In this document: positions 1 through 64,000 of the stretch, piece after piece
Layout: each line of letters starts with the position of its first letter
Numbering within the stretch: position 1 is the stretch's first letter
DNA from: Roseobacter litoralis Och 149
GTDB lineage: Bacteria > Pseudomonadota > Alphaproteobacteria > Rhodobacterales > Rhodobacteraceae
NCBI RefSeq assembly: GCF_000154785.2
Contig: NC_015730.1
Coordinates: forward strand, 1,674,001-1,738,000
DNA: 64,000 nucleotides
Direction: 5' to 3'
Position numbers and translations under genes: made by a program
Notes under the pieces: model-generated
Seen by the model: only the letters and a program-made list of their open reading frames with translations
The model's database searches: none
What the model was told of the DNA's origin: nothing

Positions 1-863
1 AAGACGACGCGGATGTCATAACTGACGCCGAAAACGCATTGCGCGCTTTGGAAGAGACCGCGGCGAAAAAGGAACTCGAAGCGCTGCTGGATGGTGAAGC
101 CGACAGCAACGATACCTTTCTTGAGGTCAACGCAGGGGCAGGGGGCACCGAAAGCTGCGACTGGGCGAATATGCTTGCGCGCATGTATGTCCGCTGGGCG
201 GAGAAGAAGGGCTATAAGGTCGAACTTCAGTCCATGAGCGACGGCGACGAGGCGGGGATCAAATCCGCGACTTACAAGATCACCGGGCTGAATGCCTATG
301 GGTGGCTCAAATCGGAAAGCGGCGTGCATCGTTTGGTGCGCATCTCGCCTTTTGACAGCGCGGCCAAGCGACATACCTCCTTCAGCTCGGTCTGGGTTTA
401 CCCGGTGGTGGATGACAATATCGACATTGACGTGAACCCTTCGGATATCCGCATCGACACCTACCGGTCCTCAGGCGCGGGCGGGCAGCACGTCAACACG
501 ACCGATTCCGCCGTTCGGATCACGCACCATCCCACTGGCATCGTGGTGACCAGTTCGGAAAAATCCCAGCACCAGAACCGCGACATCGCGATGAAAGCGT
601 TGAAATCGCGCCTGTATCAAATGGAACTGGACCGCCGCAACGCGGCCATTAACGAGGCGCATGAAAACAAGGGCGATGCCGGATGGGGCAATCAGATCCG
701 CTCCTACGTGCTGCAGCCCTATCAGATGGTCAAAGACCTGCGCACCAATTTTGAAACCTCCGACACCAAGGGGGTTCTGGATGGTGATCTGGATGGGTTC
801 ATGGCGGCGACCCTTGCACTGGATGCATCTGGAAAGACACGGGCCGAAGCGCAAAACGGCTGA
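1..863 (+). CDS. prfB: Peptide chain release factor 2 (5' end outside window)
   Basis: Class I release factor that reads UGA and UAA and triggers peptidyl-tRNA hydrolysis on the ribosome. The reading frame is open to the window edge, so the N-terminus is missing; about 287 codons are present. The SPF tripeptide that gives RF2 its stop-codon specificity is seen in [10 protein letters not shown], and the catalytic GGQ loop in SGAGGQHVN. The C-terminus is complete, ending in TGA at 861-863. Any programmed frameshift site of RF2 would lie upstream and cannot be judged. Family identity is secure because SPF distinguishes RF2 from RF1, which has PxT. Confidence 0.97.
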
Positions 864-934
864 TCAATTCCATTTTGACATAACACCGCAACTCAGGCAC
901 GTTTTAATCGGTCGAGTACGAAGAGGAGACTTCC

Positions 935-1720
935 GTGGCGGCGATTGCAGAGGGTGAATTGAAACCGGGCGCGCCGGAGTTGCGCGATGCAAATTTCGAT
1001 ATGCTGCGCGCGGCTTTGAAAAAAGGCCTGTCCGATTTCAAAGCCAAACCGCTTTACGGCATTCTGTTTGCTGCATTTTACGTCCTCGCAGGCTGGGTGA
1101 TGACGATCATCACCGCCGAAACCGGGCATACCTTTTGGCTGGTGCTCGCGGCGATTGGCTTTCCGCTGCTGGGGCCATTTGCGGCCGTCGGACTCTATGA
1201 GGTGTCGCGTAGGCTCGAAGCGGGCCTGCCTGTGCCCGCCGGGGAAATCTTTGGCGTGATCCTGAACCAGCGCCACCGGCAGTTGCCTTCAATGTGCACG
1301 ATGATGGTGGTTATTTTCATGTTCTGGTTTTTTCTGGGCCACATGATCTTCGCCCTCTTCCTTGGGCTGTCCACCATGACCAATGTATCGAGTTCCTTTG
1401 AGGTCTTTCTGACCTCAAACGGGCTGATGATGCTGGCATTCGGAACGGCTGTGGGGGCCGGTTTCGCGGTTTTGATTTTCTCGATCGCGGTGATCGGATT
1501 GCCGCTGCTGCTGGACCGGGAGATCGATTTTGTCACCGCGATGATTACCAGCATTCAGGCGGTCAAATCTTCCCCCGTCGTCTTTCTGATCTGGGCCGCC
1601 TTTATCGCGGTTGTGGTGTTCGCCTCCATGCTGCCGGGCTTCTTTGGCCTTTTCATCACGTTACCCCTGTTGGGGCACAGTTCATGGCATCTTTATCGAG
1701 AGATGATCGTAAGCCCTTAA
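935..1720 (+). CDS. DUF2189 family integral membrane protein
   Basis: A 261-residue membrane protein of unknown function, matching DUF2189 proteins of alphaproteobacteria in length and layout. A hydrophilic N-terminus of about 35 residues is followed by six or so hydrophobic segments (roughly residues 43-60, 68-88, 125-150, 165-190, 205-225, 230-250). The GTG start at 935 is preceded by a good ribosome site (AGAGGAGA, about 7 nt upstream), which fixes the start. It lies 71 bp after prfB and may share its transcript. Its TAA stop directly abuts the palindromic element at 1721. No catalytic motif is visible. Confidence 0.85.
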
Positions 1721-1821
1721 AGCGTCATGCGAAAAACCTGACAAACGTAACGCTGCCTGAAATCAGAGATTTCAACGCGTTACGTGATATTTGATGTGTC
1801 AGGTATTTCGTCAGACGCTCT
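1721..1821. repeat. 101-bp palindromic repeat, copy A
   Basis: The element starts AGCGTCATGCGAAAAACCTGA and ends in the near inverse of that sequence, so it has imperfect terminal inverted repeats of about 21 bp. An inner inverted repeat (TAACGC..TGAAATC / GATTTCA..GCGTTA) lets the whole element fold into a long hairpin. A second copy in the same orientation lies at 15673-15773 with 7 differences by hand alignment (about 93% identity). It has no coding capacity. TA dinucleotides flank this copy, which would fit a TA-targeting MITE mobilised in trans. It begins at the DUF2189 stop codon and its right end contributes to the stop codon of the next minus-strand gene. Confidence 0.8.
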
Positions 1822-2035
1822 AAAGTGGTTCTTCGCGGCCCATCTCAACCAGTTGGGCGCGCAGATCAGCCGCTTGCGGTAAGCCAGCCTCAAGCGCGAA
1901 AACATAGGCGTGGGTGAGATAAAACCCGGCGGCATCGGGATCGTCCGCGCTGGCCGCCGCCTGCGTATAAAGGGTAACCAAACGATCCTTATCGCCCGCC
2001 GCATGTGCGGCGAGCAGCTTTGCGTCAAGCGACAT
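1820..2035 (-). CDS. Hypothetical 71-residue protein coupled to Rieske oxygenase
   Basis: A short, Ala- and Leu-rich, probably helical protein beginning MSLDAKLLAAHAAGDKD. The start ATG at 2035 overlaps the TAA stop of the Rieske oxygenase as TAATG, so it is translationally coupled and surely in the same operon. The sequence resembles a single TPR or Sel1-like hairpin pair, but I recognise no family. Its TAG stop is made partly from the right end of the palindromic repeat, so the original C-terminus may have been altered by the insertion. A role as accessory to the oxygenase is inference from coupling only. Confidence 0.7.
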   Translation of the reverse strand: MSLDAKLLAAHAAGDKDRLVTLYTQAAASADDPDAAGFYLTHAYVFALEAGLPQAADLRAQLVEMGREEPL

Positions 2036-3195
2036 TATTCCGCCGCTTGCTTTTGTGCGCGGGCGTGTTCGATCTTGCCCGCGACCCAAGCGTGGAACAA
2101 ATGCGTCGGCCCATCCATGGCAGGCGAAAACCGCCCGCCATCGAACGACACGGCGTGGCGACCGCGTTGCATGCCCTCGACGACAAAGACATCTTCTGCA
2201 AAAACCGTTTTCCACTGCTCTGCGTTCCGGATGCGCAGGGTGTCGCTGGTGTCTGGTCTTGCGTAAAACAGGTGGACATGCTCAAGCGTTTTCTCAGGCC
2301 CGACCGGTTGCAGAATGATGGCGAATGTATGATCGCGGTGAACCCCCAGCAGCACATTCGGAAACCCGGTGATATATTCCGCGGCCGTATCCCATTTGTC
2401 GCTCAGCGCGTCGAAATCTGGAAAAGTGCCCCCCTCGGCGTCTCTGATCTGGCGGTAGACCAGCGTGCCTTGTCCTGAAAACGCGTCATCCTCTTCGATA
2501 TGATAGTGATCTTCCAAACGTGAATAGCTGTTAAGGCCGGGGTGCACCCAAGGCAGGTGATAGCTTTCACAATAGTTTTCGACCGCCAGTTTCCAGTTGC
2601 AATTCACCTCTAGGGTAAAGCGGCTCTCGGTGCCGCCGTGATGCAGTGGTTTGTCAAATTCCTGCCAGCGCGCCATCATTTTGGCATTTGCAACGTCGAA
2701 ATCCTCTGCGGTGCCCGACACGTTGATCCAGACCACACCCATCCAGATATGGCTGCGCACTTCTATGAGCCCCAAAAGCGCGCGGTCGATGCCGTCATGC
2801 GTGTTCTGGCCAGGCCCGCCCACATGCGGGGTGCTGACCAGAGCGCCCTCTGTCGAGTAACACCAGCTGTGGTAGGGACATCTGATGGCACCCTCGATTT
2901 TGCGCGGCGCATCCACGAGGATCATCCCGCGATGGCGACAGATGTTCTGAAACACCCGCACCTTGTTTTGGCGATCCCGGATCAATAAAAGCGGCATTTC
3001 CAGAAAATCGAGTGGCACCGCATCACCTGTTTCAGGGACATCAGCAGCCACGGCAAGCCCCGACCATCCCTCGAACAGCAGTGCGTGCTTTTCCACATTG
3101 AAAACGGCGGGGTCAGTGTAATGCGCGTTTGGTAAACCGTTTGCCTGCGCGATCGGGCGGCGAACAGAGGATAAATCCGAGACACGATTTTCCAT
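2035..3195 (-). CDS. Rieske-type aromatic ring-hydroxylating oxygenase, alpha subunit
   Basis: A 386-residue non-heme iron oxygenase. The Rieske [2Fe-2S] ligands appear as CRH and, 16 residues on, CPYH (C-x-H...C-x2-H). The catalytic domain carries the mononuclear iron motif N..ENYCESYHLPWVHP, with two histidines. Start chosen at ATG 3195, which has AGGAG 7-8 nt upstream; an upstream ATG at 3228 lacks one. No ferredoxin or reductase gene is adjacent, so the electron donor is elsewhere. Substrate cannot be told; related oxygenases act on aromatic acids or quaternary amines. It is followed by an overlapping 71-residue gene and preceded by an HTH regulator on the same strand. Confidence 0.9.
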   Translation of the reverse strand: MENRVSDLSSVRRPIAQANGLPNAHYTDPAVFNVEKHALLFEGWSGLAVAADVPETGDAVPLDFLEMPLLLIRDRQNKVRVFQNICRHRGMILVDAPRKIEGAIRCPYHSWCYSTEGALVSTPHVGGPGQNTHDGIDRALLGLIEVRSHIWMGVVWINVSGTAEDFDVANAKMMARWQEFDKPLHHGGTESRFTLEVNCNWKLAVENYCESYHLPWVHPGLNSYSRLEDHYHIEEDDAFSGQGTLVYRQIRDAEGGTFPDFDALSDKWDTAAEYITGFPNVLLGVHRDHTFAIILQPVGPEKTLEHVHLFYARPDTSDTLRIRNAEQWKTVFAEDVFVVEGMQRGRHAVSFDGGRFSPAMDGPTHLFHAWVAGKIEHARAQKQAAE

Positions 3196-3250
3196 GTCAG
3201 AACTCCTAAGGATGGATGTCTGAAACAAAATACCGAACGTGCGCGTATGG

Positions 3251-3264
3251 GCTGTCGCGACAGC
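3251..3264. promoter_or_regulatory. Perfect 14-bp palindrome upstream of the Rieske gene
   Basis: GCTGTCGCGACAGC is a perfect inverted repeat 56 bp upstream of the oxygenase start and 37 bp after the regulator gene. It could be an operator for the neighbouring HTH regulator or a stem of an RNA hairpin. No T-run follows on either strand, so termination is less likely. Confidence 0.35.
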
Positions 3265-3300
3265 GACCTGAGTAGCTTTAGGGCGACATCGGATAGAAGC

Positions 3301-4098
3301 TTATCGCATCGGGTCTTTGTGTTGCAGCAGGTTTTGGTGAAACGCGACCAAGTCCTCAAGGGCGCAAAACCCGGTGTACCGGGCGATGGGCATCACGCGT
3401 TCAAGATCATTTCCCAAATGTTCATAAACCAAACGTGTGACACGTGTTGATGCTGAATTCTCACGGGCTGTGCGTGTGGCATAGCCGACCCAGAAGTTGT
3501 TTTCGAATGACGTGACGCGGTTCAAAAAGTTCATTGAAGCCGTCAGCCCGTTGCGCCGGGACGTTACGATCACCACGCCGTCCTCCACCTTGAGCACAAA
3601 GCCACGATATTCGCGCGCCTGCGGGGCTGGGGGGATGCCTTGCATGGCCATTGCGAGTTTGGGCTCGTAGCCTTTGATGTGCGTGTCATTCCCCTGACGC
3701 AGAACATAAATCAAACCGCGCACGAATTGGTTTTCCTTGACAAAGCTCCGACGGGAAAACTGATAAAATCCGCTGGGAAAATCATTTTCAGGGACCTGCT
3801 GAACTTTTTCGCCCATGAAGTCCTTTAGAAAACCGCTCATCACAGGCCCCGAGCTGGGGCCGATTTGATCGACAGGCTCCAGCAATACCCGCGCATCTAC
3901 ATCAAAGAAATCGCAAATGCGGGCCAGTACGTCTGGTCTGGGAAAACTCTCGCCGCTCAAATAGCGGTTGAACTGCGTGCGGTTGATGCCGAGTTGACGC
4001 GCCAGTGAAGACACCGACGGGTAAGATTCAGACAGGTGACGCAAATTTGCTCCGAACATATTGCGCAATTGAGCGGGGGATCGGGCAGGGGTGCGCAT
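3301..4098 (-). CDS. Helix-turn-helix (XRE-type) transcriptional regulator
   Basis: A 265-residue DNA-binding protein. Residues 15-75 form a Cro/CI-type helix-turn-helix (SLARQLGINRTQFNRYLSGE, followed by PRPDVLARICDFFDVD). The remaining 190 residues form an uncharacterised alpha-proteobacterial C-terminal domain with no recognisable ligand motif. It lies upstream of the Rieske oxygenase on the same strand, 105 bp apart, and is divergent from the gene at 4334. A role in controlling one or both neighbours is inferred. A dyad (4182-4199) lies in the divergent intergenic region. Confidence 0.85.
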   Translation of the reverse strand: MRTPARSPAQLRNMFGANLRHLSESYPSVSSLARQLGINRTQFNRYLSGESFPRPDVLARICDFFDVDARVLLEPVDQIGPSSGPVMSGFLKDFMGEKVQQVPENDFPSGFYQFSRRSFVKENQFVRGLIYVLRQGNDTHIKGYEPKLAMAMQGIPPAPQAREYRGFVLKVEDGVVIVTSRRNGLTASMNFLNRVTSFENNFWVGYATRTARENSASTRVTRLVYEHLGNDLERVMPIARYTGFCALEDLVAFHQNLLQHKDPMR

Positions 4099-4181
4099 TA
4101 TCGTCCTTCGGTGTGGTTTACATGCATAAATTGTATCAGCAATTGCTTTACACGTAATGGTTACTTCTGGTCACCCGAAAC

Positions 4182-4199
4182 TGACGCTAAATGGCGTCA
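4182..4199. promoter_or_regulatory. Dyad in the divergent promoter region
   Basis: TGACGC-TAAATG-GCGTCA is a 6-bp inverted repeat with a 6-bp spacer, 84 bp upstream of the HTH regulator start. The size and position suit an operator for autoregulation. Protein identity is inferred only. Confidence 0.35.
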
Positions 4200-4333
4200 C
4201 TGCCGTCTTGATTTGTGTCGACTGTACCGCATGTGGACACAAAAACCAAGCGTACGGTGTCACTTTTTTGGTGTCTTAATGTCTTAACTTCTTGGTATAG
4301 TTGAAAAAAGACATTGAAGAATTGGAAGATCAC

Positions 4334-4666
4334 ATGTTGGGCGTAGTGCTGTGGAGCGACGCTTCGGACCGCAAGGCGGTTATCTGGTGCGAAGATCAGG
4401 GTGACCTGGCATACGTGAACCCGTCGGACGAGGTTCTGCGGTCCGGTGACTTTTTCGATGCAGGCGATCTTGTGCAATTTGACATGGAAATGTCGCAATC
4501 AACCCGATTGGCGCATAACCCACGCCTCGTGATTGAAAAGGTCGGACCGGCTCTGCCGGATGTGCTGCGCGATGCTGCCCAGATCGAAGACCTGAGCCTG
4601 CGCAAAAGAGGGCAGGTGGTGGATTTTTCACCTTGGAATGAGCAGGCCAAAGCAGCCTGCCCATAA
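4334..4666 (+). CDS. Conserved hypothetical protein, about 110 residues
   Basis: An acidic soluble protein starting MLGVVLWSDASDRKAVIWCED. The frame opens farther up at a TTG (4301), but the ATG at 4334 has a GGAAG ribosome site at fitting distance and gives the cleaner N-terminus. No membrane segment or catalytic motif is seen. The N-terminal half (VVLWSDASDRKAVIWCEDQGDLAYV) has the alternating pattern of a small beta-barrel, reminiscent of cold-shock/OB-type folds, but this is only an impression. It is transcribed divergently from the HTH regulator. Confidence 0.65.
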   Translation: MLGVVLWSDASDRKAVIWCEDQGDLAYVNPSDEVLRSGDFFDAGDLVQFDMEMSQSTRLAHNPRLVIEKVGPALPDVLRDAAQIEDLSLRKRGQVVDFSPWNEQAKAACP

Positions 4667-4683
4667 GATGTGAATGACGGGGG

Positions 4684-5244
4684 TTACTCCCCGCGGGACA
4701 AGGCCGCGACACCGGTTCGTGCGACCTCAGCCAAGCCCAAGGGGCGCATCAAGTCAGCGAAAGCATCGATTTTTTCCGGTGCGCCGGTAATTTCGAACAC
4801 GAAGCTTTCGAGGGTGCTGTCGACCACATTGGCGCGAAAAATATCGGCAAGACGCAGTGCCTCGACCCGTTTGTCGCCCTGGCCCACGACCTTGAACATG
4901 GCCAGCTCGCGTTCCACGCTTTTCCCCTCGACCGTCAGGTCATGCACGTCGTGCACCGAGACAATGCGCCCCAGCTGCGCCTTGATCTGCTCGATCACCT
5001 GCGGCGTGCCAGAGGTTACAATCGTAATGCGCGAAAGATGCCCCGTCTCATCCACTTCGGCGACGGTCAGACTGTCGATGTTGTACCCGCGACCTGCAAA
5101 AAGCCCGATGACACGCGCCAGCACACCGGGTTCGTTTTCGACAAGTACCGCGAGCGTGTGCCGTTCGATCACATCCGAGAATGTGGGACGCAGGTTATAG
5201 GCAGAATGGCTGTTTGAGCCTTTTTTGATTTTTAGCGGTGACAT
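4684..5244 (-). CDS. ilvH: Acetolactate synthase small (regulatory) subunit
   Basis: Regulatory subunit of acetohydroxyacid synthase, the first common enzyme of Val, Leu and Ile synthesis; confers valine feedback and activates the large subunit. The ACT domain spans roughly residues 28-105 (HTLAVLVENEPGVLARVIGLFAGRGYN..), followed by the IlvH-type C-terminal domain. The 186 residues include an N-terminal extension of about 25 residues that is common in alphaproteobacteria. It lies about 470 bp downstream of ilvB rather than directly after it; a small lipoprotein gene sits between. Confidence 0.95.
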   Translation of the reverse strand: MSPLKIKKGSNSHSAYNLRPTFSDVIERHTLAVLVENEPGVLARVIGLFAGRGYNIDSLTVAEVDETGHLSRITIVTSGTPQVIEQIKAQLGRIVSVHDVHDLTVEGKSVERELAMFKVVGQGDKRVEALRLADIFRANVVDSTLESFVFEITGAPEKIDAFADLMRPLGLAEVARTGVAALSRGE

Positions 5245-5378
5245 AATGATGTCCTCAATTTCTTATGGCCATGTGCGGAAGTTCTTTTCCGCTCTTTTGC
5301 ACTTCGACGTGTGCGCTCTGCACCTAGTTTTCCGTAGTCTGGCAAATTCAGTTTTTGCGCGGTTTCGGTACAGTTCTT

Positions 5379-5717
5379 TCATTCGTATGTTTCGCTCTTT
5401 TCTGGAACCGCAACCGCGTATAGAATGCACGATTTTTCTGGATTAAAGTACCGACAATTTTCTAACGCGTTCTCTTTGCTTTGTACCAAGTTTTTATCGC
5501 CACGCGACCGACCGCCCCCACGGCCGTCCGATGTTACATACATTGCGCTGTAAACGGGAGCTGTTTGGCGGAACTCCACGTACTTTTCCATGCCGGTTTT
5601 ACTCAGAACGATTTTCGAGACCTGTCGGATTTCTACACCGTTTTGTTGATTGGGGGCAGCGCAACCTACCAAAACCGCAGTGGCCAGAATCGTATAAAGC
5701 GAGCTTTGTTTGATCAC
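5379..5717 (-). CDS. Small predicted lipoprotein between ilvB and ilvH
   Basis: A 112-residue protein with a short basic N-terminus, a hydrophobic stretch and a lipobox (AVLVGC, Cys about residue 19), so it is probably an envelope lipoprotein. Two more cysteines (ENCRYFNPEKSC) may form a disulfide. The GTG start overlaps the ilvB stop (GTGA), so translation is coupled to ilvB. Local base composition is clearly more A/T-rich than ilvB or ilvH, suggesting later arrival. The family is not recognised with certainty; the tail loosely resembles DUF4189-type proteins. Confidence 0.6.
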   Translation of the reverse strand: MIKQSSLYTILATAVLVGCAAPNQQNGVEIRQVSKIVLSKTGMEKYVEFRQTAPVYSAMYVTSDGRGGGRSRGDKNLVQSKENALENCRYFNPEKSCILYAVAVPEKSETYE

Positions 5718-7465
5718 ACCAAAACGCTTCCTTTGGCATCGATCACACCCTGCGTATCCGCTTCCCCCAGAAGCATTTCGTTATGCGCCTTGCCCGACGG
5801 GATCATGGGGAAGCAGTTTTCGTGCTTGGTCACCAGACAGTCAAAGATCACCGGGCCGTCGTAGGTCAGCATCTCCATGATTGCGTCATCCAGATCATCA
5901 GGGTCGGAGCACAGGATGCCCTTGGCCCCGAAAGCTTCGGCCAGTTTCACGAAATCGGGCAGGGCGTCGGACCAGCTGTGTGAATAGCGCTCCCCGTGCA
6001 GCAGTTCCTGCCACTGGCGCACCATACCGAGGCGTTCGTTGTTGAGGATGAACTGTTTGACGGGCAGGCGGTATTGAATGGCCGTGCCCATTTCCTGCAT
6101 GTTCATAAGCCACGACGCTTCACCCGCCACGTTGATCACCAGCGCATCCGGGTGCGCGACCTGCACACCGATCGACGCGGGGAAGCCATAGCCCATCGTG
6201 CCCAGACCACCGGAGGTCATCCAGCGGTTCGGATCTTCAAAGCCCAGATATTGCGCGGCCCACATCTGATGCTGGCCCACTTCGGTGCAGATGTAGCGGT
6301 CATATTTTTTGGTCAGTGCTTCGAGCCGTTCCAACGCGTACTGCGGTTTGATGATCTTGCCTTGTTGGGTGAACTTCAGGCAATCCACTGTCTTCCACTG
6401 CTCGATCTGCGCCCACCATTTGGCGACCGCCTCTGAATTCGTCTTGCGCCCGCGGGATTTCCAGACCTTGAGGATATCCTCAAGCACATGGGCGATATCG
6501 CCGACAATGGGGATGTCGGTCTTGATGACCTTGTTGATGGACGAGGGATCAATATCGATATGTGCCTTGATGGATTTGGGGCTGAACGCATCGAGCCGCC
6601 CCGTGATCCGGTCGTCAAAACGCGCGCCGATGTTGATCATCAGATCGCAATCATGCATCGCCATATTGGCTTCGTACAAACCATGCATCCCCAACATGCC
6701 AATCCATTTTTCACCGGATGCCGGGTAGGACCCCAAGCCCATCAGCGTAGAGGTGATCGGAAAGCCTGTGGCCTTCACCAGTTCGCGCAGCAATTGGCTG
6801 GCTGCAGGGCCTGAGTTGATTACGCCGCCGCCCGTGTAAAAGATCGGTTTCTTGGCCTTTTCAAGCGCAGCCACCAGTTCGGTGATCGCTTCCATGTCGC
6901 CTTTCAGCTTGGGCTGGTAATGCGAGGTGGAGGGTTTGGGCGGCGAATAGGTGCCGGTGGCGAATTGCACGTCCTTGGGGATGTCGACAAGAACGGGGCC
7001 GGGGCGCCCGCTGGTCGCGACATGAAATGCTTCGTGGATGACGCCGGACAGGCGTTCGGTTTCCTTGACCAGCCAGTTGTGCTTGGTGCAGGGGCGCGTG
7101 ATGCCCACGGTGTCCGCTTCTTGGAATGCGTCAGAGCCGATCATGAAGGTCGGCACCTGACCGGTGAGAACCACCAGCGGAATGGAATCCATCAGCGCAT
7201 CCGTCAGGCCGGTGACCGCGTTGGTCGCACCGGGGCCGGAGGTGACAAGAACAACGCCCGGTTTACCAGTGGCGCGCGCATAGCCTTCGGCGGCATGAAC
7301 AGCACCCTGTTCGTGGCGCACCAGAATGTGGCGAATCGCGTTTTGCTGAAAGACCTCGTCATAAATCGGTAGCACTGCGCCGCCCGGATACCCAAATACG
7401 GTATCCACGCCCTGATCAATCAGGGCCTGAACAATCATTTTCGCACCGGACATTTGACGTGTCAT
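5714..7465 (-). CDS. ilvB: Acetolactate synthase large (catalytic) subunit
   Basis: Thiamine-diphosphate enzyme condensing pyruvate with pyruvate or 2-oxobutyrate. At 583 residues it is full length. The catalytic glutamate lies in VRHEQGAVHAAEGYARA; the ThDP/Mg motif GDG...NN is present in altered form as NVAGEASWLMNMQEM with NNERLGMVRQWQ later. The central FAD/NAD-binding-like domain (about 195-330) is intact. It is the first structural gene of the operon, 48 bp after an apparent attenuator terminator and about 100 bp after a leader peptide rich in Leu, Val and Ile codons. Note the Glu-Ala in the usual GDG(S/A) position. Confidence 0.96.
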   Translation of the reverse strand: MTRQMSGAKMIVQALIDQGVDTVFGYPGGAVLPIYDEVFQQNAIRHILVRHEQGAVHAAEGYARATGKPGVVLVTSGPGATNAVTGLTDALMDSIPLVVLTGQVPTFMIGSDAFQEADTVGITRPCTKHNWLVKETERLSGVIHEAFHVATSGRPGPVLVDIPKDVQFATGTYSPPKPSTSHYQPKLKGDMEAITELVAALEKAKKPIFYTGGGVINSGPAASQLLRELVKATGFPITSTLMGLGSYPASGEKWIGMLGMHGLYEANMAMHDCDLMINIGARFDDRITGRLDAFSPKSIKAHIDIDPSSINKVIKTDIPIVGDIAHVLEDILKVWKSRGRKTNSEAVAKWWAQIEQWKTVDCLKFTQQGKIIKPQYALERLEALTKKYDRYICTEVGQHQMWAAQYLGFEDPNRWMTSGGLGTMGYGFPASIGVQVAHPDALVINVAGEASWLMNMQEMGTAIQYRLPVKQFILNNERLGMVRQWQELLHGERYSHSWSDALPDFVKLAEAFGAKGILCSDPDDLDDAIMEMLTYDGPVIFDCLVTKHENCFPMIPSGKAHNEMLLGEADTQGVIDAKGSVLV

Positions 7466-7513
7466 AGTATTCTCTCCGTGTTGGCCCCGATGGGCCAGTT
7501 ACCTGTTGCGCAC

Positions 7514-7540
7514 AAAAAAGCCCCCGATCTTGGCGGGGGC
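7514..7540 (-). terminator. Rho-independent attenuator terminator of the ilvB leader
   Basis: On the minus strand GCCCCCG..CGGGGGC forms a GC stem followed by TTTTTT, 48 bp before the ilvB start. Upstream, GCGCATGGG (7573-7581) can pair with CCCATGCGC (7539-7547); that pairing reaches the foot of the terminator stem and could act as the competing structure. With the leader peptide this forms a classical ribosome-mediated attenuator. Confidence 0.8.
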
Positions 7541-7565
7541 GCATGGGTCAGACTATGGTCTACCG

Positions 7566-7613
7566 TTACCGGCCCATGCGCGTGTTTCCTACAATGACCA
7601 CTAGGTCGTTCAT
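7566..7613 (-). CDS. ilv operon leader peptide (attenuation), 15 residues
   Basis: A minus-strand mini-gene encodes MNDLVVIVGNTRMGR and ends in TAA. Five consecutive branched-chain residues (L-V-V-I-V) sit at codons 4-8. GGAG lies 8 nt before the ATG. About 25 nt after its stop comes a GC-rich terminator with a U-run and then ilvB. This arrangement matches known Leu/Val/Ile attenuators: ribosome stalling at the branched-chain codons would change downstream RNA pairing and allow read-through into ilvB. Translation itself is inferred. Confidence 0.8.
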   Translation of the reverse strand: MNDLVVIVGNTRMGR

Positions 7614-7861
7614 TCGGTAAGACTCCGTTGTGTTGCGCGAGACATTATGAGCGGCTGACAAGTACGTCAACAGCCGATGCGCAGAAAAATATGTCTCTGA
7701 GTGAGAAAAACCAGTAATATTATTTCGTTCAGATGTCATTTGAGGGAATTAAAGCCAAAATCGTAGCTTTACCGGCTAAGCGTTGTTGATTCTGAAAAGT
7801 CGGCAGGCAAAAAAGCTGGACCGTTGGATGCCCGCTTAGCTCAGCGCCTTCGCATCAGGGG

Positions 7862-8473
7862 TCACCGCCGGGATGTGAGGCTGTGCGACGCAAAGCCGGA
7901 CCAAAACACAAGCCAGGCAGCAAATCCCGAAAGTTTCGAAAAGTCCTCCAGCCAATGTGCGAAGGGGCCATAAATTTTAAATACATCCGTAAATACCGAC
8001 AATCCAAGAAAAAACAGCGCAACCTTTAATCCACGCATGTCATATTGATTGTCGATTTTGCGTAACCTGAACCAGACAGACAAGCCCAACAGACCGTAAA
8101 CGCCGAAGACTGCGACTTCTCCCAGTCGCGAGGCCTTTTCGTGCAACATGAAAACATCGTCGATCACGAGAAGAGCCGATAAGACTGAAACCGCTAGAAG
8201 AACACCGCGGCTTGTGGAGAAAGAGCCGCGCATCACTGCGACCGCAAAGCCGGTAACAGCCGCTGTCGATGTCATCAAGGCCACGCCGACATGGGAAAAG
8301 AAACCGATATAGGATGGGTATTTGTAAATAGCGGCGGGATCACGCACGAGGTCCGCCAGCTCAATACCGCGCAAACCGGTCAAGACGCCGATTATGATCG
8401 CCGCCGCAAACAAGGCCAGAGCTACAATGGTTTCGGGTAATTTGACGAGGGGCCGCGCAGGGGCGTCTGACAT
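7862..8473 (-). CDS. Hypothetical integral membrane protein
   Basis: A 203-residue protein with about five or six hydrophobic segments (for example ETIVALALFAAAIIIGVLTG, GVALMTSTAAVTGFAVAV, GVLLAVSVLSALLVID). The start at ATG 8473 (MSDAPARPL) is preferred because AAGGAA stands about 8 nt upstream; the frame opens earlier at 8527 without one. An HEK motif lies between helices but no family is recognised. It lies downstream of the response regulator on the same strand, separated by about 170 bp. Confidence 0.65.
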   Translation of the reverse strand: MSDAPARPLVKLPETIVALALFAAAIIIGVLTGLRGIELADLVRDPAAIYKYPSYIGFFSHVGVALMTSTAAVTGFAVAVMRGSFSTSRGVLLAVSVLSALLVIDDVFMLHEKASRLGEVAVFGVYGLLGLSVWFRLRKIDNQYDMRGLKVALFFLGLSVFTDVFKIYGPFAHWLEDFSKLSGFAAWLVFWSGFASHSLTSRR

Positions 8474-8645
8474 TCTGTTTTCCTTCACGGCAACAATCAC
8501 AGGCTGACCCGCGTTGTACGACGACAATCCGAACTTTCAAAGACGAATGTCACAAAACCTCACTGCATCCAAGTGCATTCACGATGTCACAGCGTCTGTG
8601 GTTGCCCCTGCAATCCATCCTGAAAAGCTGCGTTAAACGCGCCTG

Positions 8646-9302
8646 TTACAGACTGACGCCGGTGCCCTGCAGCACGCCGTGTTCCATCGCATATCGCGTC
8701 AGACCTGCTGTGCTGGAAATACCCAGTTTGCGTTTGATGTTCTTGCGGTGCGTCTCAACCGTTCGCACGGAAATATCGAGGGCCGTCGCAACGTCCCGGT
8801 TCGATTTGCCCTGCGCGAGTTGCAGCAGAATCGTTTGCTCACGCCCGGTCAGCGCTTCGCGGACTTCGCCTTCCTTGGGTTGCAGCGATCCGCTGGCCCC
8901 GGTGCACAGGTATTGATCGCCCGCCATGACGGCATCAATGGCCTGTTTGATTTCGTCGGTGGGCACATCCTTGAGGATATATCCCATGGCACCATGGCTC
9001 AGCGCGGATGAGATATACTCAGCGCTGTCATGCATCGACAGGATCAGGATGCGCGTGCCGGGGCGGCGTTCCAGTACAATCTCGGTCGCGGTCAGCCCGC
9101 CCATATCCGGCATGTTGAGATCCATCAGGATCACATCCGGATCAAAGTGATCCAGTTGCGCAATCGCTTCACGCGCCGAATTGCAACTGCCCACCACACG
9201 CAGATCTTCATAGCTTTCGAGAATAGACTGGATGCCTTCCGCAACCATAGGGTGGTCATCAATGATCAGGACTTTGATCGGGTCAGGGGATGTTGGTGTC
9301 AT
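8646..9302 (-). CDS. NarL/FixJ-type response regulator
   Basis: A 218-residue DNA-binding response regulator. The receiver domain (residues 8-125) has the acidic pair IDD, the phospho-acceptor Asp in VILMDLNMPD, a conserved switch Ser (ILSMHD) and Lys (YILKDV). The C-terminal LuxR-type helix-turn-helix lies at about 148-205 (LTGREQTILLQLAQGKSNRDVA..VRTVETHRKNI). Its ATG overlaps the stop of the sensor kinase gene (ATGA), so the two are coupled. It is divergent from the TRAP operon, which is the likely target by position. Confidence 0.94.
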   Translation of the reverse strand: MTPTSPDPIKVLIIDDHPMVAEGIQSILESYEDLRVVGSCNSAREAIAQLDHFDPDVILMDLNMPDMGGLTATEIVLERRPGTRILILSMHDSAEYISSALSHGAMGYILKDVPTDEIKQAIDAVMAGDQYLCTGASGSLQPKEGEVREALTGREQTILLQLAQGKSNRDVATALDISVRTVETHRKNIKRKLGISSTAGLTRYAMEHGVLQGTGVSL

Positions 9303-10732
9303 GCAGTCTGCTTTTGTTTTTCGGGCTGAGAAGTTTCGGGTTCGGGCGGCAGCAAATGGGACAACGGAACGGTAACCTCGACCACCGTGCCAATGCCGGA
9401 GCGCGTTGTGAATACGTTTAGTTCACCTTCCAATTGCTCGACCCTTTCTTGCATGTTGCGCAAGCCAAGGCCTTGGGACGGGTGCGTTGATCCATTGTTC
9501 AACCCGCAGCCGTTGTCTTCGATCCGCAGCGTGGCGCCTTGCGCATGGCCGCGCAGATCGACGCTGACTTGCGTGGCGCGCGCATGCCGCTCGATATTCG
9601 TGAGTGCTTCTTGGGCAATGCGATAAAGTGCGATCTTTGCATCGGAATCGAGCCTGTTTCGGAACACAACGGTGCTGAATTCAGTCCGCAGGCCTGTGCG
9701 TTCACCAAACGCATCCGTCAGGTTCTTGATCGCCGGACCAAGGCCAAGGTCATCCAGCATGCCGGGGCGCAGGTCACGGCTGATGCGGCGCACCTCAGAA
9801 ATGGCTTCGCCTAATGTCTCGATGCCCTTGCCCAAAGGCTCCGCCGCGCTGGGATCACCGCGTTCCAGTTTGCGCCGCGCCGTATCAAGGGCATAGCGCA
9901 CCCCGACGAGGATCTGGCTGATGCCGTCGTGCAACTCACGCGCCACGCGTCCGCGTTCTTCTTCCTGTGCGTCCAGAACCCGCTGGGTCAGCCGTTTCAG
10001 CTTGGCATCCGCAAGGCGGCGTTCGCGGATGTTCAGCACCATGCCCGTCAGGAAAACGACCAGCAGGGCGGCGAGTGTGATCGCACCGATGTAGATAAAG
10101 GTTTGCTGCACGCGTGCTTCAACCTCGGCGCGCGCTATTGCTACCGTGGCCAGCACGTCATCGATGAACACGCCCGTGCCGACGGCCCATCGCCAACTGG
10201 GAAAGCTGGTCACATAGGTGATCATCCGCGCGTCTTCCCCGGTGGAAGGTTTGGGCCACTGATGCGTCAGATATCCATCACCTTGCCGCGCGATTTCGAT
10301 CAGGCGGGCAACAACTGGCGTGCCTTCTGTATCGGTTTCTTCGAGCCAGTTCTGATTGATGCGTTGGGTCTGGCGTGGGCTGACCAGACTGTTGCCATCA
10401 TAATCATAGACAAAAAAGAAGCCATCGGTGCCATAAATCATGGCCGACAGGATTTGTGCGACTTGGTTCTTGGCGTCGGAATCGTCGGGTGCGGCGTTGC
10501 CGTAGATGAAGTAAAACCCATTGCGCGCTTGCGTGATATAATTGCGCAGTTCCGCTTTCTTGGCCTGCAGCAACTGGGTCTCCAGCGCGCGGACCTCACG
10601 TTCGGCCAAGGCACGCGATTGAAACGCCACAAGAACGGCGATGGCCGCAACTGCTGCAATCAAGGGCACCGTGGCCAAAAGCGACAGCTTTTGCGCATAG
10701 CTCGGTCGGAAAAGAGGCAAGAACCGCTTCAT
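9299..10732 (-). CDS. Cache-domain sensor histidine kinase (HisKA_3 type)
   Basis: A 477-residue membrane sensor. Transmembrane helices lie at about 17-37 and 210-232, enclosing a single periplasmic Cache-type ligand domain (Y-F-F-V-Y, GDGYLTHQWPKP, WRWAVGTGVF). The cytoplasmic part has the HisKA_3 dimerisation motif with phospho-acceptor His in RVARELHDGISQ and a HATPase_c domain (ALTNIERHARA, EDNGCGL, GLGLRNMQER). Such single-Cache sensors often detect small organic acids. The start is 251 bp from the divergent TRAP binding-protein gene, so a substrate-sensing role for that transporter is likely but inferred. Confidence 0.93.
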   Translation of the reverse strand: MKRFLPLFRPSYAQKLSLLATVPLIAAVAAIAVLVAFQSRALAEREVRALETQLLQAKKAELRNYITQARNGFYFIYGNAAPDDSDAKNQVAQILSAMIYGTDGFFFVYDYDGNSLVSPRQTQRINQNWLEETDTEGTPVVARLIEIARQGDGYLTHQWPKPSTGEDARMITYVTSFPSWRWAVGTGVFIDDVLATVAIARAEVEARVQQTFIYIGAITLAALLVVFLTGMVLNIRERRLADAKLKRLTQRVLDAQEEERGRVARELHDGISQILVGVRYALDTARRKLERGDPSAAEPLGKGIETLGEAISEVRRISRDLRPGMLDDLGLGPAIKNLTDAFGERTGLRTEFSTVVFRNRLDSDAKIALYRIAQEALTNIERHARATQVSVDLRGHAQGATLRIEDNGCGLNNGSTHPSQGLGLRNMQERVEQLEGELNVFTTRSGIGTVVEVTVPLSHLLPPEPETSQPEKQKQTA

Positions 10733-10983
10733 GCTTCATTGCTACGGCGAAAGAGAACCGAATCAAAGGGCCACAAACAGGGCTTTCGCCAGAATCGCGA
10801 CGCGTATGTGGTGTGTAACGCGGTTTTGCTCGCCTAAAACGAGAGTAAACGATGGATTAGGTGCGAAATCTACGCAGTACTAGGTATTCCCTTCTGCGCC
10901 GATCACGCTACTTTCGCGACTACTTCACAAGCCGTGTGCGCCACAAGGAGCGGACAGGCGATATAATCGGGAGGAGTATCTTT

Positions 10984-12072
10984 ATGGATCGTCGTTCATT
11001 TCTGAAGACATCTGCACTTGGCGGCTCTGCCGCTGCGGCCACGACACTGGCGGCACCTGCCTACGCACAAGGCAACCGTACCCTGACAATGGTCACATCC
11101 TGGCCCCGCGGTTTTGCGGTTCTGGACGATGCGGCAACCTACTTCAACGATATGGTTGATGCGATGTCCGATGGACAGCTGACAATCGACAAAAAAGCGC
11201 CGGGCGAACTGGTTGGTGCCTTTGAGGTGTTTGACGCGGTGTCATCTGGACAGGCGGATCTCTACCACTCGGCGGATTACTATTTCATCGGTCAGCATCC
11301 GGGCTATGCCTATTTCACGGCCGTGCCATTTGGCGGCACCGCGCAGGAAGTCACAAACTGGTATCACCACGGTGGCGGACATGAATTGCACACCGAACTG
11401 GGCGAAATCTTCAACCTGAAATCCTTCATCGCGGGGAACTCCGGTTCCCAGTCGGGAGGTTGGTTCCGCAATGAGATCAATTCAGCGGCTGACTTTAACG
11501 GTCTGAAGTTCCGGATGCCGGGTCTTGGCGGTAAGGTACTTGGCGAGTTGGGCGCTTCGGTCCAGAATATTCCCGGTGGCGAACTGTATCAGGCGCTTTC
11601 CTCCGGTGCCCTCGACGGTCTTGAGTGGGTTGGCCCCTTTGCGGACGAACGCGCGGGTTTTCAGGAAGTTGCCAAGGTTTACTACACCGCCGGTTTCCAC
11701 GAACCGGGTTCCGCTTTGGCGGCCGGTATGAACCTTGATGTTTGGAATGAGCTCAAGCCTGCGCATCAGGCGATCATCTCGAACGCGGCAATGGCGACAA
11801 CGCATACCCAGCTGGCGGAAACACTGTCCAACAATGGTGCTGCACTGGCGCGCCTGCAGTCGCAAGGTGTGAAGACGTTGCAGTTCCCGGACGATGTCTG
11901 GGATGCCTTTGGTGCCGCGTCGAAAACGGTCATGGATGAAAACATGGGCGACGAACTGTTCGCCAAAATCCGTACCTCCTTCGAAGAATCGTTGGCGCAG
12001 AGCTCTGACTGGCTTCTCAAGTCGGATGGCTTTTACGTAGAGCAGCGTAACCGCGTGCTTGCAGCCGGTTAA
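10984..12072 (+). CDS. TRAP transporter substrate-binding protein, DctP/TakP-like
   Basis: A 362-residue periplasmic solute-binding protein. The start at ATG 10984 follows GGGAGGAG and gives a twin-arginine signal (DRRSFLKTS..., then AAAATTLAAPAYAQG), typical of TRAP binding proteins of the TakP kind. The mature part has TRAP features such as GAFEVFDAVSSGQADLYHSA and the conserved GELYQALSSGALDGLEWVGP segment. Substrates of the TakP branch are 2-oxo acids and related carboxylates; the actual ligand is unknown. It is first gene of the operon with DctQ and DctM, separated from DctQ by a strong hairpin. Confidence 0.93.
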   Translation: MDRRSFLKTSALGGSAAAATTLAAPAYAQGNRTLTMVTSWPRGFAVLDDAATYFNDMVDAMSDGQLTIDKKAPGELVGAFEVFDAVSSGQADLYHSADYYFIGQHPGYAYFTAVPFGGTAQEVTNWYHHGGGHELHTELGEIFNLKSFIAGNSGSQSGGWFRNEINSAADFNGLKFRMPGLGGKVLGELGASVQNIPGGELYQALSSGALDGLEWVGPFADERAGFQEVAKVYYTAGFHEPGSALAAGMNLDVWNELKPAHQAIISNAAMATTHTQLAETLSNNGAALARLQSQGVKTLQFPDDVWDAFGAASKTVMDENMGDELFAKIRTSFEESLAQSSDWLLKSDGFYVEQRNRVLAAG

Positions 12073-12089
12073 CCATTTGTAAAGAAACG

Positions 12090-12120
12090 GCAAGGGGCCA
12101 GGATTTCTCTGGCCCCTTGC
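12090..12120 (+). promoter_or_regulatory. Perfect 12-bp hairpin between dctP and dctQ
   Basis: GCAAGGGGCCAG and CTGGCCCCTTGC are exact inverse repeats around a 7-nt loop, 17 bp after the binding-protein stop. No T-run follows, so it is more likely a 3'-end stabiliser or partial terminator that raises binding-protein mRNA over permease mRNA, as is common in binding-protein transporter operons. Confidence 0.7.
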
Positions 12121-12200
12121 ATGCCTGACATCCCGGGGTGACACTGGGTTAGAACAACGCTTTGACCCGCATGTGAAACGGGATCAAAGAAGGGGGGAAA

Positions 12201-13130
12201 ATGGAAGAAGAAGTGGCTACGACAGGCGGGTTTGCAATCCTGTTGGACGGAGTGCTCTGGTTTTTGAGCAACATCGCACTTTCATTTTACAACTTTTTCT
12301 ACGCCCTCGCGCATCCCTCGCTCTGGTTGGACTGGTCGGACAAGCAAGCCATCATGCGCTTTGTCTATTACGGCGGTTCGGTCGAATTTTTCTTTGTCGT
12401 GTTCACCGCCTTCCTTGTGATGCTCGGCATCGGGGTCTGGCGTGGCAACATCATGTGGGGCTACGTGCGCGTCCTTGAAGGCTTTGCCAATACGGTAGGG
12501 CGCTTCTTTGCCTGGGCAGGTCTTTTGATGGTGGTCCAGCAGATCATCATCGTGTTCATGCAGCGGATTTTCACGCGCCCGGATATTTCCTTTGGCTTTG
12601 GTATCCCGCTGCAGTTCGACATCAGCTGGTTTGCCGAAGAACTCAAGCTTTACAACGCGATGGTCGTCTGTCTGTGCATGGCCTATACCTTTGTGCAGGG
12701 CGGACATGTGCGCGTTGATCTGGTCTATTCCTCGGTCCGGTTCCGCACCAAGAAAGTCATCGACATGTTCGGGGCACTGTTTTTCATGATGCCCGTCGCG
12801 GTGATCATCTGGCTTTACGGGTGGTTCTTCATGTGGCGTCACCTGATTGTGCCGAACCCCTCTGCATCCGATACGCTGGACCGTCTGCTGAACAAATCCC
12901 GCGCGCTGCGCTGGAATGTTGAAACCATCGGCTTCAGCCCGAACGGGTTCAACGGCTATTTCCTCTTCAAGGTGCTTTTGTGCATGTTCACCGCGATGGT
13001 GTTCCTGCAGGCGATGGCCATGTTCTTCCGCTCCTTTCAGGAGTGGCGCGAAGGCGAAGAGAGCGCGGGCAAATACCTCGATAAGGACAGCCTCGGTGAC
13101 GGTGAAGAAGCCTATGAGGGCACGCACTGA
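12201..13130 (+). CDS. TRAP transporter small permease subunit (DctQ), enlarged form
   Basis: A 309-residue DctQ-type membrane subunit, much longer than the usual 160-200 residues. A strong ribosome site (GGGGGG region, about 6 nt before ATG) supports the start. Hydrophobic segments occur at about 12-35, 55-80, 105-125, 150-170, 190-215 and 255-275, and the DctQ signature region is around GGHVRVDLVYSSVRF. The extra length lies at the N-terminus and in a loop before the last helix. It pairs with DctM at 13193 to form the sodium-coupled permease. Confidence 0.9.
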   Translation: MEEEVATTGGFAILLDGVLWFLSNIALSFYNFFYALAHPSLWLDWSDKQAIMRFVYYGGSVEFFFVVFTAFLVMLGIGVWRGNIMWGYVRVLEGFANTVGRFFAWAGLLMVVQQIIIVFMQRIFTRPDISFGFGIPLQFDISWFAEELKLYNAMVVCLCMAYTFVQGGHVRVDLVYSSVRFRTKKVIDMFGALFFMMPVAVIIWLYGWFFMWRHLIVPNPSASDTLDRLLNKSRALRWNVETIGFSPNGFNGYFLFKVLLCMFTAMVFLQAMAMFFRSFQEWREGEESAGKYLDKDSLGDGEEAYEGTH

Positions 13131-13192
13131 CAACGCGCGTAACAACGCGAGAACAAGCGCCTCAAGCGCGTGACGTATAAGGGACAAAGCCC

Positions 13193-15547
13193 ATGTTTTT
13201 CGGTCTAGACGGCGTAGAAGTTGGCCTGATCATCGTAGCCATCTGCCTCTTTGGTGGCATTCTTTCCGGGTTTCCGGTGGCCTTTGCCATCGCCGGGGCG
13301 GGGGTTATCTCCTTCGGGATCATCGCGGCGCTGGACAGCGCCGGATTGCTGATCCACCAAGCCATAGACACCAGCAGCCAAGTTTATCGTGATCTGGTAA
13401 ACTCAGGCGTCAAGGCTGACACGATATCGATTTTCCGATACCCGGATTTGCCGCGTATCGGCGAACCGGTATTCCCCAGTGGGTGGGAAGTGGCGCTGGA
13501 TCGCAATGTGTCCTTTGTCGTCAACCGCATGAACGAACGTGTGCTGGCCGGTCAGTCGATCGAGACACTCTTGGCTGTTTTGATGTTCGTGCTGATGGGC
13601 ATCACGCTGGAACGCTCCAAGATCGCCAATGACCTGCTGACCTCCATGGCGCGGGTTTTCGGGCCGCTGCCCGGTGGTCTTGCCGTGTCTATCGTCGTTG
13701 TGGGGGCCTTTCTGGCGGCGTCGACCGGCATCGTTGGCGCGACTGTTGTCACCATGGGTCTGCTTGCGCTGCCCACGATGTTGCGCAACGGCTATTCGCC
13801 TGAGCTGTCCACGGGGGTGATTGCGGCCTCCGGCACCTTGGGCCAGATTATCCCGCCGTCCATCGTGATCGTTCTACTCGGCACCTTGGCGGGGGATTTG
13901 TATTCCGCGGCACAGGAACGCCGCGCCAGTCTGGCGGGCTGTACGGATGCGCTTACCTATCTCGGGGAACCTGCGGTCCTTTCCGTTGGTACACTTTTTC
14001 AGGCCGCATTGCTGCCGGGTATCATGCTTGCACTGCTATATGCGTTATATGCATTCGGCTACGCACTGCTGAACCCCGACAAGGCCCCGGCGGTTGAGAT
14101 GGGCAGCACGAACGCCGAACCCATTACGCGAAACGAAGCTTTCACATGGTTCCTTGGCGCACCGGTTCTCATCATTGTCGGCACCATCCTGCTGGGGAAC
14201 CTCGGCATGGTCGGCAGCCAATCGACAGATGTTTCGCGCTTTTCGGACATAGGTGAGGGGGCATCGCTGAGGACTACGGTCAGTGAGCAGTGTCAGGCCT
14301 CGATGATCGAATTGCACGGTCAGGAGGCTTGGGACGCGGCGGTAGCACAGCAGGTTGATATTGATGCGGCGGGTGGCATTCAGGCGTCCCAAGCATTGAC
14401 CGAAGAAGAACTCGTCACAGCACTGCAAGACAAAATCGACGACGCCGCACCCATCGGAACCGGGATCGCGATCATCCTCATTCTCACAGGGTTGTTTTTG
14501 ACCACAGCGCGGGGTGTTTCACCCTCATCGCCAACCAAACCGCTGCTTATCGGGGCGATGGGGGCAGTCGTGATCATACTGCTCGATATTATCGCTATTT
14601 CGCCTGCAACATCAGCAGGTGCGACGGTCGTCATTCTGGCCCTGCCATTTGCAGCACTGATGTATGGTGTGGTCTATGCGACGAAAATCTGCGCGCGCAA
14701 TGAGCTCATTCGCGTCGTGTTCCCGCCGCTGATCCTTATCGTGGCTGTTCTCGGCTCGATCCTTGGCGGCATTACCAACCCGACACCCGCGGCGGCTCTC
14801 GGGGCCGGTGGTGCCATCATGCTTGCCGCCTATCGCAAGCTGCGGGATCAGGACAAAACGCCCAAGGTCATCATCTGGTCTACGCTGGCGATCATCGTCT
14901 GTATTCTGGTCGGCATCAATTTCGATTTGCGCGTCAACACCGATGATGTGGGTTTTGAAAGCTGGTTTGCGTTCTTCGTGGCCTATGGTGCCTATCTCTA
15001 TGCAATCTTCGGGCTGCTGTTCTCGTGCTGGATTCTCTACACATCCGGCATCCTGTCGCCGGTTGTGCGGGAAACGGCCAAGGTCACGAGTATGGTCTTT
15101 ACCATTCTCATCGGCTCGCAACTGCTGAACCTCGTGGTGATCTCCTTTGGAGGAGAACATTACATTCAGCAATTCCTCAAGTCGTTCGATAATGAATTCA
15201 CGGTCTTCCTGATCGTGATGCTCGTGCTCTTTGTTCTGGGCTTCGTGCTCGATTTTCTTGAGATCATCTACATCGTGATACCGATCGTTGGGCCGGTCAT
15301 TTACGGCGGCACGTTCGATCCCAAATGGGTCACGATCATGATCGCCGTGAACCTGCAGACATCCTTCCTGACACCGCCCTTTGGGTTCGCCCTTTTCTAT
15401 CTGCGCGGGGTGGCCCCAAAAGAGGTCACGACCGGGCATATTTATCGCGGGATCATACCCTTCGTCTTGATCCAGGTCGCCGGTCTTGCCCTGCTATGGA
15501 CCTTCCCGGGCATTGTCACGATCATCCCGGATCTGATCCCGAACTAA
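13193..15547 (+). CDS. TRAP transporter large permease subunit (DctM), oversized
   Basis: Transport subunit of the TRAP system, 784 residues against about 430 for ordinary DctM. The core is recognisable: GGILSGFPVAFAIAG near the start, ASTGIVGATVVTMGLLALPTMLRNGY and ASGTLGQIIPPSIVIVLLG in the first half, and GFVLDFLEIIYIVIPIVGPV plus LQTSFLTPPFGFALFYLRG near the end. Two hydrophilic inserts stand out, about residues 60-110 and 335-420, and several additional membrane helices lie between 420 and 660. Such long DctM proteins occur with TakP-like systems of alphaproteobacteria. A terminator follows at 15571. Confidence 0.92.
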   Translation: MFFGLDGVEVGLIIVAICLFGGILSGFPVAFAIAGAGVISFGIIAALDSAGLLIHQAIDTSSQVYRDLVNSGVKADTISIFRYPDLPRIGEPVFPSGWEVALDRNVSFVVNRMNERVLAGQSIETLLAVLMFVLMGITLERSKIANDLLTSMARVFGPLPGGLAVSIVVVGAFLAASTGIVGATVVTMGLLALPTMLRNGYSPELSTGVIAASGTLGQIIPPSIVIVLLGTLAGDLYSAAQERRASLAGCTDALTYLGEPAVLSVGTLFQAALLPGIMLALLYALYAFGYALLNPDKAPAVEMGSTNAEPITRNEAFTWFLGAPVLIIVGTILLGNLGMVGSQSTDVSRFSDIGEGASLRTTVSEQCQASMIELHGQEAWDAAVAQQVDIDAAGGIQASQALTEEELVTALQDKIDDAAPIGTGIAIILILTGLFLTTARGVSPSSPTKPLLIGAMGAVVIILLDIIAISPATSAGATVVILALPFAALMYGVVYATKICARNELIRVVFPPLILIVAVLGSILGGITNPTPAAALGAGGAIMLAAYRKLRDQDKTPKVIIWSTLAIIVCILVGINFDLRVNTDDVGFESWFAFFVAYGAYLYAIFGLLFSCWILYTSGILSPVVRETAKVTSMVFTILIGSQLLNLVVISFGGEHYIQQFLKSFDNEFTVFLIVMLVLFVLGFVLDFLEIIYIVIPIVGPVIYGGTFDPKWVTIMIAVNLQTSFLTPPFGFALFYLRGVAPKEVTTGHIYRGIIPFVLIQVAGLALLWTFPGIVTIIPDLIPN

Positions 15548-15570
15548 AAGCTCGAAGACGAGCAATCATA

Positions 15571-15597
15571 AGGGGGGCCTCGGGCCCCCTTTTTCTT
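15571..15597 (+). terminator. Rho-independent terminator of the TRAP operon
   Basis: AGGGGGGCC-TCG-GGCCCCCT forms a GC-rich hairpin directly followed by TTTTTC, 24 bp after the DctM stop. Confidence 0.9.
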
Positions 15598-15672
15598 GTG
15601 TGGTTGTGTTCCTTGAGACTATGCTTGGCAGTAATATCTCGAAGCGCATTCAGACAGCGGAAGGTTGTTTGA

Positions 15673-15773
15673 AGCGTCATGCGAAAAACCTGAATCACAT
15701 AACGCTGCCTGAAATCAAAGATTTCAACGCGTTACGTGATACTTGATGTTTCAGGTATTTCGTCAGACGCTCT
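15673..15773. repeat. 101-bp palindromic repeat, copy B
   Basis: Second copy of the element at 1721-1821, same orientation, same length, 7 differences, with the same terminal (AGCGTC...GACGCT) and internal inverted repeats. It ends one base before the GTG that is the likely start codon of the cupin gene. The adjoining bases are TG on the left and TA on the right, so a target duplication is not exact here. The insertion has replaced the native sequence just upstream of that gene. Confidence 0.8.
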
Positions 15774-15774
15774 A

Positions 15775-16140
15775 GTGAAGTACCACAAACTCTATTCCGA
15801 TCCCGATGGTGAGAGCCACTGGAAAATCGTCGAAGTTCCATTGGAAGAAAAAAGCTTTGCACCACCCGCCAAATCCATCGAGGTGTCGCGGCCGGATGCA
15901 GTCAGGCAGATGCTTTTCTTACGGCTCAGGGCAGGGTGGAACGAACCTGTTCACCCCACGCCTGTTGCGCAGAAACTGATCTGCCTTGCCGGGGCGGTAC
16001 GGGTGACGACCAGCGATGGGATGTGTCAGGACATTGGACCGGGCGACGTGTGGCACATGCAGGATACCCATGGCAAAGGGCACCATACGGTTGTCACCAG
16101 CGATTGCGATTTTGAAGCTGTCATTATCCAATACGATTGA
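15775..16140 (+). CDS. Cupin-fold protein with start codon abutting a mobile repeat
   Basis: A 121-residue single-domain cupin (HPTPVAQKLICLAGAVRVTTSDG, DIGPGDVWHMQDTHGKGHHT). The N-terminal sequence V/M-KYHKLYSDPDGESHW is what I would expect at the start of this family, so GTG 15775 is preferred. An alternative GTG at 15736 lies inside the palindromic repeat and would add 13 repeat-encoded residues. Either way the ribosome site must come from the repeat. Metal-binding histidines are partly present (HP, H at HMQDTHGKGHH). Substrate unknown. Confidence 0.75.
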   Translation: MKYHKLYSDPDGESHWKIVEVPLEEKSFAPPAKSIEVSRPDAVRQMLFLRLRAGWNEPVHPTPVAQKLICLAGAVRVTTSDGMCQDIGPGDVWHMQDTHGKGHHTVVTSDCDFEAVIIQYD

Positions 16141-16161
16141 GGACCGCTATCATTGGTCTTG

Positions 16162-16980
16162 CTACCGCGTCGGGCGCGTATCCGGCAGTTGTATGTTCGC
16201 GACCTGCTCTGCGATGGGATCGGTCGATAGTGGATGCGTTTCTGCCGTGAATTCTGCGGGGTTTTCGACTTTTTGCCAGCTTCCCCCGATATAGACTTCG
16301 AGACCTGCGAACTTTGACTTGTAGCCCATCTTCTGGCTGCCCGGCACCCAGTATCCCAAGTACACATAGGGAAGCCCGGCTTCGCGTGCGATTTCTATGT
16401 GATCAAGGATCATATAGGTGCCCATTGAGCGTTTCGTCATATCTGGTGCATAGAATGAATAGACCATGCTCAACCCGTCTGACAGCACATCCGTCAGGCT
16501 CACCCCGACGAGTGCGCCGTTGGTTTCATTCTTGTACTCAACGACGCGGCTGCGGATCGGTGTTTCCTCGATCATGGCGGCGAATTCAAAGACATCCATA
16601 TCCGCCATACCCCCATCCGCATGACGGCTGTCCAGATAGGAGCGGAACAGATCATATTGCTCTTCTGACGCCCAGGGCGATGTCGCGCGCCGCTCCAGAT
16701 CGTGGTTGCGCCTGATGGTCCGTTTTTGACTGCGGGAGGGTGCGAACTCGGATACATCAATGCGTGCTGACAGACAGGCCGAACATTCCGCGCAAGACGG
16801 CCGGTACAGCACATTCTGCGATCGGCGAAACCCTTGCTGGGACAGGCTGTCATTCAGCTTGTCCGCGCTTTCACCCTGCAGCGCCGTGAACAGCTTACGT
16901 TCCATACGGCCGTCAAGATACGGACACGGCTGAGGGGCCGTGACGTAAAACTGCGGTGCTATCGGTAACGTATGTCGCAT
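16162..16980 (-). CDS. bpt: Aspartate/glutamate leucyl-tRNA-protein transferase
   Basis: Transfers leucine from Leu-tRNA to proteins with N-terminal Asp or Glu, marking them for ClpS/ClpAP degradation (bacterial N-end rule). The 272-residue protein has the ATE family N-terminal cysteines ([17 protein letters not shown]) and C-terminal domain motif [21 protein letters not shown] and [20 protein letters not shown]. Length is normal for Bpt. Start ATG 16980. It follows the cupin gene convergently. Confidence 0.94.
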
Positions 16981-17047
16981 GTAGTTCCTAGCCGGTCTTC
17001 AGGGGCAGACTAGCAAGGACATTGGTCAAATGGCAAGATAACAAAGG

Positions 17048-17488
17048 TTAACTTATTACCGCACGTCTGTTGATCATTACGGTCCCCAGAACATGGTCAG
17101 ACAAGCCCTGTCCACGCTCTGTCGCAGCCATCATAACAATCGAAATCAACTGAAAAACGGGCACTGTCCAGCTGAGCGTGTAGCCAAGGGTATGGGCAAA
17201 AGCACTGGCCGGGGTCATCCGACCGCCATCAGACTGGCGCAACTCGATGGCGAAGACACGCATACCCCAGGTCGCCGAGCTGTTTGCGATGGTGACAAAC
17301 CGATAGGCGAACCCCACCACCAGAAACAGGAACGGAAAGAAAAAGATGCCCGTAAACGCCGTGAATGGGAGAATAATGATACAAGCCAGCAGCGTGATCA
17401 GAGCGTCAATCACCCAAGCGAGCAGGCGCTTGAGCGGGACGTCTTTGTAGAAATCGGGCTGGGCATGTGGATCGGGTGTCGAGGACAT
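17048..17488 (-). CDS. RDD family membrane protein
   Basis: A 146-residue protein with the Arg and Asp pair typical of RDD domains (KRLLAWVIDALITLL) and later GMRVFAIELRQSDGGRMTPASAFAHTL. Three to four hydrophobic segments (about 24-45, 50-70, 105-125). RDD proteins are proposed ion exchangers or transporter accessories, but function here is unknown. Lies between bpt and a DUF2852 gene, all on the minus strand. Confidence 0.88.
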   Translation of the reverse strand: MSSTPDPHAQPDFYKDVPLKRLLAWVIDALITLLACIIILPFTAFTGIFFFPFLFLVVGFAYRFVTIANSSATWGMRVFAIELRQSDGGRMTPASAFAHTLGYTLSWTVPVFQLISIVMMAATERGQGLSDHVLGTVMINRRAVIS

Positions 17489-17554
17489 CTTCGTGCTTTC
17501 TGTGCGAGGATTGGCCCCCGGACAAAACCTCCGGAAGCCATTGTTTTGCGGGCT

Positions 17555-17974
17555 TCACGCCTCTGCGGCGCGTTCTTCGCTTTTCTTGGCGCGCTCGTCC
17601 ATGAACTGGTCGAACTCCGCTTTATCTTTAGCGTCCCGCAGGCGTTCAAGGAAGGCTTCGAATTTGCCTTGCTCTTCTTCCAGCCGGCGCAACGTATCTG
17701 CCTTATAGGCATCAAAAGCGCTGTTGCCGGACGGCTGTGTCACAGAACGCATGGGGCCGAATTGCGTTTTCATTTGGCGGCAGGATTTAGTGAACATGCG
17801 TTTGCTCCATATCATATAGGCTAAAAGGGCAAGGCCGATTGGCCAAAACAGGATGAATCCAAGAACCATGGCGGCGATCCACGCGCCTTTGCCTTTCGAG
17901 TCGAGCCAATATTCGGCGCGTGTCAACCAGCCGGGCTGGTGTGCGGCGGGTGGGGTCTGCGTGAGGGTCGTCAT
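17555..17974 (-). CDS. DUF2852 family protein
   Basis: A 139-residue protein with one or two membrane segments (about 30-60, AWIAAMVLGFILFWPIGLALLAYMIWSKRMF) and a charged coiled-coil C-terminus (RRLEEEQGKFEAFLERLRDAKDKAEFDQFMDERAKK), as in DUF2852 proteins of alphaproteobacteria. Start ATG 17974 has GAAAGG about 8 nt upstream. The A/T-rich 5' region carries repeated dyads (18020, 18078). Function unknown. Confidence 0.88.
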   Translation of the reverse strand: MTTLTQTPPAAHQPGWLTRAEYWLDSKGKGAWIAAMVLGFILFWPIGLALLAYMIWSKRMFTKSCRQMKTQFGPMRSVTQPSGNSAFDAYKADTLRRLEEEQGKFEAFLERLRDAKDKAEFDQFMDERAKKSEERAAEA

Positions 17975-18019
17975 ATAAATGCCTTTCATTTGGTGTTGAA
18001 CCGACCGGGCGGCCCGGTA

Positions 18020-18094
18020 TGTGAATGCCTTTCACATTAGATAGATTGTGCTTTTTACGTGTTTGCACAAGGGGAAATGTGAATGTTTTTTACA
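18020..18094. promoter_or_regulatory. Two similar dyads upstream of the DUF2852 gene
   Basis: TGTGAATGCCTTTCACA at 18020-18036 and TGTGAATGTTTTTTACA at 18078-18094 share the pattern TGTGAATGNNTTTNACA, 58 bp apart. A degenerate third (AAATGCCTTTCATTT, about 17978-17992) overlaps the ribosome site of the DUF2852 gene. They lie in the divergent interval with glnE and look like operators for one regulator; the regulator is unknown. The spacing differs by one base from a CRP site. Confidence 0.45.
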
Positions 18095-18250
18095 TTGGGC
18101 TATAAATCTATTTAATAACAATATATTAAGGTAAATTTTTTCATCATTGTGGTTGGTATTTTTCTATCATCTCATCCACCTGCATAAATTTTTTGGTGGT
18201 TTTGACGCCATTTGATTGACCTTCACCAGTCACACAGCGAAACCTTGGAT

Positions 18251-21043
18251 ATGAATTTATCCAATGCCACTCGCCGCGTGCCAACGCCCTTTGATACGCA
18301 GAAAGGGCAGGACGTTGCCGCGCTCCTGCCAGAGTTCGGACCGGAGATCAGCGCTCTGATCGCGGGTGCTGCGGGCTGTAGCCCTTATCTTGCCGGGTTG
18401 ATTGAAAAGGAGCAGGAGTGGCTCAGGACAGCTTTTGAGGACATAGACAAAGCCGTCGCGGATGAACTTGCCACCACCGCGTCACATGCGCCGGATGCGC
18501 TGGCAAATGGTCTGCGCCGCTCGAAACGACGGGTTGCAGTGATGTCGGCCTTGGCTGATCTCGGGGGGGCGTGGCCACTGGCCCGGGTCACTGGCGCCTT
18601 GACTGACCTTGCGGATGCTGCGTGTCAGGCCGCGTTGAAGGCAGCGGTGCGCCACCAGATTCAGCGTGGCAAATTGCCCGGTATGGATGAGGGCGACGCC
18701 GAGGACGGCGCAGGAATGGCCGTGCTGGCGATGGGCAAGATGGGCGCGCATGAGCTGAACTATTCGTCAGACATTGATCTAATTTGCCTGTTCGACGAGA
18801 CCCGTTTCGACGCCGACACGTTTCAGCAGGCGCGTTCGGCCTTTTCCCGCGCCACCCGTGCCATGGCGGCAACGTTGAGCGAGATTACCGCGCAGGGCTA
18901 TGTGTTTCGAACCGATCTGCGTTTGCGCCCCGATCCGTCCGTCACGCCGGTCTGCATCGCGATGGAGGCCGCAGAGCAGTATTACGAAAGTCTGGGCCGA
19001 ACTTGGGAGCGTGCCGCCTATATCAAGGCGCGGGTCGCGGCGGGGGATGAGACCGCAGGCAACAGGTTTCTCAAGACGCTCACACCTTTTGTGTGGCGGC
19101 GGCATCTGGATTTCGCAGCGATTCAGGATGCACACGACATGCGGCTGGCCATTCGCGAACACAAAGGTCTTGGCGGGCCGATCACGTTGCCGGGACATGA
19201 CATGAAACTGGGGAGGGGTGGCATACGCGAGATCGAGTTTTTCACCCAGACCCGGCAATTGATCGCGGGCGGGCGTGATCCGGAATTGCGCTGCCGGGGG
19301 ACGCTCAAGGGGCTTGAGCTTCTGGCTGAAAAGAACTGGGTCGAATCCGACGTCGCCGAAGCCTTGAGCGATCACTACGTGGCGCATAGAACGGTCGAGC
19401 ATCGGTTGCAGATGGTGCAGGATGCGCAAACCCACACCCTGCCCAAAACGGACGAGAACTTTGCGCGCCTCGCCGCGATGATGGCCACCGACGTGGAAAC
19501 TCTGCAAGCAGACCTCAGACGGCGACTGGCGGCGGTGCATGAAATGACCGAAGGGTTTTTTGCGCCTTCAAAACCCGACGCACCGGAACCGCAGGCCAAT
19601 CTGGATGTCTCCATCCTGAACCGTTGGGTCAGTTATCCCGCACTTCGAAGCACGCGCAGCAGGCAGATTTTTGATCGGGTCAAGCCGGATCTTCTGGCGC
19701 GTCTGTCCGGCACAGCGCGTCCGCAGGATGCGTTGATTGCCTTTGATGGGTTTCTGGCGGGTTTGCCCGCTGGGGTGCAGTTGTTTTCCCTGCTGGATGC
19801 GAACCCCCAACTCACAGACCTGATCATCGACATTTCCGGGACGTCACCTGCGCTGGCGCTGTATCTGTCGCGCAATGCAGGTGTGTTTGATGCGGTGATT
19901 GGAGGAGATTTCTTTTCAGACTGGCCAAAACAGGCAGGCTTGGAACAGGCCCTCCAAGAGGAAATGGCGCGTGAAACGGATTATGAATTGCGCCTTGATA
20001 CAACGCGTCGGTGGCACAAGGAATGGAATTTTCGCATCGGCGTACATCTGCTGCGCGGGTTGATATCGGCGCAGGAAGCCAGTGTGCAATACGCCGATCT
20101 GGCGCGCGCAGTTCTGGCGGTCCTCTGGCCGATCGTGATTGATAACTTTGCGCTCAAACACGGGGCGGCGCCCGGGCGCGGGGCCGTGGTTTTGGGGATG
20201 GGATCGCTTGGTGGGGGGACGTTGAATGCGGGGTCCGACCTTGATCTTATCGTCATTTACGACCCGCTGGATGTGGAAGCGTCGGGCGGAAAGAAATCAT
20301 TGGCATCAAGGGTTTATTATGCACGCTTAACGCAGGCGCTCATCACGGCACTGAGCGCGCCAATGGCGCAGGGAAAACTGTTCGAGGTGGATATGCGGCT
20401 GCGCCCCTCGGGCAATCAGGGGCCGGTCGCGACCAGCTGGCCTGCGTTTCAAAGCTATCAGCGCGATCAGGCGTGGACATGGGAGCATCTGGCGCTGACG
20501 CGCGCGAATGTCATCGCGGGGCCTGAGGCGCTGGCCCGTGACGTGGCGGCCTTTAAGGGCAAGGTTTTTTCAATGCCGCGAAAGACCGGGGACGTGTTGA
20601 AAGAGGTCGCAGATATGCGACAGCGCCTGCAGCAGGCCAAATCCCCACCCGGTCTTTTTGAAGCGAAAATCGGACCCGGGCGCCTGCAGGAAATCGAGCT
20701 CTTGGCGCAAGCAGGCGCGCTTTTGACCGGCAAGCCGATGGATGGAACAGCCGATGGCATCGCCTATCTGGCGAATCTGGGGGTTCTTTCTGCCGAGCAG
20801 GCTGCGGACTTGACCGCAGCAGCCGCGCTTTTCTTAAACCTTCATACTGCGGTGCGGCTATTGTCCGATCAGCCTTTGGACGCAGCAACTCTTGCCCCCG
20901 CAGCCCAAGGTTTTCTGACGGATGTGTTGCACTGTCCATCGTTTGACGCTTTTGAGACAAAACTGGCGGAAAGGTACCAGCGTTGCGATCAGATACTGAC
21001 TACGGTGTTGTCAGTTTACGCCACAAATGGGGACCTCGCATGA
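18251..21043 (+). CDS. glnE: Glutamine synthetase adenylyltransferase/deadenylase
   Basis: Bifunctional enzyme that adenylylates and deadenylylates glutamine synthetase in response to PII and glutamine. About 930 residues. Two nucleotidyltransferase domains are seen: the N-terminal (de-adenylylating) one with NYSSDIDLICLFDE and the C-terminal one with NAGSDLDLIVIYD, each followed by a helical PII-uridylyl-type domain (RGGIREIEFFTQ and GRLQEIELLAQ). Start uncertain: ATG 18251 is favoured by family alignment, but a TTG at 18212 in frame is possible. The stop overlaps the next gene by ATGA. Confidence 0.95.
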   Translation: MNLSNATRRVPTPFDTQKGQDVAALLPEFGPEISALIAGAAGCSPYLAGLIEKEQEWLRTAFEDIDKAVADELATTASHAPDALANGLRRSKRRVAVMSALADLGGAWPLARVTGALTDLADAACQAALKAAVRHQIQRGKLPGMDEGDAEDGAGMAVLAMGKMGAHELNYSSDIDLICLFDETRFDADTFQQARSAFSRATRAMAATLSEITAQGYVFRTDLRLRPDPSVTPVCIAMEAAEQYYESLGRTWERAAYIKARVAAGDETAGNRFLKTLTPFVWRRHLDFAAIQDAHDMRLAIREHKGLGGPITLPGHDMKLGRGGIREIEFFTQTRQLIAGGRDPELRCRGTLKGLELLAEKNWVESDVAEALSDHYVAHRTVEHRLQMVQDAQTHTLPKTDENFARLAAMMATDVETLQADLRRRLAAVHEMTEGFFAPSKPDAPEPQANLDVSILNRWVSYPALRSTRSRQIFDRVKPDLLARLSGTARPQDALIAFDGFLAGLPAGVQLFSLLDANPQLTDLIIDISGTSPALALYLSRNAGVFDAVIGGDFFSDWPKQAGLEQALQEEMARETDYELRLDTTRRWHKEWNFRIGVHLLRGLISAQEASVQYADLARAVLAVLWPIVIDNFALKHGAAPGRGAVVLGMGSLGGGTLNAGSDLDLIVIYDPLDVEASGGKKSLASRVYYARLTQALITALSAPMAQGKLFEVDMRLRPSGNQGPVATSWPAFQSYQRDQAWTWEHLALTRANVIAGPEALARDVAAFKGKVFSMPRKTGDVLKEVADMRQRLQQAKSPPGLFEAKIGPGRLQEIELLAQAGALLTGKPMDGTADGIAYLANLGVLSAEQAADLTAAAALFLNLHTAVRLLSDQPLDAATLAPAAQGFLTDVLHCPSFDAFETKLAERYQRCDQILTTVLSVYATNGDLA

Positions 21044-21309
21044 AGGGTGACGCAAATGATCCAAAGGCCCTGATCTTTGAAGCGTACCAGATCGAAGGAA
21101 TAACCAAGCCCGAATGCCGCACCATATTCCTTGACTGGGCATTAAGTTTGCCCATGGAACAGGATACGGGACAAACGTTGCGCCTGCTGATCGCGCAATA
21201 TGTCGGTGACAACCCGGAGCATCCCATGAACGATGTGATGAACGAAGGGTTGGCGGGTATGGCGACACCCAGACGGCGCGGCGGTTGGCGGTCCAGGTCC
21301 AGGAACTGA
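21040..21309 (+). CDS. Hypothetical 89-residue protein coupled to glnE
   Basis: A small soluble protein starting MKGDANDPKALIFEAYQIEG, with a basic Arg-rich tail. Its ATG overlaps the glnE TGA (ATGA), so it is translationally coupled. It looks like a compact helical protein; no catalytic motif. This arrangement after glnE suggests a link to nitrogen regulation, but function is unknown. Confidence 0.75.
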   Translation: MKGDANDPKALIFEAYQIEGITKPECRTIFLDWALSLPMEQDTGQTLRLLIAQYVGDNPEHPMNDVMNEGLAGMATPRRRGGWRSRSRN

Positions 21310-21420
21310 ACGTCAACACGACGCCAACAGGCGCTATTGTTCGGCCAATCGCTATAGCAAAATGAAGCTATGCCATTTGCGGCTTTCACATTGTGCGCGA
21401 AGGCATTAGAGCAGGGCGCT

Positions 21421-22644
21421 ATGACAACATCAATTTCTGAAAGCTCAGCCCCGGTGGGTGATTTACCCACTGTCCGGCTGAAACCGAAAGCAAATGCGCG
21501 CGCAATCCGCCATGGCTTCCCTTGGGTCTACGCCAATGAGTTGGTCACCGACCGACGCACGCGATCGAAACCCGCCGGAACGCTTGCTGTTCTTGAGGAC
21601 GACGGGCGCGTGCCGTTGGGCCTTGTCGCACTCAACCCGGACTCCAAGATCATATGCCGGATGCTTGACCGCGACCCGCAGGCCACGATTGACGTGGCAT
21701 GGTTCGAGACGCGGTTGCGCAAAGCGTTGCATCTGCGTGAGAGAGTGTTCGACGCGCCCTATTACAGGCTTGTTCACGCGGAAGCGGACGGATTGCCGGG
21801 CGTTGTGATTGATCGTTTCGGCGACATCTGTGTTGTGCAGCCAAATGCAGCATGGGCAGAGACGCTCTTGCATGAGCTGACCGATGCTTTGGTGGCCGTG
21901 ACCGGTGTGAGCCACGTTTTAAAAAACGCAAGCGGTCGTACAAGATCGCTGGAGGGCTTGGACGATGCGAGTGCGGTTTTGCACGGCAGCGCGCCGGAGG
22001 GTCCCATAACCGTCCCGATGAATGATGCGGTCTACATGGCCGATCTGACCGGCGGGCAAAAAACCGGGCTCTATCTGGATCAACGGGCAAATCATGCCTT
22101 TGCGGCATCGCTGGCGCGCGATGCGCGGGTTTTGGATGTCTTTAGCCATGTGGGTGGCTTTTCACTGGCCGCACTGGCGGCAGGCGCGCAGAGTGCCCTT
22201 GCCGTGGATGGATCCGCCGCTGCTTTGGCGCTGGCCGAGGAGGGTGCAAAGGCGTCCGGGTGTGAGGGTCGCTTTCAAACGCGTCAGGGGGATGCATTCG
22301 AGGTCTTAACGGTGCTCGCGGAAGAGGGCGCGCGTTTTGATCTGGTGATTTGTGACCCGCCGGCCTTTGCGCCATCAAAACCATCGGTGGATGCGGGCTT
22401 GCGTGCTTATGAACGGGTCGCGCGATTGGCCGCGACGCTGGTGGCGGAAAACGGTACTCTTGGCCTGTGTTCCTGTTCGCATGCGGCGGATTTATCTGCT
22501 TTCCGCGCGGCCTGTGCGCGTGGCATTGGCCGGTCAGGCCGTCGCGGATCGCTTATTTACACCGGGTTTGCAGGACCAGATCACCCACAGCTGCCGCAGT
22601 TGGCAGAAAGCGGATATCTGAAGTCTATTTTCTTTCAGCTTTGA
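21421..22644 (+). CDS. RlmI-like class I SAM-dependent rRNA methyltransferase
   Basis: About 407 residues. An N-terminal PUA-like domain (residues 15-90, VRLKPKANARAIRHGFPWVYANEL) precedes a Rossmann methyltransferase with motif I DVFSHVGGFSLAALAAGA, an acidic SAM contact (ALAVDGSAAAL) and the catalytic-region motif CDPPAFAPSK, as in RlmI/RlmK enzymes making m5C in 23S rRNA. The C-terminal cysteine cluster CSCSHAA fits. ATG 21421 is the most likely start, though the frame opens at 21370. The PIN gene follows 4 bp after its stop. Confidence 0.85.
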   Translation: MTTSISESSAPVGDLPTVRLKPKANARAIRHGFPWVYANELVTDRRTRSKPAGTLAVLEDDGRVPLGLVALNPDSKIICRMLDRDPQATIDVAWFETRLRKALHLRERVFDAPYYRLVHAEADGLPGVVIDRFGDICVVQPNAAWAETLLHELTDALVAVTGVSHVLKNASGRTRSLEGLDDASAVLHGSAPEGPITVPMNDAVYMADLTGGQKTGLYLDQRANHAFAASLARDARVLDVFSHVGGFSLAALAAGAQSALAVDGSAAALALAEEGAKASGCEGRFQTRQGDAFEVLTVLAEEGARFDLVICDPPAFAPSKPSVDAGLRAYERVARLAATLVAENGTLGLCSCSHAADLSAFRAACARGIGRSGRRGSLIYTGFAGPDHPQLPQLAESGYLKSIFFQL

Positions 22645-22648
22645 AGCA

Positions 22649-23188
22649 ATGAAAATCCTGATCGATACCTGCGTGCTCTATCCGACAGTGATGCGCGAAA
22701 TGGTATTGCAGACGGCGCGCGCGGGCGCATTTACCCCTGTGTGGTCTGCACGCATCCTCGAGGAATGGGCGCGGGCAGCGCGCAAACTTGGCCCTGAGGG
22801 AGAGATACAGGCGCGGTCGGAAATCGCGCTTGTTAAGGCGGGCTTTCCCTCTGCCTGCGTGCCCGTGCCTGAAGGTCTGACCGCGAGGCTCTGGCTGCCG
22901 GATGAAAATGATATCCATGTGTTGGCTGCTGCAGTTGCATCATCGTCGGATGCCATTATGACGCTGAACGCAAAGGATTTCCCGCGCGGACTTCTGGCAG
23001 AAGAGGGATTGGAGCGGTTGGACCCGGATCGGTTTTTATACGGGTTATGGTTGAATGACCCGGACCTTGTGGAAGCGGCAGGAAAGCACGTTTTGGACAC
23101 AGCGCGGGCATTATCTGGCAAAGACTGGGACATCCGCGCATTGCTAAAAAAAGCGCGGCTGCCGCAGGTGGCCAAGGCTCTGTCCTAA
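22649..23188 (+). CDS. PIN domain protein
   Basis: A 179-residue predicted PIN-fold ribonuclease. Acidic residues in the usual places: D6 (ILIDTCVLY), E in ARILEEWARA, D in PDENDIHVLAAA and D in AIMTLNAKDFP. The extra C-terminal 50 residues exceed a minimal VapC toxin. No antitoxin gene adjoins; it follows an rRNA methyltransferase with a 4-bp gap, so RNA metabolism is more plausible than a toxin role. Its stop overlaps the convergent M48 protease gene by 4 bp. Confidence 0.85.
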   Translation: MKILIDTCVLYPTVMREMVLQTARAGAFTPVWSARILEEWARAARKLGPEGEIQARSEIALVKAGFPSACVPVPEGLTARLWLPDENDIHVLAAAVASSSDAIMTLNAKDFPRGLLAEEGLERLDPDRFLYGLWLNDPDLVEAAGKHVLDTARALSGKDWDIRALLKKARLPQVAKALS

Positions 23189-23886
23189 GTCAGTTGCGGT
23201 GTTTCCCATTGCAGGCGCAATGTCTCCAACGCCTTGATCCGTTCTTCGGTTTTCGGATGGCTGAGCAACCATGCAGGAGCGGTGCCGCCCTTTGAAGCCG
23301 TCAGCTTTTCCAGCTTGCGAAACAGGGAAATTTGCGGATCAACACCAATGCCAGCCTTGGTCAGCAGGGCCGCGGCGTAGGCGTCCGCTTCGTATTCGTC
23401 CGACCGTGACAAACGTGCTGCCACCAGAGACGTCAAAGCCCCTGCAATCAGCGGTCCGACGCCCGGAATGAACCGGCCAATAACCATGGCAAGGGCCGTT
23501 CGCAGCGCATTCTGGCCAGAAAAATCGATCATCCTGCGACGAGAATGCCCGAGCGCGACATGCCCCAATTCATGCGCGATTACGCTGGCCATCTCATCAG
23601 CGGTCACGTCGCCTGCGCGAAATTTGTTGTAAAACCCGCGTGTTATGAAAATACGCCCATCGGGTGCGGCCAGCCCGTTGACCGGATCAATCTCGTAGAT
23701 ATGCACTTTGATGCGGTCGATCCCGAGGGCGGCTGCCATGCGGTCTGTCATGACTTTCAGCATGGGATCGGCCAGTTCGGTGGACTGCGTGTCCAGCGCC
23801 TTGGCCGTGCGCCACGCCGAAAAGCGGTACATCACAAGGCCATACATAATGGCGAGCAGGATCGGCGTTAGTTTCAACATGCTCAA
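23185..23886 (-). CDS. M48 family zinc metalloprotease
   Basis: A 233-residue HtpX/Ste24-related protease. The zinc motif HELGH lies in SVIAHELGHVALGHSRRR and the third ligand Glu in SRSDEYEADAYAA. An N-terminal membrane anchor (residues 4-22) precedes the catalytic domain, so it faces periplasm or cytoplasm from the membrane. It follows the VWA gene on the same strand (75-bp gap). Confidence 0.92.
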   Translation of the reverse strand: MSMLKLTPILLAIMYGLVMYRFSAWRTAKALDTQSTELADPMLKVMTDRMAAALGIDRIKVHIYEIDPVNGLAAPDGRIFITRGFYNKFRAGDVTADEMASVIAHELGHVALGHSRRRMIDFSGQNALRTALAMVIGRFIPGVGPLIAGALTSLVAARLSRSDEYEADAYAAALLTKAGIGVDPQISLFRKLEKLTASKGGTAPAWLLSHPKTEERIKALETLRLQWETPQLT

Positions 23887-23961
23887 TATATGGTGCCCGC
23901 ACCGCGTTTGGACAAGCTTTTTGCCGGATCAATTGCCAAAGAATCCCGAACATTTGAACGT

Positions 23962-25149
23962 TCAGCGCCCAAGCACTTTCATACCACGCTCAATACCGGA
24001 CAAGGTCATCGGGACCATCGCATCCGATCCGATGACTTCCTGAACCATGCCGATGGATTGCGTATAGGGCCAATACCGCTCCGGAACCGGGTTGATCCAC
24101 AAAAGGCTTGGCCACTGATCGCGCGTGCGCGCCAGCCAGGTTGCACCGCTTTCTGCATTCCAATGCTCTGACGCGCCACCGGGATAGGCAACCTCATAGG
24201 GGGACATGGAGGCATCACCGACAAATATGCATTTGTAATCAGGCCCATAGGTGCGCAACACCTCATGGGTGTCGATCTGCGCATCCCAGCGGCGCCGGTT
24301 GTCGCGCCACACGCCTTCATAAAGGCAGTTATGGAAATAATAATATTCCATATGCTTGAATTCCGCGCGCGCCGCCGAAAACAACTCCTCAACGACACGA
24401 ACATGGGGGTCCATTGATCCACCTACATCCAAAAACAGCAAAACCTTGACCGCATTGCGCCGCTCGGGGCGGGTTTTGACATCCAGATAGCCGTGTTCGG
24501 CGGTGGCGCGGATGGTGCCGTTCAGATCAAGTTCTTCATGCGCGCCATCACGGGCCCAACGGCGCAGACGTTTCAGCGCCACCTTGATGTTACGCGTGCC
24601 GATCTCAACCGTGTCGTCCAGATTGCGAAACTCGCGCTTGTCCCAGACCTTGACCGCCCGCTGATGCCGTGAGCCGTCCTGGCCAATGCGCACGCCCTCC
24701 GGGTTGTAGCCATAAGCCCCAAAGGGCGAGGTGCCCGCCGTGCCGACCCATTTGTTGCCCCCCTGATGCCGGCCCTTCTGTTCTTCTAGACGTTTCTTCA
24801 GCGTTTCCATAAGTTTGTCAAAGCCACCTAAAGCGTCAATTTCAGCTTTCTCTTCGTCTGAGAGATGCTTTTCCGCCATCTTTTCAAGCCACGCGTGCGG
24901 GATATCGACCGCCTCTAGCACGACGTCATCGGGGATGCTCTCCAGCCCTGAAAAGGCAGCGGCAAAGGCGCGGTCAAATTTGTCGATGTTGCGTTCGTCT
25001 TTGACGAGCGTGAGCCGCGCGAGATAATAAAACGCCTCAACGTCATAGGTCGCAAGACCCGCTTTCATCGCTTCGAGAAAGGACAGGAATTCGCGCAAGG
25101 ACACCGGCACCGCGTTTTTGCGAAGCGCATCAAAGAAGGGCAGAAACAT
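23962..25149 (-). CDS. VWA domain protein, CoxE-like
   Basis: A 395-residue protein whose C-terminal von Willebrand A domain starts at about residue 215 with the metal site LFLDVGGSMD. The N-terminal 120 residues are the helical region seen in CoxE-like proteins, which work with MoxR-type AAA ATPases as chaperones for metal-cofactor insertion. ATG 25149 with GAGG upstream is the start; an earlier in-frame ATG lacks a ribosome site. The partner MoxR is at 26230 on the same strand. Confidence 0.88.
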   Translation of the reverse strand: MFLPFFDALRKNAVPVSLREFLSFLEAMKAGLATYDVEAFYYLARLTLVKDERNIDKFDRAFAAAFSGLESIPDDVVLEAVDIPHAWLEKMAEKHLSDEEKAEIDALGGFDKLMETLKKRLEEQKGRHQGGNKWVGTAGTSPFGAYGYNPEGVRIGQDGSRHQRAVKVWDKREFRNLDDTVEIGTRNIKVALKRLRRWARDGAHEELDLNGTIRATAEHGYLDVKTRPERRNAVKVLLFLDVGGSMDPHVRVVEELFSAARAEFKHMEYYYFHNCLYEGVWRDNRRRWDAQIDTHEVLRTYGPDYKCIFVGDASMSPYEVAYPGGASEHWNAESGATWLARTRDQWPSLLWINPVPERYWPYTQSIGMVQEVIGSDAMVPMTLSGIERGMKVLGR

Positions 25150-25163
25150 CGCACGTGCCTCGG

Positions 25164-25331
25164 TTAGATGACGGTCCGGTCCAATATGACGGTTATGATC
25201 ATACTGACAATAAGAAAGGCCATGCCGTAACCCGCTGCATATTGGGCGATGTCCAATCGGTTGCCCTTGCGGCGCCGCGCCGTATTCCCGCCGATGATGG
25301 CGCCCAGGAGTGTGCCACAAATAATGATCAT
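25164..25331 (-). CDS. Small conserved membrane protein, 55 residues
   Basis: Two hydrophobic segments (MIIICGTLLGAIIGGNTA and GYGMAFLIVSMIITVIL) around a basic loop ARRRKGNRLD. Start ATG 25331 has AGAGAGAAG upstream. It lies 14 bp before the VWA gene in the moxR-VWA cluster, and its compact two-helix form is the type often conserved beside such clusters in Rhodobacteraceae. Function unknown. Confidence 0.7.
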   Translation of the reverse strand: MIIICGTLLGAIIGGNTARRRKGNRLDIAQYAAGYGMAFLIVSMIITVILDRTVI

Positions 25332-25466
25332 GTCTTCTCTCTCATATCCCAATCGGGGAAATTTGCGCGGTATGGGTCGTCAGTCTGGAGGTCTTGCCGA
25401 CCTTAGCGTTGCGATTTCCCGCAGTTTGCTGTGAACGGCCCAATCCGCTGCAAATCCGTAACGCGC

Positions 25467-25663
25467 TCATCTAGGACTGTCCAGTCGCAGTGCATCTGCT
25501 TCGCCGGCGCGTCCTTCGGCCTGCAATGCCTCGGCACGTAAAAGTTGCAGGCTCGCAAGAAGCACCGCGTTTTGTGCGATCCTGCGCGAGGTCACGCCAT
25601 CGCGTGCGACCGGCGCGCAGGCTGCGAGTAGAAAACCAGCAAGAGGACCGCCCGGATTTTCAC
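25467..25663 (-). pseudogene. Small lipoprotein gene split by a 1-nt indel
   Basis: A GTG start (25663) overlaps the stop of the GNAT gene (GTGA) and encodes MKIRAVLLLVF, a good signal-peptide start, but the frame then breaks. The next frame gives LAACAPVARDG, a lipobox, and runs to TGA at 25467. Adding one T to the minus-strand TTTT run (25632-25635) restores MKIRAVLLLVFLLAACAPV as one lipoprotein of about 65 residues. Either a true 1-nt deletion or a sequencing error in a homopolymer. Confidence 0.6.
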
Positions 25664-26115
25664 TTGCGTGCGTATTTGATGAAAGGCGTTTTCGCCCCGA
25701 TGCGGTCATAAAGGTGGCGCGCCTGTGTGTTGAAATCCTGCGTCAGCCAATAGACGCTCGGCACGCCTGCCGCGTCGGCATCCGCATAGACCGCTTCGAT
25801 CAGCGCGCGCCCAAGGCCCCTGCCGCGTGCCTGAGGCGCGGTGTAAAGGTCCTGCAGGTAACAGGTGTTTTCCTCCGACCAGCCGTGGCGGTGAAACAGA
25901 TAATGCGCAAGGCCCACAAGTTTGCCATCGACCTCGGCGACCAGCGCATTGAAATCCTGCGGATCGGTGCCGATCAGCCTGTCGAAATAGAGATCATAGA
26001 TTTCCGGGGGCCGCGTGGCCTCGTAAAACGCGAGATAATCGCGCCACAAAGGCGCCCATTGGGGTTTATCGTCTGGACGCAAAGCGCGCAGGGTCGCGGA
26101 CGGATTTTTCGACAT
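25660..26115 (-). CDS. GNAT family N-acetyltransferase
   Basis: About 151 residues with the acetyl-CoA pocket motif APQARGRGLGRALIEAV (Q/R-x-x-G-x-G/A) and typical C-terminal NTQARHLYDRIGAK. The N-terminus ATLRALRPDDKPQWAPLW is the usual beta1-alpha1 of GNAT. Start ATG 26115 preferred on family length; the frame is open to 26166. Substrate unknown. It lies between moxR and the VWA gene. Confidence 0.88.
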   Translation of the reverse strand: MSKNPSATLRALRPDDKPQWAPLWRDYLAFYEATRPPEIYDLYFDRLIGTDPQDFNALVAEVDGKLVGLAHYLFHRHGWSEENTCYLQDLYTAPQARGRGLGRALIEAVYADADAAGVPSVYWLTQDFNTQARHLYDRIGAKTPFIKYARK

Positions 26116-26229
26116 GTTCGTTTCTGCCAGCCTTTGGATGATTGGAGTCGGCGGTCTTTGTGCCACACGTTATCCACAGGCTAGCGCGAAAAATGCGCCG
26201 GTTCGAGGGAAATTTTAGCGTCGGCTATG

Positions 26230-27069
26230 CTAGCGCCCGCTGCGTGCCATGAAGGCCAGCCGCTCAAACAGGTGGACGTCCTGTTCATTCTTCAACAGTG
26301 CGCCATGCAGCTTGGGCAGGGCATTCGTGCCCGATGACTTGAGATCTGCCGCTGTCATGTCTTCGGCCAACAGCAGTTTAAGCCAATCCAGTACCTCGGA
26401 GGTGGACGGTTTTTTCTTGAGCCCCGCCTGTTCGCGAATTTCATAGAATTGCGTCAACGCAGTGGTGAGCAAGGCATCCTTGATGCCGGGGTGATGCACT
26501 TCCACAATCTTGCGCAGGGTTTCCGGATCGGGAAACCGGATGTAGTGGAAAAAGCAGCGGCGTAAAAACGCATCCGGCAGTTCTTTTTCATTGTTGGATG
26601 TAATAATGACGATAGGACGGTGGCGCGCCGAAATGGTTTCGCCGGTCTCATAGACAAAGAATTCCATTTTATCGAGTTCCTGCAGCAAATCGTTGGGGAA
26701 CTCGATGTCGGCCTTGTCTACCTCATCGATCAGCAGAACGACCTTTTCACCCGCCTCGAAGGCCTGCCACAGCTTGCCCTTGCGGATGTAGTTCTTGACG
26801 TCATGTACGCGCTCTTCGCCCAACTGGCTATCACGCAGGCGGCTGACCGCGTCATATTCATAGAGTCCCTGTTGCGCGCGGGTCGTCGATTTGACGTTCC
26901 ATTCGATCATCCGCAGGCCCAGCGACTGGCTGACCTGACGGGCAAGTTCGGTCTTGCCGGTGCCGGGTTCGCCTTTAACGAGTAACGGGCGTTCGAGCGT
27001 GACCGCCGCATTAACCGCAATCGTCAGATCGTCGGTTGCCACGTAATCATCCGTGCTTTGGAATTTCAT
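26230..27069 (-). CDS. MoxR-type AAA+ ATPase
   Basis: A 279-residue ATPase. Walker A GEPGTGKTELA at about 33, Walker B VVLLIDEVDKAD, sensor 1 IIITSNNEKELPDAFLRRCFF with the arginine finger. Works with a VWA partner in chaperone-like assembly of enzyme complexes, and the CoxE-like protein lies 1.1 kb downstream on the same strand with three small genes between. Confidence 0.93.
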   Translation of the reverse strand: MKFQSTDDYVATDDLTIAVNAAVTLERPLLVKGEPGTGKTELARQVSQSLGLRMIEWNVKSTTRAQQGLYEYDAVSRLRDSQLGEERVHDVKNYIRKGKLWQAFEAGEKVVLLIDEVDKADIEFPNDLLQELDKMEFFVYETGETISARHRPIVIITSNNEKELPDAFLRRCFFHYIRFPDPETLRKIVEVHHPGIKDALLTTALTQFYEIREQAGLKKKPSTSEVLDWLKLLLAEDMTAADLKSSGTNALPKLHGALLKNEQDVHLFERLAFMARSGR

Positions 27070-27236
27070 GCTCTTGTCAACCTCTTGCCGCGTTTTGCTC
27101 AGGTCCTTTTAGACAGAAAACCTAGCGATTGTGTAGTGACAATTCGCAGCCTGTGGGGTAGACGCTCGCGTGAGGGGCATCTCGGCCAAAGGACTCGGTA
27201 CGTATGGACGACTTGAACCACGTTGAGGGGAAACAA

Positions 27237-27659
27237 ATGAAGCAAGAAGTGTTTTTGCCGGACGATTATCGCCCGGCCGAAGACGAGCCGTTCATGAATG
27301 AACGGCAGGTTGAGTATTTTCGGCGAAAACTCCTGAACTGGCGGGCCGAGCTTTTGGCGGGCAGTAAGGACACGATCGAAGGGCTTCAGGACGGCACGCG
27401 CAATATTCCCGATGTTGCCGACCGCGCATCCGAAGAAACGGACCGCGCGCTGGAATTGCGCACACGCGACCGTCAGCGCAAATTGGTCAGCAAGATTGAT
27501 GGCGCGCTACGTCGGATTGATGAGGGCGAGTTTGGCTATTGTTCCGTCACGGGCGAGCCGATCTCTCTGAAGCGGTTGGATGCGCGTCCGATTGCAACCA
27601 TGAGCCTTGAGGCGCAAGAACGCCATGAGCGTCGTGAGAAAGTGCATCGCGACGATTGA
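27237..27659 (+). CDS. dksA: DksA/TraR family RNA polymerase-binding factor
   Basis: About 140 residues. Coiled-coil part RQVEYFRRKLLNWRAEL with the tip DVADRASEETDRA, which contains the D-x-x-D/A motif that reaches the RNA polymerase secondary channel, and then a degenerate zinc-finger region GYCSVTGEPISLKRLDARPIAT. Only one of four zinc cysteines remains, as known in Rhodobacter sphaeroides DksA. ATG 27237 has GAGGGG upstream. Acts with ppGpp at rRNA and other promoters. Followed by a terminator. Confidence 0.94.
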   Translation: MKQEVFLPDDYRPAEDEPFMNERQVEYFRRKLLNWRAELLAGSKDTIEGLQDGTRNIPDVADRASEETDRALELRTRDRQRKLVSKIDGALRRIDEGEFGYCSVTGEPISLKRLDARPIATMSLEAQERHERREKVHRDD

Positions 27660-27686
27660 TCATCTGATCATCGCTTTGTTTTAAAT

Positions 27687-27717
27687 ATGCCGGAGCAAAT
27701 GCTTCGGCATTTTTTTT
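27687..27717 (+). terminator. Rho-independent terminator after dksA
   Basis: ATGCCGGAGC-AAAT-GCTTCGGCAT followed by a run of seven T, 27 bp after the dksA stop. Confidence 0.9.
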
Positions 27718-27732
27718 GGGGGAGAGCCTTGC

Positions 27733-28893
27733 ATGACAGGCACTGCAATAGTGGTTGGGGGCGGTATCGGCGGGTTGGCTGTCGCCACTGCTTTGGCGCA
27801 GCGTGGCGTGGCGGTTACGCTGGTTGAGCAAGCGACAGAGATCGCGGAAGTGGGCGCAGGACTGCAGATCAGTCCGAACGGGCTGGCTGTGCTGCGTGCG
27901 CTTGGCGTCGAGGCTGCCCTGGATCAGACGGGGGCGGTGCAGGCACAGGAAGTGATCCTTGAAAACCATCTGGGCGGACGACAAGTTGCGCGGCTCGATC
28001 TGACACGGCTAAGCGGGCAGCGGTATCTTTTTGTCCACCGGGTGGATCTGGTGGCCTGCCTGCTGGCGGCTGCGCAGCGGGCCGGTGTCATCATTGAGTT
28101 GGGGCGCAGGGTCGTTGCTCACAATCCAGGTGCGATGTCTGAGGTGCATTTTGGCGACGGAGGCCAGTTGCAGGCACCACTGGTGGTTTGTGCAGACGGA
28201 CTTCATTCAGTGGGTCGCGCCGCGTTTCATGGATCATCCGCGCCATTCTTCACGGGGCAGGTGGCGTGGCGGGCCACGGTGCCAGCCTCTGGCCTGCCGT
28301 CAGCGCCACAGGCGACAGTTACGATGGGACCGGGGCGGCATATCGTGCGCTATCCGCTGCGCGCCGGCGGATTGATCAATATCGTGGCCGTTCAAGAGCG
28401 ACAGGCATGGGCGGCGGAAGGGTGGGATCACACCGATGATCCGCAAAACCTGCTCGATGCATTTTGTGACTTTGACGGGCCGGTGAAGGACGTTTTGAGC
28501 CGTGTCGAAACAGTCAATCTTTGGGGGCTGTTTCGCCATCCTGTGGCGCAGACATGGCACAAAGAGGGAACCATTTTGTTGGGGGATGCCGCACATCCCA
28601 CGCTGCCGTTTCTGGCGCAGGGGGCGAATATGGCCCTGGAGGACGCCTGGGTGCTGGCTGAGGTCGCAACGCAGGATGCAGATTGGGCGCGCTATCAGGC
28701 GCGGCGCAAACCGCGCGTGGAAAAGGTCATTGCCGCAGCGACAGGCAACGCGTGGAAGTACCACCTGCGACCCGGCCCGTTTCGCTGGGCCGCACACCGC
28801 GCGCTGACGTTGGGATCAACATTAGCGCCGGGTCTGATGATGTCGCAGTTTGATTGGCTCTATGGGTATGATGTGACCGGGACGTCGGAGTGA
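27733..28893 (+). CDS. FAD-dependent monooxygenase (salicylate hydroxylase-like)
   Basis: A 386-residue group A flavoprotein hydroxylase. FAD-binding GGGIGGLAVATALAQRG at the N-terminus, the DG motif CADGLHSVGR in the middle and the GD motif LLGDAAHPTLPFLAQGAN with AHP and the ribityl contact. These enzymes hydroxylate aromatic acids with NAD(P)H and oxygen. Substrate unknown; no aromatic pathway gene adjoins. Sits just after the dksA terminator, convergent with dsbB. Confidence 0.9.
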   Translation: MTGTAIVVGGGIGGLAVATALAQRGVAVTLVEQATEIAEVGAGLQISPNGLAVLRALGVEAALDQTGAVQAQEVILENHLGGRQVARLDLTRLSGQRYLFVHRVDLVACLLAAAQRAGVIIELGRRVVAHNPGAMSEVHFGDGGQLQAPLVVCADGLHSVGRAAFHGSSAPFFTGQVAWRATVPASGLPSAPQATVTMGPGRHIVRYPLRAGGLINIVAVQERQAWAAEGWDHTDDPQNLLDAFCDFDGPVKDVLSRVETVNLWGLFRHPVAQTWHKEGTILLGDAAHPTLPFLAQGANMALEDAWVLAEVATQDADWARYQARRKPRVEKVIAAATGNAWKYHLRPGPFRWAAHRALTLGSTLAPGLMMSQFDWLYGYDVTGTSE

Positions 28894-28902
28894 TCCAGCG
28901 GA

Positions 28903-28953
28903 GCGCCGGCACGCCGGCGCATTTCATACTGAGAGTCCGGGCGCTGCCCGGAC
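28903..28953. terminator. Tandem GC hairpins between convergent genes
   Basis: Two perfect inverted repeats: GCGCCGGC-AC-GCCGGCGC at 28903-28920 and GTCCGGGC-GCT-GCCCGGAC at 28935-28953, between the monooxygenase and dsbB. No long T-run, but their place between convergent genes suggests a bidirectional termination zone. Confidence 0.55.
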
Positions 28954-28983
28954 TGGCGCGCATCGGGCGTCAGCGCTTAAGGG

Positions 28984-29451
28984 TCAGGCGCGCCGATAGG
29001 CGGTGAGCCAAAGAGCCGCCAGGGCGAGAGACAGGATGCCATTCCATGCGGCCATGCTGAGCCCGAACATTTCCCACGGGATGTCATCGCAGCGCACAAG
29101 TGGTGCGTTCATGATCTGATCGAGCAATGCGTCGGCACTGATGTCGCCGATCGGGGTCGAACTGCAGGTTGTCGGACCCTGCCACCATCCTTGTTCGACC
29201 CCGGCGTGGTAAAAGCCGATTGCGGATGTTGTCAGCGTGGCCGCCGCCCCGACGAGCCGCAGTCCTTTGTGGTGGATCGCAAGTGCAATGAGGCCGATGG
29301 CCATGGCCAGCGCGTGAGGATAGCGTTGCCAGATGCACATCTGACAGGGGGCATAGCCAAGCGCTTGAAACAGGAAGGCGCCTGCGAGCAATGCCGCAGA
29401 CCCGAGTGCGGCGAGGCTGGCGAGCCGCGCGCCGTTCAAAACCCCATCCAC
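28984..29451 (-). CDS. dsbB: Disulfide bond formation protein B
   Basis: Four-helix inner-membrane quinone reductase that reoxidises DsbA. First cysteine pair in APCQMCIWQRYPH, second pair as TTCSS and VRCDD, both in periplasmic loops; the helices lie between. About 155 residues. Start uncertain: GTG 29451 or the TTG at 29439 which overlaps the exoD stop. The coupling to exoD is seen directly. Confidence 0.92.
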   Translation of the reverse strand: MDGVLNGARLASLAALGSAALLAGAFLFQALGYAPCQMCIWQRYPHALAMAIGLIALAIHHKGLRLVGAAATLTTSAIGFYHAGVEQGWWQGPTTCSSTPIGDISADALLDQIMNAPLVRCDDIPWEMFGLSMAAWNGILSLALAALWLTAYRRA

Positions 29452-30050
29452 GTCTTTATCAAGCTCACCAATGTTGCGCCTGCAAAGATCAGGGTCGCAA
29501 TCCACGCGGTTCCGAGGACAAAGCCAAAGATCACGAGGATGCCATCACGCTGCAAAAGACCCATCGAGATGAGGACAACCGCGAAGCCGGGCACTGTGTT
29601 GGTTCCTGGGAGCGGAACAAGGATCGAGGCGCTGAACAGCACCAGAGCAAGGCCCACGACCCGGTCGAGAGGCGCGCGCGTCAGCTGGGCTTGCCGCGGG
29701 CGGCTGATGGCTTCGATCCGACGCAGGGAGGGACCCGCGCGGCGTGACAGGTTGTGCAGTCCCTCTACCGAGACGCGGCGCGTGGCCAGCCGCGCCGGCA
29801 GCCATGGGGTTTGACGCCCGAATAGGATCTGTGCTGATACAAACATCAAGGGCAGTGAGACAATCTGCGGGATCCCGTAGAGGAATGGAATGCAACAGGG
29901 CAGGGCAAGCACCAGAAGAAAAAGACCAAAGGCGCGTTCATGAAGCTGGCTCAGAATCCAGTCGAGCGAAACCGTGTCGCCTTGCGCGCTCTCCGCCAAT
30001 TGGCTGAGCCGGTCCGAAATCGCTGTTTCGTTCATGGCGCGGGCCGTCAT
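29436..30050 (-). CDS. exoD: ExoD family membrane protein (exopolysaccharide synthesis)
   Basis: 204 residues. ExoD-like signature (LDWILSQLHERAFGLFLLVLALPCCIP, with further hydrophobic stretches at about 115-200). The start ATG 30050 follows AAGGAGAG. In Sinorhizobium ExoD affects exopolysaccharide and alkaline tolerance; the function in roseobacters is untested. Translation appears coupled to dsbB. Confidence 0.88.
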   Translation of the reverse strand: MTARAMNETAISDRLSQLAESAQGDTVSLDWILSQLHERAFGLFLLVLALPCCIPFLYGIPQIVSLPLMFVSAQILFGRQTPWLPARLATRRVSVEGLHNLSRRAGPSLRRIEAISRPRQAQLTRAPLDRVVGLALVLFSASILVPLPGTNTVPGFAVVLISMGLLQRDGILVIFGFVLGTAWIATLIFAGATLVSLIKTWMGF

Positions 30051-30231
30051 GTGCGTCTCTCCTTGGGGGTGGGTCAATTGATTCCACGGTAGTTGTCGCT
30101 CCGCGTACCAAATTGAAGACATCTGCGCCAGCGCGGGAAAAACATCGCGCCGATTGCAGTGACGTTTAGCGATCAGGAAAGACTCTTTGGACTGGACGTC
30201 CTGCACAAGCTTGGGTAAAGACACCATCGTT

Positions 30232-30317
30232 GCCCAAGTGGCGGAATGGTAGACGCAGGGGATTCAAAATCCCCCGACCTAACGGTTGTGCCGGTTCGAG
30301 TCCGGCCTTGGGTACCA
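30232..30317 (+). tRNA. tRNA-Leu (anticodon CAA)
   Basis: An 86-nt class II tRNA with an encoded CCA end. Acceptor arms GCCCAAG and CTTGGGT (a terminal G-U pair), anticodon stem GGGGA..TCCCC around the loop TTCAAAA giving CAA, a long variable arm, and the T arm CCGGTTCGAGTCCGG. Reads UUG codons. Confidence 0.96.
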
Positions 30318-30545
30318 GCCTTACCCCTCTGAATTATTGCTTTGTAGTGGTTTAGAGGGGTGGAGGGCCGATTGGGGGAATGACGTTCTCCCGACCGCCT
30401 CAACGTACAATGTAAGCATCCCCGTTATCGCCATAGCTCAGAAGGTTTTTAGCCTGCCTGCAGATTGTGCCGTATCGTGGGCTGAACTGCTGGGCCAGAA
30501 ATCATCTGGGATGCGCTCAAATCCACATATGGTGCATTGCAGGTG

Positions 30546-31169
30546 CTAATCTGACTGGTCTGGCTTGATCAGACCAAGACCGCGCAGGTAAATGCCGATG
30601 CCGGTTTCGAGCAATTCATCCGCTGGAAACGGTGAGGCGCGACCGGGCGAGTTTCGTGCAAAGAGTTCGACAACCCCGTGACTCAGCGCCCAGATATGCG
30701 CTGAAAACATCGACGCAGGTGGGCGTTTATCCATTGGAATATGCTCGCTGAGGTCTGCCGCTGCTTTTTCCATGACGGCGTTGGCGCGGGTGGAAACAGC
30801 TGCCAGTTCGACCGTGCGGTTCACTGAAATTCCGCTTTCAAACATGGCGATATAGTGACCGGGATGTTTGCGCGCAAAAGCCAGATAGGCCCGACCCGTC
30901 GCTGAAAAGGCGGCAAGCGCTGAAGGCTGCCCTTTTTGATAGGCAAACTCCATCAAATCAGCAAAGATTTCATAGCCTTGGCGCGCGGCCTCCGCGATCA
31001 GATCATCGCGACCTTCAAAATGACGGTAGACGGCGGCGGGTGTCACACCTGCCTGTTTTGCGGCCTCTGACAGGGTGAACCCGGTCGGACCTTTCGCCTC
31101 AATCAACTGCAGGGCCGCATCCACCAGTGCCTGACGCAGATTGCCGTGGTGGTATCCGCGTTTAGGCAT
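30546..31169 (-). CDS. TetR family transcriptional regulator
   Basis: About 207 residues. The N-terminal helix-turn-helix ([29 protein letters not shown]) is of TetR type; the C-terminal part is of the WHG/TetR_C class ([28 protein letters not shown]). Start ATG 31169 overlaps the end of ppk2 by 8 bp. Probably co-transcribed with ppk2; ligand unknown. Confidence 0.9.
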
Positions 31170-32031
31170 GCCAGACGTCCAGACCGCCGCAAATTGATGT
31201 ATCCAGAGCACCAAGTGCTGCGGTGTCTTTATGCGTATACTCCAGACCAAGCAAAACGCGGCGGATCACGTTCAACCGTGCGCGGCGCTTGTCATCTGAC
31301 CGCACCACGGTCCAGGGCACATCCGGATGATCGGTGCGTTCCAGCGTTTCCGAGATGGCCTTTGTGTAGGCGTCCCAACGCTTCAGACCCTCCACATCAA
31401 TCCAGCTGAGTTTCCATTGCTTGAGGGGGTCGCGCTCGCGTTTGAGCATCCGGCGTAATTGTTCTGCGCGCCCCACATTGAGCCAGAATTTGAACACATG
31501 TACGTTGTCTTCGACGAGCATTTGTTCAAAGGGCGTCACTTGTGCAAAGAAATGCGCGCGCTGCTCATCCGTGCAAAAGTCAAACACATGCTCCACCACG
31601 CCGCGATTATACCAGCTGCGGTCAAAAAACGTGATCTCGCCACCGGCGGGCAAGTGTTGGATATAGCGTTGGAAGTACCACTGTGTTTTCTCGGTATCCG
31701 TAGGGGTCGACAATGCCGCAATGCGCGCCCCACGTGGATTGAGATTGGTTCGAAAGCGGCTGATCGTTCCGCCTTTTCCCGCGCCATCGCGCCCTTCAAA
31801 GACGCAGGCAATTCGCGCACCACTGGCCTTGGCCCAAGCCTGCATTTTGACCAGTTCGATCTGCAGTGCTGCAAGTTCACGTTCATAGGGCTTGCGCGCC
31901 ATGCGTTCAGAATGAGGATAGCTGGTCGACAGGATGTCGCCACGATCTGCGCGGCGGATCGCATCGCGCACAGCCGTAGGCGCGTCGTTTTCGAAATAAG
32001 CGCTGATGGCACCGTCAAAAGGCAGATCCAT
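31162..32031 (-). CDS. ppk2: Polyphosphate kinase 2
   Basis: A 289-residue PPK2-family kinase that transfers phosphate between polyphosphate and nucleotides. Walker [14 protein letters not shown], the family motif [15 protein letters not shown] with the lid region, and [29 protein letters not shown]. Single-domain type. The direction and nucleotide preference cannot be told. Co-directional with TetR. Confidence 0.93.
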
Positions 32032-32079
32032 GAATCCTCCGCAGGTCAGTCATGGTGTCTATATGGAATGTTAATCGGG

Positions 32080-33069
32080 TTAACGCAAACCGGCACGTGT
32101 CGCGGCACGCTCAATCGCGGCGACAGCGGCCTGCGGATCAGCGTGATGGGGCATGTGGCCGATGCCCTCCATCTGCGTCAGGACTGCGCCGCTGATTTGA
32201 CGCGCCAGCGGTGTGGCATGTGTGGTGAGCGGCACGATCGTGTCCAGCGTGCCATGCAGGCTTTCCACGGGCAGTGTCAGCGTGTCATAGCGCTTGGACA
32301 TCTCGGTGACATAGGGTTTCAGCGCGTTGACCTGCTGCGCATTGGCGCGCAGGGTCGCGCGGCGCAGCGTCATGTCGGCCCCGAAATGCGCCATGTAGTC
32401 GGGCGGGGGGACTTGCGGTGCGAAAATCTCGCTCAGCGTATTTTCGATGACAGCATGCGGTGTAAACGCCGTGATCAGCGGGATAACAATCGCGCTGCCC
32501 AATCGCGTCGAATTGATTTGATAGAGCCAGCCCAATTCGCCCTCCCACGGGTTCGACGCGGCGGCGAGCAGCACCAGTGCGGCGGTGTCCTCGGGCCGCT
32601 CCAGCGCCCAGGCCAGCGCGATGGCACCGCCATAGGAATGCCCGACCACAATGGGGTTTTTAACGCCAAGTTGATCCGTCGCGCGTTGCAACAATTGTGC
32701 TTGTAGCGCGGGGGGTTCGGCTGCGATGTTCCACACCCCGCCATACCCCGGCGGGCGTTCGGAGCGGCCAAGGCCGGGGCGGTCAACAGCGATCACGCGG
32801 TAGCGCGTTTCAAGCCGCTGAGCCAGATCAAAGGTGAAATCGCGCAGGCTACCGCTGGCCCCATGAATCAAAACAATATCAGGGCCTTGGCCTGATACCT
32901 TAAGGTGAATTTTGGTCCCTTCCACATCAATAAACTGACCGGAGGGTGGATATTGCGCCTCCACCGCAGATTCGCGTGCACTTGCCCGCCATTGCACAAG
33001 GGCTGCGAGCCCAAGGCACAGCAGGGTGAGGATAATGAGCGATTTAACGGCCAATGGCATCAATGTCAT
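32080..33069 (-). CDS. Alpha/beta hydrolase, membrane-anchored or exported
   Basis: A 329-residue hydrolase. Oxyanion HGASG at about 72, nucleophile Ser in [13 protein letters not shown], Asp in HGTLDTIVP and His in GIGHMPHH complete the triad. An N-terminal hydrophobic stretch ([15 protein letters not shown]) acts as an anchor or uncleaved signal. Gene starts 26 bp inside the metA 3' end. Confidence 0.88.
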
Positions 33070-33961
33070 AGGGCGTGTCTTGGTAGATTTCGGTCAACCA
33101 ATTGCCATAAAGCAGATGGGCATGGCTGCGCCAGCGGTTCAGCGGCGCACGCGATGGGTCATCATCCGGGTAATAGTTCAGCGGCACGTTGATCTCGGTC
33201 CCCGAGGCCACATCGCGATCATATTCCTGTTTCAGCGTTTCGCTGTCATACTCAAAGTGATTGAAGATATAGAGCGCACGGTGCGCTTTGTCCTGCACCA
33301 GACACGGCCCGACCTGATCACTGCCCAGTAGCGTATTCAGTCCCTCGGCGGCGTCGATTTCGCTCTGTCGCATCTCGGTCCAGCGCGATACGGGGATCAC
33401 GCATTCATCCGAAAACCCGCGCAGGTAGGGAGACGCCGGTGCAAGGTTGCGATGCCTGAAACAACCGAACGCCTTGGCCTCCAGCATGTGTTTCTGCACA
33501 CCGTGAAAGTGATTGATCATGGCCATGCCGCCCCAGCACACGCCAAAGGTGGAATGTACGTTGGTTTGTGTCCAGTCCATAACCTCGCGCAGCTCATCCC
33601 AATAGGTAACATCTTGAAAATCCAGATGTTCAATGGGCGCGCCGGTGATGATCAGCCCGTCAAATTTCTCATCTCGGATGTCCTGAAAGGGGCGGTAAAA
33701 GCTCTCCATATGTTCGGCGGCGGTGTTTTTTGTCTGATGCTCGGACATGCGGATCAGGTTGAATTCAATCTGCAGGGGGGTCGCGCCGATCAGGCGGGCA
33801 AACTGGTTCTCGGTCTGAATTTTCTTGGGCATCAGGTTCAACAGCCCAATGCGCAGCGGGCGGATATCCTGACGCGCCGCCTGATCCGGGTCCATGACCA
33901 TCACGCCTTCGCGCGTCAGCACGTCATAGGCAGGAAGGTCGGCAGGTATCTTGATCGGCAT
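33044..33961 (-). CDS. metA: Homoserine O-acyltransferase (MetA family)
   Basis: A 305-residue enzyme that activates homoserine for methionine synthesis. Catalytic Cys in [14 protein letters not shown]; His and Glu later in the C-terminal part ([13 protein letters not shown]). In alphaproteobacteria MetA-type proteins may use acetyl-CoA or succinyl-CoA; the deciding residue (Glu or Gly near position 111) cannot be judged safely by eye. The 90-bp 5' region showed no clear SAM riboswitch. Confidence 0.93.
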
Positions 33962-34052
33962 GGGGTCTTTCCGCTGGATGGATGAGGCAGTGCAAGTAAC
34001 CTCTGTGTGTCAAACTCTCAAGGGGCGCGATGTCACGAGGCAGTGAAACTGC

Positions 34053-34901
34053 TCAAAGATAGCTGGCGACAAGCGCGTAAAAATCATCCGGGGTCTTCAG
34101 GGCACTGACCTCGCTGGCGGTGACGGTGATGCCCCAGCGCGACATGGCCTGATAACGCGGCTGGCGGTGGGCGAGGGCCTTTGCATAGGTGAAACGAATG
34201 AAATCATCGGGATCGACCTCGGTTTCGGTGCAGTTCTTTTCGCTAAGGTATTCGCGCCAAACACGGGTCAGAAACGCCGGCTGATAGGCCATGGGTTTGG
34301 GCGCGCGATCGAAGCGCCGGATCAGCTCCTGCGTGTGGGCTTCATCACCCTTGATCCAGATCATCAGGCAATGATTTGCCAGTTCAGTCATCAGCGGGTC
34401 GGCGTCATCTTCCGGGTCGACCCATTCACAGATGGACCCGCCGGTGTCGCAGATGAAATTGGGATAGCCATAAAGGTCTTCGGCGCGCTTTGCGAAATGC
34501 GCGGTGTCCTGCAGGGCGGCGATTTCAGCGCGTTGGAACTGGTCTTGGCGGCGTTCATATTCCTGAAAGGGCAGCCCTGATTTTGCCGGGTTGCCGGGCT
34601 TGCCCAGATAGGTGGCAACCGGGGACAGGTTATCAAAGGTGATGTTGGAGCCAATGTAGATACTGTCGCTCATCAGCAGATCGCGCAGGAACGGGACCTT
34701 CATCGCTTCGAGTTTTGCATTATCCGCGATGTATTCGCCCATATATCGCGTGCCGATGCGGTAATCGATGGAGTAGTGAAACCATGAACCACTGGCGCGC
34801 AGCAGGTTGGACATATGCGTTTTTCCAAGTCCGGACATGCCAAAGACCAGAACGGATTTGCGCGGGGCTGCGTGCCAGTCGGACGCGGAAGAATAGAGCA
34901 T
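34053..34901 (-). CDS. P-loop ATPase-like protein of unknown role
   Basis: A 282-residue soluble protein with Walker A GMSGLGKTHMSNLL at about 20. A possible Walker B/acidic segment is ICDTGGSICEWVDPEDD. No other motif known to me. It lies between metA and an EamA exporter on the same strand. Function unknown; it may be a nucleoside kinase-like protein. Confidence 0.75.
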   Translation of the reverse strand: MLYSSASDWHAAPRKSVLVFGMSGLGKTHMSNLLRASGSWFHYSIDYRIGTRYMGEYIADNAKLEAMKVPFLRDLLMSDSIYIGSNITFDNLSPVATYLGKPGNPAKSGLPFQEYERRQDQFQRAEIAALQDTAHFAKRAEDLYGYPNFICDTGGSICEWVDPEDDADPLMTELANHCLMIWIKGDEAHTQELIRRFDRAPKPMAYQPAFLTRVWREYLSEKNCTETEVDPDDFIRFTYAKALAHRQPRYQAMSRWGITVTASEVSALKTPDDFYALVASYL

Positions 34902-34980
34902 GGGATGCCCCTTTGGGACTTGAAAACCTGTCGCCTGTGGTAGCGCCGCCGCGCGGAGGCGTCAATCAATCGGCTGTGTA

Positions 34981-35892
34981 CTAAACGGCGGGTCGCAGCC
35001 ATGACCAGACCCGCCCATCCAGAACCGCCAGTCCGATCGCCAAAAGCGCAAAGCCCACATAGGCATTTGGCGCAAGCGTCTCATTCAGCAAGAGCGCGCC
35101 TGCCGTGATAGCAACCGGGGGAATAAGAAGCGTGACGAGCATGAGATTACCGCTCCCTGCGCGCTGCAGAACGAAGTAATAGAGCAGATACGCCCCTGCG
35201 GTGCCAATCAGCGCATAATACCCGATGGCGAGCCACGTGACGGGGTGCAAGGCCAAGGATATTGGGCCCTCGAACAGCATGGCGAGGGGCAGGGTGATGA
35301 TCGTCGAACCTGTCAGCATACCGGCGGCGGCCAGTTGCGGGGGCAGGCCGGACAGCGTGCTGCGCGCCCAGGCACTTGCCAACGCATAAGAAATCGTTCC
35401 GGCAATCACGGCAATCTGCGCCAGCGAACGCAGATCGAATTGCGCCAGATTGTCGAGGCCGATTGCCGTCGCCACCCCCACGAATCCCAGCCCAACGCCG
35501 AAAGCCTTGCGCAGCGTAAGACGTTCATCGGCAAAACAAAGAGCGGCGACCAGCACGCCGAAAATGGCCGTCGCGGCATTCAGGATGGAGGTCAGGCCGC
35601 TTTCGATGTGCAATTGTCCCCAAGCCATCAGCGAAAACGGGATGACGTTGTTCAAAAGGCCCATGATCAGAAAGGCGCGCCAGACGGCGAGATCGCGCGG
35701 GATTTTGATGCGCAGGGCAAAGACGACACCCCAAAGGACCAGCATGGCCCAGAACGTGCGATGCGCAACCGACGTAAGCGGCCCAACTTCGTTGAGTGCG
35801 ATGCGGATCGAGACAAAGGATGCGCCCCAGATCGTGCCAAGCAGAACAAGCGCAACCCATGCGCTGCCAGAGATGGTTTTCTGTTCAATCAT
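34981..35892 (-). CDS. EamA-type DMT exporter
   Basis: About 303 residues and ten transmembrane helices in two EamA repeats (LLGTIWGASFVSIRIAL... and SYALASAWARSTLSG...). Start ATG 35892 preferred. EamA proteins export amino acids or small metabolites. Substrate unknown. A terminator for the FadL gene lies just upstream of it. Confidence 0.88.
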   Translation of the reverse strand: MIEQKTISGSAWVALVLLGTIWGASFVSIRIALNEVGPLTSVAHRTFWAMLVLWGVVFALRIKIPRDLAVWRAFLIMGLLNNVIPFSLMAWGQLHIESGLTSILNAATAIFGVLVAALCFADERLTLRKAFGVGLGFVGVATAIGLDNLAQFDLRSLAQIAVIAGTISYALASAWARSTLSGLPPQLAAAGMLTGSTIITLPLAMLFEGPISLALHPVTWLAIGYYALIGTAGAYLLYYFVLQRAGSGNLMLVTLLIPPVAITAGALLLNETLAPNAYVGFALLAIGLAVLDGRVWSWLRPAV

Positions 35893-35941
35893 GCGGGCAA
35901 CGTAGAAATTGCCATGACCACGGTCCACCCGAATCCTGCGC

Positions 35942-35978
35942 AAAGAAAACGCCCGCGCGGGATGTCCGGGCGGGCGTT
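35942..35978 (-). terminator. Terminator after the FadL-type gene
   Basis: On the minus strand AACGCCCGC and GCGGGCGTT form a GC stem followed by TTCTTTG, 20 bp past the stop of the outer-membrane protein gene. Confidence 0.8.
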
Positions 35979-35999
35979 CAAATGCAATGTCAGTTCAGA

Positions 36000-37127
36000 T
36001 CAGAAACGGTATCCAACCTTGACCCCAAAAGCGATGACGTCGTTATTGTTGAATTCCGCCGCCGGGTTTCCCTGAACCGCAGTCGTTGTGTCACCGATGC
36101 GAATATAGCGCACACCTGCGGTGATTTCGTATTTACCCTGCGAGTAGATCGCCGCCAGACCGATGCTTTCGCCGCCATCTGCCGGGCCGAGGTTGGTAAA
36201 GAGGTTGCCCGTGTTTTCTTCGTAGCCGATGGAGGCAGCGAGCGACCAATTTTCGTTTATGCGTTGGCCAATGCCCAAACGATAGGTGACGGTGTCTTCA
36301 ACATAGCTCAACAACGGTTGGCCAAAAGTTGCCGTGTATTGTTGTGGAGACAGGTCGAAATCTGACCAATCGACCCAGCGCACACTGCCGAACAGCAGCG
36401 TGTTCTGAGCAATACCGGTCTGCACTTCGAGGTTCACCGACTGGGGTGTCTCAAATTCGGCGACGCTGTCGCCGCCGGTGAAAAATGGCGAAGTGAACGA
36501 CTCTGATACGTCATTTTCATGCGAAATCTCTGAGCTGTATGTCAGCGCCACGCGGAGGGCGATTTCAGGGCGTTCGTAGGCAATACCCGCGACATATCCG
36601 AGCCCCCAGTCCGCATCCGCAGACACTTCATACCCGCCTGCAAATGCAACGGCAGCGCTTGCGTCACTTTCTTGCAGGCGCAGACCGCCGAACAGGGACA
36701 CGCCATTGGCCATGTTATACTGCAATAGCCCGGTTATGGCAGTGGAATTGAATTCGGCAAATGACGCTTCGCCGAAATAACCCGTGCCGTCAGGGTAGTC
36801 GACTTCTGCCTTGTACGGCTGGTCGATGATCAGTGCGTAAGACCATGTTTCGTTGATGTCTGCCTTGTAGGCTGCGCCAAAATTGAAATTGCTTTGCCCA
36901 ATATCGCCGGAGCGACCACCTGCAGGGAACGTGGGGAAGGGGGCACCACCAACCGTCGCAATGCTTTCGCCTGTGATACTGGGTGAGAGATAGCCAAGGC
37001 TGAATTCCAGGTAGCGACCATCTTCAAACAATACGTCGACGGATTGTCCGGTACGGTCCAGTGCACCGGCACATGCGCCGCTGGCAGCCACACAAAGGGC
37101 TGCCGCGCTCGTAATATAGGTTCTCAT
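36000..37127 (-). CDS. OmpP1/FadL family outer-membrane transporter
   Basis: A 375-residue beta-barrel protein for hydrophobic substrates. Signal peptide MRTYITSAAALCVAASGACAG, then an alternating beta pattern to a C-terminal aromatic (VGYRF) needed for outer-membrane assembly. Start ATG 37127 has a strong GGGGAGGAG site. Substrate may be fatty acids or aromatics. Its own terminator is at 35942. Confidence 0.9.
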   Translation of the reverse strand: MRTYITSAAALCVAASGACAGALDRTGQSVDVLFEDGRYLEFSLGYLSPSITGESIATVGGAPFPTFPAGGRSGDIGQSNFNFGAAYKADINETWSYALIIDQPYKAEVDYPDGTGYFGEASFAEFNSTAITGLLQYNMANGVSLFGGLRLQESDASAAVAFAGGYEVSADADWGLGYVAGIAYERPEIALRVALTYSSEISHENDVSESFTSPFFTGGDSVAEFETPQSVNLEVQTGIAQNTLLFGSVRWVDWSDFDLSPQQYTATFGQPLLSYVEDTVTYRLGIGQRINENWSLAASIGYEENTGNLFTNLGPADGGESIGLAAIYSQGKYEITAGVRYIRIGDTTTAVQGNPAAEFNNNDVIAFGVKVGYRF

Positions 37128-37260
37128 AAATCTCCTCCCCAGAAGATGCTTTCTGCTCAAGGTTACTGTTATGTTAACGCAGATCGCCGCAATAAAGCAC
37201 GTAATTGTGATGGGTCAATCGGTGACGCAGGGGAAAAAATAGCCGTGACCTAACGTCAGT

Positions 37261-38124
37261 TCAGGTTTTCACACGGGTTTCGGACCATATGTTTAAATAA
37301 TTGCCCGCAAAAATGACGGCGGCACCTGCGAACACCCAGACATCAATCGCTTCGTTGTATAGCAACATGCCGACGATCGCGATGGCAGGCAGGCGTATGA
37401 AATCGATGGGCACGACCACGGTTGCCGGTGCCAGCGCCAGCGCATTGGTCATGCAGAAATGTGCAAGCAAACCGGCCGCGCCAATCAGAATGACCAAAGG
37501 CAGAGCTTGCACAGAGGGCATGGCAATATCGCCGTCATACCCAGCGGCGATAATGCCGAAAATAAGCTGCATCGCGGTGAGGTAGAACAGAATGCAGGTG
37601 ATGCCTTGAGTGCGTGTCAGACGTTTGGTCAGCATGATCGAGAGCGCAAAGAAAATCGCGCAGGAAGCGGCGGCCACGACACCGCCGTTGATCCCTGCCA
37701 TATCGGGACGGGCCACAATCAAAATGCCGATAAATCCCATGACGGCCGCCACAGCCCGCATGAGGGTGAGCTTTTCGCCGAGGATCAACGGGGACAAAAC
37801 GATAACCCACAGGGGTGAGGTGAACTCCAGCGCAAAGACCTGTGCAAGCGGAATAACCGTGACCGCGTAAAACCACAGGTTCTGACCCGTGAAATGTGCG
37901 AGGTTACGCGCTAAATGCAGCCGCATATTGCCCGTGTTCACTTGATTTAGCGTGCCCGCCCATGCGGCGATGATCAGCACGATGATCACCCCGAAAAGGC
38001 TGCGGAACATCATGATTTCAAAGGTATCAAGCTCGCTCGCGACTTCGCGTCCAGCCACGGCCATCGTGGAAAAGGACGCGATGGATCCAAACATCCATAG
38101 CATGGCTTTCAGTGTCGCGCTCAT
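37261..38124 (-). CDS. EamA-type DMT exporter
   Basis: 287 residues with two EamA repeats and about ten helices (MLWMFGSIASFSTMAVAG, and later VVAAASCAIFFALSIMLT..). Not close in sequence to the EamA gene at 34981. Substrate unknown. It lies at the edge of a gene-poor stretch with relics. Confidence 0.88.
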   Translation of the reverse strand: MSATLKAMLWMFGSIASFSTMAVAGREVASELDTFEIMMFRSLFGVIIVLIIAAWAGTLNQVNTGNMRLHLARNLAHFTGQNLWFYAVTVIPLAQVFALEFTSPLWVIVLSPLILGEKLTLMRAVAAVMGFIGILIVARPDMAGINGGVVAAASCAIFFALSIMLTKRLTRTQGITCILFYLTAMQLIFGIIAAGYDGDIAMPSVQALPLVILIGAAGLLAHFCMTNALALAPATVVVPIDFIRLPAIAIVGMLLYNEAIDVWVFAGAAVIFAGNYLNIWSETRVKT

Positions 38125-38533
38125 ACCGGCACAACCGAAGCCACCGCGTCCGCTCCTTGTGCTGCTATTTCCACTCGGGTCCCAATGCGTTTTTCAAGAT
38201 TTTGATATTGATCGACAAGTATTTTCCATTCGCACTAACCGTCAAAGAGCCTGTCAAACCGGGCAGCTTATGAATTCATTGGATTTTTCGTCCTGGTCTC
38301 GTGCACCCTACGTTCGGGAGCTATCGGTAGGCAACACGAATAATCGAGTCGAGAGAATGGAATGCAGGATGAACTGACGTTGCCCGCAAAACAAATGGCG
38401 AAGGGCAATTTGTTTGGAGGAAAACAATACGCGAACTGCCATGCGGCTTTCATGTAACAAGAGCGATCATCCCCTGCCGATGCCGCGATCCGTTTTGCAG
38501 GTCTCGCCGATCTGTCGTTCGAGGGCATCAGGG

Positions 38534-38947
38534 CTACGCACCTTGCCGATGGGGGAGCGGACAGGTGAGGGGGCGGATGGTCAGGATCAACACCAGGCTG
38601 AGCCACAGAAGGGTGCCAGTCAAACATCGCTTACCATTACTGTGTGTGTCTCGAAAGATTTGCGCCCCCTCGGTGTGAGGCAAGCGTAGCGCCCAGATCA
38701 CCTGCAGGCGCTGCCATATCCGTTCCCGGCGGCCCTCAGGTTCGAGAACGGCGTGATCCTTGTGCAACGCCCTTATGAATTCAATGACTGCGAATACCCG
38801 CATAGCGGAAAGCGGCAGTGCCGCTACGATTTTTGTGGCTTGCAACGTTCTTAGACCACTGGTCACCACACACAGGATCGCGCTCCAAAAAGATTCGAAC
38901 TCTTCAGGTGGAATTTCATCCCCCATCGACAGGATGGTGCATACCAT
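38534..38947 (-). pseudogene. BCCT transporter C-terminal relic
   Basis: The minus strand encodes GDEIPPEEFESFWSAI, then SGLRTLQATKIVAALPLSA, then a basic tail. This matches the last two helices of betaine/choline/carnitine transporters (G-G-L-x-x-L-Q-x-A-x-I-x-x-A-L-P-F). Only the end of such a gene is present, with no start in frame and no upstream helices. It lies next to the dehydrogenase relic, so the pair looks like decayed betaine catabolism. Confidence 0.55.
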
Positions 38948-38949
38948 TT

Positions 38950-39235
38950 GGCAAACAGATCGGCTCGTGCCCGGAGGCGTCGGCTGTGATTGTCCAAGTT
39001 TTCAACATGACCATTTGCTCACGCATGGGCGTATCAGCGATACCCTGTAAGGCCTCTTTATTGAGGAAGCCCATATTGGCTTTGACCAGCCTGTCGAGGC
39101 CGCTTTCGTGTCGCCAGTATTCAGGGCTGTATTCGCGGCCTCAGATTCCGTACCCTTTTGCGACCCGCGGCGAACCGAGGTGGCGACTGCCGACCGGGCG
39201 CGCCCCAAAGTTGCGAAATTCAGCGATCAGCGCCC
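38950..39235 (-). pseudogene. Dimethylglycine/sarcosine dehydrogenase relic
   Basis: Read on the minus strand, KGYGI-stop-GREYSPEYWRHESGLDR continues into LVKANMGFLNKEALQG and ends ASGHEPI, in the pattern of the GcvT-like C-terminal domain of dimethylglycine/sarcosine dehydrogenases (KGY-G-x-W-G-x-E-Y-S-P-E-Y-W; F-L-G-K-E-A). A TGA stands where TGG (Trp) is expected. The frame runs out before the domain ends and is joined to the BCCT relic. Upstream domains are absent. Confidence 0.6.
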
Positions 39236-39383
39236 GATCAAGCGCTACCTGATCGGCCTGTGTGAAATGCAGTTCTCAACCCAGACCACCGATAAAGCTG
39301 ACGCGGATTGCGATGGTGGCGATCTACGGGCTAGCGAAAACGAACGGCGGGGGACACTGGCGCGTTTTCCTTACGTCGCGAGA

Positions 39384-39974
39384 TTACCGTGTGTCGCGGC
39401 AGAGTTCCATGGCGACCTGCTCATGTAGGAGCTTCTTGACAAGCTCTTTTGTCAGGGGCGTACCGTCCAGCGCCAGCATTCCCATAAGGCCGTCGATAAG
39501 CGCTGAAACGCGCCATGCGGCGTTTTCCGGAGTTTCGCACGTTCCAAGCCCTGCATCGACGGACTGGCGGATGAGCTTTGTGATCGTTTCATGCCATTGC
39601 ACATGCCCTTCCTGCACGATGCTTGCGAGTTCGGGGTCCCGTCGCGCTTCCTCGATGGCATCAAGCCATAGCCGCCAGAACCGGAACTCAGGATCTGCGA
39701 TCATCCAGTCAATGAAACGCTCCAACATGTTGTCCGATGCGGAGTCTGACAGAGCGTGTTTCAATGCTTCTATTTCCTTGGTGATGAAGGTTTTTACGAC
39801 CTCGGCACGCAAATCTCCCCAAGAGCGGAAATAATGGTGAAGCAGGCCCGAGCCGACCCCGAGCTTGCGCGTCACATCTCGCGTCGCGGTTCCGGCCAGC
39901 CCTTTTTCGAGAATAACTGTATAGGCACTTTCAACGATTTGTGCGCGACGTTCTTCACCTGACAAACGCTTCAT
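39384..39974 (-). CDS. TetR family regulator divergent from FAD enzyme
   Basis: About 196 residues starting MKRLSGEERRAQIVESA; the start at 39974 has a very G-rich ribosome site. DNA-binding motif ATRDVTRKLGVGSGLLHHYF, with a TetR ligand-binding C-terminal domain. It is divergent from the FAD gene at 40055, and the interval holds two adjacent palindromes, the likely operators. The ligand is unknown. Confidence 0.9.
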   Translation of the reverse strand: MKRLSGEERRAQIVESAYTVILEKGLAGTATRDVTRKLGVGSGLLHHYFRSWGDLRAEVVKTFITKEIEALKHALSDSASDNMLERFIDWMIADPEFRFWRLWLDAIEEARRDPELASIVQEGHVQWHETITKLIRQSVDAGLGTCETPENAAWRVSALIDGLMGMLALDGTPLTKELVKKLLHEQVAMELCRDTR

Positions 39975-40005
39975 GTTGCCCCCCCCCTTGACACCATTAA
40001 CGAAT

Positions 40006-40037
40006 TTGAGCAAATGCTCAACTGAGCGATTGCTCAG
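40006..40037. promoter_or_regulatory. Tandem palindromic operators of the TetR regulator
   Basis: TTGAGCAAATGCTCAA (40006-40021) and CTGAGCGATTGCTCAG (40022-40037) lie side by side, centres 16 bp apart, between the divergent starts. TetR dimers bind such 14-16-bp inverted repeats. An exact TTGAGCANNTGCTCAA match occurs at 47426-47441. Confidence 0.7.
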
Positions 40038-40054
40038 CTCTGAGTGGGTCAAAT

Positions 40055-41464
40055 ATGGTCGAAGATGTCAAGGTTTTGATCGTCGGGGCGGGGGCTGCTG
40101 ATCTTGCCGCCGCTGCTGCACTTGAACCCTCTGGTGTGTCGTGTCTCGTGCTTGAAGCGCAATCCCGCATCGGCGGGCGCGTTCACAGCGTGGCGTATGC
40201 CGGTCAGGTTCCCTTCGAACGAGGTGCTCAAATGATCAATGGGGACATGACGGCGGTGCGGGAGCTGTCCGCGCAAGAAAAACTGCATGTGTCTCCGGTT
40301 TCGTCCACGGGGTGCGACCTGTGCTGCGTCGGCGGGGACGTTCTCCCGCGCACCGACCTTGTGTCGGCAGAAGACTTAGAAAACCTGATAAACGATGCGA
40401 TCCGCTCATGGGCATCCCCGCCGGAAATCGTACGCTCTCTCGGCTCGCTTTACAGGTGGTGGAAAAGCCCGAGGGAGGATGTGGGAGAGTTGCGGCGTGG
40501 TCTGGCATTGGCGGCGACCCGGATTAAGCCACCAAAGGACAGTCTTGGGGCCGCTATCCAGCGGCTTCTGCTGTGTCCCGAAGATGAAGCAATCGCACGC
40601 ACGATGCTTGCAGAGCAGTATGGCGCTGATCCTGATGCGATGAGCACGTTGGCCGTCAAAACGGGCCTTGCGGCCTATGCCTCAGAACGCGGGGACGCAG
40701 AGTTCCAATTTCCAGCCGGCATGTCACGGATCGTCGAGGCGCTCGCGTCAAAACTGTCATGCCAGCCGGTTTTGAACATGCCGGTTTCCCGTGTCTCTTG
40801 CGCGCCGGAGGGGCTGGAGATTGCTGCCAAGGGTAAAACCTATCATGCATCGCAGGCGATTGTCGCCGTGCCACCAACCGTCGCGCGCAAAATTCATATC
40901 GACGTGCCTGATCACGCAGCGCTTGATCGACTTTTATCTGCCTTCTCAGCGGGCGACATGATCAAGACGAGGCTGGTCTATGATCGCCCTTTTTGGCGGC
41001 ATAAGGGGTATAGCGGTGCAATTACATTTGCGTCGCCAGCGGGCTTGGCAGTGCGCGACACCAGCTATGATACCGGGGGCAACCCTCAACTGACCGCCTT
41101 TTTGGGGGGGCCGGTCGCGCGCAAGCGTGCCAATTTATCCAAAGATCATCGACAGGCTCTGCTTTTGGGCGATATTGCGCGGGTGTTGGGCGATCCTGCA
41201 GGCCACCCGGTCGATGTGGATGAAGCAATATGGGTGGACCATCCATGGAGTGGGGGTGGCTACAACGCCCATGTGGGGCATGACCAACCGCCTGACACCG
41301 TTCCGCGTTTGGCGCAATGGCAAGGGTTCGTTCAGTTTGCCGGGGCCGAGTTGGATGACATCTTTGCAGGGTATGTTGAGGGGGCAATTCGGAGTGGTTG
41401 CCGCGTCGCTGCACGAATCGTCCGCGCGTTGAAAATGCAGGGGGAGCAATATGCAATCCGATGA
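40055..41464 (+). CDS. FAD-dependent amine oxidase-like protein
   Basis: A 469-residue flavoprotein of the amine oxidase/phytoene-desaturase type. N-terminal ADP-binding VLIVGAGAADLAAAAAL, followed by the acidic LVLEAQSRIGGRVHSV; FAD-contacting C-terminus with FVQFAGAELDDIFAGYVEGAI. The third glycine of GxGxxG is replaced by Asp, unusual. It overlaps the next hydrolase gene by 14 bp. Substrate unknown. Confidence 0.85.
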   Translation: MVEDVKVLIVGAGAADLAAAAALEPSGVSCLVLEAQSRIGGRVHSVAYAGQVPFERGAQMINGDMTAVRELSAQEKLHVSPVSSTGCDLCCVGGDVLPRTDLVSAEDLENLINDAIRSWASPPEIVRSLGSLYRWWKSPREDVGELRRGLALAATRIKPPKDSLGAAIQRLLLCPEDEAIARTMLAEQYGADPDAMSTLAVKTGLAAYASERGDAEFQFPAGMSRIVEALASKLSCQPVLNMPVSRVSCAPEGLEIAAKGKTYHASQAIVAVPPTVARKIHIDVPDHAALDRLLSAFSAGDMIKTRLVYDRPFWRHKGYSGAITFASPAGLAVRDTSYDTGGNPQLTAFLGGPVARKRANLSKDHRQALLLGDIARVLGDPAGHPVDVDEAIWVDHPWSGGGYNAHVGHDQPPDTVPRLAQWQGFVQFAGAELDDIFAGYVEGAIRSGCRVAARIVRALKMQGEQYAIR

Positions 41465-42200
41465 ATGCCGCGTATTGCGGAGGGCCAAAAGCCTGTGGAT
41501 TCATGGGGCAGGGCTATCGGGCCAGACGTGGCAGCCGCTGACCGCCGATCTTCCACAATCGGTGACGCCTGATCTGCCGGGACACGGCACTGCGCATGCG
41601 GCACTGCCGCCCACGGTTGAAAGCTTCGCCGAAAGGCTGCGTCCGTTGCTGAAAGACGATATGGTTTTGGTCGGTCATTCGCTCGGCGGTATGGTCGCTC
41701 TTGAATTGGCGGTGCGAAGCCCGGTCCGGTTGCGCGGGCTCATCCTGGTCGAAGCGGTCTCGACAGTGCGCGACCGTTGGATCGGACGCGTTGCCCCGCC
41801 TGTTGCGCGCCCCGTGCTGAAGTATCTGCCGAGGTTTTTGCTGGAGCGCATGGCAGGTGCCGGGCAATCGCGCCCTGCCATTAAAGAAACGCGTCGCTGG
41901 CTTTCACGAATGAAGCGTGACCAGATCGTAGCCGCCTTTGATGCCGCCCGGTTTTATGATGGAAGACGTCATCTGGCCAAGGTGACAACGCCAACACTGG
42001 TCATCGTCGGAACAGAAAACACGGCAACGCACCGGGGTGCGCGCCTCATTGCAAATTCGCTCAAAGGTGCCGAATTCGAGACCCTTGACGGTGGGCACAT
42101 GCTGCACATCGACAATCCAGATGGTCTGCGCCGTACAATCGAGACGTTCCTTGCCCGCACTCGAAGCGGAACCCGCTCGAATGAGAAACACAAAAAATGA
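41451..42200 (+). CDS. Alpha/beta hydrolase
   Basis: A 249-residue hydrolase. Oxyanion region WIHGAGLSG, nucleophile Ser in LVGHSLGGMVAL, Asp in VGTENTATHRG region and His in LDGGHMLHIDNPD. Overlaps the FAD enzyme gene by 14 bp, so the two are one operon under the TetR operators. Reaction unknown; such pairs can act in cleavage of a small ester or lactone. Confidence 0.88.
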   Translation: MQSDECRVLRRAKSLWIHGAGLSGQTWQPLTADLPQSVTPDLPGHGTAHAALPPTVESFAERLRPLLKDDMVLVGHSLGGMVALELAVRSPVRLRGLILVEAVSTVRDRWIGRVAPPVARPVLKYLPRFLLERMAGAGQSRPAIKETRRWLSRMKRDQIVAAFDAARFYDGRRHLAKVTTPTLVIVGTENTATHRGARLIANSLKGAEFETLDGGHMLHIDNPDGLRRTIETFLARTRSGTRSNEKHKK

Positions 42201-42210
42201 AAGGCTTCCC

Positions 42211-42294
42211 ATGAAGAGAAAAGAACGCTCCTTCTTTGCTATTTTAGTTGCCATCGCGGTCGCTGTATTCGTCGCGATCACGCAAAGCGATTGA
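42211..42294 (+). CDS. 27-residue putative membrane peptide
   Basis: MKRKERSFFAILVAIAVAVFV, ending ITQSD: basic N-terminus and one hydrophobic helix, start 10 bp after the hydrolase stop with AAGG 7-8 nt upstream. It could be a real small membrane protein or a leftover signal segment of a broken gene, since another frame continues with a soluble-looking sequence to 42430. Confidence 0.4.
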   Translation: MKRKERSFFAILVAIAVAVFVAITQSD

Positions 42295-42474
42295 GGACGC
42301 AGCCAACGCCCGGACGCGGCAAGGTCCTGCCGGACTAAACGGTGTCTATGCGGCTTTGAGATCGGCGCGGGTTCTCGCAAACAAGCATGAATGGAAAAGC
42401 GCCGCGTTTACTAAACAGGTATCTTGTTAACCGAGCGGCACACCTGTCGCCCCCCCCAGAAATGGAAAAGAACC

Positions 42475-43179
42475 ATGAAACACTTACTTCGGCACAGACA
42501 TATCAGCGTTCGGCATTTAGCCGCAGTGGCTGCTTTAACACTATCGGCCCTCGCAGGGACCGCAGCCGCGCAAACCGTGCTGCGCGGACTGCCAGATCAT
42601 ATCAACCCCAGCGCCCGCTACATTATCTACGTTCACGGACGCATTATCGAGCACGAAGGTCCAAAGGCGGTGTCGGAACGGTTTGGTCCTTATGAATTCG
42701 CAGAGATCACGGAAGGCCTTTCGGCACGGGGCCATGTCGTGATTGCAGAACTGCGCGACCCCGGTGGGCTGGATTATGTCGGCACGATTGTAGGGCATGT
42801 CCAAGCCTTGCAAGATGCTGGCGTCCCAGAGGAAAGCATCACGGTGGTTGGCTTCAGCAAAGGTGGATACATGACCCTTCGCGCGGCCCGACAGCTGAAC
42901 GAGCCAGATGTCAACTACGCGATTCTCGCCGGTTGCATTGCCGAGGCCGTCTCAGGGGAAGATCTGTCTGGAGACGGTCTGGAGGGTCGCGTACTGTCGA
43001 TGGCCGATACTGCGGATGACCTTGGTTTCCCATGTTCCCCGTTGTTTGACCGCAACCCGCAGCTCGACAGCCCTCTATCGATGGTCTTCCACGAAGGTTC
43101 AGGCCACGGGCTGTTCTATGCCGCTGATCCCTTGTGGATGCGGCCGTTGCTCGACTGGATCGATGCCGGTTCTCCTTAA
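42475..43179 (+). CDS. Exported alpha/beta-hydrolase-type protein
   Basis: 234 residues. Signal peptide (HLAAVAALTLSALAGTAAAQ) then a compact hydrolase fold with nucleophile Ser in VVGFSKGGYMTLRAA and His in HEGSGHGLFY; Asp candidate in SPLFDRNP. The start at ATG 42475 follows GGAAAAG. Most likely periplasmic. Substrate unknown. It sits in the same plus-strand run as the FAD enzyme, 180 bp further on. Confidence 0.82.
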   Translation: MKHLLRHRHISVRHLAAVAALTLSALAGTAAAQTVLRGLPDHINPSARYIIYVHGRIIEHEGPKAVSERFGPYEFAEITEGLSARGHVVIAELRDPGGLDYVGTIVGHVQALQDAGVPEESITVVGFSKGGYMTLRAARQLNEPDVNYAILAGCIAEAVSGEDLSGDGLEGRVLSMADTADDLGFPCSPLFDRNPQLDSPLSMVFHEGSGHGLFYAADPLWMRPLLDWIDAGSP

Positions 43180-43232
43180 AGAGGCCAATGCGCATGGCCG
43201 TTGGCAGACCGGCTTTGAGAGTGGCTTTTAAT

Positions 43233-43254
43233 CCCAACAGAATGCGCTGTTGGG
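43233..43254 (+). terminator. Hairpin after the exported hydrolase
   Basis: CCCAACAG-AATGCG-CTGTTGGG is a perfect 8-bp stem followed by TCTATT, 54 bp after the hydrolase stop and 21 bp before the next start. A weak terminator or processing site. Confidence 0.5.
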
Positions 43255-43274
43255 TCTATTGACTGGAATGAAAG

Positions 43275-43904
43275 ATGAACAGAATTGCCAGATATCTGAC
43301 GCACCCGCAGGTCGTGATAGATCAAACCATCCCGATACCTGAATGGGGGCTGTCGCGGGTCGGTCGTGACCGAACCGAGCACCTTGCATGCGCCTGCCCT
43401 TGGCCGAACACGACGCATATCGTGACCAGCACTGAACGGAAGGCACTTGAGACTGCCGCATCCCTCGCCGCAGCGTGGGCCTGTCCTGTGGACGTAAGAC
43501 CGAACATGCATGAAAACGACCGGAGCGCGACCGGATTTCTTCCACCGACCGCGTTTGAGGCGGCGGCTGATTGCTTCTTTGCACGGCCAAATGAGAGCTT
43601 TCACGGCTGGGAGACGGCCAAGGATGCACAGGCGCGTATCCTGCGCGAGGTCATTGAGTTCCTGTGGCACCACAGCGGCCGAGATGTTCTGTTTGTCGGA
43701 CATGGTGGTGTGGGCACGCTGCTCTACTGTGCGTTGGCCAAACGTCCGATCGACCGAAGATACGATCAAGCGAACGGCGGCGGTTACTGGTTTTCCTTTG
43801 ACATCGACAGCCGACAGGTTCTCCATCACTGGCGGTCGATGGAGGCCGCTGCAGTGATGCGCAACGATACCCGATCGACACAAACACAGCGGCGGCACTC
43901 ATGA
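43275..43904 (+). CDS. Histidine phosphatase superfamily protein
   Basis: A 209-residue protein of the phosphoglycerate-mutase fold. The expected N-terminal RHG is replaced: RYLTHPQVVIDQ occupies its place, so the phospho-accepting His would be that of THP. Other superfamily features are present: STERKALETAASLA, ENDRSATGFLPP and DVLFVGHGGVGTLL. Start ATG 43275 with GGAATGAAAG upstream. Function unknown. This THP-type variant is, to my knowledge, a family of its own. Confidence 0.8.
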   Translation: MNRIARYLTHPQVVIDQTIPIPEWGLSRVGRDRTEHLACACPWPNTTHIVTSTERKALETAASLAAAWACPVDVRPNMHENDRSATGFLPPTAFEAAADCFFARPNESFHGWETAKDAQARILREVIEFLWHHSGRDVLFVGHGGVGTLLYCALAKRPIDRRYDQANGGGYWFSFDIDSRQVLHHWRSMEAAAVMRNDTRSTQTQRRHS

Positions 43905-44585
43905 CACACCAACCGCATTCAGGCGGGTAGCTGTTATGGTTGACTAGATTACCCCCGGCACCGATATACTGGAGAGAGCAGGTGCGTTCTGTGACAGGCC
44001 GGAGGCGCAGTTCGGAGCAGAACGCTCCTGAACACTCGACTGCACGATCGCTTGGCGCAAATATCCAACAAAGCCGATGCTGTCTGTCACCACGTCAACC
44101 GACGGCAATGCCGCAGCACCTCGAAACGGCGGAATGGGGGCGTGGATCTGCAGAAACCCGCACTAATTGTGCGCAGTTTCGTAGACCTCGGCGCCGAAAG
44201 AACCGGCTTGGCCGAGGCGTTCGGCAGCCAGTTTTTCGGCGGAGCTTTGCGAGATTTTGACGGTAACAAGACCAGCGTTTGCGTCATACCGCAAAGCATT
44301 TCCACCCTTGCCTCAGATGAGCCGAATACAGCATAAATACCGGCGAATGCAGGCGGCAAGCAAAGCGTCACGAGATCAAAGCAATCGGAACGGCAACACG
44401 TATGAAGCTGTCGCTGCGGACGACGGGGCGGGCAGGAAAACCTTCGCTGCATCAGGTTCACTTGTTGGTTCGGCATCCAATCCTCCAAATTCCATTGAGG
44501 TCGCTGAGCGAACGCTTGAAGCGGAAGAGGGGCGGCGAGAAGCCATGGGCCGCCAAAATCAATCTCGATAAGGAAATAGGCAAGA
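43905..44585. other. Gene-poor 680-bp stretch with coding-like relic
   Basis: No convincing intact gene is seen. On the minus strand, 44163-44302 reads as a well-formed protein end (GNALRYDANAGLVTVKISQS, continuing LAAERLGQAGSFGAEVYETAHN) closed by TAG, with no start in frame because a TGA precedes it. It is probably a relic of a larger gene whose identity I do not recognise. Nothing else is supported. Confidence 0.4.
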
Positions 44586-45410
44586 ATGTGTGCAACACAG
44601 AGTTCCTCAAGCGCCTTAATGCATCAGGATGAAGTCCTTTTGGTCCACGGACTGGGATGTCAGGGCACTGTTTGGGACCCGCTACGAGCCTACCTCGACG
44701 CGCGAGGGATGATATGTCACGCGCCGACCTTACTCAAAGCGCATCGGCCAAAGCGTCTGTCCGAGTTGAAAGCGCCTGCAAAGGGATTGGACGAATTCGT
44801 CTCGGAGGTCCGCTCATTATGCCGGGCGTCAACGTCGCGGACAGGCCGACCTCCTGTCGTAATTGGTCACTCCATGGGGGGGCTCATTGCGCAGATCGTG
44901 GCAGCGGAGGGTCTTTGCACAAAGGCAGTGTTCCTCGCCCCGGCACCGCCCAAGGCGATACCGAACCGATCACCTTGGATGCTTTGGTGTTTCGCAAATG
45001 TACTTTTTTCCGGAGACACAGCGCGGTTTCACAAAGCTTGGCGTCGTGGTGCGAGGGATGTGCTTCTCTACCCGCTTTCGAAACGTCGGCAAGATCGAGC
45101 ATTGCGTGACATGGTTTACGAGCCCGGGCAGCTCTTTGCTGATATGACCAAGGGCATCGACATCGCGCCAGATAGCCTGCGCATCCCAACGCTGACCGTT
45201 GCTGCCGGTCGGGACCGCGCGGTGCCTGCGACGGTCGTGCGGCGGATTGCGGAGTACTATTCGGTGTCGCCCGTGCCTTCTACGTTTCGGATGTATCCAC
45301 GAAGTGGCCATTGGCTCCTTGACGATCCGCACAGTGCGGAGCTGTACGGAGATCTGGCGGATTGGATAGAAGCTTCCAGTGCCACGGTGCCGAGTACTGT
45401 TTCGCTGTGA
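44586..45410 (+). CDS. Alpha/beta hydrolase
   Basis: A 274-residue hydrolase with LLVHGLGCQGTVWDPL, nucleophile Ser in VIGHSMGGLIAQIVA, Asp in AAGRDRAVPA and His in PRSGHWLLDDP. ATG 44586 follows GGAAATAGG. Low similarity to the hydrolase at 41451, so not a recent duplication. Substrate unknown. Confidence 0.85.
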   Translation: MCATQSSSSALMHQDEVLLVHGLGCQGTVWDPLRAYLDARGMICHAPTLLKAHRPKRLSELKAPAKGLDEFVSEVRSLCRASTSRTGRPPVVIGHSMGGLIAQIVAAEGLCTKAVFLAPAPPKAIPNRSPWMLWCFANVLFSGDTARFHKAWRRGARDVLLYPLSKRRQDRALRDMVYEPGQLFADMTKGIDIAPDSLRIPTLTVAAGRDRAVPATVVRRIAEYYSVSPVPSTFRMYPRSGHWLLDDPHSAELYGDLADWIEASSATVPSTVSL

Positions 45411-45466
45411 CAAGATAATGCGGCATGTCCGGCCCGGCAGGCATGCCTGGGCCGGTTCACCCCAAT

Positions 45467-45629
45467 CACAAAAGTGCCGCCAGAACTTTTGACGAGATTG
45501 ACAGCAAGCGCCCGTCTAAACTCGGCTTACCGACCAATTGCGCACCCATTGGCAACCATTTGAGTCCCGCCCGATGGGAAGCGTGACCACAGGCCAGCCC
45601 AGCACTGTCACCGGCAGGGTTTTAAGCGT
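45467..45629 (-). pseudogene. Amidase C-terminal relic
   Basis: LPVTVLGWPVVTLPIGRDSNG, then after a 1-nt shift LPMGAQLVGKPSLDGR and LLSISSKVLAALL-stop. This is the C-terminal consensus of amidase-signature enzymes (LGWPALTLP..FDSNGLPMGAQLVG). The first part is in frame with the AraC gene, so the relic forms its tail. A deletion fused the two genes. Confidence 0.65.
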
Positions 45630-45863
45630 GATGTCAGTTATACGCGCTTGCATGTCATGCAGCAGGATTGCAGCGCGCTTTAACCGACGACTGCGAATGT
45701 AACCTGCCACAGTTTTGCCGGTGTAGGCTGCGAATTGCCGTTGGAAGTGATGATGCGTCATTCCGGCCTCACGCGCGAGGTCTGCGGTGCGCCAGGGTGC
45801 TGCAAGGTCCGCCTCAATCCTGTTACAGACCTGTGCGATGCGCGATGGTGCCGTCATGGTCAT
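45516..45863 (-). pseudogene. Truncated AraC-family regulator fused to amidase relic
   Basis: 115 residues; the N-terminal 78 are the first helix-turn-helix of an AraC/XylS DNA-binding domain (RTADLAREAGMTHHHFQRQFAAY and YIRSRRLKRAAILLHD). The second helix-turn-helix, expected after ARITDI, is absent and is replaced by amidase sequence. With half its DNA-binding domain missing it is unlikely to work. It lies 12 bp after the CatB-like gene. Confidence 0.65.
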
Positions 45864-45875
45864 TGGATACTGCCT

Positions 45876-46529
45876 TTACGGTGCTGCGGCGCGCAAGCCC
45901 GCCACATCTCCGGCCTCGATGGCTGGAATAGCGTTCTCGATCGCCTTCGTCGGCCAGTCCCACCAGCGAAGCCCAAGCAGCGTTTCGATATCCTGCTCGG
46001 TGTAGCGCATGCGGATAACCTCCGCCGGGTTGCCGCCAACGATGGCATAGTCAGGGATTTTTCCGCGGACAACTGCATTTGCGGCTACGATAACGCCGTT
46101 TCCAAGTTCTGCGCCGGGCAAGAGTGTCGCGCGACGTCCAATCCAGCAATCATTGCCGACGATCGTGTCGTGCCCGCGAGGAAGGTCCGATCGGTAGCTT
46201 GCGAACCGAGGGGGATCAAAAATTGCAAAAGGGTAGGTTGAGACACCGGACATCGGATGGTTTGCGGTCGCCGTGATGAACTCTACACCCTGCGCGATCT
46301 GGCAAAAACGCCCGATGATAAGGCGTTCGGGGGCCCCCTGAAACAGATAAGGTGCAAGAGTTTCCGCATAGTCCTGGGGCAGGCGTCGGTCATGATAATA
46401 TGTCCAGTCACCGATCTCGATATTGGGATGATCGATGACCTGATTGAGAAAGACGGTTGCAGGATCGTGTGACCCGTCAGGAAAGAGGAGGGGGTTTCGA
46501 CGTTTCGGGTCTGGCAGAGCAAATGGCAT
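45876..46529 (-). CDS. CatB/Vat-type hexapeptide O-acetyltransferase
   Basis: About 217 residues with left-handed beta-helix repeats (IIGRFCQIAQGVEFI, TIVGNDCWIGRRATLLPGAELGNGVIVAANAVV) and the active-site region ITATANHPMSGVSTYPF. Belongs to the xenobiotic acetyltransferase group that includes chloramphenicol and streptogramin A acetyltransferases. AAGGAG before ATG 46529. Actual substrate unknown; resistance cannot be claimed. Confidence 0.88.
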   Translation of the reverse strand: MPFALPDPKRRNPLLFPDGSHDPATVFLNQVIDHPNIEIGDWTYYHDRRLPQDYAETLAPYLFQGAPERLIIGRFCQIAQGVEFITATANHPMSGVSTYPFAIFDPPRFASYRSDLPRGHDTIVGNDCWIGRRATLLPGAELGNGVIVAANAVVRGKIPDYAIVGGNPAEVIRMRYTEQDIETLLGLRWWDWPTKAIENAIPAIEAGDVAGLRAAAP

Positions 46530-46712
46530 TCGATTTCTCCTTTTCGGACGTACGGTTTCAGAACCGCGTATAGTCAAGGTAATCAGTGTCTTGTTTGATG
46601 GTTCTCAATTCAAGAAAGCGGGGCGGTTTGATCTGACACGGTGCCGATAGTTGCTATTTGCCTCATGGAAAGGGCACTTTCGCAGGGCCGGACGGGCCTC
46701 CAACCGGTTGGC

Positions 46713-47087
46713 TCAGGCCGTTTGCTTTGCAGGGATATCCCAAACCTCCGAGACCTTTCCGTCGAGAATGCGCCAAACCACGACCACATCAAACTCCATT
46801 ACTTTTTCACCTTTTCCAAGTTGGTTGCGGCTATGCACTACCACAAGCTCGTCTCCAACAGCCTGAACGGCATGCGGCTGAATCACAAAATTCCCTTCGC
46901 CGTAACTACGGACCTTCTGGAAGAAATCGGCAATTCCAGCCATACCTTTGTAAGATCCTGCCAATTCCGGCGCGTCGGGGTTGAAAAAATGCCAAACGAC
47001 GTCTGAATGAAACACGTCCGCACTGGCGATCATGTCAGCCGTGTCGATCCTTGCGATAACGTCGATGTTTGGATGAGTGCCTTTCAT
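46713..47087 (-). CDS. NTF2-like (SnoaL) fold protein
   Basis: About 124 residues. The pattern MIASADVFHSDVVWHFFNPDAPELAG...GIADFFQKVRSYGEGNF...DELVVVHSRNQL..VVWRILDGKVSEVWDIPA is that of the nuclear transport factor 2 fold used by polyketide cyclases and dehydratases. Start ATG 47087. Function unknown. May belong to the unit that begins at the TetR palindrome at 47426. Confidence 0.8.
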   Translation of the reverse strand: MKGTHPNIDVIARIDTADMIASADVFHSDVVWHFFNPDAPELAGSYKGMAGIADFFQKVRSYGEGNFVIQPHAVQAVGDELVVVHSRNQLGKGEKVMEFDVVVVWRILDGKVSEVWDIPAKQTA

Positions 47088-47109
47088 GTCGCGTTTGCCT
47101 TGGTCTGTT

Positions 47110-47376
47110 TCAATCTGCCTGTGTTGTTGCAAATGCCCAAGGTGCGTGTCTCGTGGTGCTTTGAACGCCGTCCAATCGGGGTGAGTTGAGGCGGAAGCAG
47201 ATATCCCTCAATGATGCCGCAGGCGCGCGCGGGATCGTTGAGTCACCATCTGGGTTCCAATCTATTGCGACATGAGCCTTCATCTGCGCGCAATCATCCG
47301 GTAGGGGCACGATATCACCCCGTTCGACCGTAATGCGCCAGATCGAACTCAGATAATTCTCCAGATCGAAAATCAT
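47110..47376 (-). CDS. Hypothetical short protein after a TetR-type palindrome
   Basis: About 88 residues starting MIFDLENYLSSIWRITVERGD. No family recognised; codon pattern weak after the middle, so a truncated gene is possible. The frame can also open at 47406, which is 20 bp from the palindrome at 47426. It lies 22 bp before the NTF2-fold gene and may be its leader partner. Confidence 0.4.
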   Translation of the reverse strand: MIFDLENYLSSIWRITVERGDIVPLPDDCAQMKAHVAIDWNPDGDSTIPRAPAASLRDICFRLNSPRLDGVQSTTRHAPWAFATTQAD

Positions 47377-47425
47377 TTTATTCTTGCCACGATTTGTTCT
47401 CACCAAAGCACCACCGCATACTTAA

Positions 47426-47441
47426 TTGAGCATATGCTCAA
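47426..47441. promoter_or_regulatory. Perfect palindrome matching the TetR operator
   Basis: TTGAGCATATGCTCAA is a perfect 16-bp inverted repeat. It has the same arms as the site at 40006 (TTGAGCA / TGCTCAA, two central bases different). A partial repeat CTCGGTTGAG follows directly, so a tandem arrangement like the one at 40006-40037 may exist. It lies 49 bp upstream of ATG 47376. Confidence 0.65.
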
Positions 47442-47980
47442 CTCGGTTGAGAATGTCAATGTGCTGCTTGAGGATCGGAGCTAATGGCTTTGCTGGTGCA
47501 GGTATCTTGCCATGGTTGATTGATGCTGCGGTCTCTATTTCCCGGTCGCGGATAGCGAGAGCAGACGCGTGGAGTCTGGCTGCTGCACTACGGCTTCTCC
47601 TTTCTGACAATAGCCCTTGTCCTCCAACGGTCCCTTTATGCCGTTTGGTCTTTTGGGCTCAGATGGAACATATCGCTCTGCTCAAGCAACACGTTTCGAG
47701 CACAGAGGGACTGGCGCCGCGTTGGGTCGTCTTACTAGCCGTCGCCATTGGTTTTTACGTTTTGCAGAGCTTCTCGTTCTCTCTGGATCGCAAGACCAAA
47801 TTCGGCCAGTACTTGATATCCTTTTGGTTTTGGTCGTTGTCGTCTCTCTCGCTCTATTTGGAATGCATCCTTCAAGCGAGTTGGATCAAGTCACCAAGGA
47901 ATGGACACATATCAACGTGCGGCAGGGCAAGACGTACGAAAAGAGTGCACTGGGGTGCCTTTTCTATGAGTATTTGGCCG
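47442..47980. other. Gene-poor stretch, about 540 bp
   Basis: Several short open frames on the plus strand contain hydrophobic runs (for example DILLVLVVVVSLALFGMHPS and LLHYGFSFLTIALVLQ), spread over different frames. It looks like a decayed membrane-protein gene, but I cannot name it. No RNA gene seen. Confidence 0.35.
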
Positions 47981-48604
47981 TTAGTCCAGCGTCACAAGCC
48001 GGGTCCGCAGCATATTGAGGGTTTTTTCCGCAGCAGTGGTATCCGCAGACAATACACCGCGCGTGACGATCTCTACTTCAAATCCGCGCTGGCGTGCGGC
48101 CAGCGCGGTCTTGGCCACACAGTAATTGGTATCAAGCCCAACAATACGGAGCTTTCCAACGTCCAAACCCACGAGAAGCTTGTCTAACTCACCGGTCTCG
48201 AACGCGTCCTGAACGCGTTTTACAAGGACGTGGTCGGCAAGATCGCTGAAAGGGCTGGCGATTTCAGTGCCCGGTGTCCCTGCGACCGCCTGACCCTTCA
48301 TCAAAAGCCTTGCAATGGCCTGCGTTGACGGGATTGACCATTCCTGCCTGACAGCAATGATTGGAATGCGATTTGTCTTGGCAGCCTCAGCTTCTGATAG
48401 AATGGTCGCTTTGGCCTTTGTTTTCACGCTCTCGCCAAAAATCCCGGACGCCCAGAACACGGTTTGCAGATCAATCATCAACAGCGCCGTGCCGGGTCGC
48501 GGTCCGATTGGGTCTCCTGAACTAATCTTTCCGATCTTCCGAATCCCGTTAGCAAACCAAAGTGCAGGGGCAAGAACCATTAAAGCGGGTAGTAGCCAAC
48601 TCAT
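47981..48604 (-). CDS. Isochorismatase-family cysteine hydrolase with N-terminal anchor
   Basis: A 207-residue hydrolase. Catalytic triad: Asp in ALLMIDLQTVF, Lys in HVLVKRVQDAFE and Cys in DTNYCVAKTALAA. Unlike most of the family it begins with a hydrophobic helix (WLLPALMVLAPALWFANGI), so it may be membrane-attached. ATG overlaps the stop of marR (ATGA). Substrate may be an amide or isochorismate-like. Confidence 0.88.
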   Translation of the reverse strand: MSWLLPALMVLAPALWFANGIRKIGKISSGDPIGPRPGTALLMIDLQTVFWASGIFGESVKTKAKATILSEAEAAKTNRIPIIAVRQEWSIPSTQAIARLLMKGQAVAGTPGTEIASPFSDLADHVLVKRVQDAFETGELDKLLVGLDVGKLRIVGLDTNYCVAKTALAARQRGFEVEIVTRGVLSADTTAAEKTLNMLRTRLVTLD

Positions 48605-49053
48605 TTTCGGGGTTCTCCTGTGTTGGATTTAAGTCGTTCAATCAACGTTGAGGTCACAACGAGAGCTGTTTCAATATCGGTGCTTTTGAGGTGTTCAGCC
48701 ATCGCGCGGACCAACTCCATCTCGTTGCAAACAACCTTCTCGATCAATGCACGACCCTTTTGCGTCAGCGCGATCTTGGTTGACGTTTTATGACGTGGAT
48801 TCGCTTGTTTGATTGTCAGCTTCTCTGCAAGGGTTTCGTTGACCATCAACTGGACATACTGTCGGTTTATCTCCAGCGCGCGCGCGATATCGGGGACCGT
48901 CGCCTCACCATGCGTGGAGAGAATTTCAAGAATTGCGCGCGTTCTGACCGTCAGCCCGGTACCGTCCAGACCGCGCTCGACAACGGCTTCCGCAGCCTGC
49001 ATCAGCGGGCGCGATAGCCATATCAGCCTGTAGAGTTGTTCATCTTTATCCAT
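48601..49053 (-). CDS. MarR family transcriptional regulator
   Basis: A 150-residue regulator with a winged helix-turn-helix (LEILSTHGEATVPDIARALEINRQYVQLMVNETLAEKLT) and C-terminal dimer helices. It is translationally coupled to the cysteine hydrolase. An imperfectly nested pair of palindromes starts at its ATG, so autoregulation is likely. Ligand unknown. Confidence 0.9.
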   Translation of the reverse strand: MDKDEQLYRLIWLSRPLMQAAEAVVERGLDGTGLTVRTRAILEILSTHGEATVPDIARALEINRQYVQLMVNETLAEKLTIKQANPRHKTSTKIALTQKGRALIEKVVCNEMELVRAMAEHLKSTDIETALVVTSTLIERLKSNTGEPRK

Positions 49054-49298
49054 GACATGTATAATGTCAAAGTGACAACATACATGTCAATATGGGGTGC
49101 GCTTGGACGTAGCAAAAACTGTCTGCCGTCAACGCTTGCTGAAAGCCGTGCCTTCTCAGTGATAACTGCTCTGGCGACATCTATGGCGACTTGGTCAAGT
49201 GGTTCCAGTTCCATGTCTTCCACATCAATAAGGGCAAGTTTTCTGGTTTCTGGTGTCGCTGCACAGCCAGACGCAGCGGCAAGGCTTGCACCCAGCAA
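49023..49298 (-). pseudogene. Possible decayed lipoprotein upstream of marR
   Basis: Reads MLGASLAAASGCAATPETRK from a TTG, with a lipobox (AASGC) but no basic start. An ATG a few codons upstream (MKLKA) is out of frame; one added base would give MKLKAPLLGASLAAASGC. The 3' end runs through the marR operator, so the C-terminus is unlikely to be native. Perhaps a decayed lipoprotein. Confidence 0.3.
49053..49089. promoter_or_regulatory. Nested palindrome at the marR start
   Basis: Outer arms TGACATGTAT (49053-49062) and ATACATGTCA (49080-49089) are exact inverses. Inside is TGTCA-AAG-TGACA (49065-49077). The site spans the marR start, which suits a MarR dimer-pair operator acting by blocking transcription. 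Confidence 0.6.
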
Positions 49299-49422
49299 AG
49301 GGCTTTCAGTTTCATACTACGCTGCAGGTTCATTCTTTTCGTCGAGCAATGGAGGTGCATATCCATGGCCCAACGGTTTCATGAAACCTGTGGCACGTGT
49401 GCGGCCGAGACTCCCAAAAGCC

Positions 49423-50616
49423 TCAGCCAACTCTGTTGCCTTGGCTCCAGACGCCGCGGAGCAGAGGCGTTTGCTCGATTTTGCGCACACGCAAGACATC
49501 ACCGCGCAAACCTGTTTTCAAAGCACCACGGTCTTGCAACCGCACGGCGTCTGCGGGGTTACTGGTCACTGTTGCAATGGCGCGGGGCAGATCATTCCAG
49601 ATATCTGCAAGGCGGAAGGCAGACAGAAGCAGCGCCGAGGGCACATAGTCTGACGAGACAATGTCGAGAAGATCGGCTCTTGCGAGATCTTCTGCCGCGA
49701 CATTTCCAGAATGCGATCCGCCGCGGATCAGGTTGGGTGCGCCCATCATGACGGCAATGCCGTTGACGCGACAGGCTTTGGCGGCCTCAACCGTCGTGGG
49801 AAACTCGGCAAAACCCACGCCGTTTCCCGCGGAGGTTTCGACATGATCGGCCGTGGTATCATCGTGGCTGGCCAGAACTGCACCAAGGCGGCGGGCCTCT
49901 TTCACTGCACCCGCCTCGTGTTTTGCCCCGAGGCGTTTTTGCAAAGCCAAAAGGGTCTCAACATGTTCGGCAAATTCCGCGTCGTTCATCCCGCGTTTCT
50001 TGGCGACATAGGTTTTCAGCGCCGTCAGGTCACGAAACTGGCGCTGGCCCGGGGTGTGATCCATCAGGCTGACGATGCCGACCCTGTCTGAGGGTCCGAA
50101 CGCCGCCAATTCTTCAAGCAGCGTCTCTGAACAGATTTCAGCCCGCAGATGCAGGAAATGACTGATCTTGAAATACCCTTGCGCGCGCGCTGCGAGGAGT
50201 TCATCCGCAAGCTTTCGGGCGTAGTCGGTGTAGCGACCCTTGCCGCTGTGGATGGAGCCCACCCGCATGGCGTCAAATACCGTCGTGATACCGGTGGACG
50301 CCAGTTCTGCATCATGCGCGATCAGGGCGGGCAAATGTGGCCAGTCCACCTCCGGGCGCGGTTCGATATGGCGTTCGACATTGTCTGTATGCAGTTCGAC
50401 AAGACCGGGAAGAACGAGATCACTGGCACAATCCACGGCACCGGTCGGGACATGATCCCCCTCAGTAATGTCGCAAATGACGCCTTGTTCGATTGTCACC
50501 GCACCGGTAAGCACTTGATCTTGCAAAACAAGCTGCGCATTGGCGAGACATAGATCGCTTGACACACCATTGTCACAAGCCTTTGTCAAAGAGGACGTGG
50601 AAAAAGGGGAATTCAT
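49423..50616 (-). CDS. phnM: Alpha-D-ribose 1-methylphosphonate 5-triphosphate diphosphatase
   Basis: Amidohydrolase of the C-P lyase pathway; removes pyrophosphate to give ribose 1-methylphosphonate 5-phosphate. 397 residues. Metal motif PGLVELHTDNVERHIEPRP, later ASHDDTTADHV and SSDYVPSALL. Its ATG overlaps the start of the divergent DUF1045 relic by two bases. Separated from phnN by that relic. Same strand as the phnG-N operon, so it may be transcribed by read-through. Confidence 0.95.
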   Translation of the reverse strand: MNSPFSTSSLTKACDNGVSSDLCLANAQLVLQDQVLTGAVTIEQGVICDITEGDHVPTGAVDCASDLVLPGLVELHTDNVERHIEPRPEVDWPHLPALIAHDAELASTGITTVFDAMRVGSIHSGKGRYTDYARKLADELLAARAQGYFKISHFLHLRAEICSETLLEELAAFGPSDRVGIVSLMDHTPGQRQFRDLTALKTYVAKKRGMNDAEFAEHVETLLALQKRLGAKHEAGAVKEARRLGAVLASHDDTTADHVETSAGNGVGFAEFPTTVEAAKACRVNGIAVMMGAPNLIRGGSHSGNVAAEDLARADLLDIVSSDYVPSALLLSAFRLADIWNDLPRAIATVTSNPADAVRLQDRGALKTGLRGDVLRVRKIEQTPLLRGVWSQGNRVG

Positions 50617-50895
50617 GTCATGCTCTCGATTTGCAATTTATTGTGTGCCGCCGACTGGGCCCTTGGCTGATTTCGGCGCATCTTGGTTCGGATAGGATGT
50701 AGCGCAGGGCCGTGAGACACCCCAGCCGGATATGCCGGGTTTTGAATGACATCACGATGACACCGCGCAACGACGCGTTTCAATCAGCCCTTGCGTCTGG
50801 CTTACGGGCATGACGTTCTGGAACAGATCGCCTTGTGCGGTGAGTGGGAAGATGGCCGGTTTGAGGGGGTCCATCGCTACACACTCACTGGCTGA
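50615..50895 (+). pseudogene. DUF1045 phosphonate-locus protein, pseudogene
   Basis: Starts with AGGGGAATTCATG and reads MSCSRFAIYCVPPTGPLADF, then GASWFG and TAG at 50693, where TGG is expected (family pattern AIY-PP-G-L--FGASWLGWD). Beyond the stop, DVAQGRETPQPDMPGF continues before a second stop. A third-frame piece, CGEWEDGRFEGVHRYTLTG with TGA at 50893, is the normal C-terminal end. At about 280 bp versus about 700 it has a nonsense codon, frameshift and a large deletion. Confidence 0.75.
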
Positions 50896-51437
50896 AGCAG
50901 GTCCGCCGCCCGGGCGATGGTCTGGGACAGCGGGCCATCGTTGGCGAGGTGGATCACCTCGAGCCCGGCGGGCAAGGGTTTGTCAGCCTCGGCAAGGCGT
51001 TTGCTGATCTCCTCTTCCGTCTCACGGGCCCGTGCGGCCAAACGCTGCGCAAGCGTTTCCGGTTTCGCGGTGATGTTGAGAACGACGAGCCGTGGAAACA
51101 TCCCGCCCGCTTGGGCCAAAGCTTTGCGGGAGAAATTAACAAGGCAATCGGTGCCCTGTCCAAGGTGGTGCTTGACGGTGACCGGAATGCCGTAATGCAG
51201 ACCATGCGCGCCCCAATGCAGCGCAAAAGCGCCATCTTCAACCATGGTTTCAAATTGCGCCACGCTCGCCGCGTCGTAGTCTTCGCCGCCAAGACCGGGC
51301 GCCCGGGTGATAACGCGGCGCACCACATGTAAACTGGGGATGGCGCGGCGCATGCCTGCCATAACGCTGTCCTTGCCGACACCCGATGGGCCGACAACCG
51401 CGATGAGGCGTCCCCCGGACGTTGCGTTCCGCGTCAT
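50877..51437 (-). CDS. phnN: Ribose 1,5-bisphosphate phosphokinase
   Basis: A 186-residue kinase turning ribose 1,5-bisphosphate into PRPP at the end of the C-P lyase pathway. P-loop VVGPSGVGKDSVMAG; guanylate kinase-like fold with RRVITRAPGLGGEDYDA and ALHWGAHGLHYGIP. ATG overlaps the phnL stop (ATGA). Its 3' end overlaps the tail of the DUF1045 relic. Confidence 0.94.
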   Translation of the reverse strand: MTRNATSGGRLIAVVGPSGVGKDSVMAGMRRAIPSLHVVRRVITRAPGLGGEDYDAASVAQFETMVEDGAFALHWGAHGLHYGIPVTVKHHLGQGTDCLVNFSRKALAQAGGMFPRLVVLNITAKPETLAQRLAARARETEEEISKRLAEADKPLPAGLEVIHLANDGPLSQTIARAADLLQPVSV

Positions 51438-52117
51438 GCCGCCATTCCGGGGGTAAAGCGGCCGACATCAATTTCGCGATCACAAACGCGGGCACGGGCG
51501 GCCTCATCATGGAAAATACCGATGATGGCCGCGCCGCGCGCTTTGGCCTCTTCGATCAGGGAGAGCACCACCTCGCGGTTTGCAGCGTCGAGGCTCGCGG
51601 TGGGTTCATCAAGCAGCATCGCAGGGTAGGCATGGGCAAAACCACGGGCAATATTCACGCGCTGTTGCTCGCCGCCCGAAAAGGTTGTGGGGGAAAGGGA
51701 CCACAGTCTTTCGGGGATGTTCAGTTGGGTCAGAAGCGCCGATGCACGGTTCTGCGCTTCATCTGTCGATACGCCCAAAGCGCGCAGCGGCTCTGCCACG
51801 ACATCGAGCGTTGGGACACGCGGCACCACACGCAGAAACTGGCTTACATAGCCCAGCACGTCACGGCGCAATTTGATAATGTCGCGCGGCTCAGAGCGAA
51901 CAATGTCCAAACCGCCAATGCGAATTTCACCTGCCTGCGTCAGGTAATTGCCGTAGATCATCCGCATCAGCGTGGATTTACCCGCACCAGAGGCTCCGGT
52001 GAGCGCCACGCATTCCCCCGGGGCAACCGCGAAGGACACATCGTTGATCACCTCAATCACAGCACTTCCCTGATTATGCAGGGTAAAAGTTTTGGAAACG
52101 TCTTTGAGTTCAATCAT
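51434..52117 (-). CDS. phnL: C-P lyase ABC-type subunit PhnL
   Basis: 227 residues. Walker A GASGAGKSTLM, signature TFSGGEQQRVNIARG, Walker B AMLLDEPTASLD. PhnL belongs to the lyase assembly, not to uptake. It is needed in the triphosphate nucleotide step with PhnGHI. Located 3 bp after phnK. Confidence 0.95.
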   Translation of the reverse strand: MIELKDVSKTFTLHNQGSAVIEVINDVSFAVAPGECVALTGASGAGKSTLMRMIYGNYLTQAGEIRIGGLDIVRSEPRDIIKLRRDVLGYVSQFLRVVPRVPTLDVVAEPLRALGVSTDEAQNRASALLTQLNIPERLWSLSPTTFSGGEQQRVNIARGFAHAYPAMLLDEPTASLDAANREVVLSLIEEAKARGAAIIGIFHDEAARARVCDREIDVGRFTPGMAA

Positions 52118-52120
52118 GGC

Positions 52121-52891
52121 TCATACCTGTAAAACGGAACTGACAAGAAGCTGGCTATAGGCGTGCTGCGGATCGTCCAGCACCTGATCGGTCAGGCCCG
52201 CCTCGACAACGTGACCGGACTTCATGACCATCAGGCGGTCCGCCAGCAGGCGCACGACAGCCAGATCATGAGTTACAATGATCGCTGACAGCCCCATGTC
52301 GCGCACGAGACCGCGCAGCAAGTCCAGCAGGCGCGCCTGAACCGACACATCAAGGCCGCCTGTGGGTTCATCCATGAACACAAGACGCGGGCCCGTCACC
52401 AGATTGCGCGCGATCTGCAGGCGTTGCTGCATCCCGCCAGAGAAGGTCGTGGGCCGGTCATCCACACGGGATGCATCGATCTCGACCCGGCCCAGCCAGT
52501 CCGTGGCTTTGTCGCGGATGTCGCCGTAGTGGCGTTCGCCCACAGCCATCAACCGCTCGCCCACATTGCCACCCGCACTCACGCCCATGCGCAGCCCGTC
52601 GCGGGCGTGTTGGTGGACAAAGGCCCAATCGGTGCGCCCCAGCATGCGCCGTTCGGGTTCGGACATGGTGATGGTGTCGCGCGGGCCGTTGGTGCGGGTG
52701 TCGAACACCACCTGTCCGGCATCGGGGACCAAATGTCCTGCCATGCAATTGAGCAAGGTGGATTTCCCCGATCCGCTTTCGCCAACAATCCCCATAACCT
52801 CACCGGGATAGAGGTCAAACGAAACATCCGCGCACCCGATATGAGTGCCGTATCGCTTGGTAATGCCCTGAACGGATAGCAAAGGTGTCAT
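52121..52891 (-). CDS. phnK: C-P lyase ABC-type subunit PhnK
   Basis: 256 residues. Walker A GESGSGKSTLL, signature TFSGGMQQRLQIARN, Walker B RLVFMDEPTGGLD. PhnK docks on the PhnGHIJ core and hydrolyses ATP in the lyase. Overlaps phnJ by ATGA. Confidence 0.95.
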   Translation of the reverse strand: MTPLLSVQGITKRYGTHIGCADVSFDLYPGEVMGIVGESGSGKSTLLNCMAGHLVPDAGQVVFDTRTNGPRDTITMSEPERRMLGRTDWAFVHQHARDGLRMGVSAGGNVGERLMAVGERHYGDIRDKATDWLGRVEIDASRVDDRPTTFSGGMQQRLQIARNLVTGPRLVFMDEPTGGLDVSVQARLLDLLRGLVRDMGLSAIIVTHDLAVVRLLADRLMVMKSGHVVEAGLTDQVLDDPQHAYSQLLVSSVLQV

Positions 52892-53754
52892 GCTGCGTCC
52901 TTTCCGCCATTTTCTTTACCGATGTGGCCCGCGGCGCGGCGCGCTTCACAGTAATCAGTGTCAGAGCAGACAAACATCCGCCCCCCTGCGTCATCCATGA
53001 TCAACTCATCGAGATAGCTGTCGGTTGCACCACACATGCCGCAGGGGTGATCGGCCTTGGACGCCTCGAACGGGTGATCCTCAAAGTCGAGGCTGACCAC
53101 TTGGGTATAGGGCGGTAGCGCATAAATACGTTGCTCGCGCCCCGCGCCAAAAAGCTGAATTGCGGCCATATTGCCCAGTTTGGGGTTGTCGAATTTGGGG
53201 ATCGGCGAGGGGTCCATCACATAGCGCCCCTCGACCCTCACCGGATAGGCGTAAGAGGTCGCAATATGGCCGTGACGGCTGATATCTTCGTAAAGTTTCA
53301 CATGCATCAGTCCATATTCTTCAAGGCTGTGCATCTTACGTGTCTCGCTTTCACGGGGTTCAAGAAAACGCAGCGGTTCGGGGATCGGCACCTGATAAAC
53401 AAGGATCTGACCCTCGTGCAGTGGCTCTTCGGGGATGCGGTGCCGGGTCTGGATCACGGTGGCGTCACGTGTCGCAGTGGTCGTCGCAACTCCTGCAGTG
53501 CGTTGAAAGAAGGTCCGTATTGAAACCGCGTTTGTGGTGTCATCGGCCCCTTGGTCAATCACCTTGAACCTGTCCTCGGGCGTGAGTACCGCAGCAGAGA
53601 CCTGCACACCGCCCGTTCCCCAACCGTATGGCATCGGCATTTCGCGCGAGGCGAAAGGGACCTGATAGCCGGGGATCGCCAGCCCCTTGAGGATCGCACG
53701 GCGGATCATGCGCTTGGTTTGTTCATCTAAGTAAGCGAAGTTATACTCGGTCAT
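52888..53754 (-). CDS. phnJ: C-P lyase radical SAM subunit PhnJ
   Basis: 288 residues; the enzyme that breaks the carbon-phosphorus bond by radical chemistry. The iron-sulfur and catalytic cysteines are visible as PCGMCGATDS, then MFVCSD and DYCEARR, giving the C-x2-C-x21-C-x5-C arrangement of PhnJ. The gene overlaps phnI and phnK by a few bases, in the tight lyase operon. Confidence 0.96.
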   Translation of the reverse strand: MTEYNFAYLDEQTKRMIRRAILKGLAIPGYQVPFASREMPMPYGWGTGGVQVSAAVLTPEDRFKVIDQGADDTTNAVSIRTFFQRTAGVATTTATRDATVIQTRHRIPEEPLHEGQILVYQVPIPEPLRFLEPRESETRKMHSLEEYGLMHVKLYEDISRHGHIATSYAYPVRVEGRYVMDPSPIPKFDNPKLGNMAAIQLFGAGREQRIYALPPYTQVVSLDFEDHPFEASKADHPCGMCGATDSYLDELIMDDAGGRMFVCSDTDYCEARRAAGHIGKENGGKDAA

Positions 53755-54839
53755 TCCGCTGCCTCCTGCATCTGTTGCGCACCCGCTTCGCGGCGCAGCT
53801 TGCGCACCAGTTCCAGTTCAGATTGAAAGTCGACGTAATGGGGCAGTTTGATATGCTCCAGAAACCCCGTCGCCTGAATATTGTCGGCGTGATAGAGCAC
53901 GAATTCCGCGTCCTGTGCGGGTGCACCGACGTTATCCTCGCCCAATTCTTCCCAGCGTAGCGCGCGGTCTACCAAGGCCATGGAGATCGCCTTGCGCTCG
54001 GTCTGGCCAAAAACCAGCCCGTAGCCGCGGGTGAATTGCGGAGGTTCGGTTTTCGATCCGGTGAACTGGTTGACAGTTTCGCATTCGGTCAGGGTCACCT
54101 CTGCGATCTCAACGGCAAATCCCAGTTCGGGAATGTCCATCTCAACCGGAACGGACCCGATCCGCAACTCGCCCACAAAGGCATGGTTGCGCCCATAGCC
54201 GCGCTGTGTGGAGTAGGCGAGGCCGAGGGTAAAACCTTCGTCCGCGCGGGTCAGCGCCTGCAGTCGCAGGGCGCGGTCGGCAGGCATCTCAAGCGGTTCG
54301 CGGGTCAGGTCGGGGGGCGGTGTGTCGTCATGAGGGGCCTCTTCGATCAGCCCTTCGCGGTTCAGGAATTCGGTGACATGCGGGACATTGCCCGGCTCGG
54401 CGTCACGGGAGGGCGCATCGGCCACTTCACCATCTGCGGCCAGTTTGAAATCGAGCAAACGGTGCGTGTAATCAAAGGTCGGACCCAAGACCTGCCCACC
54501 CGGCAAGTCCTTGAACGTGGCCGAGATGCGGCGATCACAGGCCATAGCGCCGGTATCGACAGGCTCGGACGCCCCAAAGCGTGGCAGCGTGGTGCGATAG
54601 GCGCGAATGAGGAAGATCGCTTCGATCAGATCGCCGCGCGCCTGTTTGATCGCGAGTGCCGCAAGGTCCGGATCATAAAGCGACCCTTCGGCCATGACAC
54701 GATTGACGGCAAGACTGAGTTGCGCGCGGATTTGCGCGATGCTGAGTTCCGCAATATCCGTGTCACCGCGGCGTTCTTCGGCGAGCCAGGCATGGGCATT
54801 CTCGATTGCCCGCTCTCCGCCTTTGACTGCTACATACAT
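53751..54839 (-). CDS. phnI: C-P lyase nucleosidase subunit PhnI
   Basis: 362 residues. PhnI removes adenine from ATP and, with PhnG, H and L, attaches the phosphonate to ribose. Recognised by YVAVKGGERAIENAHAWLAEERR and FTLGLAYSTQRGYGRNHAFVGELR. Start ATG 54839 is set by the near-contact with phnH (1-bp gap); the frame itself stays open upstream. Confidence 0.95.
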   Translation of the reverse strand: MYVAVKGGERAIENAHAWLAEERRGDTDIAELSIAQIRAQLSLAVNRVMAEGSLYDPDLAALAIKQARGDLIEAIFLIRAYRTTLPRFGASEPVDTGAMACDRRISATFKDLPGGQVLGPTFDYTHRLLDFKLAADGEVADAPSRDAEPGNVPHVTEFLNREGLIEEAPHDDTPPPDLTREPLEMPADRALRLQALTRADEGFTLGLAYSTQRGYGRNHAFVGELRIGSVPVEMDIPELGFAVEIAEVTLTECETVNQFTGSKTEPPQFTRGYGLVFGQTERKAISMALVDRALRWEELGEDNVGAPAQDAEFVLYHADNIQATGFLEHIKLPHYVDFQSELELVRKLRREAGAQQMQEAAE

Positions 54840-54840
54840 G

Positions 54841-55443
54841 TCAGGATGCTCCTGCGTGCGCGCGCGCTGGAACACTTGAGCGCGAAACTTCGGTTGAGCG
54901 GGGCAAGGCCGCGAGGCGTTCGCCACAGGTATAAATGAAATCCAGCCCCAGCGGGAATAGGGTTCGGTTGGCCTGAAACGCCTCCACTTCCGGCAAGGAA
55001 AGCGCGGCGTGATCCTTGATACCGGGACCGCTCAGTGTTGCACCTGAGGTGACAAGCGCGTCGCATTCGACGATCAGCGTGGCCGAGCGGTCAGGATACT
55101 CGGACGTGCCGATCGGATAGACCGCAAGCGGCACCAGCGCGTCCCATGTGCCCACCGCAAACATGCAATGCGCGGGGCCAACAAACGGGGCGCCTGTGTG
55201 AAAGGACAGCCACGCCCGCACTACATCACAATCCATGTCGCCCGCCAGATAAATTGGTGTTTCCGTATCGCAGAGCGTCAGCAGAACAGCGCCCATCGCG
55301 GGCGACACAGGGGCAGGGGGTGCGGCCCCTTCGATATCCTGAAGGGTGCCCGGACGCGCCATGGCCTCCATCACACTGCGAAAGGCGTGGGCTGACTGGG
55401 TGGCCGGATCGGTAAAGCCGCCGGACAGGGTGTTTGCCTGCAT
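54841..55443 (-). CDS. phnH: C-P lyase subunit PhnH
   Basis: 200 residues. PhnH is a structural, pyridoxal-phosphate-transferase-like subunit of the PhnGHIJ core without PLP. Features: GGFTDPATQSAHAFRSVMEAMARPG and LALPEVEAFQANRTLFPLGLDFIYTCGERLAALPRSTE. It overlaps phnG by one base. Confidence 0.94.
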   Translation of the reverse strand: MQANTLSGGFTDPATQSAHAFRSVMEAMARPGTLQDIEGAAPPAPVSPAMGAVLLTLCDTETPIYLAGDMDCDVVRAWLSFHTGAPFVGPAHCMFAVGTWDALVPLAVYPIGTSEYPDRSATLIVECDALVTSGATLSGPGIKDHAALSLPEVEAFQANRTLFPLGLDFIYTCGERLAALPRSTEVSRSSVPARAHAGAS

Positions 55444-55898
55444 CAGTCTTCTCCCCGGGTCATGGTAAAGAAATCAACCTTGGTTGCGGCCGCCTTGGCG
55501 GCGCGGGCGGCTTTCATGGCGGTCATTTCTGCTTCCAGAGGCTCAAGAACCGTCTCGCGCAGCCTGCTCGCCATTGGGGTCTGCATAAGCGCATCAACCA
55601 GCGCGGCGACCTCAGCATCTGCTTTGCGCCGCCCCTGAATATAGCTGTGTCCGACTTCGCCGGTCTCCAACGTCAGTGCGCAGCGGGTTATGGTCATCTC
55701 GCCCAGATTGAAGGGCGCACCGGTGGCACCAGCGCGCGCGCGCACCATCGTGCTGCCAATCTCCGGTGCGCGCAGCCATGTGAAAGCAGGGCGCGATATT
55801 TCAGCATCCAACAGGGCGGCCACACGGCCTTCGGACGCTTTTGCCAGCAGGCCCATCCACGCCTTGCGGGGATTATTTTCGCTTACAGTGTCTTTCAT
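55443..55898 (-). CDS. phnG: C-P lyase subunit PhnG
   Basis: About 152 residues, first gene of the lyase operon. Recognised by RKAWMGLLAKASEGRVAALL and GEMTITRCALTLETGEVGHSYIQGRRKADAEVAALVDAL. The start at ATG 55898 is preferred over an upstream in-frame ATG at 55934. Divergent from phnF, with a candidate Pho-box half site in between. Confidence 0.93.
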   Translation of the reverse strand: MKDTVSENNPRKAWMGLLAKASEGRVAALLDAEISRPAFTWLRAPEIGSTMVRARAGATGAPFNLGEMTITRCALTLETGEVGHSYIQGRRKADAEVAALVDALMQTPMASRLRETVLEPLEAEMTAMKAARAAKAAATKVDFFTMTRGED

Positions 55899-55945
55899 CT
55901 CGACAACTTGTCTCTTTCCTATACAACTATACATATCTTATCATA

Positions 55946-55963
55946 TCCCCACCTTTATGACAG
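55946..55963 (-). promoter_or_regulatory. Candidate PhoB half site upstream of phnG
   Basis: On the minus strand CTGTCATAAAG matches the first half of the Pho-box consensus (CTGTCAT-AAA); the second half is poor. It lies about 50-65 bp before phnG. A/T-rich direct repeats (TATACA twice near 55919-55932) also stand here and may serve PhnF. Confidence 0.35.
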
Positions 55964-55979
55964 AAGAGATTTGTGAATT

Positions 55980-56699
55980 TTGCGTGACAGCTCCGACAAA
56001 ACTCCGATCTGGAAGGCCATCGCGGGCGCCTTGCGCAGCGACTTGGCCGACGGGCGCTATAAAACGGGCGATAAGCTACCAACCGAGGCCGCGCTGGCAG
56101 AGCGTTTTGGCGTGAACCGCCACACGGTGCGCCACGGGATATCCGCATTGGTTGAGGAAGGGCTGGTGCGGACCCGGCGCGGTGCAGGGGCCTTTGTCGC
56201 GGCCACGCCAACCGACTATCCCATCGGCAAGCGGGTGCGTTTCCACGAAAACCTGATCGCAGCAGGACGCAGGCCAGAAAAGCGCGTGCTCGCGTTGGAC
56301 GAGCGCGCTGCAACCATTGGTGAGGCGCAGGCGTTGCAGATTGAGGCAGGCGATCCGGTCTGTGCCTATCATGGGCTTTCACTGGCTGATGGTCAGCCGA
56401 TTGCTGTATTTGAAAGCCTGTTTCCGCTAACGCGCCTTTTGGGGATCACCGCTGCGTTGAAGGACACAAGCAGCGTCACGCAAGCATTAGGCGTTGTGGG
56501 CATCGACGACTATACACGTGCCTCAACCCGCCTGACGGCCGTGCGCGCCATGCCAACCCACGCGCTGCTCTTGGATGTTGCCGAAGGCGATCCGCTGCTG
56601 AAATCCTCCGGTGTAAATCAATGCGCGCGCGGGCAACCCGTCGAATACGGCCGCACCTGGTTTGCAGGAGACCGGGTAACGCTCACGCTTGAAACCTGA
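55980..56699 (+). CDS. phnF: GntR/HutC-type regulator PhnF
   Basis: About 239 residues. Winged helix with KLPTEAALAERFGVNRHTVRHGISALVEEGLVRTRRGAG and a UTRA/HutC effector domain. It is the standard repressor of C-P lyase genes. Start likely TTG 55980, because no ATG or GTG precedes MRDSSDKTPIWKAI in frame at a suitable place. Confidence 0.9.
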   Translation: MRDSSDKTPIWKAIAGALRSDLADGRYKTGDKLPTEAALAERFGVNRHTVRHGISALVEEGLVRTRRGAGAFVAATPTDYPIGKRVRFHENLIAAGRRPEKRVLALDERAATIGEAQALQIEAGDPVCAYHGLSLADGQPIAVFESLFPLTRLLGITAALKDTSSVTQALGVVGIDDYTRASTRLTAVRAMPTHALLLDVAEGDPLLKSSGVNQCARGQPVEYGRTWFAGDRVTLTLET

Positions 56700-56811
56700 A
56701 GATTAATCATCCCGCCGGACACTGGCTCGCCGGTTGTCGTGGATCGCCTGATCAGTCTCACACCTATGGTCATCAGTACGACGTGTCATAAAAGGTTCAC
56801 TTTCCAGAAGT

Positions 56812-56847
56812 CATTAATTCATATATTCGTGAACTATGGAATTAATG
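56812..56847. promoter_or_regulatory. Dyad operator overlapping the arsR start
   Basis: CATTAATT (56812-56819) and AATTAATG (56840-56847) are exact inverses. Inside them TTCATATATTCGTGAA (56818-56833) matches the TTCA..TGAA type of ArsR operators. The site covers the start codon, suiting autorepression. Confidence 0.6.
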
Positions 56848-57684
56848 ATCCCCAACCGACTCTCGATACTCGGCCACCCGCAACGGCTGGCGCTGTTTCG
56901 TTTGCTCATGCGGCGCTATCCTGATCACGTTCCGGCGACGGAACTGGCCAAGGCGCTCGGGCTAAAGCGGAATACGCTGTCGAACTATGTGAACGCCCTG
57001 ATGCAAGCGGGGCTGATCCGTCAAGAGCGTGTAGGCACGTCCTTGCGGTATGCCATCGACATGGATGCCGCGCGCGAGACTTTTGACTATCTCTTCCACG
57101 ACTGTTGCCGGGGCAGGCCTGAAATTTGTGTGGCGAATGCATATTTGGCCCCTGATAAAGACGAACCAGTTACGGATCGCAGATATAACGTACTATTCAT
57201 ATGCACTGGCAATTCTGTGCGGTCCATCTTTGCGGAATCTCTCTTGCGCGACCTCGCGGCGGATCTATTTACGGCCTGCTCGGCAGGCACCAAGCCGCGC
57301 TCGGAACTGAACCCGTCTGCACTCAAGGTGCTGGAACAAAAGGGGCATGATGTATCGCTTCTTCGTTCCAAACACATTTCCGAGTTCCAAGGGTCGGACG
57401 CCCCGGATTTCGATTTCGTCTTCACCGTCTGCAATCAGGCAGCAAATGAAGAATGCCCCTCCTGGCCCGGCCAGCCCATCAGCGCACATTGGGGGCTGCC
57501 TGATCCGGCGACGGTTGTGGGTTCAGATGCAGAAAAAAGCCTCGCCTTTCACCATGCCTACGCCGCGCTGCGCAACCGCATGATCGCTTTTGCTGCCTTG
57601 CCTGTTGCGTCATTGGACCGTTTGGCGTTGCAGCAAGCTGTCGACGGGATCGGCCAATCTACTGACAAAGGATCAAAGATATGA
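56836..57684 (+). CDS. ArsR-ArsC fusion: arsenic-responsive regulator joined to arsenate reductase
   Basis: A 282-residue fusion. Residues 1-85 form an ArsR-type winged helix ([29 protein letters not shown]). Cysteines in CCRGRPEIC could bind As(III). Residues 117-260 form a low-molecular-weight phosphatase/arsenate reductase with the loop [14 protein letters not shown] and [17 protein letters not shown]. An alternative ATG at 56845 is possible. Coupled by ATGA to the next gene. Fusions of this kind are known in some alphaproteobacteria and spirochaetes. Confidence 0.9.
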
Positions 57685-58679
57685 CTGTCTACGCACTCAA
57701 CGGCCTTGGCCGGATTGGCAAGCTGGCCTTGAAACCGCTGCTGGAACGAGGGGCTGAAATCGCATGGATCAACGATGCGGCGGGTGATCCGGAGATGCAC
57801 GCCCATCTTTTGGAATTTGACACCGTCCATGGCCACTGGAAGGCCGATTTCGCCCATGCTTCTGACAGCGTGACAATCGACGGTCAGCGCCTGCCGTTCA
57901 TCGGTACAGGCGACATCGCCGCGCTGCCACTGGAGGGCGTCGATTTGGTGATTGATTGCACGGGCGTGTTCAAGACAGAGGCGAAAATAGCTCCCTATTT
58001 CGACGCAGGGGTGCAGAAAGTCGTTGTATCGGCGCCGGTCAAGGACGGGGATGCTGCCAATATCGTCTACGGGGTCAATCACGATATCTATGCGCCGGAG
58101 CGTCACCGTATCGTGACCGCAGCCAGTTGCACGACCAATTGTCTGGCACCGGTTGTAAAGGTCATTCACGATACCCTGCGGATCAAACATGGTTCCATCA
58201 CGACGATCCACAATGTGACCAACACGCAGATCATTGTGGACCGTCCGGCCAAGGATCTGCGCCGCGCGCGGTCGGCGCTGAATTCCCTCATTCCGACAAC
58301 GACAGGCAGTGCGACCGCGATCACGCTGATCTATCCCGAACTGACGGGCCGCCTGAACGGTCACGCCGTCCGCGTGCCACTGCTCAATGCGTCACTGACC
58401 GATTGCGTGTTCGAAGTGGAACAACAGACCACCGCTGACGAGGTCAACGCTCTGTTCAAGGCCGCGTCAGAAGGGCCGCTGAAAGGCATCCTCGGCTATG
58501 AGGAACGCCCGCTCGTATCCACGGATTACACAAACGACGAAAGATCCAGCATCATTGATGCGCTTTCTACCATGGTGATCAATGGCACGCAGGTGAAGGT
58601 CTATGCGTGGTATGACAACGAGATGGGTTATGCGCATCGGCTGGTGGATGTGGCCTGCATGGTCGGGGATAGTCTGTGA
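57681..58679 (+). CDS. ArsJ-associated glyceraldehyde-3-phosphate dehydrogenase
   Basis: 332 residues. Rossmann start [19 protein letters not shown], catalytic Cys in [18 protein letters not shown], and ending [13 protein letters not shown]. The type I GAPDH located beside arsJ uses arsenate instead of phosphate to make 1-arseno-3-phosphoglycerate. Overlaps the fusion gene by ATGA and arsJ by 4 bp, so it belongs to the resistance operon, not to glycolysis. Confidence 0.93.
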
Positions 58680-59947
58680 CCGAAAGCGCCACGCGCCCGA
58701 AGGGCCTGTCGGCCTATATCGCGGTCACGGCGGCCTATTGGGCATTCATGCTGACCGACGGTGCCTTGCGCATGCTGGTGCTGTTGCACTTTCACACGCT
58801 GGGATTCTCTCCGGTCCAGCTGGCTTATCTGTTTGTCCTCTATGAAATCGCCGGCGTCCTCACCAATCTGAGCGCGGGCTGGATTGCGGCGCGGTTCGGC
58901 CTGACGTCGACGCTCTATGCAGGGCTGGGGTTGCAAGTGCTGGCGTTGCTGGCCTTGGCACAGCTTGATCCGGGGTGGGCGATTGGCACATCCGTTGTTT
59001 TTGTCATGCTTGTGCAGGGTGCAAGCGGCGTGGCCAAGGACCTTGCCAAGATGTCGTCCAAATCCGCCGTCAAATTGCTCGCGCCGACACAGGATGGAGC
59101 ACTCTTTCGCTGGGTGGCAATTCTGACAGGGTCCAAGAACATGGTGAAGGGTGCGGGTTTTCTGCTGGGCGCGATTTTGCTGGCGATGGTTGGATTTGTC
59201 TGGGCGGTTTTGGGCATGGCCGCGATCCTTGCCGTAATTCTGCTGGCCGTTTTGATTGCCATGCCGCCGGGCCTGCCGAAGGGGCGCAAGGGCGCGAAAT
59301 TTTCGGAAGTGTTTTCAAAATCTCCCAACGTGAACTGGCTGAGCGCGGCACGGGTGTTCCTGTTCGGGGCGCGGGACGTCTGGTTCGTTGTCGGCATTCC
59401 GATCTATTTCTACGCTGTGCTCTCGGATGGCACGACTGAGGGCAACCGCGCCGCATTCTTTATGATCGGGACGTTTATGGCCCTTTGGGTCATTCTCTAT
59501 GGTCTCGTTCAGGCCAACGCGCCGCGCATCTTGCGGGCGAGGGAACGGTCCGAAGCGGATCTTATTGGCGCGGCGCGCACGTGGGGCTGGGGTCTCGCCG
59601 CGGTTCCGGCGGTGCTTACACTCGCGGCGATCACCGCCACGGGGCCGCACATGTGGCTCACCGTCACGCTTGTCGCCGGGTTGCTGATCTTTGGGGCGGT
59701 CTTTGCAGTGAATTCATCGCTGCATTCCTACCTGATCTTGTCGTTTACAAAGTCAGAGCGGGTCACGATGGATGTGGGCTTTTACTACATGGCCAATGCG
59801 TGTGGACGCTTGGCTGGCACCTTGTTGTCGGGCCTGACGTATCAGGCAGGCGGTCTGGCCCTCATGCTGGGCACTGCGGCAGGCATGGTCGCGGTATCAG
59901 CGATCACGGTCGGTTTCTTAACGCCCCAGAATCGCGACAAATCATAA
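58676..59947 (+). CDS. arsJ: Organoarsenical efflux MFS permease ArsJ
   Basis: 423 residues with about twelve helices; MFS family. Segments typical of Ars[49 protein letters not shown] and [18 protein letters not shown]. Exports 1-arseno-3-phosphoglycerate made by the preceding GAPDH, which then breaks down outside. GTG start overlaps GAPDH by 4 bp. Confidence 0.93.
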
Positions 59948-60066
59948 GCCCGCAGCACCGATGCCAAGGCAGATTGGAAGCGGTTAGCCCAAAGATTTCC
60001 TGATACGCCTCTGATCTGGCTGCCTTTTCCGAACGACGCAAGGCTAAAACCAGGTGGCATCGTGTG

Positions 60067-60705
60067 TCAGACCGTGCCCTCGTAGCGCTCCAGAAATTCC
60101 TCTGCACTGAGGGTGCGAAAATCATCAAGCGCGCCGCGCAGGCGGTCGTGTGGCCAATCCCACCATGCAAGCGCCATCAGCCTGTCAGCAACGCAGGGCA
60201 CAAAACGGGGGCGCAGTGGAACAGCTGGAATACCTGCAACGATCATGAACGGCGGCACATCCTTGGTCACAATGGCACCGCCTGCGATAACTGCCCCATG
60301 GCCGATGTTCACTTCGGGCCGGACCTGCGCGCCATGGCCAAGCCATGTGTCATGGCCGATCACAGTGCGGCGGCTCCGCCTGTGATCGAACCAGGCGTCA
60401 TCGTGCGCCGCATCGTCGAAATAATCGGCTGAGCGATAGTGAAAGTGATGCAGACTTGCTTTTTCCATCGGGTGGTCCGTCGCGCCGATCCGCACGCAGG
60501 CTGCAATGTTGGAGAACTTTCCGATGGAGGCATTGGCGATGTCGGCAAATCGGTCGCAATATGAATAGTCATCCATGTCGCAATGAGCCAAGCGGCTGCC
60601 GCGTCCGATTTCGACATATTGTCCGAATGCTGCATCTGTGATCTCGCACTCGGGATGAATGAAGGGGACATCCGGTTTCAATCTGGTCTTACTCAAAACA
60701 CGCAT
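60067..60705 (-). CDS. Phosphonate-locus hexapeptide transferase
   Basis: About 212 residues. Left-handed beta-helix repeats (GKFSNIAACVRIGATDHPMEKASLHHF, TVIGHDTWLGHGAQVRPEVNIGHGAVIAGGAIVTKDV) match the acetyltransferase-like family found with C-P lyase operons (phn-associated, TIGR03308 by memory). Start may be ATG 60705 or an upstream TTG at 60723. It overlaps the small gene before it. Confidence 0.88.
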   Translation of the reverse strand: MRVLSKTRLKPDVPFIHPECEITDAAFGQYVEIGRGSRLAHCDMDDYSYCDRFADIANASIGKFSNIAACVRIGATDHPMEKASLHHFHYRSADYFDDAAHDDAWFDHRRSRRTVIGHDTWLGHGAQVRPEVNIGHGAVIAGGAIVTKDVPPFMIVAGIPAVPLRPRFVPCVADRLMALAWWDWPHDRLRGALDDFRTLSAEEFLERYEGTV

Positions 60706-60902
60706 TCCTCGCCATTCCACCAATCGGGATTATCGGTCTGCTCAATCATAAAAGCTGCCGCTCTCGCCGCGATCTTTGCTGCATCCGCGCATGGGGTCAG
60801 ATCAACCTCTGCCTTACCCCGCTTCGGGATCGGCGCGCAGGAGGACAATGCCATCAGGGTGCAAATCCCCCGCTTGCTTGCGGTCATCAGGAAGCGTGTC
60901 AT
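60693..60902 (-). CDS. Small ATGA-coupled protein with lipobox-like motif
   Basis: 69 residues starting MTRFLMTASKRGICTLMAL, with LMALSSC resembling a lipobox, then a short charged part with two more cysteines (LTPC and EECVF). Its ATG overlaps the phnE stop (ATGA), so it is coupled to phnE. Its end overlaps the transferase start. No family recognised. Could be a lipoprotein partner of the transporter. Confidence 0.55.
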   Translation of the reverse strand: MTRFLMTASKRGICTLMALSSCAPIPKRGKAEVDLTPCADAAKIAARAAAFMIEQTDNPDWWNGEECVF

Positions 60903-62215
60903 GCGTCCTTGCGCCCGATCAGCTTGCCGCGCAGCCAGCCTGAGAACCAGTCCATGAACATCACCATGGCGATGATCAGGACGATGTAATAGGCGACTTC
61001 CTCCCAGTCTTTCTGGGTCTGGATCGCTTGGGTCAGCATCAGGCCGATGCCGCCGCCCGTGATTGCGCCGATGATGGTGGCCGAGCGGGTGTTGGATTCC
61101 AGAAAATACAGGATTTGCGCCAACAGCACCGGCACAATCTGCGGGATGACGCCAAAGCGGTAGCGTTGCAAGGGTTTGGCCCCGGTCGAGGCGACGCCCT
61201 CGATCTGCTTTTGATCCACGTTTTCCAAAGCCTCCGAAAAGATTTTGCCAAAGGTGCCGGTATCCGTGATCAGGATTGCCAATGCGCCCGTAAGCGGGCC
61301 GGGGCCAAAGGCGCGGGCCAGAACCACCGTCCAGATCAGCGCATCGACACCGCGTACAAAATCGAACAGGCGGCGAGTGGCCGCGCGCACCAACATGAAG
61401 GGCGAAAACCGTTTGGCCGCGAGAAACCCCAGTGGCAGGGCGATGATGGCCGCCCCCATCGTGCCAAGGAAAGCCATCAGGATCGTCTCGCCAATGGCCC
61501 AGGCCACATCCTTATGCCGCCACATGGCATTGTTCCACCAGTCCGAAATCGCGCCCGAGATGTTTGATCTTGCGGGGTCTAGACGATCTGCGAACAACAG
61601 CGTGCCAAGGCTGTGACCATGATAGGGGCTGTCGAGCGTGAACCAGAACAGCTCCCATCCGGGGAAATAATTGAACACTTCGGTACGCGCGCCGGTCAGG
61701 GTGATGCGGCCTTCGGGTGTGGTGATGCCCACGCGGCGGTCGGAGGCGGAAATCCAATCGGGCAGATCATCGGGCAGGTTGGTCGTGACGGTGCGCCCCT
61801 CGGCCTGCGCCTTGATCAGTGGGAAGCCGGGAATTTCGATCTCGGTCCGGTTGTCTGGCAGGTATCGCACAATATGCGCGCGCCCCAGATCGATGATGAT
61901 CGCATCATCGCCGCTCACCCAATCGGGTCTTTGACCCTCGGGGTAGCGGCCCTTGCGCTCTCCCTCGACGGCATAGGTGATCTCTCCCGATCTATTGTCC
62001 CGGGTGACATGCACCTTGTGAGACCAGCTGTCGGACGCCAGCGTCACGGCGTTTTCCATATTGGCGCGTCCGGCAAGACCCGGCAGGTCAAACGCAAAGA
62101 ATATATAGACGAAATAGACGGCGATGATCGACGGGATGCCAAAGCCAATCAAGCGCTTGCGCTGAAAAAGCTTTTCGGCCTCAAACTTGGTCGCGTCCAG
62201 ATCAATCGCGGTCAT
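60899..62215 (-). CDS. phnE: Phosphonate ABC permease PhnE, long form
   Basis: 438 residues, against about 260-295 usual. Helix 1 (IGFGIPSIIAVYFVYIFFAF), then a periplasmic insertion of about 190 residues (about 45-235), then a permease domain (AIGETILMAFLGTMGAAIIALPLGFLAAKRF, EGVASTGAKPLQRYRFGVIPQIVP). Contains the ABC EAA-type loop. The second of two PhnE subunits, with its ATG overlapping the first by 4 bp. Confidence 0.92.
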   Translation of the reverse strand: MTAIDLDATKFEAEKLFQRKRLIGFGIPSIIAVYFVYIFFAFDLPGLAGRANMENAVTLASDSWSHKVHVTRDNRSGEITYAVEGERKGRYPEGQRPDWVSGDDAIIIDLGRAHIVRYLPDNRTEIEIPGFPLIKAQAEGRTVTTNLPDDLPDWISASDRRVGITTPEGRITLTGARTEVFNYFPGWELFWFTLDSPYHGHSLGTLLFADRLDPARSNISGAISDWWNNAMWRHKDVAWAIGETILMAFLGTMGAAIIALPLGFLAAKRFSPFMLVRAATRRLFDFVRGVDALIWTVVLARAFGPGPLTGALAILITDTGTFGKIFSEALENVDQKQIEGVASTGAKPLQRYRFGVIPQIVPVLLAQILYFLESNTRSATIIGAITGGGIGLMLTQAIQTQKDWEEVAYYIVLIIAMVMFMDWFSGWLRGKLIGRKDA

Positions 62216-63087
62216 TGGCCTTGCCCCTCGGTCAGTCGGTTGCGGTAGCGGCTGGAAAGTTGATCAAAGAACACGATCGTTCCGAACAGAAGGATGAAAA
62301 TCGCAGCGGCTTCATCAAAACGGCCGGGTCCCCAAGCCATGGAATTGCGCAGCTCATATCCCAGCCCGCCCGCGCCAACGAAGCCCAGTATGGCGGATGC
62401 ACGAATGTTGATCTCGAAGCGGAGCAAAGCATAGCTCAGGTAGTTTGGCGCGACCTGTGGCAGCACGCCCAGAAGCATCCGCTGCAACCATGTGGCACCT
62501 GTGGAGGACAGCCCTTCGACAGCTTTCAGGTCGGTGTTTTCGGAGACTTCGGAAAACATCTTGGCCAGAGCGCCCGCCGTGTGGATGGCGATGGCGATCA
62601 TGGCCGGCACCGGGCCGCCACCCAGTACAAAGATCAGAACCAACGCGATGACGATTTCGGGCACGGCGCGCATGATGTCTGAAATGCGGCGGAACAAGGG
62701 GATCAGACGCGGCCATTTCGCCAAGCCGCGGGTGCCCAGCAGCGACAGGAACAAACCGCCCATTGCCCCGATCAGGGTCGAGACGGCCGCGATGTTGATG
62801 GTCTCCACCAAGGCGGGAAAATACTTGGCGATCAGCGCAGGCAGATCGGCGCGTTTCTCCCACGCTTCGGACAGAACATCGGCAGGGTAGTCGCCGATCT
62901 GGTGAAGACCTTCCCAGAAACCACCGGCATTGCGATCATCCGCGACATTAAAGCCCGACACCATCAGAACGACGAAAATCAGGAGGGTGAGACCGCCATA
63001 GAGCCTGCGGCGTTGTACCTGCGCCATATAGGCAGACTGTATGTTGCCTATTGTATGCGCCGAACCGCTAAGTGATATGTCTGACAT
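62212..63087 (-). CDS. phnE: Phosphonate ABC permease PhnE, short form
   Basis: About 291 residues. One membrane helix at about 30-50 and a standard permease domain with EGLSSTGATWLQRMLLGVLPQVAPN coupling loop and ASAILGFVGAGGLGYELRN. Start ATG 63087 rather than 63099. Forms the membrane heterodimer with the long PhnE downstream. Confidence 0.92.
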   Translation of the reverse strand: MSDISLSGSAHTIGNIQSAYMAQVQRRRLYGGLTLLIFVVLMVSGFNVADDRNAGGFWEGLHQIGDYPADVLSEAWEKRADLPALIAKYFPALVETINIAAVSTLIGAMGGLFLSLLGTRGLAKWPRLIPLFRRISDIMRAVPEIVIALVLIFVLGGGPVPAMIAIAIHTAGALAKMFSEVSENTDLKAVEGLSSTGATWLQRMLLGVLPQVAPNYLSYALLRFEINIRASAILGFVGAGGLGYELRNSMAWGPGRFDEAAAIFILLFGTIVFFDQLSSRYRNRLTEGQGQ

Positions 63088-63110
63088 CCCGGCCCCCAAA
63101 CAGAAGAATA

Positions 63111-63134
63111 CCGGCAGCCCATGGAGGCTGCCGG
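63111..63134 (-). promoter_or_regulatory. Hairpin between phnD and phnE
   Basis: CCGGCAGCC and GGCTGCCGG pair around a 6-nt loop, 17 bp after the phnD stop. Few T residues follow. It probably stabilises phnD mRNA or limits transcription into phnE, as in other binding-protein operons. Confidence 0.6.
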
Positions 63135-63151
63135 ATACGTTGCGAAGTGAC

Positions 63152-64000
63152 TTAGTTGCCGATCACGGACTGGCGTGCCGCCACGATGCTCTCGTACATC
63201 GCGTGGGTGACGGGCTGGAAGCCCAGCGTATCGCCCGCAGCGACACCATACGCACATTCCGGGTCTGCTTCGTAAAGACCATCAACCAGCGCAACCATTG
63301 TGGCTTTGACCTCATCGGGCAGGGCTTGACGCAGAACAACGGGGCCTTCGGGGATCACGTTGGATTTCCAGATCTGCACCATGTCATTCATGTCGACGAG
63401 ACCTGCATCAACCGCTTTGCGCAGCGCGCCGGAATTGTAGCCGTCTTCCCAGTTGCCCTGTCCATCGGCCCATGTGACGCCGCCATCGATATCGCCGTTG
63501 TTCACGGCGACGATGGTCTGCTCATGACCGCCCGTGAATTTGACTTCACCGAAGTATTCGCCGGTTTCCATAGTGATGCCGTCCTTGTACTGCGGGATCT
63601 CGATGGACGGGATAAGGTAGCCAGATGTGGAGTTTGGATCACCGAAACCGAACACTTTGCCCTCCATGTCATCCAACGATGTGACGCCGCTGTCGACACG
63701 GGCAAAGCCGATGGAATGATAGCCGACGGAGCCATCAAGATTGACCTTGATCAAAACAGGCTCAACCGCGTCCGGGTCCTGCAGGAAAGTTGCAGCATAG
63801 GAGGACGCGCCCAACCATGCCATGTCGATCGTGCCGCCCAGAAGGCCTTGAATGACGCCATTATAGTCGGCAGGTGCGAAAAGCTTGGTTTCGACGCCGA
63901 GCGCTTCGCTCGTGTAATCCGCCAGACACTGATAGCTGTTCATCCGGTCCTGCGCGTTTTCACCGCCGAGGATCCCGATGCGGAATTCGGTGATGTCTTG
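63152..64000 (-). CDS. phnD: Phosphonate-binding periplasmic protein PhnD (5' end outside window)
   Basis: The frame is open to the right edge; about 282 codons are present, so the signal peptide is missing. Family features: FRIGILGGENAQDRMNSYQ, ADYNGVIQGLLGGTIDMAWLGASSYA, and GDPNSTSGYLIPS, the phosphonate-binding loop. It delivers phosphonates to the PhnE permeases. The ATPase gene phnC is expected just beyond the window. Confidence 0.94.
   Translation of the reverse strand, partial: QDITEFRIGILGGENAQDRMNSYQCLADYTSEALGVETKLFAPADYNGVIQGLLGGTIDMAWLGASSYAATFLQDPDAVEPVLIKVNLDGSVGYHSIGFARVDSGVTSLDDMEGKVFGFGDPNSTSGYLIPSIEIPQYKDGITMETGEYFGEVKFTGGHEQTIVAVNNGDIDGGVTWADGQGNWEDGYNSGALRKAVDAGLVDMNDMVQIWKSNVIPEGPVVLRQALPDEVKATMVALVDGLYEADPECAYGVAAGDTLGFQPVTHAMYESIVAARQSVIGN

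Follow-up and report, generated by a model that had tools for sequence, protein, structure and literature searches.

The DNA upstream of the acetolactate synthase gene ilvB of Roseobacter litoralis Och 149 very probably encodes, on the minus strand, a ribosome-mediated attenuator that responds to the branched-chain amino acids (BCAA), of a kind known for Caulobacter ilvBN. It lies within a 64,000-nucleotide stretch of contig NC_015730.1, referred to here as the window. Judged from sequence comparison, it is likely that this leader attenuates ilvBN transcription through ribosome stalling, and a hairpin termed P1 may weaken the foot of the terminator. What appears to be new is that P1 starts inside the leader open reading frame (ORF) and overlaps the terminator foot in a fixed geometry, and that this RNA is shared with a transporter gene and perhaps with an sRNA family of Rfam. 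A previous sequence-only reading had described a 15-codon mini-gene preceded by GGAG, two complementary segments, a GC hairpin with six T and then ilvB. All of these elements are present; they lie on the minus strand, a point that the reading had left unstated, and are arranged as follows.

Between ilvB (5714–7465) and a same-strand ORF (7862–8464), minus strand: the ilvB leader region
7642–7670, minus strand: putative promoter, TTGACG (7670–7665), a 17-nt spacer and TAATGT (7647–7642), read from the sequence
7623–7626, minus strand: Shine-Dalgarno-like GGAG, 9 nt 5′ of the leader ATG, from the sequence
7566–7613, minus strand: predicted leader ORF, MNDLVVIVGNTRMGR followed by a stop, 15 codons, ATG at 7613 to TAA at 7566, from sequence and comparison
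7590–7604, minus strand: control codons CTA GTG GTC ATT GTA (L V V I V), codons 4–8, from the alignment of 73 leaders
7573–7581, minus strand: P1 5′ arm, GCGCATGGG, in codons 11–14, starting 8 nt past codon 8, from sequence, folding and comparison
7563–7572, minus strand: inner hairpin CCG-GTAA-CGG, its loop holding the stop codon, from folding and alignment
7539–7547, minus strand: P1 3′ arm, CCCATGCGC, ending in two bases that also open the terminator stem, from sequence, folding and comparison
7514–7540, minus strand: intrinsic terminator GCCCCCG-CCAAGAT-CGGGGGC (7540–7520) with T6 (7519–7514), from sequence and folding
5714–7465, minus strand: ilvB, acetolactate synthase large subunit (NCBIfam PRK09107, 1142 bits, cut-off 974)
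4684–5244, minus strand: ilvN/ilvH, acetolactate synthase small subunit (PRK11895, 224 bits, above cut-off)

The leader ORF reads ATG AAC GAC CTA GTG GTC ATT GTA GGA AAC ACG CGC ATG GGC CGG TAA. The inner hairpin around its stop codon has the loop GTAA, which we take to be of the GNRA type; it is paired in 92% of the alignment cells, with two cells changed on both sides. The terminator stem consists of seven pairs and begins 25 nt past the leader stop codon, and the ilvB ATG, at 7465, is 48 nt 3′ of the terminator end. The gene ilvN/ilvH is probably in one operon with ilvB; the space between them holds an ORF of 112 aa with a lipoprotein-like start (5379–5717, minus strand), which overlaps the end of ilvB by 4 nt. 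The same-strand ORF on the other side of the leader (7862–8464) gave no NCBIfam match. TTGACG-17-TAATGT is the probable leader promoter on sequence grounds; the pattern TTGACn-16/18-TAnnnT occurs 5′ of 69 of the 78 leaders tested, the window included, and the element is absent from the list given by a consensus promoter scan of the window. A Shine-Dalgarno-like core, leniently defined, precedes all 78 leaders tested. None of the other described Rfam leaders or riboswitches reached the gathering level in the leader, and the scan of the whole window gave only a tRNA; the sole tRNA found in the window is a tRNA-Leu (CAA) at 30232–30317 on the plus strand.

The leader is more than a product of chance above all because it is conserved upstream of ilvB. 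Within the window, 2000 dinucleotide shuffles of the intergenic region (396 nt) gave an ORF of 8–30 residues with at least five consecutive L/I/V in 15 cases, and the leader RNA folds with a z of −2.5, 3 of 200 shuffles being equally good. The best 80 of the 590 IlvB-encoding loci from the scan were kept for comparison of their leaders, and 77 of these 80 contain a leader ORF (8–40 residues with at least three consecutive L/I/V). Conservation across Rhodobacterales ilvB genes, which the sequence-only reading had proposed as a check, is thus borne out, the mini-gene, P1 and the terminator all being kept. The leader is absent from two complete loci (L038 and L063), the contig of a third (L052) is cut off with the second half of the leader still visible, and a fourth (L035) has an in-frame stop ahead of P1.

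The aligned leaders (72 of the 80 ilvB loci and the window, n = 73) were used to build a covariance model, R1, which, among 198 genomes of the window's family, matched in 167 (E ≤ 0.01), at least three of these having only a transporter copy (see below). The gene directly 3′ was ilvB in 32 of the 33 family loci fetched via model searches, the 33rd being the transporter copy of the window's own genome. When 35 family genomes with a prior weak, double or no match were searched again, 15 of them gave 19 matches, of which 12 are before ilvB, 4 before the transporter and 3 before neither. One genome (G346) has two ilvB genes (L317 and L318), each behind a leader of its own. An ilvB attenuator throughout the class is unsupported: only 10 of 130 ilvB upstream regions (30 loci and 100 fetched, one of just 100 nt, from a search that matched in 204 of 289 genomes) contain at least four BCAA in five codons before a terminator-like site. 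Four of these ten are from the window's family, its own genome included, two are from family f70, and some of the other four look like chance; a third f70 ilvB leader has three BCAA in five codons.

The alignment also points to what is sensed. At codons 4–8, Leu, Val and Ile mostly replace one another, so that a run of control codons for the product amino acids is retained in the relatives while the exact LVVIVG is found in 27 of 73. CTA makes up 39 of the 48 Leu codons at codon 4, against 2.6% of the Leu codons in 48 ORFs of the window, and GTA 48 of the 62 Val codons at codon 8, against 6.7%, both backgrounds being the codon usage of one genome. The leaders end in RMGR or HMGR in 68 of 73, and the codons that form P1 are near-invariant also at synonymous sites (CGC in 71, ATG in 73 and GGC in 67 of 73, codons 12–14). 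The spacings are fixed as well: in all 73 leaders P1 starts 8 nt past codon 8, no gap separates its 3′ arm from that on the 5′ side of the terminator, and the terminator begins 24–29 nt past the stop codon (25 nt in 51). The ORF, control codons, P1, terminator, spacings and downstream gene can be read from the aligned sequences themselves. Control of ilvB through the charging of the tRNAs for Leu, Val and Ile, which had been proposed from the window alone, is still the most likely reading.

Compensatory changes, which a covariation search had been suggested to reveal, are present and lie mostly in the terminator. Changes on both sides are seen in 6 of 17 pairs, a number that 0 of 500 shuffles reach; four of the six belong to the terminator, one to the inner hairpin and one, in two Sulfitobacter loci, to P1. 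P1, being almost invariant, offers only thin covariation, and the covariation score (0.069, with 0.073 when the structure is slid by −1, and 0.087 against 0.073 in a second run) is not decisive by itself. In divergent relatives the residues of P1 differ and the helix is still possible. Its letters are changed and its pairing kept in GCGCAGTCGC/GCGACTGCGC (0 of 300 shuffles as good), GCGCATGGC/GCCATGCGC (p 0.017) and GGTGCATGG/CCATGTGCC (p 0.023). The best P1 helix exceeds 99% of shuffles in 3 of 11 divergent ilvB leaders, and in several such relatives it is just 5–6 bp and often matched by shuffles (p 0.18–0.71). These values are from a perfect-helix search with shuffles, which was used instead of RNAduplex, since the latter chose long bulged duplexes with poor shuffle z-scores. 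A classical 1:2, 2:3 and 3:4 architecture was also considered; the pairing CTAGTGGTC/GACCATAG (8 bp with one bulge, control codons against the loop) is found in the window and missing from the relatives compared by eye, and was taken as chance.

How such a leader would work can be proposed as follows. With charged Leu-, Val- and Ile-tRNA available, the ribosome would reach the UAA codon and cover the P1 5′ arm, 25 nt short of the terminator, whose seven pairs would then close and end transcription before ilvB. If any one of the three tRNAs were short, the ribosome would stall within CTA-GTG-GTC-ATT-GTA; a stall at the first four of these codons would leave the P1 5′ arm free, P1 would form once its 3′ arm had left RNA polymerase, and, by holding two bases of the terminator foot, would allow the polymerase to continue into ilvB. 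P1 would thus be the read-through state if the usual logic applies. Translation of the ORF, stalling and, above all, the weakening of termination by P1 through the last foot pairs are the steps that we infer from this arrangement. The stop-to-terminator distance in the window, 25 nt, is close to the 28 bp between stop codon and terminator in an E. coli construct for which about 90% termination is given (PMC4824070).

The role of P1 is the most delicate element of this scheme. P1 and the terminator overlap by 1–3 nt in 72 of 73 leaders and by two (7540–7539) in the window, and because only these 1–3 nt are common to both, P1 is no classical mutually exclusive antiterminator. The attenuator had been called complete, and it is so in having its ORF, P1, terminator and ilvB, but not in the textbook sense of two structures that exclude each other. 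Instead, P1 may plausibly act as a foot-competing antiterminator that takes the last foot pairs, because in the folding calculations it shrinks the gain from closing the last two terminator pairs from a mean of −6.0 to −0.7 kcal/mol (sd ∼1.5, with few outliers to +8.5; −6.6 to −1.2 kcal/mol in the window), and because the closing of the final 2–3 bp is reportedly essential for termination, as stated in PMC4824070. At equilibrium the foot is 72% paired with P1 free and 96% paired with a ribosome at the stop codon (means of 73), which makes equilibrium folding a weak switch. Taking 10 nt as the front edge of the ribosome, in keeping with the ∼10 nt downstream of the A site given as protected in the same source (PMC4824070), stalls at codons 4–7 leave the foot 67–72% paired, while a stall at codon 8 covers two P1 foot bases and has no effect (96% paired), despite the strong enrichment of GTA there. 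Effective switching would have to come from kinetics and from the RNA being held by the polymerase.

It is also conceivable, though rather unlikely, that the leader is a BCAA attenuator in which P1 serves as a pausing or insulating hairpin, for which the trp 1:2 hairpin is a precedent, and that read-through is achieved by another pairing or by ribosome-polymerase coupling. The minimum-free-energy fold of the window, in which P1 and the full terminator coexist, and the equilibrium foot pairing of 67–96% in the stalled states are in keeping with such a role, as is the location of P1 5–9 nt from the terminator, with no overlap, in six Rhizobiaceae-type copies and three family f70 ilvB leaders. 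Foot competition is therefore not general. However, the analysis gave no further conserved pairing able to mask the terminator, CTAGTGGTC/GACCATAG not being kept in the relatives compared by eye, and the overlap is present not only in nearly all of the Rhodobacterales leaders (72 of 73) but also in 17 of 19 transporter leaders outside the family of genome G107, in 7 of the 17 via 5–6 bp helices that shuffles often reach.

Considerably less probable is a mainly trans-acting role of the terminated leader RNA or its peptide, in the manner of rnTrpL/peTrpL of Sinorhizobium, the position before ilvB then being secondary. Such a role would accord with the classification of a similar Rhizobiaceae RNA (RF02502) as an sRNA by Rfam, and it has a precedent in the trans roles of the S. 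meliloti trp attenuator RNA and peptide, as described in PMC10117765. It is opposed by the position of ilvB directly after the leader at 32 of the 33 fetched family loci and by a peptide the residues of which vary while BCAA identity and position stay. That the leader is an artefact, a terminator with a chance ORF ahead of it, has a negligible probability: low-scoring model matches of that type exist (L344 and L345; 27–28 bits), but the reading is refuted by conservation, with a leader in 77 of 80 loci, a promoter-like element in 69 of 78, codon enrichment and fixed spacings.

The proposed attenuator has relatives among known systems. The Caulobacter crescentus ilvBN attenuator is reportedly the subject of a 1994 study by Tarleton, Malakooti and Ely. 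Attenuation of Caulobacter ilvBN through tandem Ile/Val codons is described in PMC4117421, which cites the 1994 study, and the leader before ilvB in the window therefore belongs to a kind already known; by that description, the likeness extends to an alphaproteobacterial ilvBN, a short leader with tandem BCAA codons and an intrinsic terminator. Like the ilvB, ilvGMEDA and leu attenuators of E. coli and Salmonella (PMC6123439), the ilvB leader of the window has a leader peptide rich in control codons and a terminator before the structural genes. A BCAA leader in which antiterminator and terminator overlap, with low-energy transitions, is found in Corynebacterium glutamicum ilvBNC, which differs in belonging to an unrelated lineage and in having a three-hairpin model with an anti-antiterminator, according to PMC11857589. 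Family f70 ilvB leaders, such as MSKILVPRAPFLGRT, differ from that of the window in having another P1 sequence, 5–8 nt from the terminator; the leader peptides of L137, L134 and L170 are MSLLIVPCAPNEGLA, MSKILVPRAPFLGRT and MRVILIVTEAPLTGRP, respectively. The leader of the window has 15 codons, as opposed to 28–32 in the E. coli and Salmonella attenuators, and carries the P1 5′ arm inside its ORF. In those attenuators antiterminator and terminator share a whole arm, in contrast to the 1–3 nt seen here.

The leader RNA is not specific to ilvB, because it recurs before a transporter gene elsewhere in this genome. This second copy (G000:C3:1512625-1512738, 74.5 bits; L254:1501-2842, outside the window) encodes the leader peptide MTVKFVVVVSKRCMVR and is followed by a Bcr/CflA family efflux MFS transporter gene (TIGR00710, 218 bits, cut-off 200.9). 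A scan of the class gave a match in 12 genomes outside the window's family, in six of which (G001, G148, G185, G287, G197 and G034; 31–73 bits) it stands before an orthologous transporter gene, the leaders of G197 and G034 having poor BCAA runs. The other six (G020, G021, G104, G168, G180 and G236; 25–29 bits) were rejected as terminators without a convincing leader, as were the model matches L344-L345; the match at L343 scored 29.8 bits. Eight further transporter copies were found in the order of G148, where 9 of 17 genomes matched, and four in the window's family, while the orders of G001 (1 genome), G185 (11) and G287 (15) gave no further copies. Including the six loci of RF02502 (see below), there are 25 transporter loci in 25 genomes, that is, the window's own, 18 others and these six; transporter identity is from family models in two of the 25 and from similarity in the remainder. 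No leader was found in the 250 nt read by eye upstream of the transporter orthologues of G022, G247, G082, G096 and G211. The control windows of the 25 transporter leaders contain 71 V, 10 I and 3 L among 124 residues; in some of them the BCAA codons number just one or two. Overlap of P1 with the terminator is seen at 17 of the 19 loci outside the G107 family and at none of the six inside it.

A connection to the Rfam family RF02502 (Atu_C8, listed as a Rhizobiales sRNA), which in the literature found, as far as available, is named solely as a benchmark family, comes from these six loci. Aligned across the whole leader of the window, RF02502 scored 19 bits (E 0.35), below its gathering cut-off of 50. 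In 36 genomes of the G107 family it gave six matches above the cut-off (L081 and L100-L104), all just 5′ of the same kind of transporter gene and with a leader ORF such as MQVSVVVGRRMGKAA, and three weaker matches with no leader; model R1 had no match in G107. These six loci resemble the ilvB leader of the window in P1 letters that are identical or nearly so (GCGCAUGGG/CCCAUGCGC), a stop-codon hairpin, a terminator and a V-rich leader ORF, and differ in preceding an MFS gene and in having P1 7–9 nt from the terminator. The Atu_C8 'sRNA' thus looks, from its sequence, like a translated attenuator. The link, drawn from shared P1 letters, the frame, the stop-codon hairpin and the same downstream gene, is less certain because RF02502 misses other transporter copies examined. 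On ten leaders of other lineages (eight transporter copies and two f70 ilvB leaders), it gave one match at E ≤ 0.5, to an f70 ilvB leader (32 bits). In the class scan, 1 of 289 genomes was above the cut-off, followed in score by two ilvB leaders at 32 bits (G252, 32.2 bits, and G189).

A unifying proposal can be offered tentatively, at somewhat less than even confidence: one translated RNA switch, the Atu_C8 'sRNA' included, may serve ilvB in the Rhodobacterales and also, at scattered points across the class, a Bcr/CflA-family transporter, the window's genome having both copies. In its overlapping form, P1 would take the last 1–6 bases of the terminator foot when a ribosome stalls just upstream, and the transporter copies would sense either a shortage of valyl-tRNA, if the transporter is linked to BCAA, or slowed ribosomes, if efflux is induced by drugs. 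No literature was found on the Rhodobacterales leader or on an attenuator before a Bcr/CflA gene, which is weak evidence of absence as few subscription papers were covered. With the ilvB leader, the Rhodobacterales gain an order-wide candidate for BCAA control with a fixed geometry. The second copy suggests that one and the same RNA serves as amino-acid attenuator and as transporter leader, and that what Rfam lists as an 'sRNA' is an attenuator that is translated. If this is true, the interpretation of transcriptome reads from the leader RNA would change. Among the transporter leaders from the order of G148 (L320-L327), several have the pattern N-F-x-x-V-G-E-R-C-M-V/A-R with few BCAA codons, which could hint at stalling that depends on the peptide rather than on the codons.
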